NCBI RefSeq assembly: GCF_024509055.1
Contig: NZ_JANINM010000006.1
Coordinates: forward strand, 1 to 64,000
Reading direction: 5' to 3'
Source of the DNA: Mesorhizobium sp.
GTDB lineage: Bacteria > Pseudomonadota > Alphaproteobacteria > Rhizobiales > Rhizobiaceae
DNA length: 64,000 nucleotides
How positions within the stretch are numbered: position 1 is the first letter of the stretch; every line of letters begins with the position of its first letter. The notes below the pieces were generated by a model that was not told the DNA's origin, did not search any database, and saw only the letters and a list, made by a program, of their open reading frames with translations. The translations under genes and the position numbers were made by a program. Of this stretch, positions 1-64,000 are shown piece by piece.

Positions 1-2
1 GC

Positions 3-917
3 GCCTATATCGACTACGCGATAGACGAGACGCGCAACTTCGCCGCCCACCCGCTGCTACGGCGCGCGCTGAAGGCGCTGATCGGCGCCTGCGCGCCTCT
101 GGTCAGGGCAAGCGGTCTCGACCATCAGGTGCAGGTCAACAACTGGCTCTACTCGACCAATCCCGTGCCGCTGCTCGACCGGCAGACGGTCTCCGCGCTT
201 CGCACGGCGCTGGTCGCGCGCTTCCCGGACCGCGCCATCGTGATCCGATCGCTGAACGAGATCGCCGATCCGGCCACCATTGCCGCTTTAAAGGCGGAAG
301 GCTTTCGCATGCTGGCGGCCCGCCAAATCTACATATTCGCCGACCGCGGCGCGGCTCCGGCCATGACGCGCGACATGAAGCGCGACCGCGCCCGGTTGCG
401 CTCGACACCCTTCGAGCATGTCGGCAATGCGGACTTCACCGAGGCCGACTATGCGCGCGCGGAAACGCTCTACAACATGCTCTACCTGGACAAATACACG
501 CCGCTCAATCCGCACTACACGGCACGCTATATCCGCGAGATGCACGGGCGCGGCATCGTCAGCCTTGCCGGCCTGCGCCGTCCAGGCGGCGAACTGGTTG
601 CGGTCACAGGGCTGTTCGAGAACGGCGGCACGCTCACCCAGCCCGTCGTTGGCTACGACACCGGCCTGCCGATCGGAGAGGGGCTCTACCGCATGGTTAT
701 GGCGATGGCGCAGCACCATGCCACAGCGCGGGGCCTGTTCTTCAACATGAGCGCCGGCGCGGCCGGCTTCAAGCGCCGGCGCGGTGCTGTCGCCGCCATC
801 GAGTACACCGCCGTCTATGCCGGCCATCTCCCGCGCCGCCGGCGGCTGGCGATCCGCATCATGGAGAGCCTGCTGGCGCGGATAGGCATTCCACTGCTCA
901 GGAGATTCGAACTGTGA
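3..917 (+). CDS. Acetyltransferase-like (GNAT/BioF2-type) protein, 5' truncated by window edge
   Basis: Open frame continues upstream of the listed ATG (129) to the window start; GNAT/FemAB-like composition. Ends in GTGA overlap with the next gene. Confidence 0.55.
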
Positions 918-1900
918 GCGGGAAGGATCACTGGCAGGCCGTGGCGCTGTCGGCCGACATCGGCAAGCGGCCGAAGCGTATCCTGTTCGACGGGCAGCCT
1001 GTGGTGCTGTTCCGCTCGGTGCAAGGCATTGCGGCCCTGTTCGACCGCTGCCCGCACCGGCTGGTGGAATTGTCGACCGGCAAGGTCGTCGGCGGCGCGA
1101 TCGAATGCCCTTATCACGGCTGGCGCTACGACAGCGAAGGCCGCTGCACCGCCATTCCCGGCCATGTCGGCGCCATGCCGCATTACCGGGTGCGCCGCTA
1201 CGCCGCAATTGAGCGCGACGGCGTTGTCTTCGTCTCGTCCGGCACGCCGCAGGGCGAACCTTACCTTCATTGCATGCAGGGCAAGGACATCATCGTGCGG
1301 CGGGTGCGCTCATCGACGCAGTCGACGGTGATCGACGCGGCGGAAAACATCCTCGACGCCACCCACACCCATTTCACGCATAAGGGCCTGCTGCGTGGCC
1401 TGACCTCCAGGCGCCATCTGGTGCGGGTCGAGGTGACCGGTGGCGAGGGCTGGGTCGAGGCCTGTTACACCGGCGAGGATCGCCAGCAGGGCCTGATCAG
1501 CCGGCTCCTGGAAGGCGAGCGGGCGAAAACCATCGGCCGCTTCCGCCACCCCGGTATCGCCGAGCTTGAATATTGGAGCAGGGACGGGTTGGTGCTCGCC
1601 ACCACGTTCCATTTGCGCCAGGCCGATGAGCGAACTGTCGAAGGCATCGGCTGGCTGATCGGCCGACGCCAGGGCCTGCTCGGCGAGTTGAAGGCGCTCG
1701 CCTTCAAGCCGCTCTTCACCATCGCGCTTCACCAGGACAGGCGGGTGCTGAAATCGGCAAGCGACAACGCCCGCTTCGCGCCTGCGACGGTGCCGGTGAT
1801 CGGCCCGCTCGATTTCCTGCGCCGCGACATCGCGGCCATCATGGAGGGCAAGATGCCGGCAGCGGCGGGCGAGGCGGGGGTGCACCAGATTGAATTGTAA
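914..1900 (+). CDS. Rieske [2Fe-2S] aromatic ring-hydroxylating oxygenase-like protein
   Basis: Rieske motif [25 protein letters not shown] (CxH...CxxH); GTG start overlaps the upstream stop. Confidence 0.85.
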
Positions 1901-1932
1901 GGTGCCGACAAGGACGCATGTCGAGTTCCTTC

Positions 1933-2091
1933 GCGCCCCCCTCTGGCCTGCCGGACATCTCCCCCACGAGGGGGGAGATTGGCAGTTCCGCAGCCTTCGC
2001 TAATTGCGGGCGTTACCGGAAGGTCGCCGACGCCGGCGCTGCTGATCTCCCCCCTCGTGGGGGAGATGTCCGGCAGGACAGAGGGGGGCGC
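1933..2091. repeat. Intergenic inverted repeat (rhizobial palindromic element)
   Basis: Left arm gcgcccccctctggcctgccggacatctcccccacgaggggggagat pairs with ctgatctcccccctcgtgggggagatgtccggcaggacagaggggggcgc. Confidence 0.85.
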
Positions 2092-2106
2092 CGTAAAGCG
2101 CTAGCG

Positions 2107-3273
2107 TCAATGAAAATCTGCCGGCCCGTTCCATTCGATATCCCGCGTTGACGCCGCCTGCAGGCTGATGCGCTGGCGAAGCGCCGTCCCGACAATCTCC
2201 GCAAGCGCCGGCCACTGCGCCTTCACCGGCTCCGGATCGCCGGGCCAGTCGAGCAGCTCCCGGCCTTCGCGCATCGCCTGCCGGAAGCGGCCGAGACCGC
2301 CGGATCGCAAGGCAGCAGGCAGGCCATAGATCCACATCGCCAGCCGCACGGTTTGCGGCGCGGTGACATCGGGCAGGACTTCCGGCCCGTCCCCCAGCAC
2401 CGCGTCGGCAAAGCGCGCCGGATCGTGGAAGAAATGCAGGCCGCTGACGGCGCGCGGATTGCATTCCAGCGGAAGCACGCGGCCGTCGGCCTCCCGCATC
2501 AGGTCGAAGGAAATCTGCCCTGTCCATTGGGTCGCGGCGACGATGCGTTCGACGAAGTCACGCGCGGCATCGTTCTCCACCCGCTCGAAGAAAATGCCGG
2601 CGCCCTTGCCGGCGCGATATGCCGAGCGATAGAACGCCAGCGCCTTCAGCCTGCCTTCGCGCGCCACCGCATAGGCGCTGATCTCCTCGCCCTCGACGAA
2701 GCGCTGCGCCACCCACGGCATGGCGGGCGAGGGGGTGATGGCCGCGAGTTTCTCCGGCGCCGGCCGCAACAGCACACGGCTGGCGAAGCGCGACCAGACC
2801 GGCTTGAACACCAGCTCGCGCGAGTGGCCACGCACCGCGCGGAGATCGTCGGGCGACCGCAGCAGCCTGGTTTCTGGCACCGCCAGGCCGAGCTTTTCGG
2901 CGAGCCTGATGAAGGCATGCTTGTTGTGGACCTCCGCCAGCAGGCCGATGCCGGGCGCGAACAGCCGGGCCGGCATGGCGCGTCCGCGCCAGGTCGGCGC
3001 GAGGTGGAAAACCTCCTCGCAGGTGGGAATGACGAGCCCGACATTTTCCTTGCGGATCAGCGCCTCGATCGCCTCCGCATAGGCCTGCGGCTCGAAGCGC
3101 GGCGGCGGCAGCCGGTGGTACCGCGCGCAGGCCTTGCTGGCGGCGGCGATCGGACGCGCCGGCGTGTCGGCCAGGACCACGCGGCGGCCGGCGCCGTCGA
3201 GCAGGCGCGCCAGATGCAGCGCCACCGGTGCGCGTGCGCCGGTGATGAGCACCGTCTTGTCAGCCCCCGGCAT
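2107..3273 (-). CDS. ATP-grasp domain protein
   Basis: 388 aa; VLITGARAPVALHLARLL N-terminus, ATP-grasp core (ELVFKPVWSRF, FVEGEEISAYAV, LECNPR). Confidence 0.75.
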   Translation of the reverse strand: MPGADKTVLITGARAPVALHLARLLDGAGRRVVLADTPARPIAAASKACARYHRLPPPRFEPQAYAEAIEALIRKENVGLVIPTCEEVFHLAPTWRGRAMPARLFAPGIGLLAEVHNKHAFIRLAEKLGLAVPETRLLRSPDDLRAVRGHSRELVFKPVWSRFASRVLLRPAPEKLAAITPSPAMPWVAQRFVEGEEISAYAVAREGRLKALAFYRSAYRAGKGAGIFFERVENDAARDFVERIVAATQWTGQISFDLMREADGRVLPLECNPRAVSGLHFFHDPARFADAVLGDGPEVLPDVTAPQTVRLAMWIYGLPAALRSGGLGRFRQAMREGRELLDWPGDPEPVKAQWPALAEIVGTALRQRISLQAASTRDIEWNGPADFH

Positions 3274-3339
3274 CAGCTCATTCGCGGTCGTTTCAGCCGC
3301 GACGACCGTTGCGCGAAAACCAGGCGCTTGGCAATCGGG

Positions 3340-4518
3340 CTACTTCCCACCCACAGGCAGCGCGCGCTGCACCACAGTGAGGAAGAAGCGTATGCCGATC
3401 GGGATGATGGCGTCGTTGAAGACGTAGCGGTCGCCATGCAGCCCGGCGCCAGGGCCGACATCGCCGGCGCCGATCCAGACATAGGCGCCGTCGCCGACGC
3501 CCTGTAGCAGGAAGGCGAAATCCTCGCAGCCCATGCTGGGCTGGAATTCTGTCGAGACGCGCTCGGCGCCGACGGTGTCCGCGCCGGCCTGTGCGGCAAG
3601 CGCCGCGCCGGTCGCCGGGTTCACCACCGGCGGGTAGCCGCGCTTGTAGGTGAGCTCCGCACTGGCGCCATGCATCGCGGCGCATGAGGCCGCCACGCGC
3701 TCGATCTCGACCGCGCAATGGTCGGAAAGTGCCCGGTCGTAGAAGCGGCAGGTGCCTTCCACCTTCACTTCGCCCGGCACGAAATTGTTGAAGCGGCCGC
3801 CATGGATCTGCGTGACCGACAGCACGACGGGCGATAGCGGGTCGACGCTGCGGGAGACCAGCCGCTGGATCGCCGTGACGAAGCTGGCGGCGGCCAGCAG
3901 CGGATCGTCGCCAAGATGCGGCATCGCCGCGTGGCAGCCGCTGCCGCGAAAGGCGATCTCGAAATCGTCGACCGCCGCCATCTGCGGCCCGGCGCGCACG
4001 CCTATTTGGCCTTCCGGAAAACCCGGCCAGTTGTGGACCGCAAACACCTGATCGGCCGGAAAGCGCTTCAACAACCCATCCTCGATCATCTTCCTGCCGC
4101 CACCAAGCACTTCCTCGGCCGGCTGGAAGACAAACACCACGGTGCCGTCGAAGCTCTCGCTTTCGGCAAGCAGCTTGGCCGCGCCGAGCAGCATCGCGGT
4201 ATGGCCGTCATGGCCGCAGGCATGCATGACGCCGTCGTTGCGCGAGGCATAGGCGACATCGGCGGCCTCCCTGATCGGCAGCGCGTCAAGCTCGGCGCGC
4301 AGCGCGATCGCATTGCCGTTCCGGCCTTTCGTCAGCGTCGCCACCACTGCCGTGGCGCTGACATCGGTGTGGACGGCAAGCCCGAATTCCTTCAGCTTCG
4401 CCGCAACGAAAGCCGCCGTCTCATGCTCGGCAAAGCCAAGCTCCGGATTGGCGTGGATGTGCCGGCGCCAGCCGATCACCTCGGGCACGATCGCTGCCAC
4501 TCTGTCGTTTTCCTGCAT
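3340..4518 (-). CDS. M20 family amidohydrolase (hippurate hydrolase-like)
   Basis: MQENDRVAAIVPEVIGWRRHIHANPELGFAEHETAAF; HACGHDGHTAMLLGAA. Internal start chosen; ORF track start is over-extended. Confidence 0.9.
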   Translation of the reverse strand: MQENDRVAAIVPEVIGWRRHIHANPELGFAEHETAAFVAAKLKEFGLAVHTDVSATAVVATLTKGRNGNAIALRAELDALPIREAADVAYASRNDGVMHACGHDGHTAMLLGAAKLLAESESFDGTVVFVFQPAEEVLGGGRKMIEDGLLKRFPADQVFAVHNWPGFPEGQIGVRAGPQMAAVDDFEIAFRGSGCHAAMPHLGDDPLLAAASFVTAIQRLVSRSVDPLSPVVLSVTQIHGGRFNNFVPGEVKVEGTCRFYDRALSDHCAVEIERVAASCAAMHGASAELTYKRGYPPVVNPATGAALAAQAGADTVGAERVSTEFQPSMGCEDFAFLLQGVGDGAYVWIGAGDVGPGAGLHGDRYVFNDAIIPIGIRFFLTVVQRALPVGGK

Positions 4519-4617
4519 CGTCCGGTCTCCGCATGGGTCGCGGTGATGTTGCCGATCTCGCTGGTTAGCGTCTTGAACGGGATTGACGGGCAGAGCGGTT
4601 TGGAGAAGGCTTGCCGG

Positions 4618-5448
4618 ATGAGCGAAGCTGGCGAGCAACGCGAGCGCGAGGCAGCAAAGCTGACGCGGCACCATGGGCTTGGCGGCCTCGAAATGCTCGC
4701 CGCCCGCTACCGCGACCATGCCTATGCGCTGCACACCCATCCGACCTGGGTCTTTGGCGTCGTCGTGGCCGGCGTCGAGAAGCTCCGCATCGGTCGCCGC
4801 CAGCATCTGGCGCCGGCGGGCTCGATGATCATCGTCAATCCCGAAGAGCCGCATGATGGCGAGAAGGGAATTCCCGCCGGCTGGGCGTACCGCACCTGCT
4901 ATCCGGGTGCCGAGCTGATGGGCGAGATCGCCGAGGACCTGGAATTGCCCGGATTGCCGATGTTCGGCGACGGCATCGTGGTGGCGCCGGAATTGGCGCT
5001 GGCCTTCGTGAAGGCGCATCGGCTGGCCGGGCAGCCGTTGGAGCAGGAGGGGGCGATGCTCGTGGCGCTTGGCGAACTCGTCAAGCGTTTCGGCGACGGC
5101 AAGCGCCGAGACCGCGCCTCGGGCGGCGGCGAAGCGGCGCGGCGTTTCCGCCTTTATGGCGATATTATCGAGGCCGAGCTTTCAGCTGGTTTCGACCTCG
5201 CGCATCTGGCATCTGCCGGCGGGGTCACCCGCTTCCAGGTCATCCGCGACTTCAACCGTGCCGCCGGCATGACGCCAGGCCAGTACCTGCGTGACCGCCG
5301 CATCCGCGCCGCCTCGGCGCTGATGAAGGCCGGCATGCCGCTAGCCGAGATCGCGGCCGAAACAGGCTTCGCCGACCAGAGCCATCTCACAAGAGTGTTC
5401 AAGACGGTCAAGGGCATGTCGCCCGGCGCCTGGCGCGCCGCGGCGTGA
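4618..5448 (+). CDS. AraC family transcriptional regulator with N-terminal cupin-like domain
   Basis: C-terminal HTH: IAAETGFADQSHLTRVFKTVKGMSPGAWR; start re-assigned to ATG 4618. Confidence 0.9.
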   Translation: MSEAGEQREREAAKLTRHHGLGGLEMLAARYRDHAYALHTHPTWVFGVVVAGVEKLRIGRRQHLAPAGSMIIVNPEEPHDGEKGIPAGWAYRTCYPGAELMGEIAEDLELPGLPMFGDGIVVAPELALAFVKAHRLAGQPLEQEGAMLVALGELVKRFGDGKRRDRASGGGEAARRFRLYGDIIEAELSAGFDLAHLASAGGVTRFQVIRDFNRAAGMTPGQYLRDRRIRAASALMKAGMPLAEIAAETGFADQSHLTRVFKTVKGMSPGAWRAAA

Positions 5449-5538
5449 AAGAATTCAGAAGAGAGTGCGTGTTTCCCTTCTGCAGTCGCGTCGCCTGAAT
5501 CCATTGCAGCGCGACGCGTGCTTGGTTCGGTCAGAGGG

Positions 5539-6057
5539 CTACAGTTTTGCCTTGATGCGCTTCATCTTGCCGCTGGCATAGTCGCCGTAGCGCAGCTGCG
5601 ATTTGCCATGCCGGTCCCTGAATGCGTACCAGTCACCATCCGGCAGTTTGCGCTGGTAGATTATCTTTCCGGCCTGGCGGTGCTCGAAGCAGGTCATGGA
5701 TGCCTTGGCGCCCCACGCGCCATGCCACGTCGCGCGGTAGCATAGCTTGCCGCCGCCGGGTATGAACCATATCCCGTCTCCATAGCCGGGCTTGCCCTTG
5801 TCCGAAGTCCAGGCATCGAACTGCCGCTGCTTGACCGCGAAGAACGCGGCGCCGTTCTTTCCCCAGAGCCACGAATGGTTTTGATAGAGCTGGTAGACGC
5901 CTTCATCCGATACGGCGGCCGCCTTTGCCGCCTGGCCGTCAATCTTGTTCGCGTCCTTGGCCATCGCGGAAGCCTGCAGGCTCAATACAAAAACGGAGCA
6001 GGCAAATGCCGCTCCGAGACAATTTCCCAAGACCCATTTCACAATTTCACCCCACAC
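5539..6057 (-). CDS. DUF995-type secreted protein
   Basis: Signal-peptide-like N-terminus; YQLYQNHSWLWGKNGAAFF...CYRATWHGAWGAKASMTCFEHR; same architecture as the 13072 protein. Confidence 0.65.
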   Translation of the reverse strand: MWGEIVKWVLGNCLGAAFACSVFVLSLQASAMAKDANKIDGQAAKAAAVSDEGVYQLYQNHSWLWGKNGAAFFAVKQRQFDAWTSDKGKPGYGDGIWFIPGGGKLCYRATWHGAWGAKASMTCFEHRQAGKIIYQRKLPDGDWYAFRDRHGKSQLRYGDYASGKMKRIKAKL

Positions 6058-6173
6058 TTGTTACGCCATGCCTTAACCGGCCCCCAAAGCCTCGCCCCGG
6101 AAGTGATCACTGTCAAACTGAAAGGGTGGAGCCCATCCCGGTCGCGCCGGGACAGGCACGTTTTGTCACGCCA

Positions 6174-7088
6174 TCAAGGCAGGACGTGCTGGGTGACTCG
6201 CCAGTCGGGCTTCCCATAGCCGCCAAGCCAAGGCCACACTTCCTTCTGGTTGAAGTAGACCACGGACGTCAGGGCCGGAAACTCCGCATAGGACTTGCGG
6301 GAATCTTCCGCCCATTGCGATACGTAGCCCTGCTTGCCCACATAGCCCAGCTCGGCGACGATAACCGGCTTATTGAATTTCGCAACGCGGTCGTAGCCGG
6401 GCTTCAGCGTCTCGGCGAAAGTCCGGTCCCGGCCGGTCTCGTCGTTGTCTTTCTTCTGCAGGCCGAACACCGACAGACCGATTACATCGACATAGTCGTC
6501 GCCCGGATAGTACTTCTCCAGGCCTTCCACGCCCTTGGGTGACCACATGTATTTGGCCGCGGGCGCCGCTTTGCGGCAGACATCGACCTCGCGCTTGTAG
6601 GCTGCGATCCAGTCCTTGGGTGCCCAGTTGGCCCAGGTGAAACGGCCGTTCGTGTCTTCCATTTCCTGCGCCCAGCGGATGGTCACCGCGCTCTTCATCT
6701 GCCCGGCCAGATTGCAGATCGCACGCATGTTGGCGTCATATCTGCCGCTCAAAATGCCGTCGCGCAGTTCGTTCGGCGTGATACGCCAGTCTTTCGACCA
6801 CGTCCAAGGCTCGATGGTGATCAGCAGCGACCTGCCGCGCTGCTGGGCATAGGCGTCGGCCAGCGGCAGTGTCGACAGATCGACGTCTTCCCACGGCAAG
6901 AACAGTTCCTCGATGCTGGCCGTCTTGTCGTTGCTGAAGTCGCCGTAGGGGTCGTACGAGCCGAACGCCGATGCGGCGGTGCCCGTTTGAATAGGGTCCG
7001 TTCCCGTTGTCGAGCCCGCCGAAGCCGGCAACGCGAGGCTCCCGACGATGAGTGCCGACACAAGTGCACTTGTTGCGGAGTATTTCAT
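6174..7088 (-). CDS. Secreted GH26-like glycoside hydrolase
   Basis: Signal peptide MKYSATSALVSALIVGSLALPASA; candidate catalytic Glu in TIRWAQEMED and PVIVAELGYVG. Confidence 0.65.
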   Translation of the reverse strand: MKYSATSALVSALIVGSLALPASAGSTTGTDPIQTGTAASAFGSYDPYGDFSNDKTASIEELFLPWEDVDLSTLPLADAYAQQRGRSLLITIEPWTWSKDWRITPNELRDGILSGRYDANMRAICNLAGQMKSAVTIRWAQEMEDTNGRFTWANWAPKDWIAAYKREVDVCRKAAPAAKYMWSPKGVEGLEKYYPGDDYVDVIGLSVFGLQKKDNDETGRDRTFAETLKPGYDRVAKFNKPVIVAELGYVGKQGYVSQWAEDSRKSYAEFPALTSVVYFNQKEVWPWLGGYGKPDWRVTQHVLP

Positions 7089-7387
7089 GCCCAATCTCCC
7101 ATGGCCTCTACCTCCGTCGGAGTTCCGCCGGATGTTGAAGCTCGCCACTGCATGCCATGAAACCGGCACGCACACCCAACCTATCGGTCTGCCGACGTGA
7201 TCTGCGGGTTGTCTGAGCGACTGGTGCCGGCGCTCATGGCGCAAGCCGGTTCACCAAGATAGCCTCTTGGGTCGCTTCGGTGCCGAACCCGGGAGAGGGT
7301 CGCCGCGATACTCACAAATTCGCGTCAACGTTACGATATTATCCCTGCCTAAATAAAGATCGTATCCCTGTCGCGAGTCAAGGGCAA

Positions 7388-7404
7388 TTAACCGTTACTT
7401 AACC
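7388..7404. promoter_or_regulatory. CtrA-type box TTAACCGTTACTTAACC
   Basis: Exact TTAA-N7-TTAACC in the divergent intergenic region. Confidence 0.55.
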
Positions 7405-7574
7405 TTGTTGTCGCCGATATGGTTAACACGCCCGATGGTATGATCATCGCCCGTAGTATTTCGTCGACGGAAATCCATTCGCCGGGGTGCCGCAAGGCGG
7501 AAATTCAACTGGCTGGTGAAGACAAAAGGCAGCCGGCTCAATGCGTTAGGTTAACCAGTTCTCATGAAGCTTGG

Positions 7575-7589
7575 TTAATGCACGCTTAA
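7575..7589. promoter_or_regulatory. CtrA-type box TTAATGCACGCTTAA
   Basis: Exact TTAA-N7-TTAA, 6 bp upstream of a TTGACT-N17-GATTCT promoter-like sequence (7595-7623) before the GT2 gene. Confidence 0.55.
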
Positions 7590-7682
7590 TTTGGTTGACT
7601 TCGGCTTGGCGCGATCTGATTCTGCAGCCGGGCAAACGCCATCGGCCGTGACTGGCCGGGGCGTGTGAAGCGGCGGGTAGTT

Positions 7683-9569
7683 ATGAGTGTTTCTGTCGAT
7701 GCCGCCGTCGGCGGCGGCAAATCGGGAGCTGGCAGCCAGCCTGATCTGGCACGCCCCGGCATTGGGCCCAACGGCCCCTATCTGGTTCCTGTGTTGTCAC
7801 CTCGCCAGCAGTCGATCCTGCGGCTCGGTCTCGCCTTATGGTTCGTGACGCTGGTCTTCTTCTGGTCCTGGTGGCTTCGGCCGGAGCATATTGAGTTTAT
7901 CGGGCCATATGCCTTCGCGACTCTCGTGCTGGCCTGGCTGACGCTGATGCCGATGTATTTTCTCCTCAATGTTCATGCATCGAGGAAGTCGTCGAAGCTG
8001 CACGCCATCCCGCCTGGCTCTCGTGTCGCCATGGTCGTGACCAAGGCGCCGTCCGAACCGTTCGCGGTGGTCAGGCGCACGCTGGAGGCCATGCTCGCGC
8101 AGGACTACCCGCACGACACCTGGCTCGCCGACGAGGATCCGGCCGAGGAAACCATCCGCTGGTGCGACGCGCACCGCGTGCTGATTTCGACGCGGCGCGG
8201 CCGGGAGGACTATCACCGCAAGACCTGGCCGCGACGGACCCGGTGCAAGGAGGGAAACCTCGCTTTCTTCTACGATCACTACGGATACGATCGCTACGAT
8301 TTCGTCGCCCAACTGGACGCTGATCATGTGCCGGCGCCGACGTATCTGAGGGAAATCCTCTATCCTTTCGCGGATCCCGCGGTGGGTTATGTCTCAGCGC
8401 CCAGCATCTGCGATAACAATGCCGATGAAAGCTGGGCGGCGCGAGGCCGTCTGTTCCCGGAAGGCATGTTCCACGGTCCCTTGCAGTCTGGCCACACCGG
8501 TGGCGGCGCGCCACTCTGTATCGGCTCGCACTACGCCGTCAGGACCAAGGCGCTGCGCCAGGCCGGCGGCCTTGGCCCGGAACTGGCCGAGGATCATTCC
8601 ACCTCCATGCTGATCAACGCGGCAGGCTGGCGCGGCGTGCATGCCATCGACGCCATCGCCCATGGCGACGGCCCGCAGACCTTCGCCGATCTGGTCACCC
8701 AGGAATTCCAGTGGTCGCGGAGCCTGGTGACCATCCTGTTCGAGTATACGCCACAATACTTCAGCAAGTTGTCGCCGAGGCTGAAGTTTCAGTTCCTCTT
8801 CTGTCAGCTCTGGTATCCGCTCTTCGCGGTCTTTGCTCTGATGATGTATGTCATGCCGATGTACGCGCTTTTCACCGGGCGCAACTTCGCTAATGTCATG
8901 TACGGGGACTTCCTCTTCTACTACCTGCCGAATTCGGTAGCGCTCGCCGCTTTGGTGATGATGCTCAAGGCTTTCGGCCTGTCGCGGCCGATGACGGCGA
9001 AGACCTTGAGCTGGGAGGGCACGCTTTTCCTCTTCTTCGCCCGCTGGCCATGGGTGCTTTGGGGCACGATCTCGGCAATCCGCGACTTCGTGACGAAGTC
9101 CTTCGTCGATTTCCGGGTCACCCCGAAAGGCAACGGTCCGAAGCATCTTTTGCCGATGCGCGCCTTTGTGCCCTACGTGATCCTGGCGGCCGGCGCGGCG
9201 CTGCCGGTCCTAGTGGTCAAGCATCCGTTCGACGCCACCGGTTTTTACTGGTTCGCCGCCTTCAACGCCTTCCTCTACGGCCTGCTCGTCCTCGTGGTCA
9301 TCGCCAAGCATATTTCCGAAAACAGGATATCGCTACGTGCCAATGCCGCCAGGTTTGCCCTGCACGCTGTGCTCGCAGTCGTCGCGCTCGGTATCCCGGT
9401 CGCGGGTTTCTACGACCGCGGGCTCGAAGGCATCTACGGGCTGCAGCAGGGTGCTGGAGGGCTTCGCATCGTCAGGATCGCTTATGTGGTGTCCGGCGCC
9501 GGCATGGGCGATATCGGTTCGCGCAATTTCTATTTCGACCCGGGCTGGGACGACAGCAGCCCGCGATAG
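7683..9569 (+). CDS. Membrane GT2 glycosyltransferase (cellulose/mixed-linkage-glucan synthase-like)
   Basis: Multiple TM segments; GT2 motifs QLDADHVP, GGLGPELAEDHS, QEFQWSRSL (QxxRW variant). GTG 7665 is an alternative start. Confidence 0.85.
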   Translation: MSVSVDAAVGGGKSGAGSQPDLARPGIGPNGPYLVPVLSPRQQSILRLGLALWFVTLVFFWSWWLRPEHIEFIGPYAFATLVLAWLTLMPMYFLLNVHASRKSSKLHAIPPGSRVAMVVTKAPSEPFAVVRRTLEAMLAQDYPHDTWLADEDPAEETIRWCDAHRVLISTRRGREDYHRKTWPRRTRCKEGNLAFFYDHYGYDRYDFVAQLDADHVPAPTYLREILYPFADPAVGYVSAPSICDNNADESWAARGRLFPEGMFHGPLQSGHTGGGAPLCIGSHYAVRTKALRQAGGLGPELAEDHSTSMLINAAGWRGVHAIDAIAHGDGPQTFADLVTQEFQWSRSLVTILFEYTPQYFSKLSPRLKFQFLFCQLWYPLFAVFALMMYVMPMYALFTGRNFANVMYGDFLFYYLPNSVALAALVMMLKAFGLSRPMTAKTLSWEGTLFLFFARWPWVLWGTISAIRDFVTKSFVDFRVTPKGNGPKHLLPMRAFVPYVILAAGAALPVLVVKHPFDATGFYWFAAFNAFLYGLLVLVVIAKHISENRISLRANAARFALHAVLAVVALGIPVAGFYDRGLEGIYGLQQGAGGLRIVRIAYVVSGAGMGDIGSRNFYFDPGWDDSSPR

Positions 9570-10020
9570 CTCGCTGGCGAAAGGGCCAATGAAACAGGCC
9601 AGGGCTTCTTTCGCTGAAGCGGTCGGGCAAACTGGTTTCGACACCGATCATTGTTTTCGGTCATCACGCCGACGCGTTCGGCGAACTCCGCACTTTCGTT
9701 CACGTTAGGGCAAGGGCGTGAGCGGTTTTCCTCCCGGAAATTGCGCGTCAAAGCGGCTCACCGTTTCCTGAAAGGGGAAACGTCTTGGCTGTTTCACTCG
9801 CTCATGCCCGGCGCGGCTGCCAGTTAGTTCAAATTTTAATCGTATCCGACACGGTGCTGAAATTCGGCGCTCACCACGTCCTTTGCACGAATTTTAATAA
9901 GTATACTCTAATATTGAAATCACGATGCAGGTGGTCGTGGGTCACTTGCTGATTAAAAGGCGGAAGAATAGGTAACAAATCTCCGCAATGATTCAACTTG
10001 TGTTGTAGCAGGGGACGGCT

Positions 10021-10425
10021 ATGAAGAAGTTTGTAGAGTATGCGGTCGCGAATGGCAAGAAATACGCCGTCGCATTGGCCGCTGTTGCTGCGGTTTCGAT
10101 GGTTTCGGGCTGTCAGAGCACCGATACGACCAAGACTGGTGCGATCGCCGCCAAGCCATTGACGCAGACCATCGTCAAGAAGGTGTACTACACCAAGAAG
10201 AAGCAACTGCATCGCGGCGTCAGCAAGCCGGTTACGCAGATGACCAACGTCACGCGCGTCAGGGAAGAAGCCTACGCGATCTTCGTTCGGCCGCAGCGCA
10301 TCCGCACGGGATCGCCAGTCAAGGTATCTTACACTCTGGGCGAAGCTGGGCCGCTGTTCGGTCACTCGCCATGGATCTGCGGGCCAAGCGGCTTCGGCCA
10401 GCGCGCTTCCTGCCGTGCGCGCTGA
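10021..10425 (+). CDS. Small lipoprotein with C-terminal CGPSGFGQ motif
   Basis: Lipobox VSGC; C-terminus PWICGPSGFGQRASCRAR. Confidence 0.65.
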   Translation: MKKFVEYAVANGKKYAVALAAVAAVSMVSGCQSTDTTKTGAIAAKPLTQTIVKKVYYTKKKQLHRGVSKPVTQMTNVTRVREEAYAIFVRPQRIRTGSPVKVSYTLGEAGPLFGHSPWICGPSGFGQRASCRAR

Positions 10426-10556
10426 GGCGTTCCACCGTTTCACGGACACGGCGAACCGCTCTAGCTATTTGTTTGAAGCAATTCCGGGCTGAAAGTCGTT
10501 TCATACCTTCGTGGAATTGCTCCAAGCCGCCAGGGCCGTGAGGCGGTAGGAGCGCG

Positions 10557-11678
10557 CTACCTCTTACCCCCGCGCTGGCCTTGCGCGGGTGTGGAGCGCG
10601 CGCTCTTCCTGACGGCTTCCGGCGCGCTCGGCCAATGCCAGCCGTCTCCTTCGTTCGCGCTGAGCCCGGGTCTCGGCCGCGCCACATAGGCCAGCGCGCC
10701 GTTGGCTTCGAGATAGACGCGCGACAGCATCTCGGCGATTACGCCCGACGTCACCATCTGCAGCGCGGCGATCACCAGGAAGAAGCCGGTGAACAGCATC
10801 GGCCGCGTGCCGATGTCCTGTCCAAGGAAAACCTTCAGGCTGAACAGATAGGCCAGGATCAGCGTGCCCAGCGCGCCGAGCACGATGCCGATGCCGCCGA
10901 AGAAATGGCCGGGCCTGGTGCGGTAGCGCATGAAGAAGAACATGAAGACCAGGTCGAGCACCACGCGGAACGTGCGCGATATGCCGTATTTGGACTGGCC
11001 GTGGATGCGGGCGTGGTGCGTCACCACCTCCTCGGCGATGCGGCGCGGCGTCGTCACCGTCGCGAGCCAGGCTGGGATGAAACGATGCATCTCGCCATAG
11101 AGTTTGACGCTGCGGATGACGCTGCCGCGGAAGACCTTCAGGCTGCAGCCATAGTCGTTCAGCCGCACGCCGGTGACGCGGGCGATCAGCCTGTTGGCGA
11201 TGCGCGAGGGCAGGCGGCGCATCCAGAAGCCTTCCTGGCGGTCCTTGCGCCAGCCGGCGACGAGGTCGAGATCCTCGGTCAAAAGCCGGTAGACCATGCG
11301 CGGGATGTCGAACGGGTCGTTCTGCAGGTCGCCGTCGAGCGTTGCGATGACATCGCCGCGCGCGGCGTCCAGACCGGCCTGCATGGCGGCGGTTTGCTTA
11401 TAGTTGCGCACCAGCTCCACGCCGTGTACATGTGGCCCGTACGCAGCGGCCAGCCTTCGGATCTCGTTCGGCGTGGCGTCGGTGCTGCCGTCGTCCACCA
11501 GCACCACTTCCCAGGGCTGGCTGTAGCCCTCCATCGCCTGGTGGATGCGCGCGAGCAGCGGCTCGACATTGTCGGCCTCGTTATACATCGGGATAACGAT
11601 GGACAGTCTGTGCTCGGGCATGACGGCGCCCTCGGGCAATCCTGTATCAGGAATGGGAAGCACGTTCATGGCGGTCAT
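10557..11678 (-). CDS. GT2 glycosyltransferase (undecaprenyl/dolichyl-phosphate glycosyltransferase-like)
   Basis: LSIVIPMYNEADNVEPLL, VVLVDDGSTDATP, TLDGDLQNDP; two C-terminal TM helices; ATGA overlap with upstream gene supports start at 11678. Confidence 0.9.
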   Translation of the reverse strand: MTAMNVLPIPDTGLPEGAVMPEHRLSIVIPMYNEADNVEPLLARIHQAMEGYSQPWEVVLVDDGSTDATPNEIRRLAAAYGPHVHGVELVRNYKQTAAMQAGLDAARGDVIATLDGDLQNDPFDIPRMVYRLLTEDLDLVAGWRKDRQEGFWMRRLPSRIANRLIARVTGVRLNDYGCSLKVFRGSVIRSVKLYGEMHRFIPAWLATVTTPRRIAEEVVTHHARIHGQSKYGISRTFRVVLDLVFMFFFMRYRTRPGHFFGGIGIVLGALGTLILAYLFSLKVFLGQDIGTRPMLFTGFFLVIAALQMVTSGVIAEMLSRVYLEANGALAYVARPRPGLSANEGDGWHWPSAPEAVRKSARSTPAQGQRGGKR

Positions 11679-12643
11679 TTCCTTGCAGGCCCCGTGGCCG
11701 GGCTCTCCGGCAGCGTCGATTTGGAGGGAAACAGCCAGGCGATCGCTCCGGTCGCGACCGCCGAGCAGAAGATGAACAGATGCAGCGCCAGCGCAGCCTG
11801 CAGGCCGTCCTTCATGGCGATGCCGGAATAGAGCAGCGCCGCCGCGGCGCCCGCCTCGTAAGTGCCGAAGCCGGCGATGCCCTGCACCGGCAGGATGGCG
11901 GCGGCTTCCGCGCCGACGGCGCCCGGGAAAGCGGTCTGAAAGGATGTGCCGAGCAGCATGGCGAGCAACCAACCCTGCACGGCGAGCTTCAGCGCCCAGT
12001 TGGCCGCAGTCCACCACCAGCCGTAGCGGGAGCGCCCCGTCGCTTCGGTGAAGATGTCGCGCAGCCTGCCGAGCTTCGAGACGATCCTGCCGCCGGCCGT
12101 CCAGTTATGCGGCGCGCGCGCCCATCGCGGCAGGTACCAGGCGGCGGCGATGAGCGACGCGATGCCGGCCGCCCGCAACGCCGGATGGAGGCCGGGCCAG
12201 ACCAGGCAGGCGAGGACCCCGACGACAAAGGCATCCTGCAGCCTGAACCACAGGAGCGAGGCGCTGGCGCGCACGATCGAGACGCCGAACACCTGGCGCA
12301 AAAGCAACGGAAAAGCCGTCTCGCCGCCGCGGAACGGCACGATGTTGATCATCGCGTTATGAATCAGGATGACGCGCAGCGTGGCGCCGAAGCGGCCGTT
12401 CACCTCGGCGCGGAACTCGTCGCAGACGCGCAGCGCGCGCAGCACATAGGTGACGAACAGCGCAAGCGCTACCGCCGCGAAGGCGCCGGGCGTGATGCTG
12501 GCGAAGGCATCGCCGACCATCTTCCAGCGCGAGTCGCTGACGAGCCAGGCCAGCAGCGCCAGGGTCACGACTATCGATATTGCTCGCTTCAACCAAGTCT
12601 CCGCCGTCTCGGCGACCCTGTGGTGTCGGCGCCTCAGGACCAA
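11675..12643 (-). CDS. Lysylphosphatidylglycerol synthase TM region / UPF0104-type flippase-like membrane protein
   Basis: Multi-TM; VPFRGGETAFPLLLRQ, LPVQGIAGFGTYEAG motifs typical of the family. Confidence 0.8.
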   Translation of the reverse strand: MVLRRRHHRVAETAETWLKRAISIVVTLALLAWLVSDSRWKMVGDAFASITPGAFAAVALALFVTYVLRALRVCDEFRAEVNGRFGATLRVILIHNAMINIVPFRGGETAFPLLLRQVFGVSIVRASASLLWFRLQDAFVVGVLACLVWPGLHPALRAAGIASLIAAAWYLPRWARAPHNWTAGGRIVSKLGRLRDIFTEATGRSRYGWWWTAANWALKLAVQGWLLAMLLGTSFQTAFPGAVGAEAAAILPVQGIAGFGTYEAGAAAALLYSGIAMKDGLQAALALHLFIFCSAVATGAIAWLFPSKSTLPESPATGPARK

Positions 12644-13071
12644 AGCCGGTCCGGATTACCCCTGGCTTCTCGGGCCTTTCTTGGGGTGGGTTACGACGCC
12701 GCAGTCTACGCTTCCGGTCCGCTGCATCGCCCTTTTGGACACAGCGAAGTTCGACGGTCTTATAGATCACCGGATTGAGTGAATCCACCAGCTTGATTGT
12801 CGGGAGGCTACGCTTGTCGGGCAGGTTGAGATCGTGACGGGATGCACAACAACTCATTGATTCTGCTTCCATCGAGCTCGATACCCGGTCTGATTGGGGA
12901 TCGGTTCGCAAAAGATTGACATCTTGCATTGCACGGCAGTTAATAACCCAAGGGGCACTGGTTGGCATGTGTCTCTGAACCCATCCTGGCTACTTGCCGG
13001 GCCGAGACGGGGCGGGGTTCTTCCCGCACGGACAGCTGGCCGGCGGAGCTCGATTGAAAGCGAACCTCGCC

Positions 13072-13650
13072 ATGAAAAAGGCATCCCTCGCAGCGACAGT
13101 ACGCCACTGCCTTGCCGGCCATCTCTTGCTTGTGCCGCTGCTGACCATCTGCGCCCTCCCAGGGGTGGCAAGCGGTGCGGTGGCCACAGTCCCGCAGGAC
13201 GTTCCGGCGCCGAAGCAACCCGCTCAGGCGACAGCCAAACCTTTCGTCCTGCCATCCGCATTCGAGCTGCAGGTGCTATATGCAGATCATACATGGAACT
13301 GGAAAGATGGCGCGGCCTATTTCGGCAAGGACAGAAGCCTTCGTGCCTGGGTGCAAGGAGCGGACTCTCCATCCGTCGGCGAGGGAAAATGGCTGGTGAC
13401 GAATACAGGTCAGATGTGCATGGAATTGGCCTGGAGGGGTAAAACCTATAGCAACAAGTCGCAGCGCACCTGCTTTAGCCACCGCATCGACGGTGGAAAG
13501 ATCGAGCAGCGCAAGGATCCCAACGGCCCGTGGTACAGTTTTAAACATGCTCCCGAAGCGGCTTCCGACGAGTACAAGAAGTTCGATCAGGGGGATGGCA
13601 AGGGCGCCCAGTTCGAAGCGGCCCGCAAGTTGATCGACACCAAGAGCTGA
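13072..13650 (+). CDS. DUF995-type secreted protein (paralogue of 5539-6057)
   Basis: VLYADHTWNWKDGAAYFGKD...GQMCMELAWRGKTYSNKSQRTCFSHR...WYSFKH aligns with the 5539 protein. Confidence 0.65.
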   Translation: MKKASLAATVRHCLAGHLLLVPLLTICALPGVASGAVATVPQDVPAPKQPAQATAKPFVLPSAFELQVLYADHTWNWKDGAAYFGKDRSLRAWVQGADSPSVGEGKWLVTNTGQMCMELAWRGKTYSNKSQRTCFSHRIDGGKIEQRKDPNGPWYSFKHAPEAASDEYKKFDQGDGKGAQFEAARKLIDTKS

Positions 13651-13685
13651 GTATCCCGGGAAAGTTGCGCCAATACCTCGCGGCG

Positions 13686-14717
13686 CTATGCGTGGGCGAG
13701 TGTGGCAGGCGCCTTTGGCATTCCTGACGTTGCGGCGGTCGGAGCCAGTCCGAAGAAGGGCGCGGCCGTCCTGACGATGGTATCGATGTCGGAAAGCTCA
13801 GCCGTGAAGCTCAACTTTTCGCGTGCCAGGCTCGGGTCGGCGTAGAGACCGGCGGGATCGCCCGGTCGCCGTGCCTTGTACACCACCGGGACGGGCCGGG
13901 CCGTCACCCTTTCGACCGCCTGCAGGATTTCCCTGATCGAGATGCCGCACCCGGTGCCAAGATTGACCGCCAGGCTGTCGCCGCCGGCTTCGAGGTGCAT
14001 CAGCGCCTTGACGTGTGCACGGGCGAGGTCGCCTACATGGATGTAGTCGCGCACGCAGGTGCCGTCCGCCGTCTCATAGTCGGTGCCGAAGACCTCGATG
14101 GCGTCGATCATGCCGGAGACCGCCATCAGCACGCGAGGCACCAGATGAGTTTCCGGCGTGTGCCATTCGCCGAGTTCTCCATCGGGGTCGGCGCCGCAAG
14201 CGTTGAAGTAACGAAGGATCGCATGCTTCATGCCGTAGGCGGATGCATAATCCTTGATGATCTGTTCGCCCATCAGCTTGCTGCGGCCGTAAGGGCTGAT
14301 TGGATTTTGCGATGAGGTCTCGCTGACCGGCAGCGCCTCCGGTACGCCGTAGGTCGCGCAGCTCGACGAGAAGATCAGGTTGTCGATGCCGCCGCGGCGC
14401 GCGGCATCCAGCACCGCGATCGTGCCTTCGACATTGGTCGAGTAGTAGGCGGCCGGTTCGCTGACCGACTCTCCGACATAGGCCAGCGCGGCGAAATGGA
14501 TGATTGCGCGCGGCTGGTGGGTGTCGATCGCCCGGTGCAAGGCGTTTCGATCGCGAATGTCGCCGATGACCAGCGGACCCCAGGCTACTGCCTTCCTGTT
14601 GCCCCGGCTCAAATCGTCGTAGACGACCGGCAGGTAGCCCGCCGCCGCAAGCTGCTTGCAGGTGTGGCTGCCTATGAAGCCTGCGCCACCCGTCACCAGA
14701 ACGGGGTGCCTCGTCAT
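13686..14717 (-). CDS. galE: UDP-glucose 4-epimerase
   Basis: [39 protein letters not shown] overlap with upstream gene. Confidence 0.92.
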
Positions 14718-15778
14718 GAGCCTACGGCTACGTGGACGGAGGACCGGGCAGCGCTACGCGACCCGACGGATCGGCGGCCGCCCAGCAATGCGTCAAAATA
14801 GGCCGTGGTATGGGCCAGTCCCTCGCTAAGCGCCACCTTCGGCTCCCAGCCGAGGTGTTGCCTGGCGAAGGAGATGTCGGGCTTGCGCTGCCTCGGGTCG
14901 TCAACCGGCAGCGGACGGTGCACGATCCGCGAGCGGGAGTTGGTGTAGTCCACCACGAGCTCGGCCAGCTCCATGATGGTGAATTCCACCGGGTTGCCGA
15001 GATTGACCGGATGCTGCGGCGCAACCGGGGCGTTCATCAGCCGCATGAAGCCCTCGATAAGGTCTTCGACGAAGCAGAAAGAGCGTGTCTGCGTACCGCT
15101 GCCGTAGACGGTGATGTCCTCGCCGCGCAGTGCCTGGACGATGAAGTTCGAGACCACGCGGCCATCGTCCGGCTGCATGCGGGGGCCATAGGTGTTGAAG
15201 ATACGCGCAACGCGGACATCGATGCCGTATGTCCGGGAATAATCGAAGAACAGCGTCTCTGCCGAGCGCTTGCCCTCGTCGTAGCACGAGCGCGGGCCAT
15301 GCGTGTTGACGTTGCCGAAGTAGCCCTCGGGCTGCGGATGCACGAGCGGGTCGCCGTAGACTTCGGAAGTCGAGGCCTGAAAGATCTTGGCGCCGTGTCG
15401 CCGCGCGAGGTCCAGGAGATTGATCGAACCGAGAACGCTTGTCTTGAACGTATGGATCGGATCGGCCTGGTAATGGGGCGGAGAGGCCGGGCAGGCGAGA
15501 TTGTAAATCTCATCGACGGCAAAATCGCCAGGCAGCGCATCGACGACATCATGCTTTATGCAGGTGAAAGACGCATCACCCGCGATCCCTGTCAGGTTGT
15601 ATCGCTTGCCGGTGTGGAAATTGTCGAGCGCGATGACTTCATAGCCATCGCCAAGGAGCCTTTCGCACAGGTGGGAGCCCAGGAATCCAGCTCCTCCAGC
15701 AACCAGAGCACGACCGCGGCCGGCTCCCCTTCGCCCCGAGCTCGCACCCAGTTTAAGAACCTTGATGACCCTGTTCAT
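14714..15778 (-). CDS. NAD-dependent epimerase, UDP-glucuronic acid decarboxylase (UXS)-like
   Basis: [60 protein letters not shown]. Confidence 0.88.
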
Positions 15779-16069
15779 GACATCCCCTTACGCACACACG
15801 TTACCGATCCGGGCCAAAGCGCCGGCGGCGCTCGACCAGGTCAAAACTGAAGCGACCCCTCCGCACGCGCGGAGTCGCCATCACTGATGTGCGTCTAAGA
15901 TTTCTGAGTTCGCGGAGCTCTTGCTGTCGGCTTATTGCTTACCGCTCAGCGTCCCTTTCGCCCTGAATCGCGATCCACGAATCCGGTTGCCACCATCGCG
16001 GAACTGCTCGCCCAAATTGCACACCCAACGCATACAAAGATATACCTGTGGACAGACTAGTCAACCAAA

Positions 16070-16086
16070 TTAGCGTTTTGTTAACC
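16070..16086. promoter_or_regulatory. Near-consensus CtrA-type box TTAGCGTTTTGTTAACC
   Basis: TTAg-N7-TTAACC; one mismatch from TTAA-N7-TTAA. Confidence 0.3.
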
Positions 16087-16323
16087 TGTCTTGTTTGCGA
16101 TTGGTTAATCATGGGATGGGCGCCGTTGCCGTCCGAAGGCGGCAGTATTCCTGCTCGGCAGGCCTCGGCTCTTGGCAATTGAACGGCGTTCCAAAAAGTT
16201 GGCTTCCAGGCCGGAGCGGCAGTCGAACCGGTAGAAGTCACGTTTCCCGGAAGCAATGCGCACGAATAAAGTTCCGCTTCGACGCCGGACGCGCACCGCT
16301 CTGCTTGGATGCCGGGGCGAATA

Positions 16324-16680
16324 TCAGATATTCTGCGCCCCAGCCGAAGCGGGGCCTCTCGTGAAACAATGAGACTGCTGTCCGAAGCCGCTCGGACCGC
16401 AGACATGCGCGGCGTTTCCAAAGTAAGGATTGAGGCTCACGCTGGCGGTCGCATGCGGCACGATCTTGGTCCGAACAACTTGATTTGATTTCAAGTTGAT
16501 CAAGGCAGCGTTGCCGCTATGGGATGCGCTGAAAGCCATTGGTTGGCCGAAATTCAGGTATTGGCAGCCGGAAACTGAAAGAATAGCGGCGATAGAAATT
16601 AATTTGCACAGAGATATACTTAAAGCGTCAAATTTATTTCTGGACGACGGCTCGTCCAAATTTGCGCAGGCTGTGGGCAT
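16324..16680 (-). CDS. Small lipoprotein with CGPSGFGQ motif
   Basis: Lipobox LSVSGC; AAHVCGPSGFGQQSHCFTR matches the 10021 protein C-terminus. Start uncertain (16680 or 16725). Confidence 0.55.
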   Translation of the reverse strand: MPTACANLDEPSSRNKFDALSISLCKLISIAAILSVSGCQYLNFGQPMAFSASHSGNAALINLKSNQVVRTKIVPHATASVSLNPYFGNAAHVCGPSGFGQQSHCFTRGPASAGAQNI

Positions 16681-17027
16681 CAAGGATCCTCTCGAGCGCC
16701 TGGAGGCACCCTTCGTGCGAATCATCAGTCAGCAACCCACCCCAATCGATTATGTCCAACTTTATTTAATTTAGCGATGGCTGTTTGAGTGCGCGGGCGG
16801 CTTTTCGGACGTCCGGAAGTTGGCGGATTTGCAGGGTACGGCAGGCGCGGGCTGCTCCGCCGGTTGGCCTTGACCTCGGGCTATGCGCCGGGCAGATCGG
16901 CTTTCGAGCTTCGACAAGACCTTCGATCTCAGGCCACAAATGCTGCTGGACGGGATGGGGCGTTTCGGCGACGCTGTGTCAGGCGAATGGCGGCAACAGC
17001 GGCCAATAGAACTAACCAGGGCCTTCC

Positions 17028-17651
17028 ATGCGCTTGCTGTCCATCCTGCTTATTGTCGCCGGCGCAGCCATCGGCGTCTTCTACCCCTGGGCGACGAGCA
17101 ATTTCTCCGGCAGTACCATCGGCACCTACAGGGTCTATGAAGGCGGCCGTTTCCGGCCAGTCACGGTGCAACTGGCGGCAAACGATGCGCCGGTGAGGGT
17201 GCTGGTCGACCTCACCGCGCTGGCCGAGCGCGTCGCCTCGCAGCAGCGCACCGTGCTGGCGCTGACCGCGACGAGCGGCGGCCGCACGGTGCTGGCCTCG
17301 AAGCTGTCCTTCAACCACACCGACAATCCGCGCGAGGCCAGCCCGCAACTGCCAGGCAAGATCTTTCGCGACGAGGCGGGCGTCATCGGGACTGTCAGTC
17401 CCGGCGCCTATGTCTTCACGGTCGGCCCGGGCGATGCCGGCGGCATCGACATGCGGGCGGTAGACCTGATCTTGCGCGCCGGCGCCGGTTCGATCGATGA
17501 GCGGGCACGGCCGGCCGGCTACGGGTTGATGGGCATCGGCCTTGTCGGGCTGGTGCTTTCGCTTGTCTTCGGTCGCGGCGGAGACCGTCCGCGGAACCCG
17601 AACTCGCAGCCGCCGGCGCCGCGCTGGGGCCGCAACGCCTCGCAAAGGTGA
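17028..17651 (+). CDS. Membrane-anchored hypothetical protein with two terminal TM segments
   Basis: N- and C-terminal hydrophobic helices; close to rlmJ start. Confidence 0.65.
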   Translation: MRLLSILLIVAGAAIGVFYPWATSNFSGSTIGTYRVYEGGRFRPVTVQLAANDAPVRVLVDLTALAERVASQQRTVLALTATSGGRTVLASKLSFNHTDNPREASPQLPGKIFRDEAGVIGTVSPGAYVFTVGPGDAGGIDMRAVDLILRAGAGSIDERARPAGYGLMGIGLVGLVLSLVFGRGGDRPRNPNSQPPAPRWGRNASQR

Positions 17652-17657
17652 GACAGC

Positions 17658-18506
17658 ATGAACTACCGCCACGCCTATCACGCCGGCAATTTCGCAGATG
17701 TCGTCAAGCATGCCGTGCTCTGCCGCCTGGTCGACTACCTCAAGCAGAAGGACAAGGCGTTCCGCGTCATCGACACCCATGCTGGCATCGGTCGCTATGA
17801 CCTCGCTTCGGTCGAAGCCGGCAAGACCGGCGAATGGCAGGGCGGCATCGGCCGGCTCTTCGAGGCCGGGCTCGATCCCAAGGCGGCAGCGCTGCTTCAG
17901 CCCTATCTGGATGCCGTGCGGCTGGAAAATCCCGACGGCGGCCTCCGCCGCTATCCCGGCTCGCCCTTGATCGTCCGCCATCTGCTGCGCGATCAGGACC
18001 GGCTGACGGCGATCGAACTGCATCCCGACGATGCCGCGCGGCTCAAAAGCGTCTTTGCCGGTGATTTTCAGGTGAGGGTCATCGAACTCGACGGCTGGCT
18101 GGCGCTCGGCGCGCATTTGCCGCCGAAGGAGAAGCGCGGCCTCGTCCTCATCGATCCGCCCTTCGAGGAGGGGGGAGAATTCGCCCGCCTCGTCGAGGGT
18201 CTGCAAAAAGCCCACCGGCGCTGGCCGGGCGGCACCTACGCGCTCTGGTATCCGATCAAGGACCGCAAGGCGGTCGCTGCCTTCCGTACGGCGTTGAAGG
18301 AGGCCGGCATTCCGAAGCTGCTCGATATCGGCTTCGATATACGCCCGCCTTCGGGCGAACCCAGCCTCGACGGCAGCGGGCTGGTGGTGGTCAATCCGCC
18401 CTTCACCCTGGAACGCGAACTGCGCCTGCTGCTGCCGGCCTTGCACAAGGCGCTCGTGGTGGAGCAGCCGTCGCGCTGGACGCTCGAATGGCTGGCCGGC
18501 GAGTAG
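17658..18506 (+). CDS. rlmJ: 23S rRNA (adenine(2030)-N6)-methyltransferase
   Basis: MNYRHAYHAGNFADVVKHAVL...DTHAGIGRYDL...LIDPPFEE. Confidence 0.95.
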   Translation: MNYRHAYHAGNFADVVKHAVLCRLVDYLKQKDKAFRVIDTHAGIGRYDLASVEAGKTGEWQGGIGRLFEAGLDPKAAALLQPYLDAVRLENPDGGLRRYPGSPLIVRHLLRDQDRLTAIELHPDDAARLKSVFAGDFQVRVIELDGWLALGAHLPPKEKRGLVLIDPPFEEGGEFARLVEGLQKAHRRWPGGTYALWYPIKDRKAVAAFRTALKEAGIPKLLDIGFDIRPPSGEPSLDGSGLVVVNPPFTLERELRLLLPALHKALVVEQPSRWTLEWLAGE

Positions 18507-18521
18507 GGCGCCCGGGTTCTT

Positions 18522-19280
18522 CTATGGCAATGCCGACGGCGTGACGCCGGTCAGACGCCGGCTTTCGCGGATCAGATGCGCCTGGTCGGCATAGCCGGCC
18601 TCGATGGCCAACTGGGCGGTCGAGGCGCCGCCGGCTCTCCGCTGCAAGCGCCGGTAGCGATGGAAGCGCAGGATGCGGTCGAGGGTCTTCGGGCCATAGC
18701 CGAAGGCGTCCTCGAAGCGGCGGCGCAGGGTCCGCTCGCTCACGCTGAGCCGGTCGAGCAGGAAGGGAACCAGCGGCCTCTCGGGCGGCAGGCCCGCATC
18801 GAGCAGGTCGAAAGCTTTGCCCATCGGTCGGTCGAGCGCATCGCGCCCTTGCGTATATGCCCCGATTGCCGCTTCCAGCTGGCTTACCATGCCGGCCAGA
18901 TCTGGCATCGCCCGGATGCGATCCGTCAGCTCCCTGGCGCGCGTGCCCCAGAGATCGCCGAGCTCCAGCCGCCCGCCGACGATCTCGCCGGCCGACACGC
19001 CGAGCCAGCCGGCGGCCGCGCCCGGACGGAAGCGGAAGCCGATGATCGTGGCGCCGGCCGGCGGCCTCTCGATCTGCGGGTCCTTGTCCGGTCCGGCAAC
19101 GCGGAAGCGGCCATCGATCCACTGCAGGTCGATGGTCGCGTCGGGCGTGATCACGATCGGCGGAGCCTCATCATCCTCCATGCGGTGGACCCAGACCGCC
19201 GAAAACGCGCTGGACAGACCCGCGCCGGCAGGCCTTTCCCCGAAGAAGCCGGTGGTTTGCGGGGGGACTGCTTCCATCAT
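18522..19280 (-). CDS. AraC family transcriptional regulator
   Basis: Helix-turn-helix SVSERTLRRRFEDAFGYGPKTLDRILRFHR; start re-assigned. Confidence 0.85.
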   Translation of the reverse strand: MMEAVPPQTTGFFGERPAGAGLSSAFSAVWVHRMEDDEAPPIVITPDATIDLQWIDGRFRVAGPDKDPQIERPPAGATIIGFRFRPGAAAGWLGVSAGEIVGGRLELGDLWGTRARELTDRIRAMPDLAGMVSQLEAAIGAYTQGRDALDRPMGKAFDLLDAGLPPERPLVPFLLDRLSVSERTLRRRFEDAFGYGPKTLDRILRFHRYRRLQRRAGGASTAQLAIEAGYADQAHLIRESRRLTGVTPSALP

Positions 19281-19425
19281 TCCCAGACCGCTCCCGGCAC
19301 TTTGGCCGAAATCTTCAATTTCGGCCGCTTCGGCCGTGCCATAACGAATGCGGTTGCGCGGCGCCCTCCGTGCCTTTGCCAAACCGCATCCGCGTCGTTC
19401 ACGACTATAGAAAGGAGTGAGAGAA

Positions 19426-19848
19426 ATGAAAGCTCGCATCACCGTCCTCACGCTCGGTGTCGATGATCTGGAGGCGTCGCTGAGATTCTACCGAGACGGG
19501 CTGGGTCTGCCGACCGAGGGCATCATCGGTCGCGAGTTCGAGCATGGCGCGGTCGCCTTCTTCGATCTCTCCGGCGGCATGAAGTTCGCCATCTACGAGC
19601 GGGCCAACATCGCCTATGACGCCGGCGTCCCTCAGGCGCGGCGCAGCCCGACCGAGTTCACCATCGGCCACAATGTGGGCAGCGAAGCCGAAGTCGACAT
19701 GGTGATGGCCGAGGCGATCAAGGCCGGCGCGCGCCTGGTCAAGCCGGCGCAAAAGACCTTCTGGGGCGGCTATGCCGGCTACTTCCAGGATCCCGACGAT
19801 CATCTGTGGGAGGTCGTCTACAACCCCGCCTTCGTCCCCGCGGACTGA
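19426..19848 (+). CDS. VOC/glyoxalase superfamily protein
   Basis: LGVDDLEASLRFYRDGLGLP...YFQDPDDHLWEVVYNP; AGGAG upstream. Confidence 0.9.
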   Translation: MKARITVLTLGVDDLEASLRFYRDGLGLPTEGIIGREFEHGAVAFFDLSGGMKFAIYERANIAYDAGVPQARRSPTEFTIGHNVGSEAEVDMVMAEAIKAGARLVKPAQKTFWGGYAGYFQDPDDHLWEVVYNPAFVPAD

Positions 19849-19867
19849 GGCCATCCGGGAGGCGGGC

Positions 19868-20230
19868 ATGCCTGTACAGACCATCCAGGCGATAGGCGCC
19901 TTGCTCATCGGCGGCATGTTCGTCGTCGCAGGGGTCGAGCACTTCGTGAAATTCCGGGCGATGCGCGACTACCTGGCCACCCAGCGGTTTCCGGCCCCGG
20001 CCGCCATGCTTGCCGCCGGCTCGGCGGTGCAGATCATCGCCGGGCTCATGCTTCTGCTCGGCATCGCGATGCCTTTCGCCGCCAGCGCGCTCATCGCTTT
20101 CACGCTGGCGGCGAATTTCATGCTGCTGCGCTTCTGGGCTTCGCAGGAGCCGGAACGACAGGTGCTGCGCAATGCCTTCCTGGTCAACGTCGCGGTCATC
20201 GGCGGCCTGCTGCTCGCAGCGACGGCCTGA
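19868..20230 (+). CDS. DoxX family membrane protein
   Basis: Four-TM small protein, GGMFVVAGVEHFVKF. Confidence 0.75.
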   Translation: MPVQTIQAIGALLIGGMFVVAGVEHFVKFRAMRDYLATQRFPAPAAMLAAGSAVQIIAGLMLLLGIAMPFAASALIAFTLAANFMLLRFWASQEPERQVLRNAFLVNVAVIGGLLLAATA

Positions 20231-20340
20231 GGATCGATGGCGGCTGGAACGAAGCAGTCCGGAAACCATTGTTTTGGCGACCGCTTGACCGTTGCCTGGC
20301 GAATCCGCACAGTGCGTGGAACCGATCTTGAGAGGCTGAC

Positions 20341-20793
20341 ATGACTCGCTTCGCCCATTCCGCTCTCGCCGCACTGCTCTTGCTTTCGACGCCGTTCGGC
20401 ACGTCGCTCGGCGTCACCCAGGCGGCGCAGGCCGCCGATCTCTCCAGCTACGGCGGAGACGATGGCAGCGTCTGCGGCCAGCCCTGGGTGCTGAGCAGGA
20501 TCACCGACCGCTTCACCTATCAGGTGCACAATGTTCCGCACCTGCCCAACGTCGCGATCAAGGACTTCCACAACATCCGCCAGCACCGCTACCAGGCGGC
20601 GAGCGACGAGTGGCCGATCGGCCGCCACTATTGCCGCGCCACGGTCAGCCTGTCGGACGGCCGCGACCGTTCGATCTTCTACCTGATCGAGGAAGGCCAG
20701 GGCTTTGCCTCGATCGGCGACAATGTCGAGTTCTGCGTGTCCGGCTTCGACCGCTGGATGGTCTACAACGGCCGCTGCCGCGTTCTTCGGTAA
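20341..20793 (+). CDS. Secreted hypothetical protein
   Basis: Signal peptide and conserved Cys (CGQPW, HYCRA, EFCVSG, RCRVLR). Confidence 0.65.
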   Translation: MTRFAHSALAALLLLSTPFGTSLGVTQAAQAADLSSYGGDDGSVCGQPWVLSRITDRFTYQVHNVPHLPNVAIKDFHNIRQHRYQAASDEWPIGRHYCRATVSLSDGRDRSIFYLIEEGQGFASIGDNVEFCVSGFDRWMVYNGRCRVLR

Positions 20794-20867
20794 TATTTGC
20801 TGGCTGGTTATTCGCCAAGGTTGGCGCTCCCCGCCAGCCTGCCGGCCCTATTTTCCTGAATCGACGG

Positions 20868-22136
20868 CTAGTTCTGGGTACCACCGCCGACGCCGGGAGA
20901 TGCGGCGCGGCCTAGCAGCAAAGCGCGTTCTCTGTCATTCCCAGTCAGCTCGGCGGCGCGCAGAAACTCCGCCCTGGCTTCGTCTGTCCGTCCGAGCTTT
21001 TCCAGAAGGTCGCCACGCACCGTGGGCAGCAGATGCGAGTCCTTGAGCCGCGGCTCGCCCCTCAGCGCGTCGGCCACCGCCAGCCCCTGCGCCGGCCCGA
21101 ACGCCATGCCGACCGCGACCGCCCGGTTGACTTCGACGATGGGCGAGGGCGCGGCCAGAGCGAGCGCCTGGTAATAGGCGGCAATCGCGATCCAGTCGGT
21201 GTCGGCGGCGGTCGCGGCGCGGGCGTGGCAGGCGGCGATCATCGCCTGCAGCAGGAAGGGGCCGGGCGTCGTCGTCAGCGCCATCGCGCGGTTTAACCTG
21301 TCGAGGCCGCGACGGATCAGCGACCAATCCCAGCGGCCGCGGTCCTGATTGAGCAGCAGGATCGGATTGCCGGACTTGTCGGTGCGGGCGGCAAAACGCG
21401 AGGCGCTGAGTTCCATCAGCGCCATCAGTCCCAGTGTCTCAGGCTCGTCCGGCATCAGCGCGGCCAGCAAGCGTCCAAGCCGCATCGCCTCGCCGCTGAG
21501 GTCCGCGCGCAGCCAGTCGGATCCCGCCGACGCCACATAACCTTCGTTGAAGATCAGGTAGACCACTTCCAGCACCGCGCCGAGGCGTTCGCGGCGCTCC
21601 ACGCCGCGCGGCGTCTCGAAAGCTATGCCGGCATCGCGCAACGCCCGCTTGGCGCGCACTATGCGCTGCGCGACGGTTGCCTCGGGCACTAGGAAGGCGC
21701 GGGCGATCTCGGGCGTCGAGAGCCCGCCCAGCAGCCGCAAGGCGAGGGCCGCGCGCTGCTCGGCCGGCAGCACCGGATGGCAGGCGGTGAAGATCAGCCG
21801 TAGCAGGTCGTCGCCGATGTCTTCGTCGAGCGCCGCCTCGATGTCCGGCACCTCGCGTTCTAACGCGGCCATGTCGATCGCCAGCTCGCGATGCTTGCCG
21901 TCGATGAGCGTGGTGCGGCGCAACCGGTCTAGCGCACGGTTTGTGGCGACCCGCGTCAGCCATGCGGCCGGATTGTGCGGGATGCCCTCGCGAGGCCAGC
22001 GCTCGAGCGCTGTCACGAAAGCATCCTGCACCACCTCCTCGGCCAGCCCGATATCGCGCAGATGGCGGGCGAGCCTGGCGGCGAGCTTCGGCTGCTCGAT
22101 CCGCCACACCGCTTCGATGGTCGCGGTGGCAGTCAA
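20868..22136 (-). CDS. ECF42-type RNA polymerase sigma factor with C-terminal DUF6596/TPR-like region
   Basis: Sigma2/sigma4 regions, TLIDGKHRELAID...HPVLPAEQRAALALRLLGGLSTPEIARAFLVPEATVAQRIVRAKR; TTG start overlaps the YCII stop (TTGA). Confidence 0.88.
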   Translation of the reverse strand: MTATATIEAVWRIEQPKLAARLARHLRDIGLAEEVVQDAFVTALERWPREGIPHNPAAWLTRVATNRALDRLRRTTLIDGKHRELAIDMAALEREVPDIEAALDEDIGDDLLRLIFTACHPVLPAEQRAALALRLLGGLSTPEIARAFLVPEATVAQRIVRAKRALRDAGIAFETPRGVERRERLGAVLEVVYLIFNEGYVASAGSDWLRADLSGEAMRLGRLLAALMPDEPETLGLMALMELSASRFAARTDKSGNPILLLNQDRGRWDWSLIRRGLDRLNRAMALTTTPGPFLLQAMIAACHARAATAADTDWIAIAAYYQALALAAPSPIVEVNRAVAVGMAFGPAQGLAVADALRGEPRLKDSHLLPTVRGDLLEKLGRTDEARAEFLRAAELTGNDRERALLLGRAASPGVGGGTQN

Positions 22137-22537
22137 CCCTTCATCTCGTTGAAGCCTTCGGCCGCCTTCTGCACGTCTTCCGGAAAATCGCTCATCTCCT
22201 GGACGCGGCGGACCTCGATGACGTCGTTCTCGCCGGCGGGGCAGCGGCGGGCCCATTCGATGGCTTCCTCGCGCGAGCGCACGTCGATCATCCAGTAGCC
22301 GCCCAGCACCTCCTTGACCTCGGCGAAAGGGCCGTCTGTGACGGTCGGCTTGCCGCCCTTGAAGCTGACCCTTGCGCCGGCGGAAGGCGGATGCAGCCCG
22401 TCGAGCGCGAGCAGAATGCCGGCCCGTTTCAGCTCCTCATTGTACTTCATCATCTGTTCCACAGCCTTGGCGCTGGGCATGACATCGGGCGCCGCGGTGG
22501 CGTAGCCGCCGGGGATCATCAGCATCATGAAACGCAT
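22133..22537 (-). CDS. YCII-related (DGPF) domain protein
   Basis: MRFMMLMIPGGY...TVTDGPFAEVKEVLGGYWMIDVRSREEAIEWARRCP. Confidence 0.9.
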   Translation of the reverse strand: MRFMMLMIPGGYATAAPDVMPSAKAVEQMMKYNEELKRAGILLALDGLHPPSAGARVSFKGGKPTVTDGPFAEVKEVLGGYWMIDVRSREEAIEWARRCPAGENDVIEVRRVQEMSDFPEDVQKAAEGFNEMKG

Positions 22538-22572
22538 GGGTATCTTCCTCTCGTTGAGTTGGTTGCGATCAT

Positions 22573-22601
22573 ACGACGAACGGTGTTTGGCGGAATCGAC
22601 A
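22573..22601 (-). promoter_or_regulatory. Candidate ECF42 promoter (TGTCGA-N17-CGTCGT)
   Basis: On the minus strand TGTCGA (22601-22596) and CGTCGT (22578-22573), upstream of the YCII-ECF42 operon. Confidence 0.5.
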
Positions 22602-22635
22602 AAGCGGGCGAACAAAAAAGTTCGAGCCGGAAACC

Positions 22636-23259
22636 TCAGACTGTCCTGGCGCCCGACAGATAGGCCGAGATCAGCTCGACGAGCTGCTTCTGCAATTCCG
22701 GGGCGTCGAGCATGTTGCGGCGCGCCGCATTGTGGATCACGCCCTCGATCGCCGACGAAAGCACGCGCGCCACCGTCTGCGTGTCCTTCAGGCGCTTGCG
22801 GTACTGCGCCACCGCCGCCGCGTACTGTTCGAGATAACGCGACTGGAACGAAGCATGCGCGGCGCGCGAGCCGCGGTCGCTAGGCGCCTCGTCGAGCAGC
22901 ACCTGGTGCAGCGTTGGATGGACGCTGTGCGTGGCGATCATGCCGCGCACCAGTTCGCGCGCGAACTGCCGCAGCGGCTTCTGTTCGGCGGCCGCGTCGC
23001 GGATGACCGACAGCACATGGTCGAAGTGGCGGCGGCGGATCGCCTCGACCAGGGCAAGCTTGTCGGGGAAATACTGGTAGAGCGAGCCGATGCTGACGCC
23101 GGCAGCCTCCGCCACCTTGTTCGTGCTGAAGCCCGCCCAGCCGGCCTCGCTCAGAACGTGAGCACCGGCTTCAATTATCGCCTCGACGGTCGCGATCGAA
23201 CGCGCCTGGCGCGGCTGCTTGCGCATGCGCGGAGCTGGCTTTGCAATGCGAGTAGACAT
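22636..23259 (-). CDS. TetR family transcriptional regulator
   Basis: VAEAAGVSIGSLYQYFPDKLALVEAI. Confidence 0.92.
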   Translation of the reverse strand: MSTRIAKPAPRMRKQPRQARSIATVEAIIEAGAHVLSEAGWAGFSTNKVAEAAGVSIGSLYQYFPDKLALVEAIRRRHFDHVLSVIRDAAAEQKPLRQFARELVRGMIATHSVHPTLHQVLLDEAPSDRGSRAAHASFQSRYLEQYAAAVAQYRKRLKDTQTVARVLSSAIEGVIHNAARRNMLDAPELQKQLVELISAYLSGARTV

Positions 23260-23326
23260 GGCGGCCGGCCTTGCTGAGAATATAAACAAGATACTCACAT
23301 TCGCGATTAAAGCAACGGAGCCGGAA

Positions 23327-23857
23327 ATGAGCGCCTCGACCTTGCTGCGCAGCCTCCTTGTCTACCAGGCCTGGGCCAATGATGAACTGCTGGAGAAACT
23401 CGCCAGCCTCGACAGGCATCGGCACGAGAAGGAACGGCATGCCGCGCTCCGCCTGATGAACCACATCCACGTCGTGTCGCGTATCTTCGCGGCTCATCTG
23501 GCCGGGACTGCCCATGGCTATGCAAGCGACAACACCGAGGAAACGCCTGAGCCGGCCGAGCTGCGCGCGGCCGTGGCGGCAGGCGACCGCTGGTATCTCG
23601 ACTATCTCGAAACCCTTGGCGAGCACCGGCTTTTGGAGCCTGTCGCCTTCACCTTCACCGATGGCGACAAAGGCTGCATGACCAGACAGGAGATGCTCAC
23701 CCATGTAGTCCTGCATGGCGGCTATCATCGCGGCGAGGTCGGCCGCATTCTGGCCGGGATCGCGGTCTCGCCGCCCTGGGACACCTACGCGGTCCATCTG
23801 CACCGGGCCGATCCGTCGCGCCGGATGCACGTGGAGCGATCGCCGGTCGAGGCCTGA
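23327..23857 (+). CDS. DinB family protein
   Basis: LLVYQAWANDELL...LMNHIHVVSRIFAAHL...HVVLHGGYHRGEVG. Confidence 0.88.
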   Translation: MSASTLLRSLLVYQAWANDELLEKLASLDRHRHEKERHAALRLMNHIHVVSRIFAAHLAGTAHGYASDNTEETPEPAELRAAVAAGDRWYLDYLETLGEHRLLEPVAFTFTDGDKGCMTRQEMLTHVVLHGGYHRGEVGRILAGIAVSPPWDTYAVHLHRADPSRRMHVERSPVEA

Positions 23858-24280
23858 TCTGTCCTTGTTAATGTGAGCTTTAAGCTCAGTTTCCACGGGC
23901 CAAGCTTTGTCAAGGCATGCGTCGGCCGCGGCCCCGGTTTGAGCTGTAGATGCACCGGTTGGACAAGATCAAACAGATGAACTCGTCGCCTTAGTCTATT
24001 ATGAGCGCTGTGCTCACATTCGAGATCAAGTTCGATGCGAGGGCGGCTGGATGATCCGATGATAGAGCGCGTCCTGAATTCTGGATGGTGCGTCTGCACT
24101 TGGAAAACGGAAGATTCGATGTCGATTTTTTTGTCGATGCGCTTGCCGCAGGCCTTTATGTAACCAAAATTCAATAACTAAAAATCATTGTGTTGCTTCG
24201 CTGGCTAGACAGTCGCGAGTCAGATATGCATGAGCACGCCGGGTCACTCACGGCCATCGGCAGAACGCAAGGGGCATCGC

Positions 24281-24697
24281 ATGGCAAAGCAGTCAACCAA
24301 GGCGCCGGCGGCGAAAGCGCCGGCAAAGAAAGCGGCACCGAAGGCTGCCGCGAAACCTGCAGCAGTGAAGAAGGCAGCGGCACCGAAGGCAGCGGCCGCC
24401 AAGGCTCCGGCCAAGGCAGCGGCGAAGCCTGCGGCCAAGCCGGCCGCGAAGGCAGCGGCGAAACCTGCAGCAGTGAAGAAGGCAGCGGCACCGAAGGCAG
24501 CGGCCGCCAAGGCTCCGGCCAAGGCAGCGGCGAAGCCTGCAGCCAAGCCGGCGGCAAAGCCGGCCGCGAAGGCCGCGGCGAAACCCGCAGCCAAGGCGCC
24601 GATGAAGGCAGCCGCCGCCAAGGCACCGGCAGCTGTGAAGAAGGCGGCGCCCGCGGCGAAGCCGAAGGCAGCCGCCAAGGCGCCGGCCAAGAAGTAA
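24281..24697 (+). CDS. Histone H1-like Lys/Ala/Pro-rich basic protein
   Basis: Low-complexity AKPAAVKKAAAPKAAAAKAPAKAAAKPAAK repeats from MAKQSTKAPAAKAP to a lysine-rich end. Confidence 0.75.
   Translation: MAKQSTKAPAAKAPAKKAAPKAAAKPAAVKKAAAPKAAAAKAPAKAAAKPAAKPAAKAAAKPAAVKKAAAPKAAAAKAPAKAAAKPAAKPAAKPAAKAAAKPAAKAPMKAAAAKAPAAVKKAAPAAKPKAAAKAPAKK
24351..24540 (+). repeat. Two direct repeat copies (~82 bp identical, 108-bp period) inside the H1-like gene
   Basis: cgaaacctgcagcagtgaagaaggcagcgg...gcgaagcctgc begins at 24351 and again at 24459. Confidence 0.85.
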
Positions 24698-24806
24698 TTG
24701 TGTAGCTTCGCTCGCGAACCCCGACAGGTGAGGGTGGGTGCCGCTGGCGCCCCTCTCGCCGGTTCGGCGTGACAGCCGGCGAAGTCGGAGCACTGGCTCC
24801 TCTTTG

Positions 24807-24852
24807 AAAAGCTCCCGGACTTGCCTTCGGCAAATTTCCGGGAGCTTTTTTG
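24807..24852 (+). terminator. Rho-independent terminator
   Basis: AAAAGCTCCCGGacttgccttcggcaaatttCCGGGAGCTTTTTT. Confidence 0.85.
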
Positions 24853-24966
24853 TTTCCTGGCTCTGAAGAGCTGTTGCATTGCATTGGCCGCGCGGTTTCG
24901 CCCCGCTGGCTGTTGCCCTGCAGGCCGTGATCGGCCAACACTGCGCAAACAATCAGGGAACCGATC

Positions 24967-25563
24967 ATGCCGAAGCTGCTCTATGCCTCCACTTCTCCCT
25001 ACAGCTCCAAGGTGCGCATGGCGGCGGCCTATGCCGGCATCGCGATCGAGCTCGAGCCGGTCAAGACAGAGGACAAGCCGGCCGACCTCATCGCTGCCAA
25101 TCCGCTCGGCAAGATCCCTGTTCTGGTCTTGGATGACGGCCGCACGGTGCACGACAGCCGCGCCATCACCCAGCATCTCAACCGCGTTTCGAAGAACGCG
25201 CTGTTCCCGCGCAACGCCGACAAGCGGCTCGAGGCGGAGGTGCTGGAAGCGACGGCCGACGGCATATGCGACTGCGCGCTGTCGATGGTCTATGAGCGGC
25301 GCACGCGTCCCGAGGCAATGATCTACCAGCCCTGGCTCGACCGCCAGTGGGCGAAGATCACCGCCGCCCTCGACTTGCTCAACGCCAATCCGCCGAAGCT
25401 GCCGAAGAAGATCACCGCCGGCCACATGGCGCTGCGCGCGTGCCTCGGCTATCTCGCGCTACGCTTCGGCGGCCAGTGGGAAAAGGGCCGCAGCCGGCTC
25501 GTGCGCTGGGCCGCTCGCTTCGACGAGAAGTTCCCGGAGTTGAAAGGGTGCGTGCCGGGGTAA
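24967..25563 (+). CDS. Glutathione S-transferase family protein
   Basis: Thioredoxin-like N-terminal domain: PKLLYASTSPYSSKVRMAAAYAG...NPLGKIPVLVLDDGRTVHDSRAI. Confidence 0.92.
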   Translation: MPKLLYASTSPYSSKVRMAAAYAGIAIELEPVKTEDKPADLIAANPLGKIPVLVLDDGRTVHDSRAITQHLNRVSKNALFPRNADKRLEAEVLEATADGICDCALSMVYERRTRPEAMIYQPWLDRQWAKITAALDLLNANPPKLPKKITAGHMALRACLGYLALRFGGQWEKGRSRLVRWAARFDEKFPELKGCVPG

Positions 25564-25568
25564 GGTGC

Positions 25569-25722
25569 TTTCCTTCTCCCCTTGTGGGAGAAGGTGGATC
25601 GGCGCGATAGCGCCGAGACGGATGAGGGGTGTTCCAGCGGAGTGAGACGCCGGTGGCATCTGGAGCACCCCTCATCCATCGCCTTCGGCGACACCTTCTC
25701 CTACAAGGGGAGAAGGGGAGGC
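25569..25722. repeat. Intergenic palindromic repeat element
   Basis: ccttctccccttgtgggagaaggt...gatgaggggtgttccagcgg / ctggagcacccctcatc...accttctcctacaaggggagaagg. Confidence 0.85.
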
Positions 25723-25790
25723 CGGCGCTCCACCTTGAAAAGTCCCTGGTTTTCATGCTTGGCTGACGTGACGCAATCGCGGAGGCAGGC

Positions 25791-26165
25791 ATGGCAAAAC
25801 CGGCCGCCAAAACCAACATCGAGCCCGACCCGATGGTCGGGCGCCTGCGCGCCGCTCTCGGCAAGCGCGCCTTCACCGAGCAGAAGATGTTCGGCGGCAC
25901 TTGCTTCATGATCAACGGCAACATGCTGATAGGCACGTCGAAGCGCGGGCTCCTGGTGCGTGTCGGCAAGGACGGGCATTCGGCGGCCGTCGCCCGTCCC
26001 TACGCAAGCCCGATGGAGATGGGCGGGCGTTCGATGGAGGGCTACCTCCATGTCGCGCCGGAGGGCACGGCAAGCGAAGCCGACCTCGCCAGCTGGCTCG
26101 ATCTCGCGCTGGTCTTCGTCGAGACGCTGCCGCCCAAGGTCAAATCCGCGAAGAAGCGGGTTTGA
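25791..26165 (+). CDS. TfoX N-terminal domain protein
   Basis: VGRLRAALGKRAFTEQKMFGGTCFMINGNMLIGTSKRGLLVRVG. Confidence 0.9.
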   Translation: MAKPAAKTNIEPDPMVGRLRAALGKRAFTEQKMFGGTCFMINGNMLIGTSKRGLLVRVGKDGHSAAVARPYASPMEMGGRSMEGYLHVAPEGTASEADLASWLDLALVFVETLPPKVKSAKKRV

Positions 26166-26173
26166 GGCAACTA

Positions 26174-26287
26174 ATGCATGTCGCCCAAAAGTGCGCAGCG
26201 GTTTTGGGACAACGACATGCATCAAAACAAATGCATGTCGCCCAAAAGTGCGCAGCGGTTTTGGGACAACGACATGCATCAAAACAA
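26174..26287. repeat. Perfect tandem duplication of a 57-bp palindromic unit
   Basis: atgcatgtcgcccaaaagtgcgcagcggttttgggacaacgacatgcatcaaaacaa twice head-to-tail. Confidence 0.97.
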
Positions 26288-26292
26288 AGACT

Positions 26293-26334
26293 TAAAGCGC
26301 GTCGCGTGAATTCGTTCAAACGCGACGCGCTTTA
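26293..26334. repeat. 15-bp-arm inverted repeat (Mesorhizobium-like intergenic element)
   Basis: TAAAGCGCGTCGCGT gaattcgttcaa ACGCGACGCGCTTTA. Confidence 0.9.
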
Positions 26335-26354
26335 GGCCGGCAAACGCCGGGCAC

Positions 26355-26387
26355 AAAAAAAGCCGGGCACGCGGCCCGGCTTTTTCG
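26355..26387 (-). terminator. Terminator hairpin between convergent genes
   Basis: aaaaaaAGCCGGGcacgcggCCCGGCTttttcg; serves the omp gene, possibly bidirectional. Confidence 0.8.
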
Positions 26388-26405
26388 TGTCGTGGCTTGG
26401 ACGAC

Positions 26406-27062
26406 TTAGAACTTCATACCGACGCCGAAGGTGACGCGGTTGTCGGTCGACTTGACCTTGCCCACATCGGCGAAGTCCTTGCTGCCGAAGTCGGTGTAGC
26501 GGTATTCGACGCGGCCGAAGACATTGTCGGTGATCTTGATGTCGGTGCCGACACCAGCGGTCCAGCCGAACATGCCCTTGCTTTCGCTGGCGCCGGAGAC
26601 GTCATCCGTGATCTTCTGGTTCTTGGCGGCGAGACCGCCCGTACCATAGAGCAGGATTTCCGGGCTCACGGCATAGCCGAGGCGAGCGCGCAGCGAACCC
26701 TCAACGCCGGACTTGGCGCTGATGCCGTTGCTGGAACCCTTGGTGCCGTTGTAGCCGAGATCAGCCTCGGCGCCGTACACGAAGTTCTCCTGCTGCCAGT
26801 TGTAGCCGCCGAAGACGCCGCCGATGAAGCCCTTGGTGCCGATATTGGTGCCGGCATCCTTGGCATTGGCGTGGCCGCCGAAGCCGTAGCCGACGCTGAG
26901 ACCGGCATACGGGCCGGCCCACGAAGCGACGGGCAGTTCAGCAACCGGAGCGGGTGCCGGCGGCTCTTCCTGAACCACGTCCGCGGCATAAGCGGTACCG
27001 CCGAGGGCGAAGAGCCCGAGCGCAACCGCGATGGGCCGCGCAAACTTGAGATTGGCTTGCAT
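26406..27062 (-). CDS. Outer-membrane beta-barrel protein (Omp25/RopB-like)
   Basis: Signal peptide; WAGPYAGLSVGYGFGG..., C-terminal VTFGVGMKF. Confidence 0.9.
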   Translation of the reverse strand: MQANLKFARPIAVALGLFALGGTAYAADVVQEEPPAPAPVAELPVASWAGPYAGLSVGYGFGGHANAKDAGTNIGTKGFIGGVFGGYNWQQENFVYGAEADLGYNGTKGSSNGISAKSGVEGSLRARLGYAVSPEILLYGTGGLAAKNQKITDDVSGASESKGMFGWTAGVGTDIKITDNVFGRVEYRYTDFGSKDFADVGKVKSTDNRVTFGVGMKF

Positions 27063-27474
27063 TATTCTTTACTCCTTAAGCCACAAGACACTTAGGCTTG
27101 TTTGTTCATGAACGCCCCGGCCCGTCCGGGGGGATAAACGGGCCTGGCGCTCAACGGTTCCAAATGTCGTGCTGAAATGCGGCGGCAGCGAACCTGAACT
27201 TGGGTCATTCCCCGGCACCAATAAGGCGGAACCTTGACGTTGCATCTTCGCAACAGCGAATGTCAGCAGGCTAATCATGTTGCGCTGCACACCGCTTGGT
27301 TCAAGGGGTGCAGCATCATATATTGCGGTATGACGTGCCCGAATCCGGGCAAGGTGAAAGCGCGTCGAGACCGCTTCGCCACATTCCCGCCGCAGGTGGA
27401 AATGGCATTTAACGTTTGGCCCGTCATATTGTGCCGGCTTCGCAGAATCGTGAAGCCGATTGAGGATTGACAAG

Positions 27475-28239
27475 ATGAGACAAGCCGCTGGCGTGGCGCT
27501 GGTAACCGGTGGGGCGAAGCGGATCGGCAAGGCGATCGTCGAGGACCTCGCCGCGCACGGTTTCGCCGTCGCCATCCATGCCAACCGCTCAGGCACGGAG
27601 GCCGAAGCCCTGGCCAGCCGCATCAAGGACGAGGGCGGCCGCGCCACAGTTATTGCCGCCGACCTCACCGACATGGACGCTGTCGGCGATCTCGTCGGCC
27701 GTTCGGAGGCCGCGCTCGGGCCGGTCACGCTCCTTGTGAACAACGCCTCCCTGTTCGTCGATGACAGTGTCGAGGATTTCGACTGGCAGGCCTGGGATCG
27801 TCACTTCGCCATCCATGTGAAGACGCCGGCCTTGCTGGCGCAGAATTTTGCCCGTGCCCTGCCGGAAGGCGAGGAGGGGCTGATCGTCAACATCATCGAC
27901 CAGCGCGTCTGGCGGCCGACGCCGCGTTACTTGTCCTATGCGCTGTCGAAGGCGGCTTTGTGGACGCAGACCCAGATGCTGGCGCAGGCGCTTGGTCCCC
28001 GCATTCGCGTCAACGCCATCGGCCCCGGCCCGACGCTCAAGAACAAGCGCCAGGACGACGACGATTTCGGCAAGCAGGTCGAAGGATTGATCCTCAAGCG
28101 CGGCCCGCAATTGCCGGAATTCGGCGCCACCATCCGCTACCTCTGGGAAGCGCGCTCTGTCACCGGCCAGATGATCGCGCTCGACGGCGGCCAGCATCTT
28201 GCGTGGCAGACGCCGGATGTGACAGGCATGGTGGAATGA
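27475..28239 (+). CDS. SDR family oxidoreductase, pteridine-reductase/FolM-like
   Basis: TGGAKRIG (TGxxxRxG), [14 protein letters not shown]. Confidence 0.85.
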
Positions 28240-30308
28240 GTCCTGCCCAAAAACACAACCGCAACGGCGCCGCCGACGATCTGCCGCCCGACATCGATAT
28301 CGAGGACGAGGCGGCCGAGGAGATCGTCGAGCCGGAGGCTGAGCCCGCCGGCCCCGATCTCGCTTTCACCGCGATAGACTGGACGCCGCATGCCGGCGAT
28401 GCCGACGGCATGGTCGGCGCCGAGGTGATTCAGACCTTCGTCAAGCGGCTGCCCAACCAGCCGGGCGTCTACCGCATGATGAACGCCGCCGGCGACGTGC
28501 TCTATGTCGGCAAGGCGCGCAGCCTGAAGAAGCGCGTCACCAACTATGCGCAGGGGCGCTTCCACACCGCCCGCATCGGCCGCATGGTGCGCGAGACGGC
28601 GACGATGGAATTCGTCGTCACCCGCACTGAGATCGAGGCGCTGCTGCTCGAGGCGAACCTCATCAAGCGGCTCAGGCCCCGCTTCAACGTGCTGATGCGG
28701 GACGACAAGTCGTTCCCCTACATCCTGCTTACCGGCGACCATGTTTCGCCGGGCATCTACAAGCATCGCGGCGCGCGCTCGCGCAAGGGCGACTATTTCG
28801 GGCCGTTCGCCTCGGCCGGCGCGGTCGGGCGCACCATCAATTCGCTCCAGCGCGCCTTCCTGCTTCGCAGTTGCACCAACTCCTTCTACGAAAACCGCAC
28901 GCGACCCTGCCTGCTCTACCAGATCAAGCGCTGTGCCGGCCCATGCACCGGCGAGATTTCGCATCAGGGCTACGCCGAACTCGTCGCGGAGGCGAAGGAT
29001 TTTCTCTCCGGCCGTAGCCAGAAGGTGAAGACCGAGATTTCGGCCGCCATGCAACAGGCTTCCGAAGAGCTCGATTTCGAGCGCGCGGCGATCTATCGCG
29101 ACCGCCTTGCGGCGCTCTCGCATGTGCAGGCGCATCAGGGCATCAACCCGCAGACGGTGGAGGAGGCCGACGTCTTCGCCATCCACCAGGAAGGCGGCCA
29201 GACCGGCATCCAGGTGTTCTTCTTCCGCACCGGCCAGAACTGGGGCAACCGCGCCTATTTCCCCAAGGCCGATCCGGCACTGGAACCGGCCGAGGTGCTG
29301 GGATCGTTCCTGGCGCAGTTCTATGACGACAAGCTGCCCGCCCGCACCATCCTTCTCTCCCAGACGGTGCAGGACCAGGAACTGCTGGCCGAGGCGCTCT
29401 CCACCCGCGCCGGCCGCAAGGTGGCGATCTTTGTGCCGCAGCGCGGCGAGAAGAAGGACCTGACCGACCACGCGCTGCAGAATGCGCGCGAGGCCCTCGG
29501 CCGCAGGCTCGCGGAAACCTCCACCCAGGCGCGACTGCTGCAGGGATTTGCCGAGACCTTCGGCCTGGAAAAGCCGCCGGCGCGCATCGAGGTCTACGAC
29601 AACTCGCACATCATGGGCACCAATGCGGTCGGCGCCATGGTCGTCGCCGGTGCCGAAGGCTTCGTGAAGAACCAGTACCGGAAGTTCAACATCCGCTCGA
29701 CCGAGATCACGCCCGGTGACGATTTCGGCATGATGCGCGAAGTGATGCAGCGCCGATTCTCGCGACTGCTGCGCGAGCATGGCGACGCCCAGCCGGGCGC
29801 GGACACGGAAGACGATGGCGGCGACGATCTGGTCGGCGGCAATGGCGGCTTTCCGGCCTGGCCCGACGTGATCCTGATCGACGGCGGCCAGGGCCAGATG
29901 ACGGCGGTGCGCCAGATTCTCTCGGACCTTGGCGTCGAGGACCGGGTCGTCGCCATCGGCATCGCCAAGGGACCGGACCGCGACGCCGGTCGCGAGCGCT
30001 TCTTCGTCAAGGGCAGGGACTCCTTCATGCTGCCGGTGCGCGATCCGGTGCTCTATTTCGTCCAGCGCCTGCGCGACGAGGTGCACCGCTTCGCCATCGG
30101 CTCGCATCGTGCCCGCCGCAAGAAGGAGATGGTGAAAAGCCCGCTCGACGAGATCGCCGGCATCGGTCCCGGCCGCAAGCGCGCGCTGCTGCTCGCCTTC
30201 GGTACCGCCAAAGCGGTCAGCCGCGCCGCGGTCGAGGACCTGGTCAAGGTCGACGGCATTTCCGAGCATGTGGCGAAGCTGGTCTACAATCATTTTCATG
30301 AGAGCTGA
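28236..30308 (+). CDS. uvrC: Excinuclease ABC subunit C
   Basis: [30 protein letters not shown]...; C-terminal HhH; ATGA overlap with the SDR gene. Confidence 0.97.
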
Positions 30309-30312
30309 TCGT

Positions 30313-30353
30313 GAGGTACCCCCCTCTGGCCTGCCGGGCAGAGGGGGAACCTC
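30313..30353. repeat. Hairpin repeat between uvrC and pgsA
   Basis: GAGGTaCCCCCCTCTG gcctgccggg CAGAGGGGGaACCTC; shares ccccctctggcctgccgg with the 1933 element. Confidence 0.8.
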
Positions 30354-30460
30354 GCGCCGAACTCACGCCAATTTTCCCTGGCCAATCGAATCTCGGCTGT
30401 TGACCCCCCACATTGGCTTCTGATTTGAGTACCTGAAGTGGAAAGAGTTCCCGATCAGAC

Positions 30461-31057
30461 ATGGCCCAGCGCGCGTTCAACCTACCGAACATCCTGACCT
30501 ATGCCCGCATCATCGCGGTGCCGCTGGTTGTGCTGTGCTTCTTTCTCGAGGGCCATCTGAAGTCTTCCGATTTCGCCCGCTGGTCGGCGCTGGTGATCTT
30601 CCTGCTGGCCTCCATCACGGATTACTTCGACGGCTATCTGGCGCGCGCCTGGCAGCAGACCTCCAACATCGGCAAGATGCTCGACCCGATCGCCGACAAG
30701 CTTTTGGTCGCGACCTGCCTTCTGCTGCTTGCCGCCGACACCGACCGCCATGCCGGCATCGCCGGCTGGTCGCTCTGGGCGGCGATCATCATCCTGTGCC
30801 GCGAGATCCTGGTTTCGGGCCTGCGCGAATATCTGGCCGCCTTGAAAGTGTCGGTGCCGGTCACGCAGCTCGCCAAATGGAAGACCACGATCCAGATGGT
30901 CGCCATCGCTTTCCTGCTGGCGGGCCCTGCCGGCGACAAGATCTTCCCGCTCACCACGCAGACCGGGCTGGTGCTATTGTGGGTCGCTGCGCTGGTGACG
31001 CTCTATACGGGTTATGATTATTTCCGCGCCGGCCTGAAGCACATCATGGACGAGTAA
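30461..31057 (+). CDS. pgsA: CDP-diacylglycerol-glycerol-3-phosphate 3-phosphatidyltransferase
   Basis: NLPNILTYARIIAVPLVVL...SITDYFDGYLARAWQQTSNIGKMLDPIADKLLV. Confidence 0.96.
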   Translation: MAQRAFNLPNILTYARIIAVPLVVLCFFLEGHLKSSDFARWSALVIFLLASITDYFDGYLARAWQQTSNIGKMLDPIADKLLVATCLLLLAADTDRHAGIAGWSLWAAIIILCREILVSGLREYLAALKVSVPVTQLAKWKTTIQMVAIAFLLAGPAGDKIFPLTTQTGLVLLWVAALVTLYTGYDYFRAGLKHIMDE

Positions 31058-31062
31058 GCGCG

Positions 31063-31320
31063 ATGTCGACGAAACTCATCTATTTCGCCTGGGTGCGCGA
31101 GCGGATCGGCAAGCCCGAAGAGGATGTCGAGCTGCCGGCCGGCATCGAGACGGTCGCCGACCTGTTGCGCTGGCTGAAGTCGCGCGGCGAGGAATACGAG
31201 AACGCGCTGCAATATCCCGACGTCATCCGCGTCGCCATCAACCAGGAACATGTCGGCCACCGCGAGAAGATAGCGGGCGCGCGCGAGATCGCGCTGTTTC
31301 CGCCGATGACCGGAGGCTGA
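31063..31320 (+). CDS. moaD: Molybdopterin synthase sulfur carrier subunit
   Basis: Ubiquitin-like fold, C-terminal FPPMTGG; adjacent to moaE. Confidence 0.93.
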   Translation: MSTKLIYFAWVRERIGKPEEDVELPAGIETVADLLRWLKSRGEEYENALQYPDVIRVAINQEHVGHREKIAGAREIALFPPMTGG

Positions 31321-31321
31321 G

Positions 31322-31798
31322 ATGGCCGGCGCCGCCGTGCCCGCCATCCGCATCCAGCGCGAGGACTTCGAGGTCGCCGCCGAGATCGCCGCGCTGACCA
31401 GGGGCCGCGCCGACATAGGCGCCGTCGTCACTTTCTCCGGCCTTTGCCGCGACGAGCAGGGCACGCTTTCGGCTCTTGAACTCGAGCATTATCCGGGTAT
31501 GGCCGAGGCCGAGATCGGCCGCATCGCCGCCGAGGCCGTGGAACGCTGGCCGCTGCAAGGGCTGACCGTCATCCACCGCCACGGAAAGATCGCGCCCGGT
31601 GAAAACATCGTGCTGGTGGTGGCGGCCTCGTCGCACCGCCAGGCGGCCTTCGAGGCGGCGAACTTCCTGATGGATTACCTCAAGTCGCGCGCGCCCTTCT
31701 GGAAGAAGGAGCACCTCGCCGATGGCTCCGCAGGCGGCTGGGTCGAGGCCAAGGAGGCCGACGACAAGGCTGCGGACCGCTGGAAATCGGGCGAATAA
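31322..31798 (+). CDS. moaE: Molybdopterin synthase catalytic subunit
   Basis: GAVVTFSGLCRDEQ...LELEHYPGMAE...HRHGKIAPGENIVLV...FWKKE. Confidence 0.95.
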   Translation: MAGAAVPAIRIQREDFEVAAEIAALTRGRADIGAVVTFSGLCRDEQGTLSALELEHYPGMAEAEIGRIAAEAVERWPLQGLTVIHRHGKIAPGENIVLVVAASSHRQAAFEAANFLMDYLKSRAPFWKKEHLADGSAGGWVEAKEADDKAADRWKSGE

Positions 31799-31876
31799 AT
31801 CACGTCTCGGCCATTCAATGACCGCAATCCTTCCGGACCTTGCAAATCGGTTTGATTTGCTTGGCGGAGCACGGTC

Positions 31877-32644
31877 ATGCTGGACAGGATTGCTGAATTC
31901 TTCATCTTCGGGCTGGTGCCGCTGGTGGTCGGCGTGCTTGCCGTGCCGGAAATCTCCGGCGCCGCCGAAAGGACGATTGTCGGCGAGGTGACCTATCGCG
32001 AGCGTATCGCGCTGCCGCCCAACGCCATACTCTCGGTCGAGCTCGCCGATGTCTCGCTGGCGGATGCGCCCGCGACGGTGATCGGTCAACGCAAGGTGGT
32101 GCCGGCCGGCCAGGTGCCGATCAAATTCGAGATAGGCTTCGATTCCAAGGCGATCCGCGCCGGCAGGACCTATGCACTGCAGGCCCGCATCACCGTCGAC
32201 GATCGTCTGTTGTTCATCACCGACACCCGCCATCAGGTCGATCCGCTCGCCGGCAAGCCGCAGAACGTCGTGATGAAGATGGCGGCGCCCTCGATCGAAC
32301 CGGAAGCCGCCGCGCTCTACGACCAGAGCTGGCTCATCGAGTATATCGACGGCATCGGCGCGATCGCCGAGCCGCAGGCGACGTTCCGCGTCAGCGAGGC
32401 CGGAAAGGCCGGCGGTAAAGGCCCGTGCAACACCTATTTCGCCACCGCGAGCGTCGACGGGCACAAGATCGCCATCGGCGATATCGGCTCGACCTACATG
32501 GCCTGCGCGCCGAAGGTGATGGCCGAGGAGAGGGCGCTGTTCGATGCGCTCAGCAGGGCGGCATCCTACCAGATCGAAGCCGGCAAGCTCACCATCGCCG
32601 ACAAGGACGGCCGCGACATCCTGCGCTTCAACGCCGCGAGCTGA
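31877..32644 (+). CDS. YbaY-type lipoprotein domain fused to META domain
   Basis: VGEVTYRERIALPPNAILSVELADVSLADAPA then GGKGPCNTYFATASVDGHKIAIGDIGSTYMACAP. Confidence 0.75.
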   Translation: MLDRIAEFFIFGLVPLVVGVLAVPEISGAAERTIVGEVTYRERIALPPNAILSVELADVSLADAPATVIGQRKVVPAGQVPIKFEIGFDSKAIRAGRTYALQARITVDDRLLFITDTRHQVDPLAGKPQNVVMKMAAPSIEPEAAALYDQSWLIEYIDGIGAIAEPQATFRVSEAGKAGGKGPCNTYFATASVDGHKIAIGDIGSTYMACAPKVMAEERALFDALSRAASYQIEAGKLTIADKDGRDILRFNAAS

Positions 32645-32775
32645 CAGCAACGGCCGGCCCCGGTCAAGCCGCGCCTCGGATCGACAATTAACCCGCCGAC
32701 GTTCGGACACGCACACGCCAGACCGTGAGGCCGATGCACGATTCGCATCTGCCGCGGATCGAATCTGAATTGACA

Positions 32776-32810
32776 AGATATCGATTTCTAATAGTCTGAA
32801 ATCGATATCT
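32776..32810. promoter_or_regulatory. 13-bp-arm inverted repeat; candidate pair of LacI-type operators
   Basis: AGATATCGATTTC taatagtct GAAATCGATATCT; preceded by TTGACA (32770-32775). Confidence 0.65.
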
Positions 32811-32823
32811 GAGCGAGGTTGGC

Positions 32824-33696
32824 GTGAAAAACACGGTTTCCCAGGATATTCCCGAGCGGCCATTCCTTTCCGGCAGGCCGAGGGCTCTCGGGCGGGGCAA
32901 GCGCGCCGCCGTCACCGCCATGGTGGTCGCGCTGCTGTTCGTTCTGGCGCTGCGGGTCGTCGCCAGCGGGGCGATCAACTGGCAGATTACTTTCGGCTTC
33001 TTCTTCCATTCGGCCATCCTCGACGGCCTTGTCATGACGCTAGAACTGACGGCGCTGTCGATGATCGTCGGCGTGCTCCTGGGCATAGCGCTCGCCGTCA
33101 TGGCGATCTCGCGCTATCCGGCCGTGTCGGCGGCGTCCGCCCTCTATGTCTGGGTGTTCCGCGGCACGCCGCTCCTCGTCCAGCTGATCTTCTGGTTCAA
33201 CATCGCGCTCGTCTTCCCGGTGGTGGGGATCGGCCCGTGGCAGGTGCCCATCAACAGCCTGGTGACGCCCTTCGCGGCTGCTTTGCTCGGGCTTGGCCTC
33301 AACGAAGCCGCCTACATGGCCGAGATCGTGCGCGCCGGTATCAAGTCGGTTGACAGCGGGCAGAGCGAGGCGGCCGTCAGCGTCGGCCTCAACCGTCGCC
33401 AGGTGATGAACAGCGTGATCCTGCCGCAGGCACTCAAGGTCATCATCCCGCCGACCGCCAACCAGACGATCGGCATGCTGAAGAACACCTCGCTGGTCTC
33501 GGTCATCGGCGCGCAGGAGCTCCTGACCAAGACGGAAGACATCTACGCTCGAAATTTCCAGGTGATCGAGCTGCTGATCGTGGCCTCGCTCTGGTACCTC
33601 GTGCTGACCACCGTCGCGTCCGCCGTGCAGTTCTGGCTGGAACGCCGGTTCGGGGATAGCCGCGCGGTCGAAGTCATCGCCGGTGTCCAGCCATGA
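32824..33696 (+). CDS. Amino-acid-type ABC transporter permease
   Basis: HisM/GlnP-like: [22 protein letters not shown]...[28 protein letters not shown]. Confidence 0.93.
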
Positions 33697-33740
33697 CCGT
33701 CGTTCCGTTGTCCGTGCGCCCGGCGGAAAGGGAGACCGCG

Positions 33741-34502
33741 ATGCAACCGACGCTCAGCGCGCGTCACATCGGCAAGGCGTTCGGGGCGCATGTCGTGCTT
33801 ACCGACGTCTCGCTCGACGTGGACCGTGGCGAGGTCGTCTGCATCATCGGGCCGTCGGGGTCAGGCAAGAGCACTTTCCTGCGCTGCATCAACTTCCTCG
33901 AAGTACCCGATGCCGGCGGCGTCTGGGTCGAGGGCGAGCGCGTCGGCTGCCAGGAGCTGGATGGCGTTCTCTGGGAGGTTCCTTCAGCCGTCCTTGCCCG
34001 GCAGCGCGCCGCCATGGGCATGGTGTTCCAGCGCTTCAATCTCTTCGGCCACCTGACGGCAGTCGACAATGTCGCCCTGGCGCTGAGGCTGGTGAAGCGC
34101 ATGCCCCGGCAGCAGGCGCGTGAACGGGCGCTCTCGGTGCTTGCCTCGGTTGGCATGGATCGCTTCGCAGGCCATCGCCCGTCGCAGCTTTCCGGCGGTC
34201 AGCAGCAGCGCGTCGCGATTGCCCGGGCGGTGGCCATGGATCCGAAGGTGCTGCTGTTCGACGAGCCGACTTCGGCGCTCGACCCGGAGCTTGTGCACGA
34301 GGTGCTGTCGGTGATGGGGAGCCTGGCGGGGCAGGGCATGACGATGGTCGTGGTCACCCATGAGATCGGCTTCGCGCGTGAGGTCAGCAACCGCACCGTC
34401 TTCATGGACGGCGGCAGCATCGTGGAGCAGGGCCAGTCGGCGCAGGTTCTCGGCCAGCCGTCCGAGCCGCGCACCAAGGCATTCCTGTCGAAGATCAAAT
34501 GA
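33741..34502 (+). CDS. Amino-acid-type ABC transporter ATP-binding protein
   Basis: Walker [10 protein letters not shown], signature [14 protein letters not shown], Walker [15 protein letters not shown]. Confidence 0.95.
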
Positions 34503-34539
34503 GGAGCAGCCTGCACCGCAGGCAAGCAGAGTGAGCGGA

Positions 34540-35679
34540 ATGAAAGCCAGGAAGATTGCCGTCGTTGGTGTCGGCGCGATGGGAAGCATGGCGCTGTGGC
34601 AATTGGCCAGGCGAGGGCACAACGTTGTCGGCTTCGACCGCATGGGCGTGCCACATGACACCAGCGCGCACGGGGCGGAGTCCCGCATCTTCCGTCTCGC
34701 CTACCGTGAGGGCAAGGAGTACATCCCGCTCCTCAAGCGCTCGCTCGAGCTGTGGCGGGAATTGCAGTCGACTTCGGATCGCAAGTTCCATTTTCCGATC
34801 GGCTGCCTCTACATCGGCGAACGCGGCGCCGATTGGCTCGATGGAACCATCGATGGCGCGCGCGAGCATGACGTGCGCCATGAGGTGCTCGACGAGCACG
34901 AGCTTCGCCGGCGCTTTCCCCAGCACAGACTCGACGGCGGCGAGTTCGCCCTGCTCGACACCGACGGCGCCCTGCTGCGGCCCGAACTGGGCGTAAGGGC
35001 AGCCGTTAGAGCCGCACAGGCCGCGGGGGCTACCTTGCACCAGGGCCGGGCGGTCGAGCGCGTCGTGCCCGAGGCGGACGGCGTGGCGATCACCGTCGCC
35101 GGCAACACCGAGCGTTTCGATGCAGCGGTCGTCACATGCGGCGCCTGGGGCACGCGGCCGATCGAAGGTGCTTCGCCGCAATTCATCGCCCGGCGTCTCG
35201 TCGGCACCTGGTTCGGGGTCGACGATGTCGCGGCCTATCTGCCGGAGCGCTTTCCGGTGTGTATCCGGCGCACTTCAGAAATCGATTACTCGGGCTTCCC
35301 GTCGATGGATGGCTGGACGATCAAGATTATGCCGCCCGTCAATTTCCTGAGCAACATCGATCCTTCCCGCGTCGACCGCACGGTCTCCTACGAAGACACC
35401 GCCATCATGCGCCGCGTGGCGCGCACGCTGCTCGAAGGGGTCGATCCGGAGCCAGTGCGCTCCGGCGTCTATCTCGACGGCTTCACCACCGACAACCACC
35501 CGATCATCGACCACCATCCCGCCAGCGAGCGGATCGTCATCGCCGCCGGCTTCTCCGGCCATGGCTACAAGATGGCGCCGGCGGTCGGCGTCGCAGTCGC
35601 CGATCTCATCGACAGCGGAGGGGACAATTACGTCCGCCACCATTTCTCGGCCCATCGGCCGACCCTGCAGGTGGCTTGA
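34540..35679 (+). CDS. FAD-dependent oxidase, N-methyltryptophan/sarcosine oxidase-like
   Basis: KIAVVGVGAMGSMALWQLARRGHNVVGFD...SAHGAESRIFRLAYRE...AAGFSGHGYKMAPAVG; start re-assigned to ATG 34540. Confidence 0.9.
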   Translation: MKARKIAVVGVGAMGSMALWQLARRGHNVVGFDRMGVPHDTSAHGAESRIFRLAYREGKEYIPLLKRSLELWRELQSTSDRKFHFPIGCLYIGERGADWLDGTIDGAREHDVRHEVLDEHELRRRFPQHRLDGGEFALLDTDGALLRPELGVRAAVRAAQAAGATLHQGRAVERVVPEADGVAITVAGNTERFDAAVVTCGAWGTRPIEGASPQFIARRLVGTWFGVDDVAAYLPERFPVCIRRTSEIDYSGFPSMDGWTIKIMPPVNFLSNIDPSRVDRTVSYEDTAIMRRVARTLLEGVDPEPVRSGVYLDGFTTDNHPIIDHHPASERIVIAAGFSGHGYKMAPAVGVAVADLIDSGGDNYVRHHFSAHRPTLQVA

Positions 35680-35747
35680 GCAGTTCAAAACCGGCCGTCG
35701 GGCTGGGGCAACCGACCGCGTCAAGCGGCAAACAGAGGAGAACGGCA

Positions 35748-36668
35748 ATGAGCATTCTTTCCACCGTCGCACGGGCGGTAGCCCTCGCATCAGCGCTCGC
35801 GGGCGGCACCTTGGCGGCGTGCGCCGCTGATCTGAAGATCGGACCGAATGGCACTCCGCTGACGGTCGATACCGCGGCCGACCTGGCCGCCAAGGTCCCG
35901 GACGCCTTCAAAGGCGGCACGCTCAAGATCGCGACCGATCCCAGTTCGCCGCCTTACACCTACTACCAGGCCGATGGCCAGACGCTGATCGGCTCCGACA
36001 TCGATCTCGGCAACGCCGTCGCGGCCAAGCTCGGCCTCAAGGCAGAATGGTCGGCCGTGAAGTTCCCCGGCATCATCGCGGCGATCGAGGCCAAGCGCTT
36101 CGACACTGCGCTCACCGGCATGGGCGACACGCCGGCGCGCGAGCAGAAGCTGGACTTCGTCGACTATTCCACGGACGGCAACGCCATCGTCGTGCTGAAG
36201 GGCAACCCGCTGGCGATCAAGACCATAGCCGACCTGTGCGGCAGGCATGTCGCGGTGCTGCAGGGCTCGGTCATGCAGGGGCTCGTCGAGAAGCAGGACG
36301 GCAAGTGCGCCGACAAGAAGATCGACATCCAGGTCTTTCAGGACATCAACCAGGCGCTGCTTCAGGTCCGCACCAAGCGCGCCGACGCGACCATGTACCA
36401 GTATGGCGTCGCGGCCTATGTGATCCAGACGTCGCCTGACGCCGCGGGCCTCGAAGTGCTCGCCTTCGAGCAGTACGGCACCGGCTACAACGCCATGCCT
36501 TTCCGCAAGTCCGACAGCGGCCTGCGCGACGCGGTGCAGGCGGCGCTGAGCGCGATGAAGGCCGACGGCAGCTACGAGAAGATCCTCACCGCATGGGGCA
36601 TGCAGGCCAATGGCCTCGAAAAGATCACCGTCAATGACGGGCTGCGCTTCAACCAGCCGAGCAATTGA
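35748..36668 (+). CDS. ABC transporter amino-acid-type substrate-binding protein
   Basis: Signal peptide; GGTLKIATDPSSPPYTYY...GSDIDLGNAVAAKLG. Confidence 0.93.
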   Translation: MSILSTVARAVALASALAGGTLAACAADLKIGPNGTPLTVDTAADLAAKVPDAFKGGTLKIATDPSSPPYTYYQADGQTLIGSDIDLGNAVAAKLGLKAEWSAVKFPGIIAAIEAKRFDTALTGMGDTPAREQKLDFVDYSTDGNAIVVLKGNPLAIKTIADLCGRHVAVLQGSVMQGLVEKQDGKCADKKIDIQVFQDINQALLQVRTKRADATMYQYGVAAYVIQTSPDAAGLEVLAFEQYGTGYNAMPFRKSDSGLRDAVQAALSAMKADGSYEKILTAWGMQANGLEKITVNDGLRFNQPSN

Positions 36669-36701
36669 AGGCTCGCCGAAATACCGCAAGGAGAAATGAA
36701 A

Positions 36702-37463
36702 ATGGCAGTTCGAATTCTGTATTGTGGGGACACCCAGGCCGAAACGCTGATCACGGCGAAAGGCATGGATACGTTCATCCACAATTACTACCGGGATTCG
36801 GCGCGCGTGCTGCGGGAGGCGTTGAGCCCGCGGCCCGGCATCGAACTCACCCACATGCCGGCCGACAAGATACGCGCTGAGTTTCCGATGACGCCGGAGC
36901 AGTTCGCGCAGTGGGATGTCATCATCCTCAGCGATGTCGGCTACAACAACTTCGCGCTCTTGCCGGGCAACCGCGAACGCCTGGTGCCGATGGGGCCGGA
37001 CCGCATCGGCAATTTCCGCAAATGGGTCGAGGGCGGCGGCGGCCTCATCATGGCCGGCGGCTACACCACTTTCTCCGGCATCGAGGGCAAGGGCATCTGG
37101 GGCGGCACGCCGATCGAGGCGGTGCTGCCCGTCACGATCATGCGCGGTATCGACGATCGTATCGAGGTTCCGGACGGCGCCACCCTGGATGTGGCGGTGG
37201 CCGATCATCCGATTCTGAAGGGCGTCGCGTTCGACAAGGATCGCATCATCCTCGGCTACAATCAGGTGACCGCGAAGTCCGACGCCAAGGTGCTGATGAA
37301 AGTGCGCGGTGACGTGTTCATGGCGGTGACCGAAGTCGGCAAAGGACGTTCGATTGCCTATACGACCGACCCTGTATATCACTGGTGCGGTAATCTTCAT
37401 GAGTGGGAAGCTTATGGCCTGATGTGGGAACGCATGGCCAAGTGGGCGGCACGCGAAATCTAG
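36702..37463 (+). CDS. Glutamine-amidotransferase-like protein (PF07090/GATase1-like)
   Basis: VRILYCGDTQAETLITAKGMDTF...WDVIILSDVGYNNF...GGGGLIMAGGYTTFSG. Confidence 0.8.
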   Translation: MAVRILYCGDTQAETLITAKGMDTFIHNYYRDSARVLREALSPRPGIELTHMPADKIRAEFPMTPEQFAQWDVIILSDVGYNNFALLPGNRERLVPMGPDRIGNFRKWVEGGGGLIMAGGYTTFSGIEGKGIWGGTPIEAVLPVTIMRGIDDRIEVPDGATLDVAVADHPILKGVAFDKDRIILGYNQVTAKSDAKVLMKVRGDVFMAVTEVGKGRSIAYTTDPVYHWCGNLHEWEAYGLMWERMAKWAAREI

Positions 37464-37571
37464 GATTTCGACTTGTCAGGGGAAGCGAGCTGCGACGATT
37501 TTCGGTTTTGTTTGAAATCCCGTAGCAACGACTGCTCAGGCTTCGCTGCCGTGAATGTTTTATAGTTACAA

Positions 37572-37604
37572 GGACCGGCCGACCCTTTTGGAGTCGGCCG
37601 GTCC
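37572..37604. promoter_or_regulatory. Perfect 12-bp-arm hairpin upstream of lacI-family gene
   Basis: GGACCGGCCGAC ccttttgga GTCGGCCGGTCC. Confidence 0.6.
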
Positions 37605-37632
37605 CCAACGATCATCGCTGTCGGGAATCGAT

Positions 37633-38649
37633 TTGACTGCCACCATCTACGATGTCGCCCGTCACGCCCAAGTCTCGGCCGCCACGGTGTCGCGCGTGGT
37701 CAATGGCCTCAAGGTTCGCGAGGATCTGGCCGAACGCGTGAAAGCCTCTGTGTCGGAGCTCGGTTACCGGCCGAGCCGCACGGCCCAGCGGATGCGCACC
37801 TCGGCCTCGCATCTGTGGGCACTGATCGTGCCCGATTTCGAGAACACCTTCTTCACGCGCCTTGCGCGCGGCCTCGAGCAGGTTTGCCGACCGAACGACA
37901 CTTGCGTCTTCATAGGCAGTTCGGATGACGATCCAGAGAAGGAGGGCCACTATCTCGATGTCGCCCTGGCGGAGCGAGTTGGCGGCGTGGTGATCGCGCC
38001 GTCCTCGGACGCGACCGACCTGACGAAGGTCGCCGAGGCCGGGATTCCCGTGGTCGTCGTGGACAGGGCCCTGCCGGGCAACGCCTATGACACCATCCTG
38101 ACCAACAACCTCTCGGGCGGCGCGCTCGCTGCCGGGTATCTTGACGGCGCCGGCTTTCGCAAGGCGGTTTGCATCGCCGGCCCGCTGAATCCCACCAGCG
38201 ACGCGCGCCTGCAAGGCTTCGTCGAGGCGGCGAAAGGCAAGAGCGGCCTCGACATCGTTCGCATCGAGCATGCCAACAATCGGGTGGATGGCGGCTATCT
38301 CGCCATGCGGCGCATTCTGGAGGAACGGACGGCCTTCGATTGCCTGTTCGTCACCAACAACCTCATGGCCGTCGGTTCGATCAAGGCGCTGGAGGATGTT
38401 GCGCCCGGCCGCAAGGACGACATCGGCATCGTCGGCTTTGATCTCAAGGAAATTCCGCTTCTCACCGGTAAGCACATCGCCTCGATCGACCAGGATCCCC
38501 ACGAAATAGGCCGTATCGCCGGCGAGCGCATCCTGGAGCAGAGGCAGGGCGGATCAGGCCCAGGTTGCTGGATCGAGCTGTCGCCTGCGCTGGCCACGTT
38601 CGACGGCAATCCAGCTTTGGCTTTGTCCCGTCGTCCGTCCAGCCGATGA
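37633..38649 (+). CDS. LacI family transcriptional regulator
   Basis: TATIYDVARHAQVSAATVSRVVNGL; start TTG 37633, or ATG 37555 if the N-terminal extension is real. Confidence 0.9.
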   Translation: MTATIYDVARHAQVSAATVSRVVNGLKVREDLAERVKASVSELGYRPSRTAQRMRTSASHLWALIVPDFENTFFTRLARGLEQVCRPNDTCVFIGSSDDDPEKEGHYLDVALAERVGGVVIAPSSDATDLTKVAEAGIPVVVVDRALPGNAYDTILTNNLSGGALAAGYLDGAGFRKAVCIAGPLNPTSDARLQGFVEAAKGKSGLDIVRIEHANNRVDGGYLAMRRILEERTAFDCLFVTNNLMAVGSIKALEDVAPGRKDDIGIVGFDLKEIPLLTGKHIASIDQDPHEIGRIAGERILEQRQGGSGPGCWIELSPALATFDGNPALALSRRPSSR

Positions 38650-38689
38650 GCATGCGGTGACGATTGACCGAGCCGCCGCGATGACATTG

Positions 38690-38765
38690 GCTTGCCCAAT
38701 GGGAGGGTTTCCACGAAGCCGCCCTTGTGGGCTGATGATTCCTGCCAGGCGTTCGTTCGCGCGGA
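38690..38765 (+). ncRNA. Fluoride-riboswitch-like element, orphan/probably degenerate
   Basis: ccaatgggagggtttccacgaagccgcccttgtgggctgatgattcctgccaggcg shares ccgcccttrtgggctgatgaytcctgccaggcg with the 39941 element. Confidence 0.5.
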
Positions 38766-38910
38766 ACCATCGCGGCGCACGCGCTCGAGGCCGCCACCGC
38801 CAGGCAGCGAACTCGATCCCGCTATGCGAAAGGGCAGCCTTCCGTCGGCATGAAGGGGACGCGCAGGGACGACTAAATCGTCATTTGCATTCCTGGAATG
38901 GCGCCCAGGT

Positions 38911-39378
38911 TCAGAGCGCGGGCGTGAGGCCGTGCCGCTGCATGATCTCCATCATCTTCGCGCGATCGGGTGGGCCGCCCGCGGCCGCGTTGAGAACGGC
39001 AAAGGCGTCCCGGAAATAGTCCGGCCCGATCGCCGCTGGCGTCGCCACGCAGAGCACCTTGGCAGCGTGGATGCCGTTGTTGTCGAAACGATGCACCGCA
39101 CCGCGCGGAATGCACAGCGCCTGTCCAGGGCCGACGTCGTGCGGGTGGCCGTCGACGGTCCAGGTCAGCGTTCCCTCAACCCCGTAGATGGTTTCCTCGA
39201 AGTGGTCGTGGCTGTGTGCCGGGGCGAGCAACCGCTTCGAGCCGGGCACCGTTACCTCGAAAGCCGCGATGCTGCCGCCGGACTGCTCGCCGGTGAGCAG
39301 GAAGTGCACGGTGACGCCGTCATGGCTGAAAGTTTCCTCCGCCGGATTGACACGGATCTGGCTGGCTTTCCCTAGCAT
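38911..39378 (-). CDS. Cupin domain protein
   Basis: SHDHFEETIYGVEGTLTWTVDG...GQALCIPRGAVHRFDN. Confidence 0.88.
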   Translation of the reverse strand: MLGKASQIRVNPAEETFSHDGVTVHFLLTGEQSGGSIAAFEVTVPGSKRLLAPAHSHDHFEETIYGVEGTLTWTVDGHPHDVGPGQALCIPRGAVHRFDNNGIHAAKVLCVATPAAIGPDYFRDAFAVLNAAAGGPPDRAKMMEIMQRHGLTPAL

Positions 39379-39393
39379 TTAATCCTCCCTTGT

Positions 39394-39431
39394 GGTAAAT
39401 CGAATTTACTGAATGAGTAAACTCAATTTAC
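39394..39431. promoter_or_regulatory. Two tandem dyads, candidate MarR operators
   Basis: GTAAATcgaATTTAC (39394-39408) and AGTAAActcaaTTTACT (39415-39431) in the divergent promoter. Confidence 0.55.
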
Positions 39432-39441
39432 TGGACTGTCA

Positions 39442-39897
39442 ATGCCTCAGTTCTCGGACGACCCGCCAAGGAAGCCTCCACTGATCGGCGCGCTGCTTCG
39501 CGTGCCAGCCATGGCCATTCACCGCAAGCTCATCCGGGAGTTGCGCGCGTCGGGTTTCGAGGACCTGAGCCCGCCGCATATGGCGGTGATCCAGTATCCC
39601 GGTCCCGACGGCATGCGGCCAAGCGTGCTTGCAGAGCGCGCCGCCATGAGCAAGCAGGCCATGAACCAGTTGCTCAAGACGCTGGAGGGGATGGGCTACA
39701 TCAGCCGAGGCGCTTCGCCTGAGGACGGGGGTGGGACGGTCGTTCATTTCACCGACCGCGGCCGCGCCGCTTACGACAAGATGGCTGAAATCCTCTTGGA
39801 TATCGAGCGGGAATGGACCGAGGAACTGGGCGAAAGGCGCTTCCACGAGCTCAAGGCTCTGCTCGGCGACCTCTGGGATACGCCCTTGATCCGCTGA
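39442..39897 (+). CDS. MarR family transcriptional regulator
   Basis: LAERAAMSKQAMNQLLKTLEGMGYISRGASPEDGG. Confidence 0.92.
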   Translation: MPQFSDDPPRKPPLIGALLRVPAMAIHRKLIRELRASGFEDLSPPHMAVIQYPGPDGMRPSVLAERAAMSKQAMNQLLKTLEGMGYISRGASPEDGGGTVVHFTDRGRAAYDKMAEILLDIEREWTEELGERRFHELKALLGDLWDTPLIR

Positions 39898-39940
39898 CCC
39901 ACGGATTGACCGCGCGGCGGCGACCGCCTAGCTTCGCCAA

Positions 39941-40030
39941 AAAATGGGGATGGGGTTCCCCCAAAACCGCCCTTATGGGCTGATGACTCCTGCCAGGCGT
40001 GCTTGCGCGCGGCAGGATTTGTTTTTGCCG
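39941..40030 (+). ncRNA. Fluoride (crcB) riboswitch
   Basis: ggggatggggttcccccaaaaccgcccttatgggctgatgactcctgccagg; terminator-like CCTGCC...GGCAGGatttgttttt follows; directly upstream of crcB. Confidence 0.88.
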
Positions 40031-40097
40031 CCCGCATCGTGCCTGATCTCGGTGGGCGATTCCCTCGAGGGGATCGCATTGGAAAGGCATTGATGCG

Positions 40098-40490
40098 ATG
40101 ACCCTTGCGGCTTGCGCCCTGGTCCTGCTCGGCGGTTTCTTCGGCGGCATATCCCGCTTCTTCCTGTCCGGCCTCGTCGGCCGCAATGTCGGCGAGACCT
40201 TTCCGTGGGGCACGCTGATCGTCAACGTCTCCGGCGCGCTGGCCATCGGCGCCTTCGCCGGCGCCGCCCGCGCGGTCGGCGGCGTCTTCGCCAGCGATCT
40301 GGTGCGCGACCTGATCGTGGTCGGCCTGTTCGGCGGCTACACCACGGTCTCTTCCTTCTGCCTGCAGACGCTCAACCTCGCGCTCGACGGCGAAAGGCGG
40401 CTGGCCGCCTTCAACATTGTCGCCTCGGCGGCGCTCTGCGTGCTGGCCGTCGCGGCCGGCTTCTGGGCCGTCATGCGGATGGCGGGGTAG
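40098..40490 (+). CDS. crcB: Fluoride exporter CrcB/Fluc
   Basis: GGFFGGISRFFLSGLVG...FPWGTLIVNVSGALAIG...GLFGGYTTVSSFCLQTL. Confidence 0.95.
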   Translation: MTLAACALVLLGGFFGGISRFFLSGLVGRNVGETFPWGTLIVNVSGALAIGAFAGAARAVGGVFASDLVRDLIVVGLFGGYTTVSSFCLQTLNLALDGERRLAAFNIVASAALCVLAVAAGFWAVMRMAG

Positions 40491-40496
40491 GGCGCA

Positions 40497-40922
40497 ATGT
40501 CCGGAAATGAAAGGCAGGCATTGCGGCTCTACATGGCGGTCGGCTGCGGTGCCGCGATCGGCTCGCTGGCGCGTTTCCTGTCCGGCTACGTCATCGTCTC
40601 GGGGTTTGGCCTGAACGCGCTCTACGCCACCGCCTTCGTCAATGTCGTCGGCTCGTGGGTGATCATGTTCTTCGCCACGCTGACCCGTCCGGACGGCCGC
40701 CTGATGGTCGGGCCTGCCGGCCGCCAGTTCGTCACCGGAGGCTTCTGCGGCGGCCTCACGACCTTCTCGGCCATGAGCCTCGACACCTTCATTCTGCTTT
40801 TGGAGGGCGACCTCGGGCTTGCCGCGACCTATCTTGTCAGTGTGGTGGTGCTGTCGCTGGCGGCCGCCTGGCTGGGCTATCTCATGGCCGCCAGGCTGAA
40901 CCGCCTGCCGGCCAGCACATGA
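40497..40922 (+). CDS. crcB: Fluoride exporter CrcB/Fluc, second subunit
   Basis: [18 protein letters not shown]...[16 protein letters not shown]...[17 protein letters not shown]. Confidence 0.95.
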
Positions 40923-40937
40923 TCGCGGAGGAAGACC

Positions 40938-41276
40938 ATGGAACTTCCCAGCCAGTGCGTGTTGCTCAGGATATTCTTCGGCGAGGACGACAGGTCTGCC
41001 GACGGCAGGCCGCTGCACGAGGCGATCGTCATGAAGGCGCGTGAGGCCGGCATGGCCGGCGCCACCGTGCTGAGAGGCCCGCTCGGCTTCGGCCGCTCGA
41101 GCGTGCTCCACACCGCCAAGATCCTGCGCCTGTCGCAGGACCTGCCCATCGTCGTCGAGATCGTCGACGCGCCGGAGAAGATCGACGCGCTGATCCCGCA
41201 GCTGAAGGCGCTGACCAACAGCTGCCTGATCACAAGGGAAAAGGTCGAGGTTATCCGCTACGGCGACGGCGACTGA
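40938..41276 (+). CDS. DUF190 domain protein
   Basis: LLRIFFGEDDR...GAGGATVLRGPLGFGRSS-like: GMAGATVLRGPLGFGRSSVLHTAKILRLSQDLPIVVEIVD. Confidence 0.9.
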   Translation: MELPSQCVLLRIFFGEDDRSADGRPLHEAIVMKAREAGMAGATVLRGPLGFGRSSVLHTAKILRLSQDLPIVVEIVDAPEKIDALIPQLKALTNSCLITREKVEVIRYGDGD

Positions 41277-41291
41277 TCGGCTGCTGTCCGG

Positions 41292-41498
41292 TCAGCGTTT
41301 GCGCAGGCGCCGGCTGATCGCGTCCTCGTCAAAAATGCCGGCGGAAAACAGCTTCATGGCTTCGATGGCCAGATCCGACGCTTCCGGGCTGCCGGGGACA
41401 AGTCCTCGTTCCTCGCAGACCTCGTCATAGATACGCTTCAGCAGAGCGAGATCGCCTGGATAAGCGACGCCGCTCTTGGAAACATGCGGACTGATCAT
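41292..41498 (-). CDS. Small conserved hypothetical protein
   Basis: MISPHVSKSGVAYPGDLALLKRIYDEVCEERGLVPGSPEASDLAIEAMKLFSAGIFDEDAISRRLRKR. Confidence 0.65.
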   Translation of the reverse strand: MISPHVSKSGVAYPGDLALLKRIYDEVCEERGLVPGSPEASDLAIEAMKLFSAGIFDEDAISRRLRKR

Positions 41499-41615
41499 CG
41501 CATCCTCCGCTGGTGGGACGGAAGTCACGCAACAGATGCTCGCATAAACGGTGAGCGCCCATCGCCAACGGCGCAACCATAGGTGTTTCTGCCGGCTGCG
41601 CATTCACCCAGGTTA

Positions 41616-41656
41616 AAAAAGGCGGCCCCGGAAAATCCGGGGCCGCCTTCGTTTTC
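41616..41656 (-). terminator. Terminator of ndk
   Basis: aaaaaaGGCGGCCCCGGaaaatCCGGGGCCGCCttcgttttc. Confidence 0.85.
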
Positions 41657-41674
41657 TATCGGGACTATACCGGC

Positions 41675-42097
41675 TCAGCCGACGATTTCGGTGTCCGAGA
41701 ACCAGTACTTGATCTCCTGCGCGGCGGTCTCGGGCGCATCCGAGCCGTGCACCGAGTTCTCGCCGATCGACAGCGCGTGGACCTTGCGGATGGTGCCTTC
41801 GGCGGCGCTGGCCGGGTTGGTCGCGCCCATCACTTCGCGGTTCCTGGCGATGGCGTTGTCGCCTTCCAGCACCTGCACGATGGTCGGGCCCGACGACATG
41901 GATTCCACCAGCTCGCCGAAGAAGGGGCGTTCCTTGTGGACGGCGTAGAAACCTTCCGCCTCGCGGCGGCTCATCCACACGCGGCGCGATGCGACGACCC
42001 GCAGGCCCGCGTCTTCCAGCATCTTGGTGATGGCGCCCGTCAGGTTGCGCTTGGTCGCGTCCGGCTTGATCATGGAGAAGGTGCGTTCGATCGCCAT
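41675..42097 (-). CDS. ndk: Nucleoside-diphosphate kinase
   Basis: [23 protein letters not shown]...[16 protein letters not shown]...[12 protein letters not shown]. Confidence 0.98.
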
Positions 42098-42266
42098 AAG
42101 GTCGTCCTTGTTGGAGAGAGGAAATTGGAGTGGCGGGCTCTATACAGGCCGCTTCGCACCTTGCCAAGGGGAGGCGGCGTCTGGTCAACGGCCTACATTT
42201 GCGGGATAATTAGACGGCTGCGGGAGCTGAATACGGATACCGAGCCTCGCGGCGGACGCCGATGCG

Positions 42267-42473
42267 ATGCGCAGGCCCTGTCTCAAAGACGGCGATTTTG
42301 CCGGCATTCTGCTCACGGCTGTTGTTCTCGCTTTGGCCGTCCTCGCGCTGCTCTTCTATCCTCCGCGCGGCGAGAATTTCGGCTTCGGCCCCGATTGGCA
42401 ATGCGCGCGCATGGAGCGCGGCGATCCCATCTGCGTCAGGCTGATCAACAAGGACACGCAAAGTAGCCGCTAA
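42267..42473 (+). CDS. Small single-pass membrane protein
   Basis: One TM helix followed by ENFGFGPDWQCARMERGDPICVRL. Confidence 0.6.
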   Translation: MRRPCLKDGDFAGILLTAVVLALAVLALLFYPPRGENFGFGPDWQCARMERGDPICVRLINKDTQSSR

Positions 42474-42766
42474 AGCTCGACCTCGATGGTCAAAGTCGGC
42501 GCGTCACCGGCCTTGAGGTTCTCGCGCTGCCGCACTGCTGACTTGAGCGGCAGCAGCAGGCCGCCCGAGACCTTGTCCGGGAACAGGGAAGTGCTCCACC
42601 GGGTCTTGCCGATGACGACCGTGACCCCGAGCGAGCCCCAGGGCCTTGCCAGACCGGCCATCGCCATCTTGATCCGCGCGGCGAAGTCGGCCGGCAGCGT
42701 CACGAAATGCCAGCCGCCCTTGCCGGAATAGACCCAGATTTCGCCTTGCATCTCATAGCGCAGCAT
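42470..42766 (-). CDS. DUF1905 domain protein
   Basis: EIWVYSGKGGWHFVTLPADFAARIK...GSLGVTVVIGKTRWSTSLFPDK. Confidence 0.85.
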   Translation of the reverse strand: MLRYEMQGEIWVYSGKGGWHFVTLPADFAARIKMAMAGLARPWGSLGVTVVIGKTRWSTSLFPDKVSGGLLLPLKSAVRQRENLKAGDAPTLTIEVEL

Positions 42767-42775
42767 GGGCACAGA

Positions 42776-43468
42776 TTACGCGGCGGCCGCCACCTCTCTT
42801 CCGATCCCGCCATGCAGGTCGAGGCAGCGCTCGAACCACTGCGCCACGCTGTCGGCGTCGTCGAGCAGCCGGTAGGGCGAGGCGACGCGCGCCCATTGCA
42901 GCGCTCCGAACACGATATAGTCGGCAAACAGCGGCGATGCGCCACCGATGAAGGGCTGGTAGGTGAGCGTCGAACGCAGCGGCTCCAGCGAGGCGCGGAA
43001 GGCGGCCAGGCCGGCGTCGCGGCCGGCCACCACCTCTTCCAGCCGCTTGCCCAGCCGCTGCTCGCGGCTCTCGCGGAAATAGGCGCGGTTCGTCTCGTCC
43101 TGCATCCGGTGCAGATCGGTGAGCGCCGCCGTCGTGACATAAGGATGGATGGTGAGTTGCGACCAGCGCTCGATGAAGCGCGCCGTCGCCTTGCCGCCTT
43201 CGCCGCCGAACAGCGTCGGCCGGTCGGGATAGGTCTCGTCGAGATAAAGCGCTATGGCGAAGGAATCCGCCACGACACGGTCGCCGTCGCGGATCACCGG
43301 CACCGTCTTCGACACGCCGCCTTCGACCTTGGGTACTTCCAGGAAGCGCGTCGGCACCTTGGTGGCGTCGAGCCCCTTGTGGGCCAGCGCCATCTTCGCC
43401 TTCCAGCAATGCGGGCTGAAGGGGCGTTGGGCGTCGTGGCCGACGAGATCATAGAACAGAATGGTCAT
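42776..43468 (-). CDS. Glutathione S-transferase family protein
   Basis: LFYDLVGHDAQRPFSPHCWKAKMALAHKGLD...VADSFAIALYLDETYPDRPTLF. Confidence 0.9.
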   Translation of the reverse strand: MTILFYDLVGHDAQRPFSPHCWKAKMALAHKGLDATKVPTRFLEVPKVEGGVSKTVPVIRDGDRVVADSFAIALYLDETYPDRPTLFGGEGGKATARFIERWSQLTIHPYVTTAALTDLHRMQDETNRAYFRESREQRLGKRLEEVVAGRDAGLAAFRASLEPLRSTLTYQPFIGGASPLFADYIVFGALQWARVASPYRLLDDADSVAQWFERCLDLHGGIGREVAAAA

Positions 43469-43518
43469 TGCCGTTCCTGCGGTTTACGAAGAGCCGGGAT
43501 TCGTTGCCAGCCGGGTGG

Positions 43519-44034
43519 ATGATGAAACAGCATTTCATGATGTTTGCGGCCTATAATCAATGGGCCAACGGTCGCATCTACGACGCTGCCGCCAATCTCA
43601 CCGAGGAAGAGCTCGACCGCGACGTCGGCGCCTTCTTCGGCTCGACGCTGGGCACGCTCAACCATCTGCTGGCCGTCGACCGCGTCTGGATGAAGCGCTT
43701 TACCGGCGAGGGCGATGCGCCCGCCAACACCGCGGCGATCCTCCATCGCGCGCTGCCTGGCCTGCGGCTGGCGCGTGAGGCGGAAGACAACAGGATCGTC
43801 GAGTGGCTGACGGCGATGAGCGAGAAGGCGCTCACCGGACGTTTCTCCTACCTGACCCTGCCGGACATGCGAACCGTCTCGCAGCGGCTGGCGCCGGCGC
43901 TCAGCCATTTCTTCAATCACCAGACGCATCACCGCGGTCAGGCGCATATGTGCCTCACCGTGCTCGGCCGGCCATCGGTGCCGCTAGACCTGACGCTGTT
44001 CCAGCGCTCGGAAGAAGGCCGCGCCTACGCCTGA
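43519..44034 (+). CDS. DinB family protein
   Basis: MFAAYNQWANGRIY...TLNHLLAVDRVWMKRF...HFFNHQTHHRGQAHMCL. Confidence 0.92.
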   Translation: MMKQHFMMFAAYNQWANGRIYDAAANLTEEELDRDVGAFFGSTLGTLNHLLAVDRVWMKRFTGEGDAPANTAAILHRALPGLRLAREAEDNRIVEWLTAMSEKALTGRFSYLTLPDMRTVSQRLAPALSHFFNHQTHHRGQAHMCLTVLGRPSVPLDLTLFQRSEEGRAYA

Positions 44035-44383
44035 ACATCCCAGGAAAATGTGAAACGCCACGCTCGCGGCCAGTCGTATCGCGAGCAAGCGCCCAGCCGG
44101 CCAAGTCGTGTCGGCGATCGCGCCGTTCATCTCATGCAATCGCTTTCAACTCGTGGTCGAGTTTTCGTTGAGAAATTCAGTAGAACTTTAAATATTTAAG
44201 AAAAATCGCCTATCTTTTTAGAGCGCGAGTAAAAAGACCGAAAACTATGGATTGTACTGATTAAAAAAACAAAGAAACCAACATGAAGGCTGAATCGTAG
44301 CTCTCCGTGCACGTGCATGTATTTCAGGGGATATGCTCTGATGATGCAGCGCAGCAAATAATGTGTCCAAAGAGGAGAGTGTC

Positions 44384-44974
44384 ATGTCTAGTATTCGTCA
44401 AAAAATCGCTAGAAGCCTAGTCAGTGGCGCAATTATCGCTATTTTCGCTGTACCGGCCAACGCGGCGGGCGGCATTGGCGTCGGTGTCGGTGCTTCTGTC
44501 GGCGGCGGCGGCGGTATTAACGCCGGTGTTGGCGCGTCGGTCGGCGGCAGCGGCGGCGTAAATGCCGGTGTTGGCGCCTCGGTCGGCGGATCGGGCGGCG
44601 TGAACACCGGTGTCGGGGCGTCCGTCGATGGCTCGAACGGCGTCGATGCGGGCGCCTCGGCTTCCGTCGGCGGCTCCAACGGCGTCAATGCCGGCGTCGG
44701 CGCCAATGTCGGCAACGGGATCGGCGCGGATGTCGGCGTCGGTGTGGGCAATGGCGTTGGTGCCGGTGTCGGCGTGGGTGTCGGCGCGACGCCGACCACT
44801 CCCGGCACGCCGACCACGCTTGGTACGCCGGTGGCTCAGCCTCCGGCTTCCATCGCCCAGATGTCGGGAGCGCAGCTCACGCGGATGAAAAAGCGCTGCC
44901 GGGACGTGCTTTCCAGCGAGGGCACCTATGACAGCGACCTGCGGGCGCTCTGCCTGATGATCTCGCGCCGCTGA
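44384..44974 (+). CDS. Secreted Gly/Val-rich repeat protein
   Basis: Signal peptide; repeated 14-aa unit [IV]NAGVGASVGGSGG; C-terminal Cys-containing segment MKKRCRDVLSSEGTYDSDLRALCLMISRR. Confidence 0.8.
   Translation: MSSIRQKIARSLVSGAIIAIFAVPANAAGGIGVGVGASVGGGGGINAGVGASVGGSGGVNAGVGASVGGSGGVNTGVGASVDGSNGVDAGASASVGGSNGVNAGVGANVGNGIGADVGVGVGNGVGAGVGVGVGATPTTPGTPTTLGTPVAQPPASIAQMSGAQLTRMKKRCRDVLSSEGTYDSDLRALCLMISRR
44516..44725 (+). repeat. 42-bp (14-aa) in-frame tandem repeats
   Basis: INAGVGASVGGSGG / VNAGVGASVGGSGG / VNTGVGASVDGSNG / VDAGASASVGGSNG / VNAGVGANVGNGIG. Confidence 0.85.
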
Positions 44975-45094
44975 CGGCGATAGCGGTTCTGCCGGGAGTG
45001 TCGGACCAGCCGTGAGGCTCCGCGGCACTCTCCTACCGCGTCGTCGGTTTCCCCCGCGACCGGCGGCGCGCTGACCAGAGCCTCCGGCCAGTCG

Positions 45095-45127
45095 GAAAGC
45101 CTGCCACTGTTTCGTGGCGGGCTTTCT
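45095..45127 (+). terminator. Candidate terminator hairpin
   Basis: GAAAGCCtGCCACtgtttcGTGGCgGGCTTTC. Confidence 0.6.
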
Positions 45128-45278
45128 GATGTTCGGGAGCAAATACCGGGGAAGAAGGCCAGAGCCTTGCGGGACATCGATGCCGCAACGGTTAACCAAT
45201 CTTGCATTGAAGCGAATGAATTAGGACTTCCTTTGCGCTCCCGCCTCAAGATAGGCCAGTTGCAGTGGGAGCAATGAC

Positions 45279-46070
45279 ATGCGCATCGATTTGTCCCCCA
45301 CGAGTTGGGGCAGGGTCGTGGCGGTCACCGTCGCCGGTACTGCGTTCTTCATCGCCGCAGCCTTCTTCGTCGATTCGTTCAATTTTCCGTCGCTGTCGCC
45401 GCAGGCGCTGCGGTGGGCGGAACTCACCGACCTTTTCCTGCCTCTGATCCTTGGTGGGTCGTTCCTGTTCTTCCTGATGTGGAAAATGCGCCAGCTCGCC
45501 ATCGCCCAGAAGGAACTCAGCATCGTCGCCGCGACCGATAGCCTTACGGCGGTCTTCAACCGCGGCGCCTTCTCGATGCTTGTCGAGGCCTATCTCGAAC
45601 AGGCCCGCGGCCATACCGTCGCCGACACCGGCGCGCTGCTGATCGTCGACGCCGACCATTTCAAGTCGATCAACGACCGGCTCGGCCATGATTGCGGCGA
45701 CGAGGCGCTCAAGCTGATCGCAAGGACGATCCAGGGCCAGCTGCACGGCGCCGACATCGTCGGGCGCATCGGCGGCGAGGAATTCGCGGTCTTCCTTCCG
45801 GGCGCCGATTCCGCGCGCTCGGTCCTGGTGGCCGAGACCATCAGGCGTCGCATCCGCGAAACCGAATTCGCTCCTGGCGGCCAGCCGTGTCCGCTCTCTG
45901 TCAGTATCGGCGGCGTCGCCTTCAGCGGCCCGACGACCTATCACTACATGTTCCAGGTCGCCGACAGGCATCTCTACAAGGCGAAGTCGAATGGCCGCGA
46001 CCAGGTGAGTTTCGAGAGCCCGGGCCCGCGCGTCAAGGTTCCGGGCGACGCCGTTGGAACCGTTCACTGA
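45279..46070 (+). CDS. GGDEF-domain diguanylate cyclase, two-TM membrane protein
   Basis: IVAATDSLTAVFNRGAF...LIVDADHFKSINDRLGHDCGDEAL...GRIGGEEFAVFLPG. Confidence 0.95.
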   Translation: MRIDLSPTSWGRVVAVTVAGTAFFIAAAFFVDSFNFPSLSPQALRWAELTDLFLPLILGGSFLFFLMWKMRQLAIAQKELSIVAATDSLTAVFNRGAFSMLVEAYLEQARGHTVADTGALLIVDADHFKSINDRLGHDCGDEALKLIARTIQGQLHGADIVGRIGGEEFAVFLPGADSARSVLVAETIRRRIRETEFAPGGQPCPLSVSIGGVAFSGPTTYHYMFQVADRHLYKAKSNGRDQVSFESPGPRVKVPGDAVGTVH

Positions 46071-46087
46071 TCGGCTTCAGGCGCTGA

Positions 46088-46540
46088 TCAGCGGTGGCCG
46101 CGGTTGAGCAGCGGGCGGTGCTGTCGGATCAACTGGCGCTCGACGTCGAGATAGGGCCTGATCAGGCCGGCCGCCGTCGGCATTGGCTCAGGCTGATGGA
46201 TCACCGCCGTCAGCACCCCGTGCTCGGTAAGCAGGCCGAGCCATTTCAAGGCTTCCCATTTCGGTGTCGCGCCGCCTCGTCCGGCCAGGCTGCGGTTGAT
46301 GTAGCCGGGATATGACAACAGGCGCTTGCCCGCCGACGGGCCGCAGGTGCCGATCCGCACGGGCTTGCCGTCGGCGGTGATCCAGGCATAGAGGGCCTCG
46401 CCGAGCTCGCACACCTGCGGGTCGGTTATCGTCACCCGGATCGACGATCTGTCGCGGCCGAGCCTCATTTCAGCCGCCGGCTTGAACTGGTCGCGATCGA
46501 GAAACATCCGCCCTTCCTGTTGCGCTCCCGCAAGCTGCAC
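46088..46540 (-). CDS. Hypothetical protein, divergent GIY-YIG nuclease-like
   Basis: ALYAWITADGKPVRIGTCGPSAGKRLLSYPGYINRSL...DVERQLIRQHRPLLNRGHR. Confidence 0.5.
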   Translation of the reverse strand: MQLAGAQQEGRMFLDRDQFKPAAEMRLGRDRSSIRVTITDPQVCELGEALYAWITADGKPVRIGTCGPSAGKRLLSYPGYINRSLAGRGGATPKWEALKWLGLLTEHGVLTAVIHQPEPMPTAAGLIRPYLDVERQLIRQHRPLLNRGHR

Positions 46541-46551
46541 GGGCGGGGTGG

Positions 46552-47508
46552 ATGTTCTGTGCTGTGTTTCACGCAGAGCCTGGAGAGTTTCACGGATTCA
46601 GGAAGTTTCACCGGCCCTGGGCGACCTGGAATATCAACGGTCCATTCATCCTTTGGCCGTTAACGTATGTGGCTTGGTTCAGCCGGTCCGCGAGAGAAAT
46701 GTTCGATCTCATCGACTTCAAGGCGATGCTGATCGTCGCCCTCATCTTCATTCCGCTCGAGCAGCTGCTGCCGCTGCACGCGGAACAGCGGCTGACGCGC
46801 CGGCACTGGCTGAACGATGTCTTCTATCTCCTGTTCAACGGCATCGTCATCAGGTTCGGCCTGCTGATCGTGGTCGGGATGGCGATGCTGGTTACGGAGC
46901 GTCTCGTTCCCACCAGCCTCACCGCTACCGTCCAGTCTCAGCCGATCTGGCTGCAGGCCATCGAGGTTCTGCTGGTTGCCGATGTCGGCTTCTATCTCGC
47001 GCACCGCACCTTCCACGCCGTGCCGTTCCTGTGGCGCTTCCACGCCATTCACCATTCCATCGAGGAAATGGACTGGCTCGCCGCCCACCGCGTGCACCCG
47101 GTGGATCAGATCCTGACCAAGGCGGCCTCGATCCTGCCGATCTTCGCGCTGGGTTTTTCCGGCGAGGCGGTCCTGATCTACGTGCTGATCTACCACTGGC
47201 AGTCGGTGTTCATCCATTCCAACGCGCGCATCAAGTTCGGGCCGCTGAGATGGCTGCTGGCCTCGCCGCAGTTCCATCACTGGCACCACGCCAACGAACG
47301 CCAGGCCTATGACAAGAATTTCGCCGGCCAGCTGCCGTTCCTCGACCTCATCGGCGGCACCTTGTACATGCCCGACCGGATGCCCGCGAAATACGGTGTC
47401 GACGAACCTGTGCCGCAACTCTACCACCAGCAGCTTGCCTATCCTTTCACCGCCGGCGCGGAGCCGGTCTCCCCGCTGGCCGAGGCCTCGCCGGCCAAGC
47501 CGGATTGA
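46552..47508 (+). CDS. Sterol desaturase/fatty acid hydroxylase family protein
   Basis: His-box motifs HRTFH, HAIHH, FHHWHHA; start uncertain. Confidence 0.9.
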   Translation: MFCAVFHAEPGEFHGFRKFHRPWATWNINGPFILWPLTYVAWFSRSAREMFDLIDFKAMLIVALIFIPLEQLLPLHAEQRLTRRHWLNDVFYLLFNGIVIRFGLLIVVGMAMLVTERLVPTSLTATVQSQPIWLQAIEVLLVADVGFYLAHRTFHAVPFLWRFHAIHHSIEEMDWLAAHRVHPVDQILTKAASILPIFALGFSGEAVLIYVLIYHWQSVFIHSNARIKFGPLRWLLASPQFHHWHHANERQAYDKNFAGQLPFLDLIGGTLYMPDRMPAKYGVDEPVPQLYHQQLAYPFTAGAEPVSPLAEASPAKPD

Positions 47509-47542
47509 GAAGCCGATCCGGGCTTCGATCCGCACCAAAAGC

Positions 47543-47578
47543 AAAAAGCCGTCGCGGATGCGTTCCGCGGCGGCTTCT
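47543..47578. terminator. Hairpin terminator between convergent genes
   Basis: AAAAAGCCGtCGCGGAtgcgtTCCGCGgCGGCTTCTT. Confidence 0.75.
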
Positions 47579-47598
47579 TGCTGGGGAGGAATGAAGGC

Positions 47599-47892
47599 TC
47601 AGGCGGCGAAGCCGCGCGCCACCGGCTTGACCGAGACGATCGGCTGGTCCGAGGGCCACAGGACGCCGGCTGTCACCGCGAAGGTGATCAGCGCGTCGCG
47701 CGCCGCTTCGGCCGAGATTTCCCCGGTTCGCGCGGCCTCGCATGCCCTGACTGTCGCGCCGTAGCTGAGGCGGCGGCGTGACGGCGGGAATTCGGTCAGG
47801 AATTCGTGCATGTCGAACAGGGACGCAATCATGCGCTTGTGGCCGGCGCCGACGCTGATGGCGACCGGGGTGAAGAACATCCTGTCGTACAT
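47599..47892 (-). CDS. DUF982-like protein
   Basis: 97 aa; FFTPVAISVGAGHKRMIASLFDMHEFLTEFPPSRRRLSYGATVRACEAARTGEISAEAARDALITFAVTAGV. Confidence 0.65.
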   Translation of the reverse strand: MYDRMFFTPVAISVGAGHKRMIASLFDMHEFLTEFPPSRRRLSYGATVRACEAARTGEISAEAARDALITFAVTAGVLWPSDQPIVSVKPVARGFAA

Positions 47893-48014
47893 TTATCGCC
47901 TCTCGGGTTGATAGGGCGGGGCTCCGCCGGGGTAGGACGCCAGACAACGTGTCTTGCTACGAGAGGTTCCACGCGCCTCGGCTTTTGTTGGTGGCCCGTC
48001 CGCAGGTGCATCGG

Positions 48015-48302
48015 CTATTGTGCGGCGCTGTCGGTGCGCGTCACGATATAGTCCTTTGCAACGGTATCGGGACCGACCCTTCTGACGACACGCACGACGG
48101 CAACTTCGCTGCCGGGAACGATTCCCTTCGCCGGTTCGCACTTTCCTATCAGGCCGGTACCTTCGAGCCGTACGGGCAGGGCGGCATAGCATTCATCCAT
48201 GCCAGCATAGACTGCCGGGTGCGCGTCCGACGCGTGGCAGGACTGCATGTCCGCGCTGCAGGTAAGCAGGATCATCGCCGCCGCCATCGGGTCCATCGTC
48301 AT
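48015..48302 (-). CDS. Small secreted hypothetical protein
   Basis: MTMDPMAAAMILLTCSADMQSCHASDAHPAVYAGMDECYAALP... Confidence 0.6.
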   Translation of the reverse strand: MTMDPMAAAMILLTCSADMQSCHASDAHPAVYAGMDECYAALPVRLEGTGLIGKCEPAKGIVPGSEVAVVRVVRRVGPDTVAKDYIVTRTDSAAQ

Positions 48303-48372
48303 GCTCCTTTGAAGCGGAACAACGATATTTGCCGCCTTTGGTTGCCGCCAGCGTTGGACAGGGCCGCTCGGC

Positions 48373-50454
48373 CTATTTCCACATGCCGCGCATTCGCGCG
48401 CCGAGATCGACTTTGACGCCAGGCTTCTGGCGCGGGTCGTCCTTGATGGCCGCGCTTGCCCAGGAGCTTTGCTCGAAGGCCGGGAGCATCGAGGCCGGGA
48501 TGAAGCGGGTGCGCGAGGCATAGACATGGCGGTCACCGCGCGCCGGCTGGTTGTGCGGGTAGAAGCGCTGCGGCACGAGAAGGTGCAGGCTGTCCTTCGC
48601 CCGCGTCATCGCCACATAGAGCAGCCGGCGCTCTTCCTCGATGTCTTCCTTGGTGCCGACGCCGAGATCGGCCGGGATGCAGCCGTCTACGGTGTTGAGC
48701 ACGAAGACGTTCTTCCATTCCTGCCCTTTGGCCGAATGGATGGTGGACAGGATGAGGTAATCCTCGTCGCGATGCGGCGGACCGGCCTGGTCGCTGGTGG
48801 CGTCGGGCGGGTCGAGCGTCAGCTCGGTCAAGAAACGCTCGCGCGACGGATAGCCGGACGCGATCTGCTCGAGCTGCACCAGATCGGCCCGGCGGGTGAT
48901 CGCGTCCTCGTGGATCCGCTCCAGATGCGGCTCGTACCAGAGCCTGATCCGTTCGAGGTCGGCCGGCCATTTCGGGCCGGCGCGCAGCCCGCTATAGATG
49001 TCGAGGAAGACCGGCCAGTCCTCGGCTGCGCGCTGCGGTGGCCGGAAGCGGGCAAGGCCGAGCGTCTCGTCGAGCGAGGTCGCCATCGCGTCGACGATCT
49101 GCGAGGCGGCGGAAGGACCGATGCCCGGCATCAATTGCAGCACGCGAAACCCGGCGACGCGGTCGCGCGGGTTCTCTGCGAAGCGCAGCATCGCCAGCAT
49201 GTCTTTCACATGCGCGGCGTCGAGGAACTTCAGGCCGCCGAACTTGACGAAGGGGATGTTGCGGCGCGTCAGCTCGACTTCCAGCGGCCCGCTGTGGCTG
49301 GAGGTACGGAACAGCACCGCCTGCGCCTTCAACGCCGTGCCGGCCTCGCGCTCGGCGAGGATCGCCTGACAGACATAATTGGCCTGCTCGGCCTCGTCGC
49401 GCACGCTGACCAGCTGCGGCTTGTGCGATGACCGGCGTTCGGTCCACAGGTTCTTGGTGAAGCGCTCGCTGGCCTCGCCGATCACCCGGTTGGCGGCGGC
49501 CAGGATCGGCTCGGTCGAGCGGTAGTTGCGCTCAAGCATGACGATCTCGGCGCCTTGCGCGAACTGTTTCGGGAAGTCGAGGATGTTGCGCACTTCCGCC
49601 GCGCGGAAGGAATAGATCGACTGCGCGTCGTCGCCCACCACGGTCAGCCCGGCGCCGTCCGGCTTGAGCGCCAGCAGGATCGAGGACTGCAGCCGGTTGG
49701 TGTCCTGGTATTCGTCGACCAGCACATGGTCGAAGCGCGAGGAAAGATGCGCGGCGATCTCGGGCTCCGCCGCCATCTGCGCCCAGTAGAGCAGAAGGTC
49801 GTCGTAATCGAGCACGTTCTGCGCCTGTTTGGCCTCGACATACCGGGCGAACAGCTCCTTCAGCTGGTCCGCCCAGGCCGCGCACCAGGGAAAGGCGGAA
49901 CCCAGCACTTCGCCCAGCGGCGCCTGCGCGTTGACGGCGCGGGAATAGATCTGCAGGCAGGTGCCTTTCGTCGGGAACCGGCTCTCGGTCTTCGAGAAGC
50001 CGAGTTCGTGCCGGGCGAGGTTCATCAGGTCGGCCGAATCCTCGCGGTCGTGGATGGTGAAGGCGGGATCGAGGCCGATCTGCTCGGCATAGTCGCGCAG
50101 CAGCCTCGCGCCGATGCCGTGGAAGGTGCCGGCCCAGGCGAGCGCGTCGGCGATGATCGCGGCGTCTCGTCCCAGCACCTCGCCAGCGATGCGCTCGACG
50201 CGCTTGGCCATCTCGGACGCCGCGCGGCGCGAAAAAGTCATCAGCAGGATGCGGCGCGGATCGGCGCCCTTGACGATGAGATGAGCGACGCGATGCGCCA
50301 GCGTGTTCGTCTTGCCCGAACCGGCGCCGGCGATCACCAGAAGCGGCGCGGCCACCTTGCCGTCGCCATGCACCACCGCCAGCCGCTGCTCGTCGTTCAG
50401 CCGGGCAAGGTAAGCGGGCGCCTCGAAGGACGAATCACGGGCGGCGATGTTCAT
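48373..50454 (-). CDS. UvrD/PcrA-type ATP-dependent helicase
   Basis: LNDEQRLAVVHGDGKVAAPLLVIAGAGSGKTNTL...VLVDEYQDTNRLQ...VVGDDAQSIYSFRAA...LSTIHSAKGQEW. Confidence 0.96.
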   Translation of the reverse strand: MNIAARDSSFEAPAYLARLNDEQRLAVVHGDGKVAAPLLVIAGAGSGKTNTLAHRVAHLIVKGADPRRILLMTFSRRAASEMAKRVERIAGEVLGRDAAIIADALAWAGTFHGIGARLLRDYAEQIGLDPAFTIHDREDSADLMNLARHELGFSKTESRFPTKGTCLQIYSRAVNAQAPLGEVLGSAFPWCAAWADQLKELFARYVEAKQAQNVLDYDDLLLYWAQMAAEPEIAAHLSSRFDHVLVDEYQDTNRLQSSILLALKPDGAGLTVVGDDAQSIYSFRAAEVRNILDFPKQFAQGAEIVMLERNYRSTEPILAAANRVIGEASERFTKNLWTERRSSHKPQLVSVRDEAEQANYVCQAILAEREAGTALKAQAVLFRTSSHSGPLEVELTRRNIPFVKFGGLKFLDAAHVKDMLAMLRFAENPRDRVAGFRVLQLMPGIGPSAASQIVDAMATSLDETLGLARFRPPQRAAEDWPVFLDIYSGLRAGPKWPADLERIRLWYEPHLERIHEDAITRRADLVQLEQIASGYPSRERFLTELTLDPPDATSDQAGPPHRDEDYLILSTIHSAKGQEWKNVFVLNTVDGCIPADLGVGTKEDIEEERRLLYVAMTRAKDSLHLLVPQRFYPHNQPARGDRHVYASRTRFIPASMLPAFEQSSWASAAIKDDPRQKPGVKVDLGARMRGMWK

Positions 50455-50528
50455 CGCCCATCAAGCATCGTTTCCGCTTTGTTCGCAACGGGGATATCGG
50501 GAGATGTCGCCGAAGGTTGGCGCGGCTG

Positions 50529-50693
50529 TTAGCGCCTCGGCGCCACGCCCATTGCCGTCGACTGGCGCCGCAGCGCTCGCCGTTCGCAAGGCATGTCCAG
50601 TGGCGCGACGTCGCCGGGCACTTCGTCGATGATCCTCACGGCGACGCGATAGGCGGTGTATGCGAACAGGCCCGTAAGCAGCAGGCGTATCAT
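50529..50693 (-). CDS. Very small membrane protein
   Basis: MIRLLLTGLFAYTAYRVAVRIIDEVPGDVAPLD... Confidence 0.35.
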   Translation of the reverse strand: MIRLLLTGLFAYTAYRVAVRIIDEVPGDVAPLDMPCERRALRRQSTAMGVAPRR

Positions 50694-50818
50694 GATCGTC
50701 TCCTCGCGAGGTTCCTCGGTTCGCATGTCAACCGGGACTTGGGCCATTGGTTCCCGCCGGCGCAACCAAAGCGCTGCGCCATCGTTGCCCAAACGAATGC
50801 GAACGAGAGGAGGTCGTC

Positions 50819-50992
50819 ATGATGAAACTTCCCTTGCTACTGGCCCTGGCGGCAGGGCTCGAGCTCGCCGCCTGCGACAACAGCACGCCGCCGACCAAGG
50901 CGCCTGCCGACCAGAACCCGCAGGTCGACAAGAATCCCGTGCCGAAATCGACGACCGGCGGCGATCAGCCTGGCACACCGCCTAAGCAATGA
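50819..50992 (+). CDS. Small lipoprotein
   Basis: MMKLPLLLALAAGLELAAC lipobox, then Pro-rich tail; AGGAGG Shine-Dalgarno upstream. Confidence 0.6.
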   Translation: MMKLPLLLALAAGLELAACDNSTPPTKAPADQNPQVDKNPVPKSTTGGDQPGTPPKQ

Positions 50993-51049
50993 CGAGATCG
51001 GTTCAAACCGCGATCGCCGCAGGCCGAGAACCGCCGCGGCACAGAAGAA

Positions 51050-51087
51050 GGCCGGCGCTGCTTGGGAGGAAGCTGGAAGCGCCGGCC
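51050..51087. ncRNA. Strong hairpin, possible small RNA or terminator
   Basis: GGCCGGCGCT gcttgggaggaagctgga AGCGCCGGCC with inner gcTT/AAgc pairing. Confidence 0.4.
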
Positions 51088-51268
51088 AAGCGGGAAAATC
51101 AGGCCCGCCGCACAAGTCAAGATAGCTGAGTCTTGCCGCCACGTCATGGTGCGATCGCGCTAGCCGGCTATCGACGCAACCGGGCGTACAAGTTTCGAAA
51201 GCCTGCGTCTTTCAAGGATCGATCGGATTTTCGCGGTGGAAGAGCGACACCCGGTAGGCGCCGATGTC

Positions 51269-52237
51269 TCACGCCATCGCAGAGCGGCCCAGCTGTCCGC
51301 CGGCGATCTCCAGGTCCAGCTGGCGCTGCGTCAGCGCCGCCTCGGCCATGATCCACTGCTTGAAGAACTCCACCTTGCGGGCGCCCAGCACCTTCATGGG
51401 GCTGACGAAGTACCAGCCGGCGGTGTTGGGATGGTGGACAGCGAAGGGCGCCACCAGCCGCTCGGCGCGGATGTCGCTTGCCATATAGGCACGGTTGGCG
51501 ACGGCAAAGCCCATGCCGGCATTGGCCGCCTCGTAGGACATCATGCAGGAATCGAAATAGATGCTCTTGGTCTCGCCCAGCACGAAGCTCGCGCCTGCAA
51601 AGCCCAGCCACGATTGCCAGTTCTGGGTGCAGGTATCGGAGTGGAGCAGGGTGAAATATCTGAGGTCTTCCGGCGTCACCTTCGAAAGCGGCTTGTCGCC
51701 CAGCACCTCGTAGTACAGCTTGCGGCTGCACACCGGCGTCAGGTCTTCCTTGAACAGAAGCTCCGAATTGAGGCCCGGAAAATTGCCGTCGCCATAGCGG
51801 ATCTCAAGGTCGTATTCCGAGGTCGAGAATTCATGCGTGGCGTAGGATGTCGAGACCCGCATCTCGATGTCGGGAAATTGCCGCTGGAAGGCCGAGAGCC
51901 GCGGAAACAGCCAGCGCGCAGCGAATGTCGGCAGCACGCAAATCCTCAAGACATGTGCCTGCGACTGGCCCGTGGCCTCCATGCTGGCCGCCACGATGCG
52001 CTCCAGCGCCTCGCGCACCCGCGCCACATAGGTCTCGCCTTCCGGCGTCAGCGACACCGCATTGCCGCCGCGCTGGAAGATCTTGAAGCGCAGCTGGTCT
52101 TCCAGGCTCTTCACCCGCTGACTGACCGCGGAAGCTGTGATGAACTGCTCTTCGCCGGCACGCGTGAAGTTCTTGTGCCTGGCGGCGCTCTCGACGATTT
52201 TGAGCGAGTTGAGGTTGACCTGACTGAGCAGACGCAC
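51269..52237 (-). CDS. LysR family transcriptional regulator
   Basis: NSLKIVESAARHKNFTRAGEEQFITASAVSQRVKSLEDQLRFKIFQR. Confidence 0.95.
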   Translation of the reverse strand: MRLLSQVNLNSLKIVESAARHKNFTRAGEEQFITASAVSQRVKSLEDQLRFKIFQRGGNAVSLTPEGETYVARVREALERIVAASMEATGQSQAHVLRICVLPTFAARWLFPRLSAFQRQFPDIEMRVSTSYATHEFSTSEYDLEIRYGDGNFPGLNSELLFKEDLTPVCSRKLYYEVLGDKPLSKVTPEDLRYFTLLHSDTCTQNWQSWLGFAGASFVLGETKSIYFDSCMMSYEAANAGMGFAVANRAYMASDIRAERLVAPFAVHHPNTAGWYFVSPMKVLGARKVEFFKQWIMAEAALTQRQLDLEIAGGQLGRSAMA

Positions 52238-52351
52238 GGGGGTTTCGACCTTAAGCCTGGCTTACGCTAGCACCAGCATTCCTAAATTTACAGAGGGAGG
52301 CGAATTAATCGACTGTTTACCAAGTGTTGCCCCCACCTTGGAGAAAGTAGA

Positions 52352-53185
52352 ATGAACGCCCATACAATTCCCGAACTGCGCTACGCGATGAGTCGTGAAG
52401 CCATCATCGGCCATGATACGGCGTGGAAAGTGTCGAGCTTCGGCGTCGCCCAGTATCTTCACGGCTACGACCCGCAGCTTCTTGCGGCGATCGAGGAGGC
52501 GGCGCTCAAGCTCAAGGCCAGCCACGCCGTGCACAAGCATCTCGACCTCACCTTCATCACCGGCGCCGACCGCTACATCCCTGAAATCAAGGAGCTTCTC
52601 AACGACAAGCTGCGGCTGGAGCGGCTGTCCGACATGATGGGCACCAAGCTTGAACCCTATCCGCTGTCGATCGTCGGCTCGACGGTCACCTTCATGAACC
52701 CGAAAGACGGCGCCGTGGAATGGCACTGCGATGGCGTTCCGGTGACCGAGCTCGTTCCGCTGTCGATCAGCGATCCTCTGATCGGTGGCCATCTGGAGAT
52801 CTATTGCGACGATTCTGAGACAGGCAGGGCGATCCTCGAATCCGGCCGCGATCTGCCGCGCAACAAGGTCATGCGCATCGATCACAAGATGAACTACGCC
52901 ACGCTCGGACAGTTCCTCGGCGTGCTGCATCGCACGGCGCCGATCCAGCTCGGCGAGCGCGTCACGCTGGTGCTCAACCAGCGCTCGGCGACCAAGCCTT
53001 ATGTCGACGACAACCGCATGTTCTACCTCGCCGCCGACAACGATCAGGACCGCGCCTGGGTGAACGAGCTCGCCGACGACGTCTGGACGAACCAACTGCC
53101 CGCCTACCGGCGCCATGCCGAGGAACATCCGGTGCCGAACCCGGCCGTGGATCCCGTCTCGGGCGGAGCAAGGGAGTCGTGGTGA
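52352..53185 (+). CDS. Fe(II)/2-oxoglutarate dioxygenase-like protein
   Basis: HxD-type WHCDGVP and downstream GVLHRTAPIQLGERVTLVLNQRS (H...R). Confidence 0.55.
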   Translation: MNAHTIPELRYAMSREAIIGHDTAWKVSSFGVAQYLHGYDPQLLAAIEEAALKLKASHAVHKHLDLTFITGADRYIPEIKELLNDKLRLERLSDMMGTKLEPYPLSIVGSTVTFMNPKDGAVEWHCDGVPVTELVPLSISDPLIGGHLEIYCDDSETGRAILESGRDLPRNKVMRIDHKMNYATLGQFLGVLHRTAPIQLGERVTLVLNQRSATKPYVDDNRMFYLAADNDQDRAWVNELADDVWTNQLPAYRRHAEEHPVPNPAVDPVSGGARESW

Positions 53186-54135
53186 TGCGCCACGACCCTG
53201 CCGAGCGCCAGCTGCCTTCGCTGAGCCTCGGCCCGGTCATGGAGGGAAAACGGGCTGGCACCGCCTTAGGTGCGGCGCTGGCCTTCGCCTTCGGCGCCGT
53301 GGCGTTGTGGGCGACCAACGCGCTGGTCGGCAAGACCTTGCTTGCCAGCCATCCGGTGTCCGAGGTGCAGTTCCTGCAGTTCTGCGGCGCCGCCCTGGTC
53401 TTTGCGCTGATAAGGCTGATGAGCGGCAGCTCTCCTTCTCTCCCGCAAGAGGAGAAGGGCAGCGCTGCGCTCGCCTACATCGTCGGCTTCATCGGCCTTG
53501 TCGGCACCATGGTGCTGCAATACGTCGCCTTTGCCTCGATGCCGGTGATCGAGGCCAATCTGGTCGCTTACACCTGGCCGCTGATGGTCGCCGCCGCGAT
53601 CATCCTGCTCGACCGCCCGAAGCGTCCGTTGCTGCTTGGGGTGACCGCCGCGCTCGGTTTCGCTGGCGTGGCGCTGGTGATTTCCGGCGGGCGCGCCCAT
53701 GCCTGGTTCGAGGGGGGCAGCCTCGCCGGCTGTGCCGCCGCCTTTGGCTCGGCCCTCTGCATGGCCTTCTATTCGATCGCCGTCGGCCGGCTTGCCGTGC
53801 CGCCGGACCGTCTTTTGCTGCCTTCGGCGGTGATCGGCGTGGCGCTTACCTTCGCCTGGTGCCTGCATGACGGCGCCGCCGGCCTGTCGGGCGTCGACCT
53901 CCTGCTCGGCCTTTACCTCGGCGCCGGCCCGATGGGGCTCGGCTATTATTTCTGGTCGCGGGCGTTGAGCCTCGACCAGGGCGGCAGGCTTGCTGTCGTC
54001 GCCTATCTGACACCGATCGCGTCCACGCTGTTGCTGGCCCTGTCGGGCGAAAGCCTGTCGACGACTGCCATTGCCGGCGCGGTCCTGGTCATTGGAAGCT
54101 GCATCGCGGTGGGCATAGAACGTTCGGAGGCTTGA
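53185..54135 (+). CDS. EamA/DMT family transporter
   Basis: About ten TM segments, EamA repeats (ALWATNALVGKTLLASHPVSEVQFLQF; PMGLGYYFWSRALSLDQGGRLAVVAYLTPIASTLLL); TGATG overlap with preceding gene. Confidence 0.9.
   Translation: MRHDPAERQLPSLSLGPVMEGKRAGTALGAALAFAFGAVALWATNALVGKTLLASHPVSEVQFLQFCGAALVFALIRLMSGSSPSLPQEEKGSAALAYIVGFIGLVGTMVLQYVAFASMPVIEANLVAYTWPLMVAAAIILLDRPKRPLLLGVTAALGFAGVALVISGGRAHAWFEGGSLAGCAAAFGSALCMAFYSIAVGRLAVPPDRLLLPSAVIGVALTFAWCLHDGAAGLSGVDLLLGLYLGAGPMGLGYYFWSRALSLDQGGRLAVVAYLTPIASTLLLALSGESLSTTAIAGAVLVIGSCIAVGIERSEA
53434..53458. repeat. Palindromic repeat fragment inside EamA CDS
   Basis: CCTTCTC tcccgcaagag GAGAAGG encodes SPSLPQEEK; arms match the 25569 intergenic element. 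Confidence 0.55.
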
Positions 54136-54140
54136 GAACC

Positions 54141-54350
54141 ATGCTTGACGAGGACGAACGCCGCGCCAGACAGGAAGCGCACTGGCTGCTCAGGGAATTC
54201 GGCGTCGAGGCGTCGCTCTATGCCGCCATGAAGGCCGAGAAGGCCATCGAGCAGAAGGATTTCGGCCGTTGTGCGCGCTGGAAGCGGGTGCTGGAAATCC
54301 TTGCCGACAGAGGTCCGGTGGAGATCGGGCGCGGTGCGGCCGCGAAATGA
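54141..54350 (+). CDS. Small conserved hypothetical protein
   Basis: MLDEDERRARQEAHWLLREFGVEASLYAAMKAEKAIEQKDFGRCARWKRVLEILADR. Confidence 0.6.
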   Translation: MLDEDERRARQEAHWLLREFGVEASLYAAMKAEKAIEQKDFGRCARWKRVLEILADRGPVEIGRGAAAK

Positions 54351-54698
54351 GCGGCTGGCACCAGGGGCCACGAATCAGGCATGATCGTCCGGCAGTGCGC
54401 GAATGCGCGGGTCCGGTGCCGGTTTCGGCGTTGCACTTCGATTTTGGAGCAACTGCGCGCTAAAGTCGAAGTGCAGTTGTGTCTTTTGCCGCTTCTTAAA
54501 GGCTAAAGACGCTATATTGCACCTGTTTCAGGTATTAGAATTCCTAACTTGCGTGACCGCGACCCGCGGTGAAAACATCCCTCCGGTATTGAGTCTCGTG
54601 CGTTTACTGACTCTGGACGGTCCGTTGGGGGACAAGGTCCAATACGATACCTAGACCAAAGTCTTGAAAACAGCTGGTCACTTCAGAGCCAGCAGAGG

Positions 54699-55151
54699 GT
54701 GAAAAAATTGTCCAATATCGATGACAAGACCGCAATCGAACTGACCGCAGACATTGTCTCGGCCTATGTCGGCAACAATCCGCTTCCGGCGTCGGGCCTG
54801 CCTGATCTGATTGCCAGCGTCAGCGCCTCGGTGCGCAAGCTCGCCGGCACAGGCGTCGTCGTGGAAGCCACGCCGCTGACGCCGGCCGTCAACCCGAAGC
54901 GCTCGGTGTTCCCCGATCACATCATCTGTCTCGAGGACGGAAAGAAGTTCAAGTCGCTGAAGCGGCACCTCTCGACCGACCACGGCCTGACGCCGGACGA
55001 ATACCGCGCCAAATGGGGCCTGCCCGCCGACTATCCGATGGTGGCGCCGAGCTATTCGGCCACCCGCTCGGCACTGGCCAAGTCTTCCGGCCTCGGCCGC
55101 AAGCCCGCCGCCGCCGATGCCGGCAAGGCCAAGCGCAAGCCCAAGGCCTGA
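54699..55151 (+). CDS. mucR: MucR/Ros family zinc-finger transcriptional regulator
   Basis: DHIICLEDGKKFKSLKRHLSTDHGLTPDEYRAKWGLPADYPMVAPSYSATRSALAKSSGLGRK. Confidence 0.95.
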   Translation: MKKLSNIDDKTAIELTADIVSAYVGNNPLPASGLPDLIASVSASVRKLAGTGVVVEATPLTPAVNPKRSVFPDHIICLEDGKKFKSLKRHLSTDHGLTPDEYRAKWGLPADYPMVAPSYSATRSALAKSSGLGRKPAAADAGKAKRKPKA

Positions 55152-55172
55152 CCCGTCAGGGCAGTGGTGACC

Positions 55173-55517
55173 ATGGCGCACCGTGGAACGGAGCATGCCG
55201 TGCCGTCGATTTCGCGCGACCAGACGTCGGCGCTCCTCGGCTTGCGCCGCCGCGTCGCCACCCAGTCAGGCGTGGACGCGGGCGAGGGGGTGAGTGCGCG
55301 GCGCGTCCTCTTCCTTGCCATCAGGCCGGTCGGTGACCTGAATACCGCGCTGGATGCGCTCGATGCATTCGAGCGCGCCATCGTGGAAGACGATAACCGG
55401 CTGGTGGTGGAGGCGCGCAGGCTGAAATGCCTCGCCATCCTGGACCGCATCATCGAGCAATCCCAGGAAAAGCGCGAAACGGTCTTCCGTCCGCAATTGC
55501 GCCTGATGGGCAGGTAG
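55173..55517 (+). CDS. Hypothetical protein
   Basis: 117-aa ORF with rhizobial-type composition; no motif recognised. Confidence 0.45.
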   Translation: MAHRGTEHAVPSISRDQTSALLGLRRRVATQSGVDAGEGVSARRVLFLAIRPVGDLNTALDALDAFERAIVEDDNRLVVEARRLKCLAILDRIIEQSQEKRETVFRPQLRLMGR

Positions 55518-55520
55518 CAG

Positions 55521-55748
55521 TCAGTCCTGGGATCCGGGCAGCGTGGCCGGCTGAGCGCCCTTGCGCCCGGAATCCTGATCGGCCGCAAGATTGTCGGCCT
55601 CGAGCGCCGTCATCTCCAGGAAATAGACAAGCATCTGGTAGCGCGTGCGCGGAAGCATCTTCGCCAGCTTGCGTGTAATCTCCGCGACGTATCTCAGCGT
55701 GCGCAGATCGTTGGCCGCGCCGTCCATCGTGAACTCCTGATCGATCAA
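55521..55748 (-). CDS. Small hypothetical protein
   Basis: MIDQEFTMDGAANDLRTLRYVAEITRKLAKMLPRTRYQMLVYFLEMTALEADNL. Confidence 0.55.
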   Translation of the reverse strand: MIDQEFTMDGAANDLRTLRYVAEITRKLAKMLPRTRYQMLVYFLEMTALEADNLAADQDSGRKGAQPATLPGSQD

Positions 55749-56079
55749 GTTATTGTTGGCGCCTAACGCGACTCATAGCGCATGGGTAAGTTCGCAGGAT
55801 CGCGGTAAAAGTGAAATCAATTTTCGGTAAGCATCACTGTTGGACTAGAACATTTTGGTACTTTTTCTGGTGGTATCGGCGACTGCAACCATAATATAAG
55901 CTGAGGTGGAACTTGTGGTTGTCTTGCTTCGCCAGTTTGATTGTCCGCCAGGGAAAGATGGGCTGCCTCGCTGAGGAAGCCGGAGAGGACCGGCGCGGTA
56001 TCCGCGGCCGGGCCGGCGCGGAACAGCGCAAGGCCGCTGGCTCTTGCGAAGCGGCGACGTCCCGTGCAAAAGCCCGGCC

Positions 56080-57957
56080 ATGCTTATCATCAACGACCTC
56101 TCGCTGCGCATGGCGGGGCGCCTGCTTCTCGATCATGCCTCGCTGACCCTGCCGGCCGGCACGAAGGCCGGCCTCGTCGGACGCAACGGCACCGGCAAGA
56201 CCACGCTGTTCAAGGCGATCACCGGTGATTTCCCCTCCGAGACCGGCTCCATCAGCCTGCCCAGGAACACCCGCATCGGCCAGGTGGCGCAGGAGGCACC
56301 GGGCACGGAGGAGCCGCTGATCGAGATCGTCATGAAAGCCGATGGCGAACGCTCGGCGCTGCTTGAGGAAGAAAAGACCGCCACCGACGCTCACCGCATC
56401 GCCGAGATCCATACGCGTCTCGCCGACATCGACGCGCACTCAGCGGAGTCGCGCGCGGCCACCATCCTTGCCGGCCTCGGCTTCGACGACGCCGCGCAGA
56501 AGCGTCCCGCTTCGTCCTTCTCCGGTGGCTGGCGCATGCGTGTGGCGCTCGCGGCCGTGCTCTTCTCCGAGCCCGACCTGCTGCTGCTCGACGAGCCGAC
56601 CAACTATCTCGACCTCGAAGGCACGCTGTGGCTGGAGAACTACGTCTCCAAGTATCCGCACACGGTTCTGCTGATCTCGCACGATCGCGACTTGCTCAAC
56701 CGCGCCGTCAACTCGATCGTCCACCTCGACCAGAAGAAGCTGACTTTCTGGCGCGGCGGCTACGACCAGTTCGAACGCCAGCTGACCGAACAGCGCGAAT
56801 TGCAGGAAAAGGGCCGCATCAAGCAGGAAGCCGCCCGCAAGCATATGGAGTCCTTCGTCGAACGCTTCCGCGCCAAGGCTTCAAAGGCCAGGCAAGCCCA
56901 GTCGCGTATCAAGGCGCTGGAGAAGATGAAGCCGATCGCCGCGATCGTGAACGACACTGTGCGGCCGTTCTCCTTCCCCGAGCCGGTGAAGACGGTGGCC
57001 TCGCCGATCGTGGCGCTCAACGGCGTCAATGTCGGCTACACCGAAGGCCAGCCGATCCTGAAGAAGATGACATTGCGCATCGATGCCGACGATCGCATCG
57101 CGCTGCTCGGCGCCAACGGCAACGGCAAGTCGACCTTCGCCAAATTGTTGTCGGGTCGGCTGAAGCAGGAAACCGGCACCATGACGGTGGCGCCCGGGCT
57201 GAAGGTGGCGATCTTCGCCCAGCACCAGCTCGACGATCTTCGGCCGGAGGAGAACGCCTATGAGCATGTGCGCCGGCTGATGCCGGACGCGCCGGAAGCC
57301 AAGGTTCGCGCTCGCGTCGCCCAGTTCGGCCTGGCCACCGAGAAGATGAATACCGCGGCGAAAGACCTGTCCGGCGGCGAGAAGGCGCGGCTTTTGATGG
57401 GCCTGTCGGCCTTCGAGGGGCCGAACCTCTTCATCCTCGACGAGCCGACCAACCATCTCGACATCGACAGCCGTGAATCGCTGATCCATGCGCTGAACGA
57501 TTTTCCGGGTGCGGTCATCCTGATCTCGCACGACCGGCATCTGCTCGAAGCGACGGCCGACCGGCTGTGGCTGGTCAAGGATGGCGCGGTCAATCCCTAT
57601 GACGGCGACCTCGAGGACTACAAGACGCTGGTGACCGGCGTCTCCTCCAACCGCCGCGAGCAGAAGGAGGCGGACAAGGCGTCCAAGGCCGATCGCCGCC
57701 GCGAAGCGGCCCAGCGCCGCGCCGCGATGGAGCCCTTGGCCAAGGAAATCCGCGCCACCGAAGCGCTGATGGACCGTGTCCGCAAGCGCATCGACCTCAT
57801 CGAGGACGAGCTCGCCAATTCGGCGATCTACGAAAAGGATCCCTCGACCGCGACGCGGCTTGCCAAGGAACGCTCGCAGCTGGCGGCCACGCTCGCCCAG
57901 AACGAGGACAAGTGGCTGACCATGTCAGCGGAGTATGAGGAAGGGATCGCGGAGTAG
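56080..57957 (+). CDS. ABC-F family ATPase
   Basis: Two ABC domains (GRNGTGKTT, GANGNGKST; LLLLDEPTNYLDLEG, LFILDEPTNHLDIDS) with linker and C-terminal coiled coil. Confidence 0.95.
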   Translation: MLIINDLSLRMAGRLLLDHASLTLPAGTKAGLVGRNGTGKTTLFKAITGDFPSETGSISLPRNTRIGQVAQEAPGTEEPLIEIVMKADGERSALLEEEKTATDAHRIAEIHTRLADIDAHSAESRAATILAGLGFDDAAQKRPASSFSGGWRMRVALAAVLFSEPDLLLLDEPTNYLDLEGTLWLENYVSKYPHTVLLISHDRDLLNRAVNSIVHLDQKKLTFWRGGYDQFERQLTEQRELQEKGRIKQEAARKHMESFVERFRAKASKARQAQSRIKALEKMKPIAAIVNDTVRPFSFPEPVKTVASPIVALNGVNVGYTEGQPILKKMTLRIDADDRIALLGANGNGKSTFAKLLSGRLKQETGTMTVAPGLKVAIFAQHQLDDLRPEENAYEHVRRLMPDAPEAKVRARVAQFGLATEKMNTAAKDLSGGEKARLLMGLSAFEGPNLFILDEPTNHLDIDSRESLIHALNDFPGAVILISHDRHLLEATADRLWLVKDGAVNPYDGDLEDYKTLVTGVSSNRREQKEADKASKADRRREAAQRRAAMEPLAKEIRATEALMDRVRKRIDLIEDELANSAIYEKDPSTATRLAKERSQLAATLAQNEDKWLTMSAEYEEGIAE

Positions 57958-58041
57958 GGGAGCCGGCGAGCGAGAGAGAAATCTCGCCTTCGTTCCCCTG
58001 TCGCCACGGGCAGGATCTCCCCTCGGTAGGCGATCAGCTGA

Positions 58042-58470
58042 CTATCTGGCCCCGCCAGCCGGCCGCATCTCGAACAGCGCATCGATGATGGGACACTCCG
58101 GAACCTGATCCGCGGTGCATTGCGCGGCCATGTCCGACATCACCCGCTCCAGGCGCCGCAGGTCTGCGATCTTCTGACGAATATCCCTGATATGTCCGAC
58201 GGTGAGAGCATGAACTTCGCCGCAGGTGTAGGAGTGTCCGTCGACCAGATGAAGAAGGCCACGCAACTCATCGAGGCTGAAGCCAAGCTCCCGGCCACGG
58301 CGAATGAAATGCAAGCGCCTGACATGTTCAGCCTCGTAGATCCGGTATCCGCTCGCGCGTCGCGCTGGCGCCGGCATCACCCCGATCTTCTCGTAATAGC
58401 GGATCGTCTCGATGTTGACGCCGCTGCGTTCAGAGAGAACGCCTATGGAAAGCCCGTCACTCATCTTCAT
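58042..58470 (-). CDS. merR: MerR family mercury-responsive regulator
   Basis: IGVLSERSGVNIETIRYYEKIGVMPAPARRASGYRIY; metal-binding-type Cys in YTCGEV, AAQCTADQVPECPIIDAL; divergent to merT. Confidence 0.88.
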   Translation of the reverse strand: MKMSDGLSIGVLSERSGVNIETIRYYEKIGVMPAPARRASGYRIYEAEHVRRLHFIRRGRELGFSLDELRGLLHLVDGHSYTCGEVHALTVGHIRDIRQKIADLRRLERVMSDMAAQCTADQVPECPIIDALFEMRPAGGAR

Positions 58471-58503
58471 GCTCGGCCTCACTCACACGTGATGAATCCG
58501 TGC

Positions 58504-58534
58504 TTGACCCTGTAGTCACTACAGACTGCATGCT
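58504..58534 (+). promoter_or_regulatory. MerR-type mer promoter/operator
   Basis: TTGACC - CTGTAGTcACTACAGACTG (exactly 19 bp, with CTGTAGT-c-ACTACAG dyad) - CATGCT. Confidence 0.75.
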
Positions 58535-58564
58535 CACCATAGATCAATTTCCGGAGTGAGTTCA

Positions 58565-58975
58565 ATGACGGGTCGAGCCAAGCCAACGGCGCAGCCAGAC
58601 ATGGTCGCGTCACCCGCGCCATCGCGCTTTGACGGGGCTGTCCTGCTTTCAGTCGCCGGCATCCTGGCGGCGCTTGGCGCGGCGAGCTGTTGCGTGGTGC
58701 CGTTCACCCTGTTTCTTGCTGGCGTCAGCGGCGCGTGGATCGGCAACCTGACGGCTCTTGAACCGTACCAGCCGGTTTTCGCAACGGCTTCGTTGGCGTT
58801 TATTGGTTACGGGGCCTGGCGCGTCTACCGAAAGCCCAAGGTCGCCTGCGCCGATGGCTACTGCGCCACGCCGCGTTCGGACCGTGTTGCAAGAGCGGGC
58901 CTCTGGATCGCGGCGATATTGGTCATCGTCGCGGTCGGGTTTCCCTACGCCATTCGCTACGTTCTCGTCTCCTGA
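58565..58975 (+). CDS. merT: Mercuric ion transporter MerT
   Basis: AASCCVVPF Cys pair in TM1; ACADGYCATP loop; three TM helices. Confidence 0.88.
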   Translation: MTGRAKPTAQPDMVASPAPSRFDGAVLLSVAGILAALGAASCCVVPFTLFLAGVSGAWIGNLTALEPYQPVFATASLAFIGYGAWRVYRKPKVACADGYCATPRSDRVARAGLWIAAILVIVAVGFPYAIRYVLVS

Positions 58976-59036
58976 GCGCCGGGCATGACGGCCGCCCGGA
59001 CCACGTCACCGTCAACTTCCCGAAAGGATATCCGAA

Positions 59037-59345
59037 ATGAAAACGTATCTTGGCACCGTTCTCGCTTTTTGCCTGTTGCTCGCGCCGGCCGCCGCCCGAG
59101 CGGCGGACGCCAAGGTCGCGCTCGACGTTCACCACGCCGGCTGCGTGTTGTGCGGTCCTATCGTCAAAAGCACTTTGGAGCACGTCAAGGGTGTGTCCTC
59201 GGTCACGGTCAGCCAGCCCGACGGCATGGCCGACGTAACGGCCGTGGTGACATATGACGACAGGCAGACGTCGCCCGACGCGCTGATCCAGGCAACGACC
59301 GCTCAAGGGTATCCGGCCGACATTGCGAACAGGACGAGCGGCTGA
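59037..59345 (+). CDS. merP: Periplasmic mercury-binding protein MerP-like
   Basis: Signal peptide; HMA-like VHHAGCVLCGPIVKSTLEHVKGVSSVTVSQPDG. Confidence 0.82.
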   Translation: MKTYLGTVLAFCLLLAPAAARAADAKVALDVHHAGCVLCGPIVKSTLEHVKGVSSVTVSQPDGMADVTAVVTYDDRQTSPDALIQATTAQGYPADIANRTSG

Positions 59346-59431
59346 TGGGCTGCGGCGCCAAGGGCTTCCATTGTCTTGATGTTTTGAAGCGCTCAGGGCT
59401 GCTTCGGAGCGTCCACCAGGAAGAAGGCTGA
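59345..59431 (+). CDS. Candidate 28-aa small protein between merP and merA
   Basis: ATG overlaps merP TGA (TGATG); MGCGAKGFHCLDVLKRSGLLRSVHQEEG. Confidence 0.3.
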   Translation: MGCGAKGFHCLDVLKRSGLLRSVHQEEG

Positions 59432-59436
59432 ACCAA

Positions 59437-60879
59437 ATGCATGAGGCTTGTTGTTGCCCGGTTCCGGGCAAAATCGGCGGCAGGTACGATATTATCGTTG
59501 TCGGCGCCGGTTCCGCTGGCTTCTCGGCGGCGCTTACAGCCGCAGAGCAAGGTGCGCAGGTGGCTCTTGTCGGGCACGGCACAATCGGCGGCACCTGCGT
59601 CAACGCCGGCTGCGTGCCCTCGAAAGCGCTGATCCGCGCCACTGAGGCGGTGCATCGTGCGAATGCCGCGCCTGACCGGTTCAGCGGTATCGAAGGTGGC
59701 GCCCGCATCGTCGATTGGCCCGCTCAGATCGCCCAGAAGGACGCTCTGGTCGCCGACCTGCGCCAGGCGAAATACGCCGACCTTCTCCCGGAATACAACA
59801 ACATAGTCTATCGCCAAGGCCGGGCGCGGCTCGTCGATGACGGCATCGATATTGATGGGCAGCGCGTCGTCTCGGAGCGCGTCATCATTGCGACGGGTGC
59901 GCGGCCAACCTTGCCGGCTATTCCAGGCCTCGCGGGCGTCGCGGCGCTCGACAGCGCCTCGGCTTTGTCGCTGAATGAGCTGCCGCGATCCATCATCGTG
60001 CTCGGTGGCGGCTATGTCGGCGCCGAGTTCGCACAGATTTTCGCGCGAGCCGGAGTTGCCGTGACGTTCGTCTTCCGCAGTCGTCTCCTGCCGCGGGCCG
60101 AGCCGGAGATCAGTCATGCGCTGGCGGGTTATTTGACCGATGAAGGGATCACGGTTGTCTGCGACCTGAGCTATGAATCCATCAGCAAGACGGATGATGG
60201 CCGCGTAGCGGTCGCGATCATCAAGGACAGCCGTTCCGACATATTGATCGCCGATCGGATCCTGGTTGCGACGGGGCGCACGCCAAATACTGCAGGCCTC
60301 GGCCTTTCCGAGGCGGGCGTCGCGCAGGACGATGCCGGCGCAATCATCGTCGACGACCGCATGCGCACCTCGAAGCCGGGCGTTTATGCGGCAGGGGATG
60401 TCACCGGCAAGGACCAGTTCGTCTACATGGCTGCCCACGGCGCCAAGCTCGCCGCCAAGAACGCCTTGAACGGCGACAGCCTGCGCTACGAAAACACGAC
60501 AATGCCCGCCATTGTCTTCACGGACCCCCAGGTAGCCAGTGTCGGGCTGACCGAGGTGCGGGCCCGCGCGGCTGGCCATGTCGTGCGAACCTCGGTGCTC
60601 TCGCTCGACAATTTGCCGCGTGCACTGGTCGCCCGCGACACCAGGGGGCTGATCAAGCTTGTCGCGGATGCGGCGACCCGCAAGCTGCTGGGAGCGCATA
60701 TCCTGGCGCCTGAGGGCGCGGACAGCATCCAGACGGCGGCGCTCGCCATTCGTTGCGGCCTCACCATCGATGACCTTGCGGAGACGATCTTTCCATACCT
60801 CACGAATGTGGAGGGGTTGAAGCTCGCGGCTCTGGCGTTCGATAGGGATGTGACGAAACTGTCCTGCTGTGCCGGCTGA
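59437..60879 (+). CDS. merA: Mercuric reductase
   Basis: GGTCVNAGCVPSKALI redox site; C-terminal LSCCAG; lacks an N-terminal HMA domain. Confidence 0.93.
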   Translation: MHEACCCPVPGKIGGRYDIIVVGAGSAGFSAALTAAEQGAQVALVGHGTIGGTCVNAGCVPSKALIRATEAVHRANAAPDRFSGIEGGARIVDWPAQIAQKDALVADLRQAKYADLLPEYNNIVYRQGRARLVDDGIDIDGQRVVSERVIIATGARPTLPAIPGLAGVAALDSASALSLNELPRSIIVLGGGYVGAEFAQIFARAGVAVTFVFRSRLLPRAEPEISHALAGYLTDEGITVVCDLSYESISKTDDGRVAVAIIKDSRSDILIADRILVATGRTPNTAGLGLSEAGVAQDDAGAIIVDDRMRTSKPGVYAAGDVTGKDQFVYMAAHGAKLAAKNALNGDSLRYENTTMPAIVFTDPQVASVGLTEVRARAAGHVVRTSVLSLDNLPRALVARDTRGLIKLVADAATRKLLGAHILAPEGADSIQTAALAIRCGLTIDDLAETIFPYLTNVEGLKLAALAFDRDVTKLSCCAG

Positions 60880-60939
60880 TGGCGAAGCGGCTGGCCATGG
60901 AGCGAGAGCCGCCAAAAAAGATTGTGGAACGGAAGGCCC

Positions 60940-61689
60940 ATGACCGAGGCGAAGGTTCCGGCTCTGGACGAATATTGGCAGGTACTGGAAAGCCGCCTGC
61001 CGAACTTCTCGCGCGAGGAGCAACACGCGGCAATCGCTTTGTACAGAGCGCTTGCAACGGGTCACCCAGTCGACGCCGAGCGATTTGGCCGGGCGCTTGG
61101 AATCTCGGCTACGAGCGGCCATGCGCTTCTCCAGCGAGATTCGATCAAGCCTCTCGTCTACCTTGATGATCGGGGGTCCATACTCGGCTTTGGCGGGCTG
61201 GCGGCAACGGCTATGCATCACCGTTTCGAGGTGGGCGATTGCACACTATCGACATGGTGCGCCTGGGACAGCCTGTTCCTGCCCGAAATCCTCGACCGCC
61301 CTGCGCGCGTCACCTCCGCTGACCCGGAAAGCGGCGAGGTCGTGCGCCTGGTCGTGACGCCGGAGAGGATCGAATCCGTCGAGCCCGGAGAAACCGTTGT
61401 CTCGTTTGTTCTGCCCGATGTGGGGATTTTTGACGTGTCCGCCGCCAATGTGATGGCGAAATTCTGCCACTTCGTCTTCTTCTTCGCGTCGCGCTCATCC
61501 GGTGAGCGCTGGACCGCCAGCCGCCCCGGTACATTTCTGTATTCCCTCGACGACGCCTTCGCCCTGGCAAGGCGGTTGAATGCCAGAAACTTTGGGCCGG
61601 AGCTTGAGCGACTGGCGCAGGGGAGATCGACAGCTTCGCCTTCTGGCCCTACACGCCATTTGCAAAACCCGCTAAACACCCGTGCATGA
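60940..61689 (+). CDS. merB: Organomercurial lyase
   Basis: STWCAWDSLFLPEIL and MAKFCHFVFFFAS contain the expected catalytic Cys positions. Confidence 0.92.
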   Translation: MTEAKVPALDEYWQVLESRLPNFSREEQHAAIALYRALATGHPVDAERFGRALGISATSGHALLQRDSIKPLVYLDDRGSILGFGGLAATAMHHRFEVGDCTLSTWCAWDSLFLPEILDRPARVTSADPESGEVVRLVVTPERIESVEPGETVVSFVLPDVGIFDVSAANVMAKFCHFVFFFASRSSGERWTASRPGTFLYSLDDAFALARRLNARNFGPELERLAQGRSTASPSGPTRHLQNPLNTRA

Positions 61690-63791
61690 ACCAGCACGCC
61701 AAGTTCCGGATCGGCCATTCGGCCTGTCCGCATGACTGTCCCTCCACCTGCGCGCTCGAGGTCGAACTGCTCGACGGAAACCGCATCGGTCGCGTGCATG
61801 GCGCGAAGGCGAACAGCTACACGTCGGGCGTCGTTTGTGCCAAGGTCGCGCGCTATGCCGACCGCGTGCATCATCCGGACCGGCTGCTGAAGCCGCTGGT
61901 TCGTGCCGCCGGCAAGGGCGAGGGCGCCTGGAAGGAATCCAGCTGGGAAGCCGCGCTCGACCTGGTCGCCGAGAAGTTCATCGCGGCGGAGGCGAGATAC
62001 GGCGCGGAGACGGTCTGGCCTTACTTCTATGCCGGCACGATGGGGCTGGTGCAGCGCGACGGCATCGAGCGCCTGCGGCATGCCAAGAAGTATTCCGGTT
62101 TCTTCGGCTCGATCTGCACCAATCTGGCCTGGACCGGTTGGATGATGGGGGCGGGCGCCTTGCGTGGCCCCGATCCGCGCGAGATGGCGAAGGCCGACTG
62201 CGTGGTGATCTGGGGCACCAACGCAGTGGTCACACAGGTCAACGTCATGACCCACGCCACCAGGGCGCGCAAGGAGCGTGGCGCCAGGATCGTCGTCATC
62301 GACATTTACGAGAACGCGACGATGAAGCAGGCCGATCTCGGCCTGGTGCTGAGGCCTGGCACCGACGGTGCGCTGGCCTGCGCGGTCATGCATGTGCTGT
62401 TTCGCGATGGCATGGCCGACCGCGCCTATCTGGAACAATACACCGACGATCCGCGCGGGCTGGAAGAACATTTGAGGACACGCACGCCGGAGTGGGCAGC
62501 CGCCATCACGGGCTTGAGCGTCGCCGAGATCGAGGCCTTCGCCCAAATCGTCGGTACGACGAAGAAGACCTATTTCCGTCTTGGCTACGGCTTCTCGCGC
62601 CAGCGCAACGGCTCGGTCAACATGCATGCCGCTTCCTGCATCGCCGCCGTCACCGGTGCTTGGCAGTATGAGGGCGGTGGCGCCTTCCATTCCAATTCCG
62701 GCATCTTCAAGCTGAACCAGGACGTGCTCGAAGGCACCGCGATGCGCGACCCGAAAGTGCGCTACCTCGACCATTCGCGCATCGGCCCGGTGCTGACGGG
62801 TGCGCAGGACGCGCTCTATGGCGGGCCACCGGTGACGGCGATGCTGATCCAGAACACCAACCCGGCGAACGTCGCGCCCGAGCAGCGGCTGGTGAAGCAG
62901 GGCTTCATGCGTGAGGACCTGTTCACCTGCGTGCACGAGCAGTTCATGACCGATACGGCCAGGCTCGCCGACGTCGTGTTGCCGGCAACGATGTTCCTGG
63001 AGCATGACGACGTCTACAAGGGCGGCGGCAACCAGCACATCACGCTGGGCCCCAAGCTGATCGAGCCGCCCGAAGGGCCGCGCACCAACCACGATGTCAT
63101 CGAGGAGCTCGCCAGGCGGCTGGGCGTCGCCGACCGACCGGGCTTTGGCCTGACCGAAAAGGAGCACATCGACATCATCCTCGGCAAGCGCGGCATCGGC
63201 AGCTTCGACAGCCTGAAGGAAGACAAGTGGGTCGACCTGCAGCCCGATTTCGACGACGCGCATTTCATCCACGGCTTCGGCCATTCGGACAAGAAGTTCC
63301 ACTTCCGCGCCAACTGGACAGGCCAATCGGCGCCCAATCGGCCGCCCAAGAGCATGGGTCTGTTCGGGCCGGTCGAGCGGCTGCCGGAATTCCCCGACCA
63401 CGTCGAACTGATCGAGGTGGCGGACGACGAGCATCCGTTCCGGCTCACCACCTCGCCGGCGCGCAATTTCCTCAATTCAACCTTTGCCGAGACGCCTGTC
63501 TCGAAGGCCAAGGAGGGCAGGCCCGAACTGCTTCTGCATCCCGACGACGCCGCCGCGCTCGGCATCGAGGATGGCGGCCGCGTCGAGGTTGGCAACCGGC
63601 GCGGCGATCTCGTGCTGCATGCAAAACTCTTCGACGGCGTGAAGCGCGGCGTAGTGGTGGCCGAAGGCATCTGGCCGAACAGCGCGCATGAGCGCGGCGA
63701 GGGCATCAACGTGCTGACCGGCGCCGACGCCCCGGCGCCCTATGGCGGCGCGGCTTTTCATGACAACAAGGTCTGGCTCAGGGCGCTCTGA
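61686..63791 (+). CDS. Molybdopterin-dependent oxidoreductase
   Basis: N-terminal 4Fe-4S motif ACPHDCPSTCAL...GVVCAKV; molybdopterin-binding domains; ATGA overlap with merB. Confidence 0.93.
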   Translation: MNQHAKFRIGHSACPHDCPSTCALEVELLDGNRIGRVHGAKANSYTSGVVCAKVARYADRVHHPDRLLKPLVRAAGKGEGAWKESSWEAALDLVAEKFIAAEARYGAETVWPYFYAGTMGLVQRDGIERLRHAKKYSGFFGSICTNLAWTGWMMGAGALRGPDPREMAKADCVVIWGTNAVVTQVNVMTHATRARKERGARIVVIDIYENATMKQADLGLVLRPGTDGALACAVMHVLFRDGMADRAYLEQYTDDPRGLEEHLRTRTPEWAAAITGLSVAEIEAFAQIVGTTKKTYFRLGYGFSRQRNGSVNMHAASCIAAVTGAWQYEGGGAFHSNSGIFKLNQDVLEGTAMRDPKVRYLDHSRIGPVLTGAQDALYGGPPVTAMLIQNTNPANVAPEQRLVKQGFMREDLFTCVHEQFMTDTARLADVVLPATMFLEHDDVYKGGGNQHITLGPKLIEPPEGPRTNHDVIEELARRLGVADRPGFGLTEKEHIDIILGKRGIGSFDSLKEDKWVDLQPDFDDAHFIHGFGHSDKKFHFRANWTGQSAPNRPPKSMGLFGPVERLPEFPDHVELIEVADDEHPFRLTTSPARNFLNSTFAETPVSKAKEGRPELLLHPDDAAALGIEDGGRVEVGNRRGDLVLHAKLFDGVKRGVVVAEGIWPNSAHERGEGINVLTGADAPAPYGGAAFHDNKVWLRAL

Positions 63792-64000
63792 TCACTTCGC
63801 GGCTTGCGCGTCGAGCTTTTTGATCTCGTCCGCAGCCGCCTTGCGCGCCGTGGCATCCTCGCCCGACGCGCCCTTGTCCTTGGCGTAGGCGATGAGGGCG
63901 GCGCGCGTTTGCTCGTCGCAGCCGTCTTCTCCCGCGCCATCGATGCCGGCTTTCTTCGCCGCGTCGAGAACGGAGTCGCAGGCGTCCGGCGCAAAGGCGA
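63792..64000 (-). CDS. Hypothetical protein, C-terminal part only
   Basis: Minus-strand frame open from window end to stop; ends ...AYAKDKGASGEDATARKAADEIKKLDAQAAK. Confidence 0.5.
   Translation of the reverse strand, partial: AFAPDACDSVLDAAKKAGIDGAGEDGCDEQTRAALIAYAKDKGASGEDATARKAAADEIKKLDAQAAK

Follow-up and report, generated by a model that had tools for sequence, protein, structure and literature searches.

A composite CtrA-type promoter element predicts cell-cycle control of an APS-type polysaccharide locus in Mesorhizobium

Between the divergent GH26 and GT2 genes of a Mesorhizobium polysaccharide locus lie two sequences resembling the full site of the regulator CtrA (TTAA-N7-TTAA), which raises the question of whether the locus is under cell-cycle control and how such control would be exerted. 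The locus lies in the window, i.e. the whole 64,000-nucleotide stretch of DNA that was analysed, which belongs to a Mesorhizobium genome assembly of 6.68 Mb in 565 contigs (93.5% complete). Among open-licence papers, no literature on CtrA control of this locus was found. The genes concerned are as follows:

5539 to 6057, minus strand: DUF995 gene downstream of GH26 (PF06191), with a homologue in the Sinorhizobium operon
6174 to 7088, minus strand: GH26 gene (PF02156), homologue of the Sinorhizobium APS-operon GH26, with GGAGA upstream of its start codon
7683 to 9569, plus strand: GT2 polysaccharide synthase gene, homologue of the APS-operon glycosyltransferase (58-59% to the Sinorhizobium pSymB protein)
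13686 to 14717, minus strand: uxe homologue, UDP-sugar 4-epimerase (60%)
14714 to 15778, minus strand: uxs1 homologue, UDP-glucuronate decarboxylase (71% to S. meliloti)

On Sinorhizobium pSymB, an AraC regulator is followed by one operon with the order uxs1-uxe-GT2-DUF995-GH26-DUF995. The operon for the arabinose-containing polysaccharide (APS) is activated by the c-di-GMP-binding regulator CuxR (Schaper et al., as described in PMC7902896 and PMC9495663). UDP-glucuronate decarboxylase, epimerase, GT2, DUF995 and GH26, i.e. the APS gene set, are common to the system described there and to the window locus, whereas the window genes are divergent and split instead of following the single-operon order. 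Judged by its gene content, the window locus is homologous to the Sinorhizobium APS operon but split into several units, and its product would be expected to resemble APS.

The gap between the GH26 start (7088, minus strand) and the GT2 start (7683, plus strand) is 594 bp long. A sequence-only reading of the window had placed two exact TTAA-N7-TTAA boxes in it, at 7388-7404 (TTAACCGTTACTTAACC) and 7575-7589 (TTAATGCACGCTTAA), with TTGACT-N17-GATTCT just downstream of the second, and all of these were found at the positions given (7595-7600 and 7618-7623 for the two promoter hexamers). The two boxes, called A and B here, are the only TTAA-N7-TTAA matches in the window; 100 shuffles of the window gave a mean of 0.02, and no shuffle reached two. 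The elements of the two promoters are:

7353 to 7358, minus strand: probable -10 element CTTTAT of the GH26 promoter, N17 from the -35 element
7375 to 7379, no strand assigned: GANTC site GAGTC, overlapping the GH26 -35 element
7376 to 7381, minus strand: -35 element TTGACT of the GH26 promoter, 6 bp from box A
7388 to 7402, minus strand: box A, CtrA-type full site TTAA-N7-TTAA of the GH26 promoter, reading TTAAGTAACGGTTAA toward GH26
7399 to 7426, no strand assigned: dyad TTAACC-N16-GGTTAA on the GH26 side, with its outer half-site at 7421-7426
7549 to 7556, no strand assigned: outer half-site GGTTAACC of the GT2 element, whose dyad TTAACC-N16-GGTTAA spans 7551-7578
7575 to 7589, plus strand: box B, CtrA-type full site of the GT2 promoter, assigned from consensus match and footprint
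7595 to 7600, plus strand: -35 element TTGACT of the GT2 promoter, 5 bp from box B, near-invariant in the footprint
7618 to 7623, plus strand: probable -10 element GATTCT of the GT2 promoter, including the GANTC site GATTC at 7618-7622

The near-equal distance between box and -35 element on the two sides had been missed previously. Since each box lies 5-6 bp 5' of a conserved TTGACT, box A was taken as part of the promoter of GH26 and box B as part of that of GT2.

The meaning of the motif in this genome was judged from genome-wide counts obtained by pattern searches. TTAA-N7-TTAA occurs at 28 sites in 6.68 Mb; these are mostly intergenic, and at most three overlap a plausible coding ORF. Over all 13 spacings from N2 to N14, 93 TTAA pairs were counted, with 28 at N7 and an average of 5.4 at the other twelve, an approximately fivefold enrichment (Poisson P of about 6e-12) in which the counts are approximate, as a variable-gap search may give one match per start only. 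The genome-wide scan proposed earlier as a check thus gave enrichment at exactly the N7 spacing, and the reversed control AATT had no peak there (24 vs 24.1). The count of 24 for AATT-N7-AATT was considered as counter-evidence to the enrichment and dropped, because in the spacing series TTAA pairs are rare at every spacing other than N7.

The sites stand before minC, flagellin, pilA with cpaB, tadE, ftsK, rpoD, a penicillin-binding protein (PBP1) and four cysteine-peptidase-like genes of the BTLCP type; DUF1465 is also among the neighbours. Direct CtrA targets in S. meliloti include pilA1, flagellins and minCD (Pini et al. 2015, PMC4433202); the regulator is shared, and pilin, flagellin and minC genes bear the motif in the Mesorhizobium genome too, whereas the main text of that paper names no polysaccharide operon. 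The ctrA gene is present in the window genome, with residues 1-160 (83%) at the end of one contig and 145-225 (91%) at that of another. The N7 enrichment, the types of neighbouring genes and the presence of ctrA make it highly probable that TTAA-N7-TTAA is the CtrA motif in this genome.

Some of the other sites gave observations of their own. A TTAA-N7-TTAA lies just 5' of each of four separate BTLCP (Peptidase_C93) genes (L014, L107, L109 and L115, at 1501, 882, 1563 and 1508, respectively), which suggests a CtrA-linked family. The only other intergenic pair of full boxes in the genome (L012 and L013; C299:14209 and 14383) adjoins a DUF1465 gene. At L111:1523-2183, a full CtrA-type box lies directly 5' of an ORF without a Pfam match which, by eye, looks like a DNA methyltransferase gene.

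In the polysaccharide locus, boxes A and B are parts of a larger element. The extra half-sites GGTTAA at 7421-7426 and GGTTAACC at 7549-7556 complete a composite which, read toward the gene, is TTAACC-N16-GGTTAA-N7-YTAA-N5/6-TTGACT followed by a weak -10 element, and which is in register at the GH26, GT2 and uxs1 promoters. The third copy precedes uxs1 (16036-16108), outside the coordinates of the sequence-only reading; neither it nor the extra half-sites had been noticed there. Its parts are:

16037 to 16042, minus strand: probable -10 element TATCTT of the uxs1 promoter
16059 to 16064, minus strand: -35 element TTGACT of the uxs1 promoter, 5 bp from box C
16070 to 16084, minus strand: box C, TTAACAAAACGCTAA, of the uxs1 promoter, with one mismatch to TTAA-N7-TTAA
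16081 to 16108, no strand assigned: third dyad TTAACC-N16-GGTTAA, in the uxs1 promoter, found by pattern search

Of the 13 genomic matches to TTAACC-N4..30-GGTTAA, five have a gap of exactly N16; three of these five are in the polysaccharide locus, one precedes the flagellin gene and one a pal-like gene. The pilA promoter has the box-N5-TTGAC spacing of the polysaccharide locus without the outer dyad. As a separate observation, the dyad at L178:1501-1528 is immediately 5' of the pal-like gene, which is of the OmpA family and adjoins tolB.

For phylogenetic footprinting, the intergenic regions of 37 Mesorhizobium loci, found as GT2 relatives, were aligned with the window (n = 38). Box A is exact in 36/38 and box B in 20/38, or 33/38 allowing CTAA or an N8 spacer, the species being close relatives and the counts not independent events. 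Pairwise identity is 0.97 and 1.00 for the TTAA half-sites of box A and 0.74 for its spacer, 0.95 and 0.88 for the half-sites of box B and 0.52 for its spacer, and 0.59 over the entire GH26/GT2 intergenic region. The footprinting suggested along with the CtrA prediction thus came out in its favour, with half-sites conserved across the genus and spacers drifting. The outer half-site is retained in 35/38 sequences in the GH26 element (7421-7426) and in 37/38 in the GT2 element (7549-7556), and the columns of the GH26 -35 region (7377-7382) are invariant in all 38; the GH26 -10 element reads CTTATA in relatives. The uxs1 composite has at most one mismatch in 30/30 upstream regions (window included), one of them with an N15 dyad.

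The conservation of the motif, its N7 enrichment, the target-type neighbours, the pilA-like layout, the three promoters in register, the presence of ctrA and the lack of a box in the operon promoters of CuxR-type loci (see below) lead us to read the boxes as probable CtrA sites, within the limits that no more than 20/38 sequences have an exact box B and that box C has one mismatch. It is quite probable that the boxes are CtrA operators and that three units, each with a weak sigma-70-type promoter behind the common composite, are switched on together. The three transcription units would be GH26-DUF995, the GT2 synthase and, for precursor supply, uxs1-uxe. Phosphorylated CtrA is predicted to bind TTAA-N7-YTAA at about -55 to -41, adjoining the -35 element, and cooperative help may come from another CtrA at the outer half-site, which is two turns of the helix away. 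Bound CtrA would recruit RNA polymerase: a predicted site adjoining a good -35 and a poor -10 element suggests an activator contacting the polymerase, and the box position points to activation rather than repression. The expected outcome would be joint induction of synthase, hydrolase and precursor enzymes, presumably at the cell-cycle phase in which CtrA is active. CtrA control of the locus, as judged from sequence, is well supported though unproven; the CtrA proposal of the earlier reading is supported and extends to a third promoter, and it is still a prediction.

Comparison with known promoters bears on the sign of this control. Most CtrA-activated Caulobacter promoters have the site at the -35 position (PMC11264516), whereas the boxes of the polysaccharide locus centre near -48. 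The Caulobacter pilA promoter is alike in having one CtrA site at or adjoining the -35 element plus upstream sites, and there the upstream sites lower and delay expression (PMC11264516); the outer half-site here could therefore be inhibitory. Unlike this Caulobacter promoter, the Mesorhizobium locus has a single inverted outer half-site with fixed two-turn spacing, and this at three promoters. Since minCD of S. meliloti is a CtrA-repressed target, the sign of control cannot be read from the motif alone.

Among the competing explanations, a small but appreciable chance is given to another response regulator of the OmpR family, or some other factor, whose operator is a TTAACC/GGTTAA dyad, the likeness to a CtrA box being convergent. 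The N16 dyad is unusual for CtrA, with three of only five genomic copies in this locus, and the genome has many paralogous response regulators. However, the dyad also stands before the flagellin gene and a simple box with equal -35 spacing before pilA, and in S. meliloti CtrA directly controls genes of both types (PMC4433202). CenR, another candidate for the binding protein, was rejected, since its motif differs (TGA-N8-TGA; PMC9275681).

Somewhat less probable again is that CtrA represses or delays the locus and that activation comes from GcrA, through core-promoter GANTC sites methylated by CcrM. The GANTC site at the GT2 -10 element is conserved in 35/38 sequences and that at the GH26 -35 element in 38/38, the window sequence TGATTCT fits the extended GcrA motif of Caulobacter, YGAKTCK (PMC7987155), and the inhibition of Caulobacter pilA by upstream CtrA sites (PMC11264516) would agree with such an arrangement. 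However, both GANTC sites overlap core elements, and for GAGTC the overlap with the GH26 -35 element alone could account for most of the conservation; GANTC is absent from both the -35 and the -10 element of the uxs1 promoter. Moreover, the box is upstream of the -35 element and not over it, and S. meliloti CtrA acts primarily as a positive regulator (PMC4433202). As GANTC overlaps core elements and the uxs1 promoter is without it, CcrM/GcrA is regarded as a possible additional input to the CtrA-type promoters. Chance AT-rich matches without function can hardly be entertained, for although the boxes are short and the AT content around them exceeds the mean of the window, only 0.02 are expected per 64 kb, the three copies are in register, the boxes are absent from CuxR-type loci (see below) and the footprint, with its conserved half-sites and drifting spacers, contradicts this explanation.

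The CtrA-type locus was compared with collinear APS-type loci, 18 from other Rhizobiaceae genomes, two from Phyllobacterium and two from Sinorhizobium plasmids. In these loci outside Mesorhizobium, cuxR adjoins most, and TTAA-N7-TTAA was absent from the operon promoter in all of them, including those of S. meliloti and S. medicae, with isolated matches elsewhere in a few loci. CuxR-like proteins were found in 23/61 Mesorhizobium genomes; seven genomes have a CuxR-type operon, and none of these seven operons has a box in its promoter. One Mesorhizobium genome, G328, has both a CuxR-type operon and a CtrA-type divergent locus (L152 and L157). In the window genome (93.5% complete), no CuxR homologue was found beyond the level of the shared DNA-binding domain, and none adjoins the locus. 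The CtrA-type GT2s, separate from those of the Sinorhizobium APS system, form one clade with 100/100 support in a tree whose rooting and placement of the long-branched L139 are unsure. CuxR homologues (52-54%) also occur in Mesorhizobium genomes with no APS operon adjoining (L155 and L156).

A genus-wide swap from CuxR to CtrA was considered and rejected, given the CuxR-like proteins in 23/61 genomes and the two versions in G328; the seven CuxR-type operons and G328 point to two versions of the locus and not to genus-wide replacement. We tentatively propose, at a little under even chances, that one genus holds two regulatory versions, a CuxR/c-di-GMP operon and a three-promoter CtrA composite with an inverted pair at two-turn spacing. 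If so, a surface polysaccharide would have moved from second-messenger to cell-cycle control, with an operator geometry shared with the flagellin gene, and homologous genes under differing regulatory input would offer a natural comparison, for which G328 has both versions.

If CtrA does act at the locus, synthase, hydrolase and precursor supply would be made in step with the Mesorhizobium cell cycle, and the production of a surface coat or adhesin would be tied to a particular cell stage in a genus that attaches to legume roots and infects them. A link between CtrA and surface polysaccharides has a likeness in the PdhS2-CtrA attachment control of Agrobacterium, where putative CtrA sites were reported at dgcB and succinoglycan genes; the attachment effect there runs mainly via c-di-GMP and UPP (PMC7003649), whereas the Mesorhizobium boxes are at the APS-type genes themselves.

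One further feature of the GH26 leader emerged from the alignment:

7300 to 7326, no strand assigned: ultra-conserved block TCGCCGCGATACTCACAAATTCGCGTC in the GH26 leader, near-invariant in the 38 sequences

With a single copy in the genome, no Rfam match and no stable fold, this block is conserved more strongly than the CtrA-type boxes.

Follow-up and report, generated by a model that had tools for sequence, protein, structure and literature searches.

The second fluoride riboswitch-like element of the window (the whole stretch of 64,000 nucleotides of Mesorhizobium sp. DNA analysed here), located between a lacI gene and a convergent cupin gene, is in all likelihood the non-functional remains of a crcB leader, with its promoter, its fluoride aptamer and half of its terminator. 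Read in this way, it would be an ordinary molecular fossil, stranded between two unrelated genes after an old rearrangement and mattering little by itself. It provides a case of a riboswitch fossil, i.e., a homologue that scores under the Rfam cut-off and whose past is readable from its neighbours, and it indicates which positions go once selection on a fluoride riboswitch lifts. Literature searches on riboswitch pseudogenes and on fluoride riboswitches of Mesorhizobium yielded no case that seemed relevant by its title and abstract.

Identification and extent of the element

A second fluoride riboswitch-like element had been proposed in the first-pass annotation, and the Rfam covariance model that it suggested was run on both copies. 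The cmscan analysis against RF01734, the fluoride (crcB) riboswitch family, identified a degenerate homologue (Table 1) with a score of 27.5 bits, below the gathering score of 34, and an E-value of 9.9e-5 in 4 kb or 3.9e-5 in the whole 6.7-Mb genome; the element is thus real. Positions 38705-38764 align without gaps over 60 nt with positions 39953-40012 of the true copy (85% identity), which points to real descent rather than chance, and the true copy was recovered with the orphan as DNA query (E = 4.9e-12). The covariance score, the identity and the E-value of the DNA search together place this similarity far beyond chance. The stretch initially reported as shared by the two copies is present, but its extent was too short: the similarity to crcB leaders spans the whole leader (-35 box, aptamer and terminator loop), reaching the promoter on the 5′ side and halting abruptly within the terminator, at position 38764. 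Collinearity with the leaders beyond the aptamer and a matching genomic position in relatives are both present. The element is a homologue by descent of a crcB leader but, on the features examined, fails as a functional RF01734 member except for P3 and the 3′ strand.

Among 147 congeners, no other genome carries the element, which is present in one genome only. The strong matches that cover it across these 147 genomes are crcB leaders, and a dispersed repeat, the refuting case named in the first-pass annotation, was therefore rejected. The plasmid collection gave no match. A scan of named genomes with a leader-sequence pattern hit nine records of Mesorhizobium and a single Hyphomicrobiales MAG, in line with an origin of the window in the Mesorhizobium group.

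The order of genes in the window is lacI-[relic]-cupin-marR-[intact riboswitch]-crcB1-crcB2-DUF190, with 1.25 kb between the relic and the intact copy, and window genes mostly share 70-98% identity with those of congeners. The gene lacI is the last of a permease-ATPase-oxidase-SBP-ThuA-LacI block (32758-38764). As described earlier, lacI lies upstream of the relic on the plus strand and the cupin gene converges on it from downstream; the relic has no gene of its own on its 3′ side, the next plus-strand gene being marR at 39442. The intact riboswitch precedes a fluoride-export operon, crcB1-crcB2-DUF190 (40098..41276). Its promoter, recognised from conserved leader columns, was not called by a consensus sigma-70 scan. 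A third riboswitch is present in the same genome (G000:C385:130002-130078; L041:7003-7079; 42 bits), 23 nt before a gene for a CLC-type channel that is probably a fluoride exporter.

Table 1. Features of the lacI-crcB region of the window.
Feature	Position	Strand	Basis
LacI-family regulator	37555..38649	+	Pfam PF00356/PF13407
Relic crcB promoter	38664..38692	+	Alignment of 29 leaders, sequence
Relic aptamer (orphan)	38692..38751	+	cmscan RF01734
Former terminator: 5′ arm and loop, without 3′ arm GGCAGG and U-tract	38740..38764	+	Alignment, terminator scan, folding
Spacer of ~145 nt without syntenic counterpart	38766..38911	.	Locus comparison
Cupin gene, convergent with lacI	38911..39378	-	Pfam PF07883
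MarR-family regulator	39442..39897	+	Pfam PF12802
Intact crcB promoter: -35 TTGACC 39906-39911, -10 TAGCTT 39929-39934, 17-nt spacer	39906..39934	+	Conserved leader columns
Intact fluoride riboswitch aptamer	39937..39999	+	cmscan RF01734, 61.7 bits, E 1.1e-14
Intact terminator expression platform, TCCTGCC/GGCAGGA then TTTGTTTTT	39988..40026	+	Terminator scan, fold
crcB1	40098-40490	+	Pfam PF02537
crcB2	40497-40922	+	Pfam PF02537
DUF190	40938-41276	+	Pfam PF02641

The crcB locus in related genomes

For the comparison of the locus, 147 genomes of the genus were searched and about 30 loci were inspected. The synteny check proposed at the outset accounts for the position of the relic, with lacI directly before an intact riboswitch and crcB in genomes G007 and G142 (permease-ATPase-oxidase-SBP-ThuA-lacI-[intact riboswitch]-crcB1-crcB2, without cupin-marR). 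A 3′ remnant of lacI precedes the riboswitch in G036. The arrangement cupin-marR-[riboswitch]-crcB1-crcB2-DUF190-ndk is found in G015, G141 and G154, and five genomes (G149, G025, G064, G091 and G008) present uvrC-pgsA-moaE-...-cupin-marR-ndk without crcB. Only the window has both lacI and cupin-marR at the crcB locus.

The block homologous to G142 is unbroken from 32758 to 38764, the last homologous base of the relic, and resumes at 39941 within the intact riboswitch. About 14 nt separate the lacI stop codon from the -35 box, both in the relic and in G007. Because of this continuity and of the matching spacing, the relic can be placed exactly at the position of the lacI-side crcB leader. The window thus shares its lacI block, as far as this leader, with G007 and G142; in these two genomes, however, the leader is intact and precedes crcB, whereas cupin-marR and a second leader lie between them in the window. 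An assembly chimera is unlikely, since the uvrC-side and ndk-side flanks share one contig and match relatives.

A lost fluoride gene had also been suggested. Relatives do have lacI followed by riboswitch-crcB, but crcB was not lost in the window, where cupin-marR separates it from the lacI side and an intact riboswitch of its own precedes it; no crcB remnant lies behind the relic, tblastn searches of positions 38741-38915 with crcB, DUF190 and their neighbours having given nothing convincing.

Conserved and lost features of the relic leader

The crcB leaders of the genus were aligned together with the relic (29 leaders in all), and the 74 positions invariant in 26 intact leaders served as the reference for counting changes; two leaders were left out of the counts, the first for its very strong divergence and the second for its altered promoter. 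The relic carries 20 changes at these 74 positions, compared with 2 in the intact copy of the window and 0-3 in all intact leaders. Together with synteny, this bears out the earlier suggestion of a decayed duplicate. Compared with RF01734 and the leaders of crcB1-crcB2-DUF190 in Mesorhizobium, the relic is homologous over the promoter, the aptamer and the 5′ half of the terminator; unlike them, it has lost the GAUG core and the 8-nt loop, its pseudoknot and terminator are broken, and no gene follows it.

The remaining leaders share TTGAC(C), a 17-nt spacing and a TAG-type -10 box. In the relic, the -35 box TTGACC is intact at 38664-38669 (ATTGACC at 38663-38669) and is followed by a 17-nt spacer, whereas the -10 hexamer reads TTGGCT (38687-38692) in place of the TAG-type hexamers of relatives, i.e., the -10 box is lost. 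Several bases are also deleted 5′ of the aptamer.

An aptamer of the form GGGGATGGGGTTCCCCCGAAACCGCCC..GGGCTGATGACTCCTGCC is common, with few exceptions, to the remaining leaders, and their terminator mostly ends with GCGGCAGGATTTGTTTTT. The aptamer core GGGGATGGGG has become GGGAGGG in the relic according to the leader alignment, in agreement with the initial reading of GAGGG for GAUGG. In both the cmscan and the 29-leader alignments, the P1 loop has 4 nt in the relic versus 8 in the family and AU is missing; the relic is thus devoid of the 8-nt pseudoknot loop that supplies the 5′ strand and of the AU of the fluoride/Mg2+ site. The pseudoknot of Bacillus cereus has 6 bp, from G7-C44 to U12-G39, and C41 in the numbering of that riboswitch (PMC8004769) is replaced by U in the relic. 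The short P1 loop, the missing AU and this substitution prevent the 6-bp pseudoknot (GGGGUU/GACUCC) from coexisting with P1. Other parts were kept: the P3 stem GCCC/GGGC and the 3′ strand UGAUGAyUCCU persist with a single C to U change, and the linchpin A and U, which are essential to the fluoride-locked state (PMC8752731), still flank the 3′ strand of the pseudoknot in the relic sequence. The good preservation of the stretch CCGCCC..GGGCTGATGAyTCCTGCCAGGCG counts against a non-functional relic.

The retention of P3, of most of the pseudoknot 3′ strand and of the linchpin A/U would fit a relic that still binds fluoride, either as a decoy or as a fluoride-sensing 3′ UTR. We consider this highly improbable, given the reduction of the P1 loop from 8 to 4 nt, the loss of the AU of GAUGG, the change of C41 to U, the incompatibility of the pseudoknot with P1 and the lost -10 box; moreover, one weak aptamer would scarcely suffice to buffer the fluoride of a cell.

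The expression platform of the relic is broken. At the breakpoint (38764), GGCAGGATTTGTTTTT gives way to GGAACCATCGCGGCG, and the GGCAGG arm, correctly described at first as lost, is replaced by GGAACC; the 3′ arm and the U-tract of the terminator are missing, and none was called by the terminator scan. The fold z-score of the terminator region is +1.04 in the relic versus -3.57 in the intact copy (0/200 shuffles as stable), and the other fold z-score of the relic is -0.15, no better than shuffles. An inverted repeat of 9 nt, mismatched at one position (GATGATTCC at 38734-38742 and GGAACCATC at 38763-38771), could form a new hairpin and as such counts against a non-functional relic.

The relic might have been reused as the 3′ end of the lacI mRNA, with this hairpin serving, independently of fluoride, to terminate transcription or to stabilise the transcript. 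The position of the relic, directly after lacI and between the convergent lacI and cupin genes, would suit such a role, as would the 8 of 9 pairs formed in the inverted repeat and the inclusion of the hairpin in the minimum-free-energy fold of 38692-38790. The hairpin is, however, not followed by a U-tract and is not called by the terminator scan, whose only call is a weak hairpin of 5 bp at 38868-38882; fold z-scores of -0.15 and +1.0 are no better than shuffles, the same place is occupied by a crcB leader in relatives, and the element is unique to one genome. Such a reuse is therefore very unlikely, and the role as a sponge or 3′-end element put forward in the first-pass annotation finds no backing: the features of the fluoride site and pseudoknot are gone, a U-tract is absent, folding is close to that of shuffled sequences and no second genome carries the element. 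The relic very probably does nothing.

The changes in the relic are not significantly clustered (longest unchanged run, p = 0.15; p = 0.36 up to the breakpoint) and so give no sign of selection on one part of the relic. Up to the breakpoint, 13/64 constrained sites have changed (~20%). The synonymous differences in lacI between the window and G142/G007 amount to 0.44, and the change in the relic would be roughly the neutral decay per lineage expected from this value.

Possible history of the locus

In the lineage of the window, the lacI-proximal leader would have been cut off from crcB, cupin-marR and a second copy of the leader now standing between the two. The crcB operon would have retained the adjacent copy, kept intact under selection, and the lacI-side copy would have lost the 3′ arm of its terminator at the breakpoint, then its purpose, and would subsequently have gathered substitutions and small deletions at a roughly neutral rate.

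Two histories can be proposed for such a relic. In the first, to which we give slightly less than an even chance provided that the element is a relic, the ancestor had lacI-RS′-cupin-marR-RS-crcB (RS and RS′ being the two leader copies); the G007/G142 type would have lost cupin-marR by recombination between the two direct repeats, the G015 type would have arisen by loss of the lacI block, and the window would have kept both, with decay of RS′. The lacI block of the window shares about 85-94% nucleotide identity with that of G142/G007 depending on the gene (92-96% within the G142/G007 pair), compared with 82-91% for core genes (92-93% within the pair). Since this divergence is similar to that of core genes, the block is not a recent arrival, and its recent horizontal acquisition was rejected; the similarity is as predicted by vertical descent in the first history, and the window takes the same place in the trees of crcB and ndk. 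This history, however, leaves the origin of the first RS′ behind lacI unexplained and requires repeated deletions.

In the second, which on the same proviso also falls a little short of being as probable as not, the lineage of the window would have started from lacI-RS-crcB, and recombination at crcB would have brought in cupin-marR-RS as a segment of another lineage, the old leader staying in place. The pS of marR between the window and G015/G141/G154 is 0.54, higher than the 0.48 between those genomes and the strains without crcB, and uvrC shows the opposite, the window being closer to the G015/G141/G154 group (0.27 versus 0.36). The divergence of marR is a weak hint of a foreign cupin-marR; this signal is absent from the pS of cupin, and faster evolution would yield the same signal in marR. 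The lacI-side copy of the leader is redundant under both histories.

The spacer between the relic and the cupin gene has no counterpart in the other cupin-marR loci, because homology there begins at the 3′ end of cupin; an insertion that carried both cupin and its native 3′ flank was rejected on this ground. The spacer holds a 35-nt fragment on the minus strand (~38834-38868), frameshifted and with a 2-nt gap, with a match in one genome (E 5.5e-6). We take it, from the motif ...FTPTEGCVAV..., to resemble the active site of L,D-transpeptidases, which suggests rearrangement debris.

Other riboswitch and repeat matches in the genus

Weak riboswitch matches that no gene follows may be relics instead of new regulators, and should be interpreted with caution. 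The window contains a match to the Brucella sRNA CI27 at 26221-26398 (RF02600, 67 bits), which looks like a dispersed palindromic repeat because parts of it recur as units of about 60 bp elsewhere in relatives. Beside a CI27-like repeat in another genome, a sub-threshold fluoride riboswitch match is present on the minus strand (G111:C6:105230-105290; L132:6231-6291; 23.4 bits, E 0.03), which may be a second relic or due to chance. Thirteen fluoride riboswitch matches, 11 of them over the Rfam cut-off, occur within about 27 kb of a contig from the same genus (G069, C3:19052-45584; L134:7053-16933, L135:822-14084), near TniB and Mu-transposase-C genes. The genes located among these matches include Usp, a dynamin-like GTPase, an AFG1 ATPase, several MutS-domain-V ATPases, BacA, NUDIX and MFS, and the region looks like a mobile fluoride-response island.
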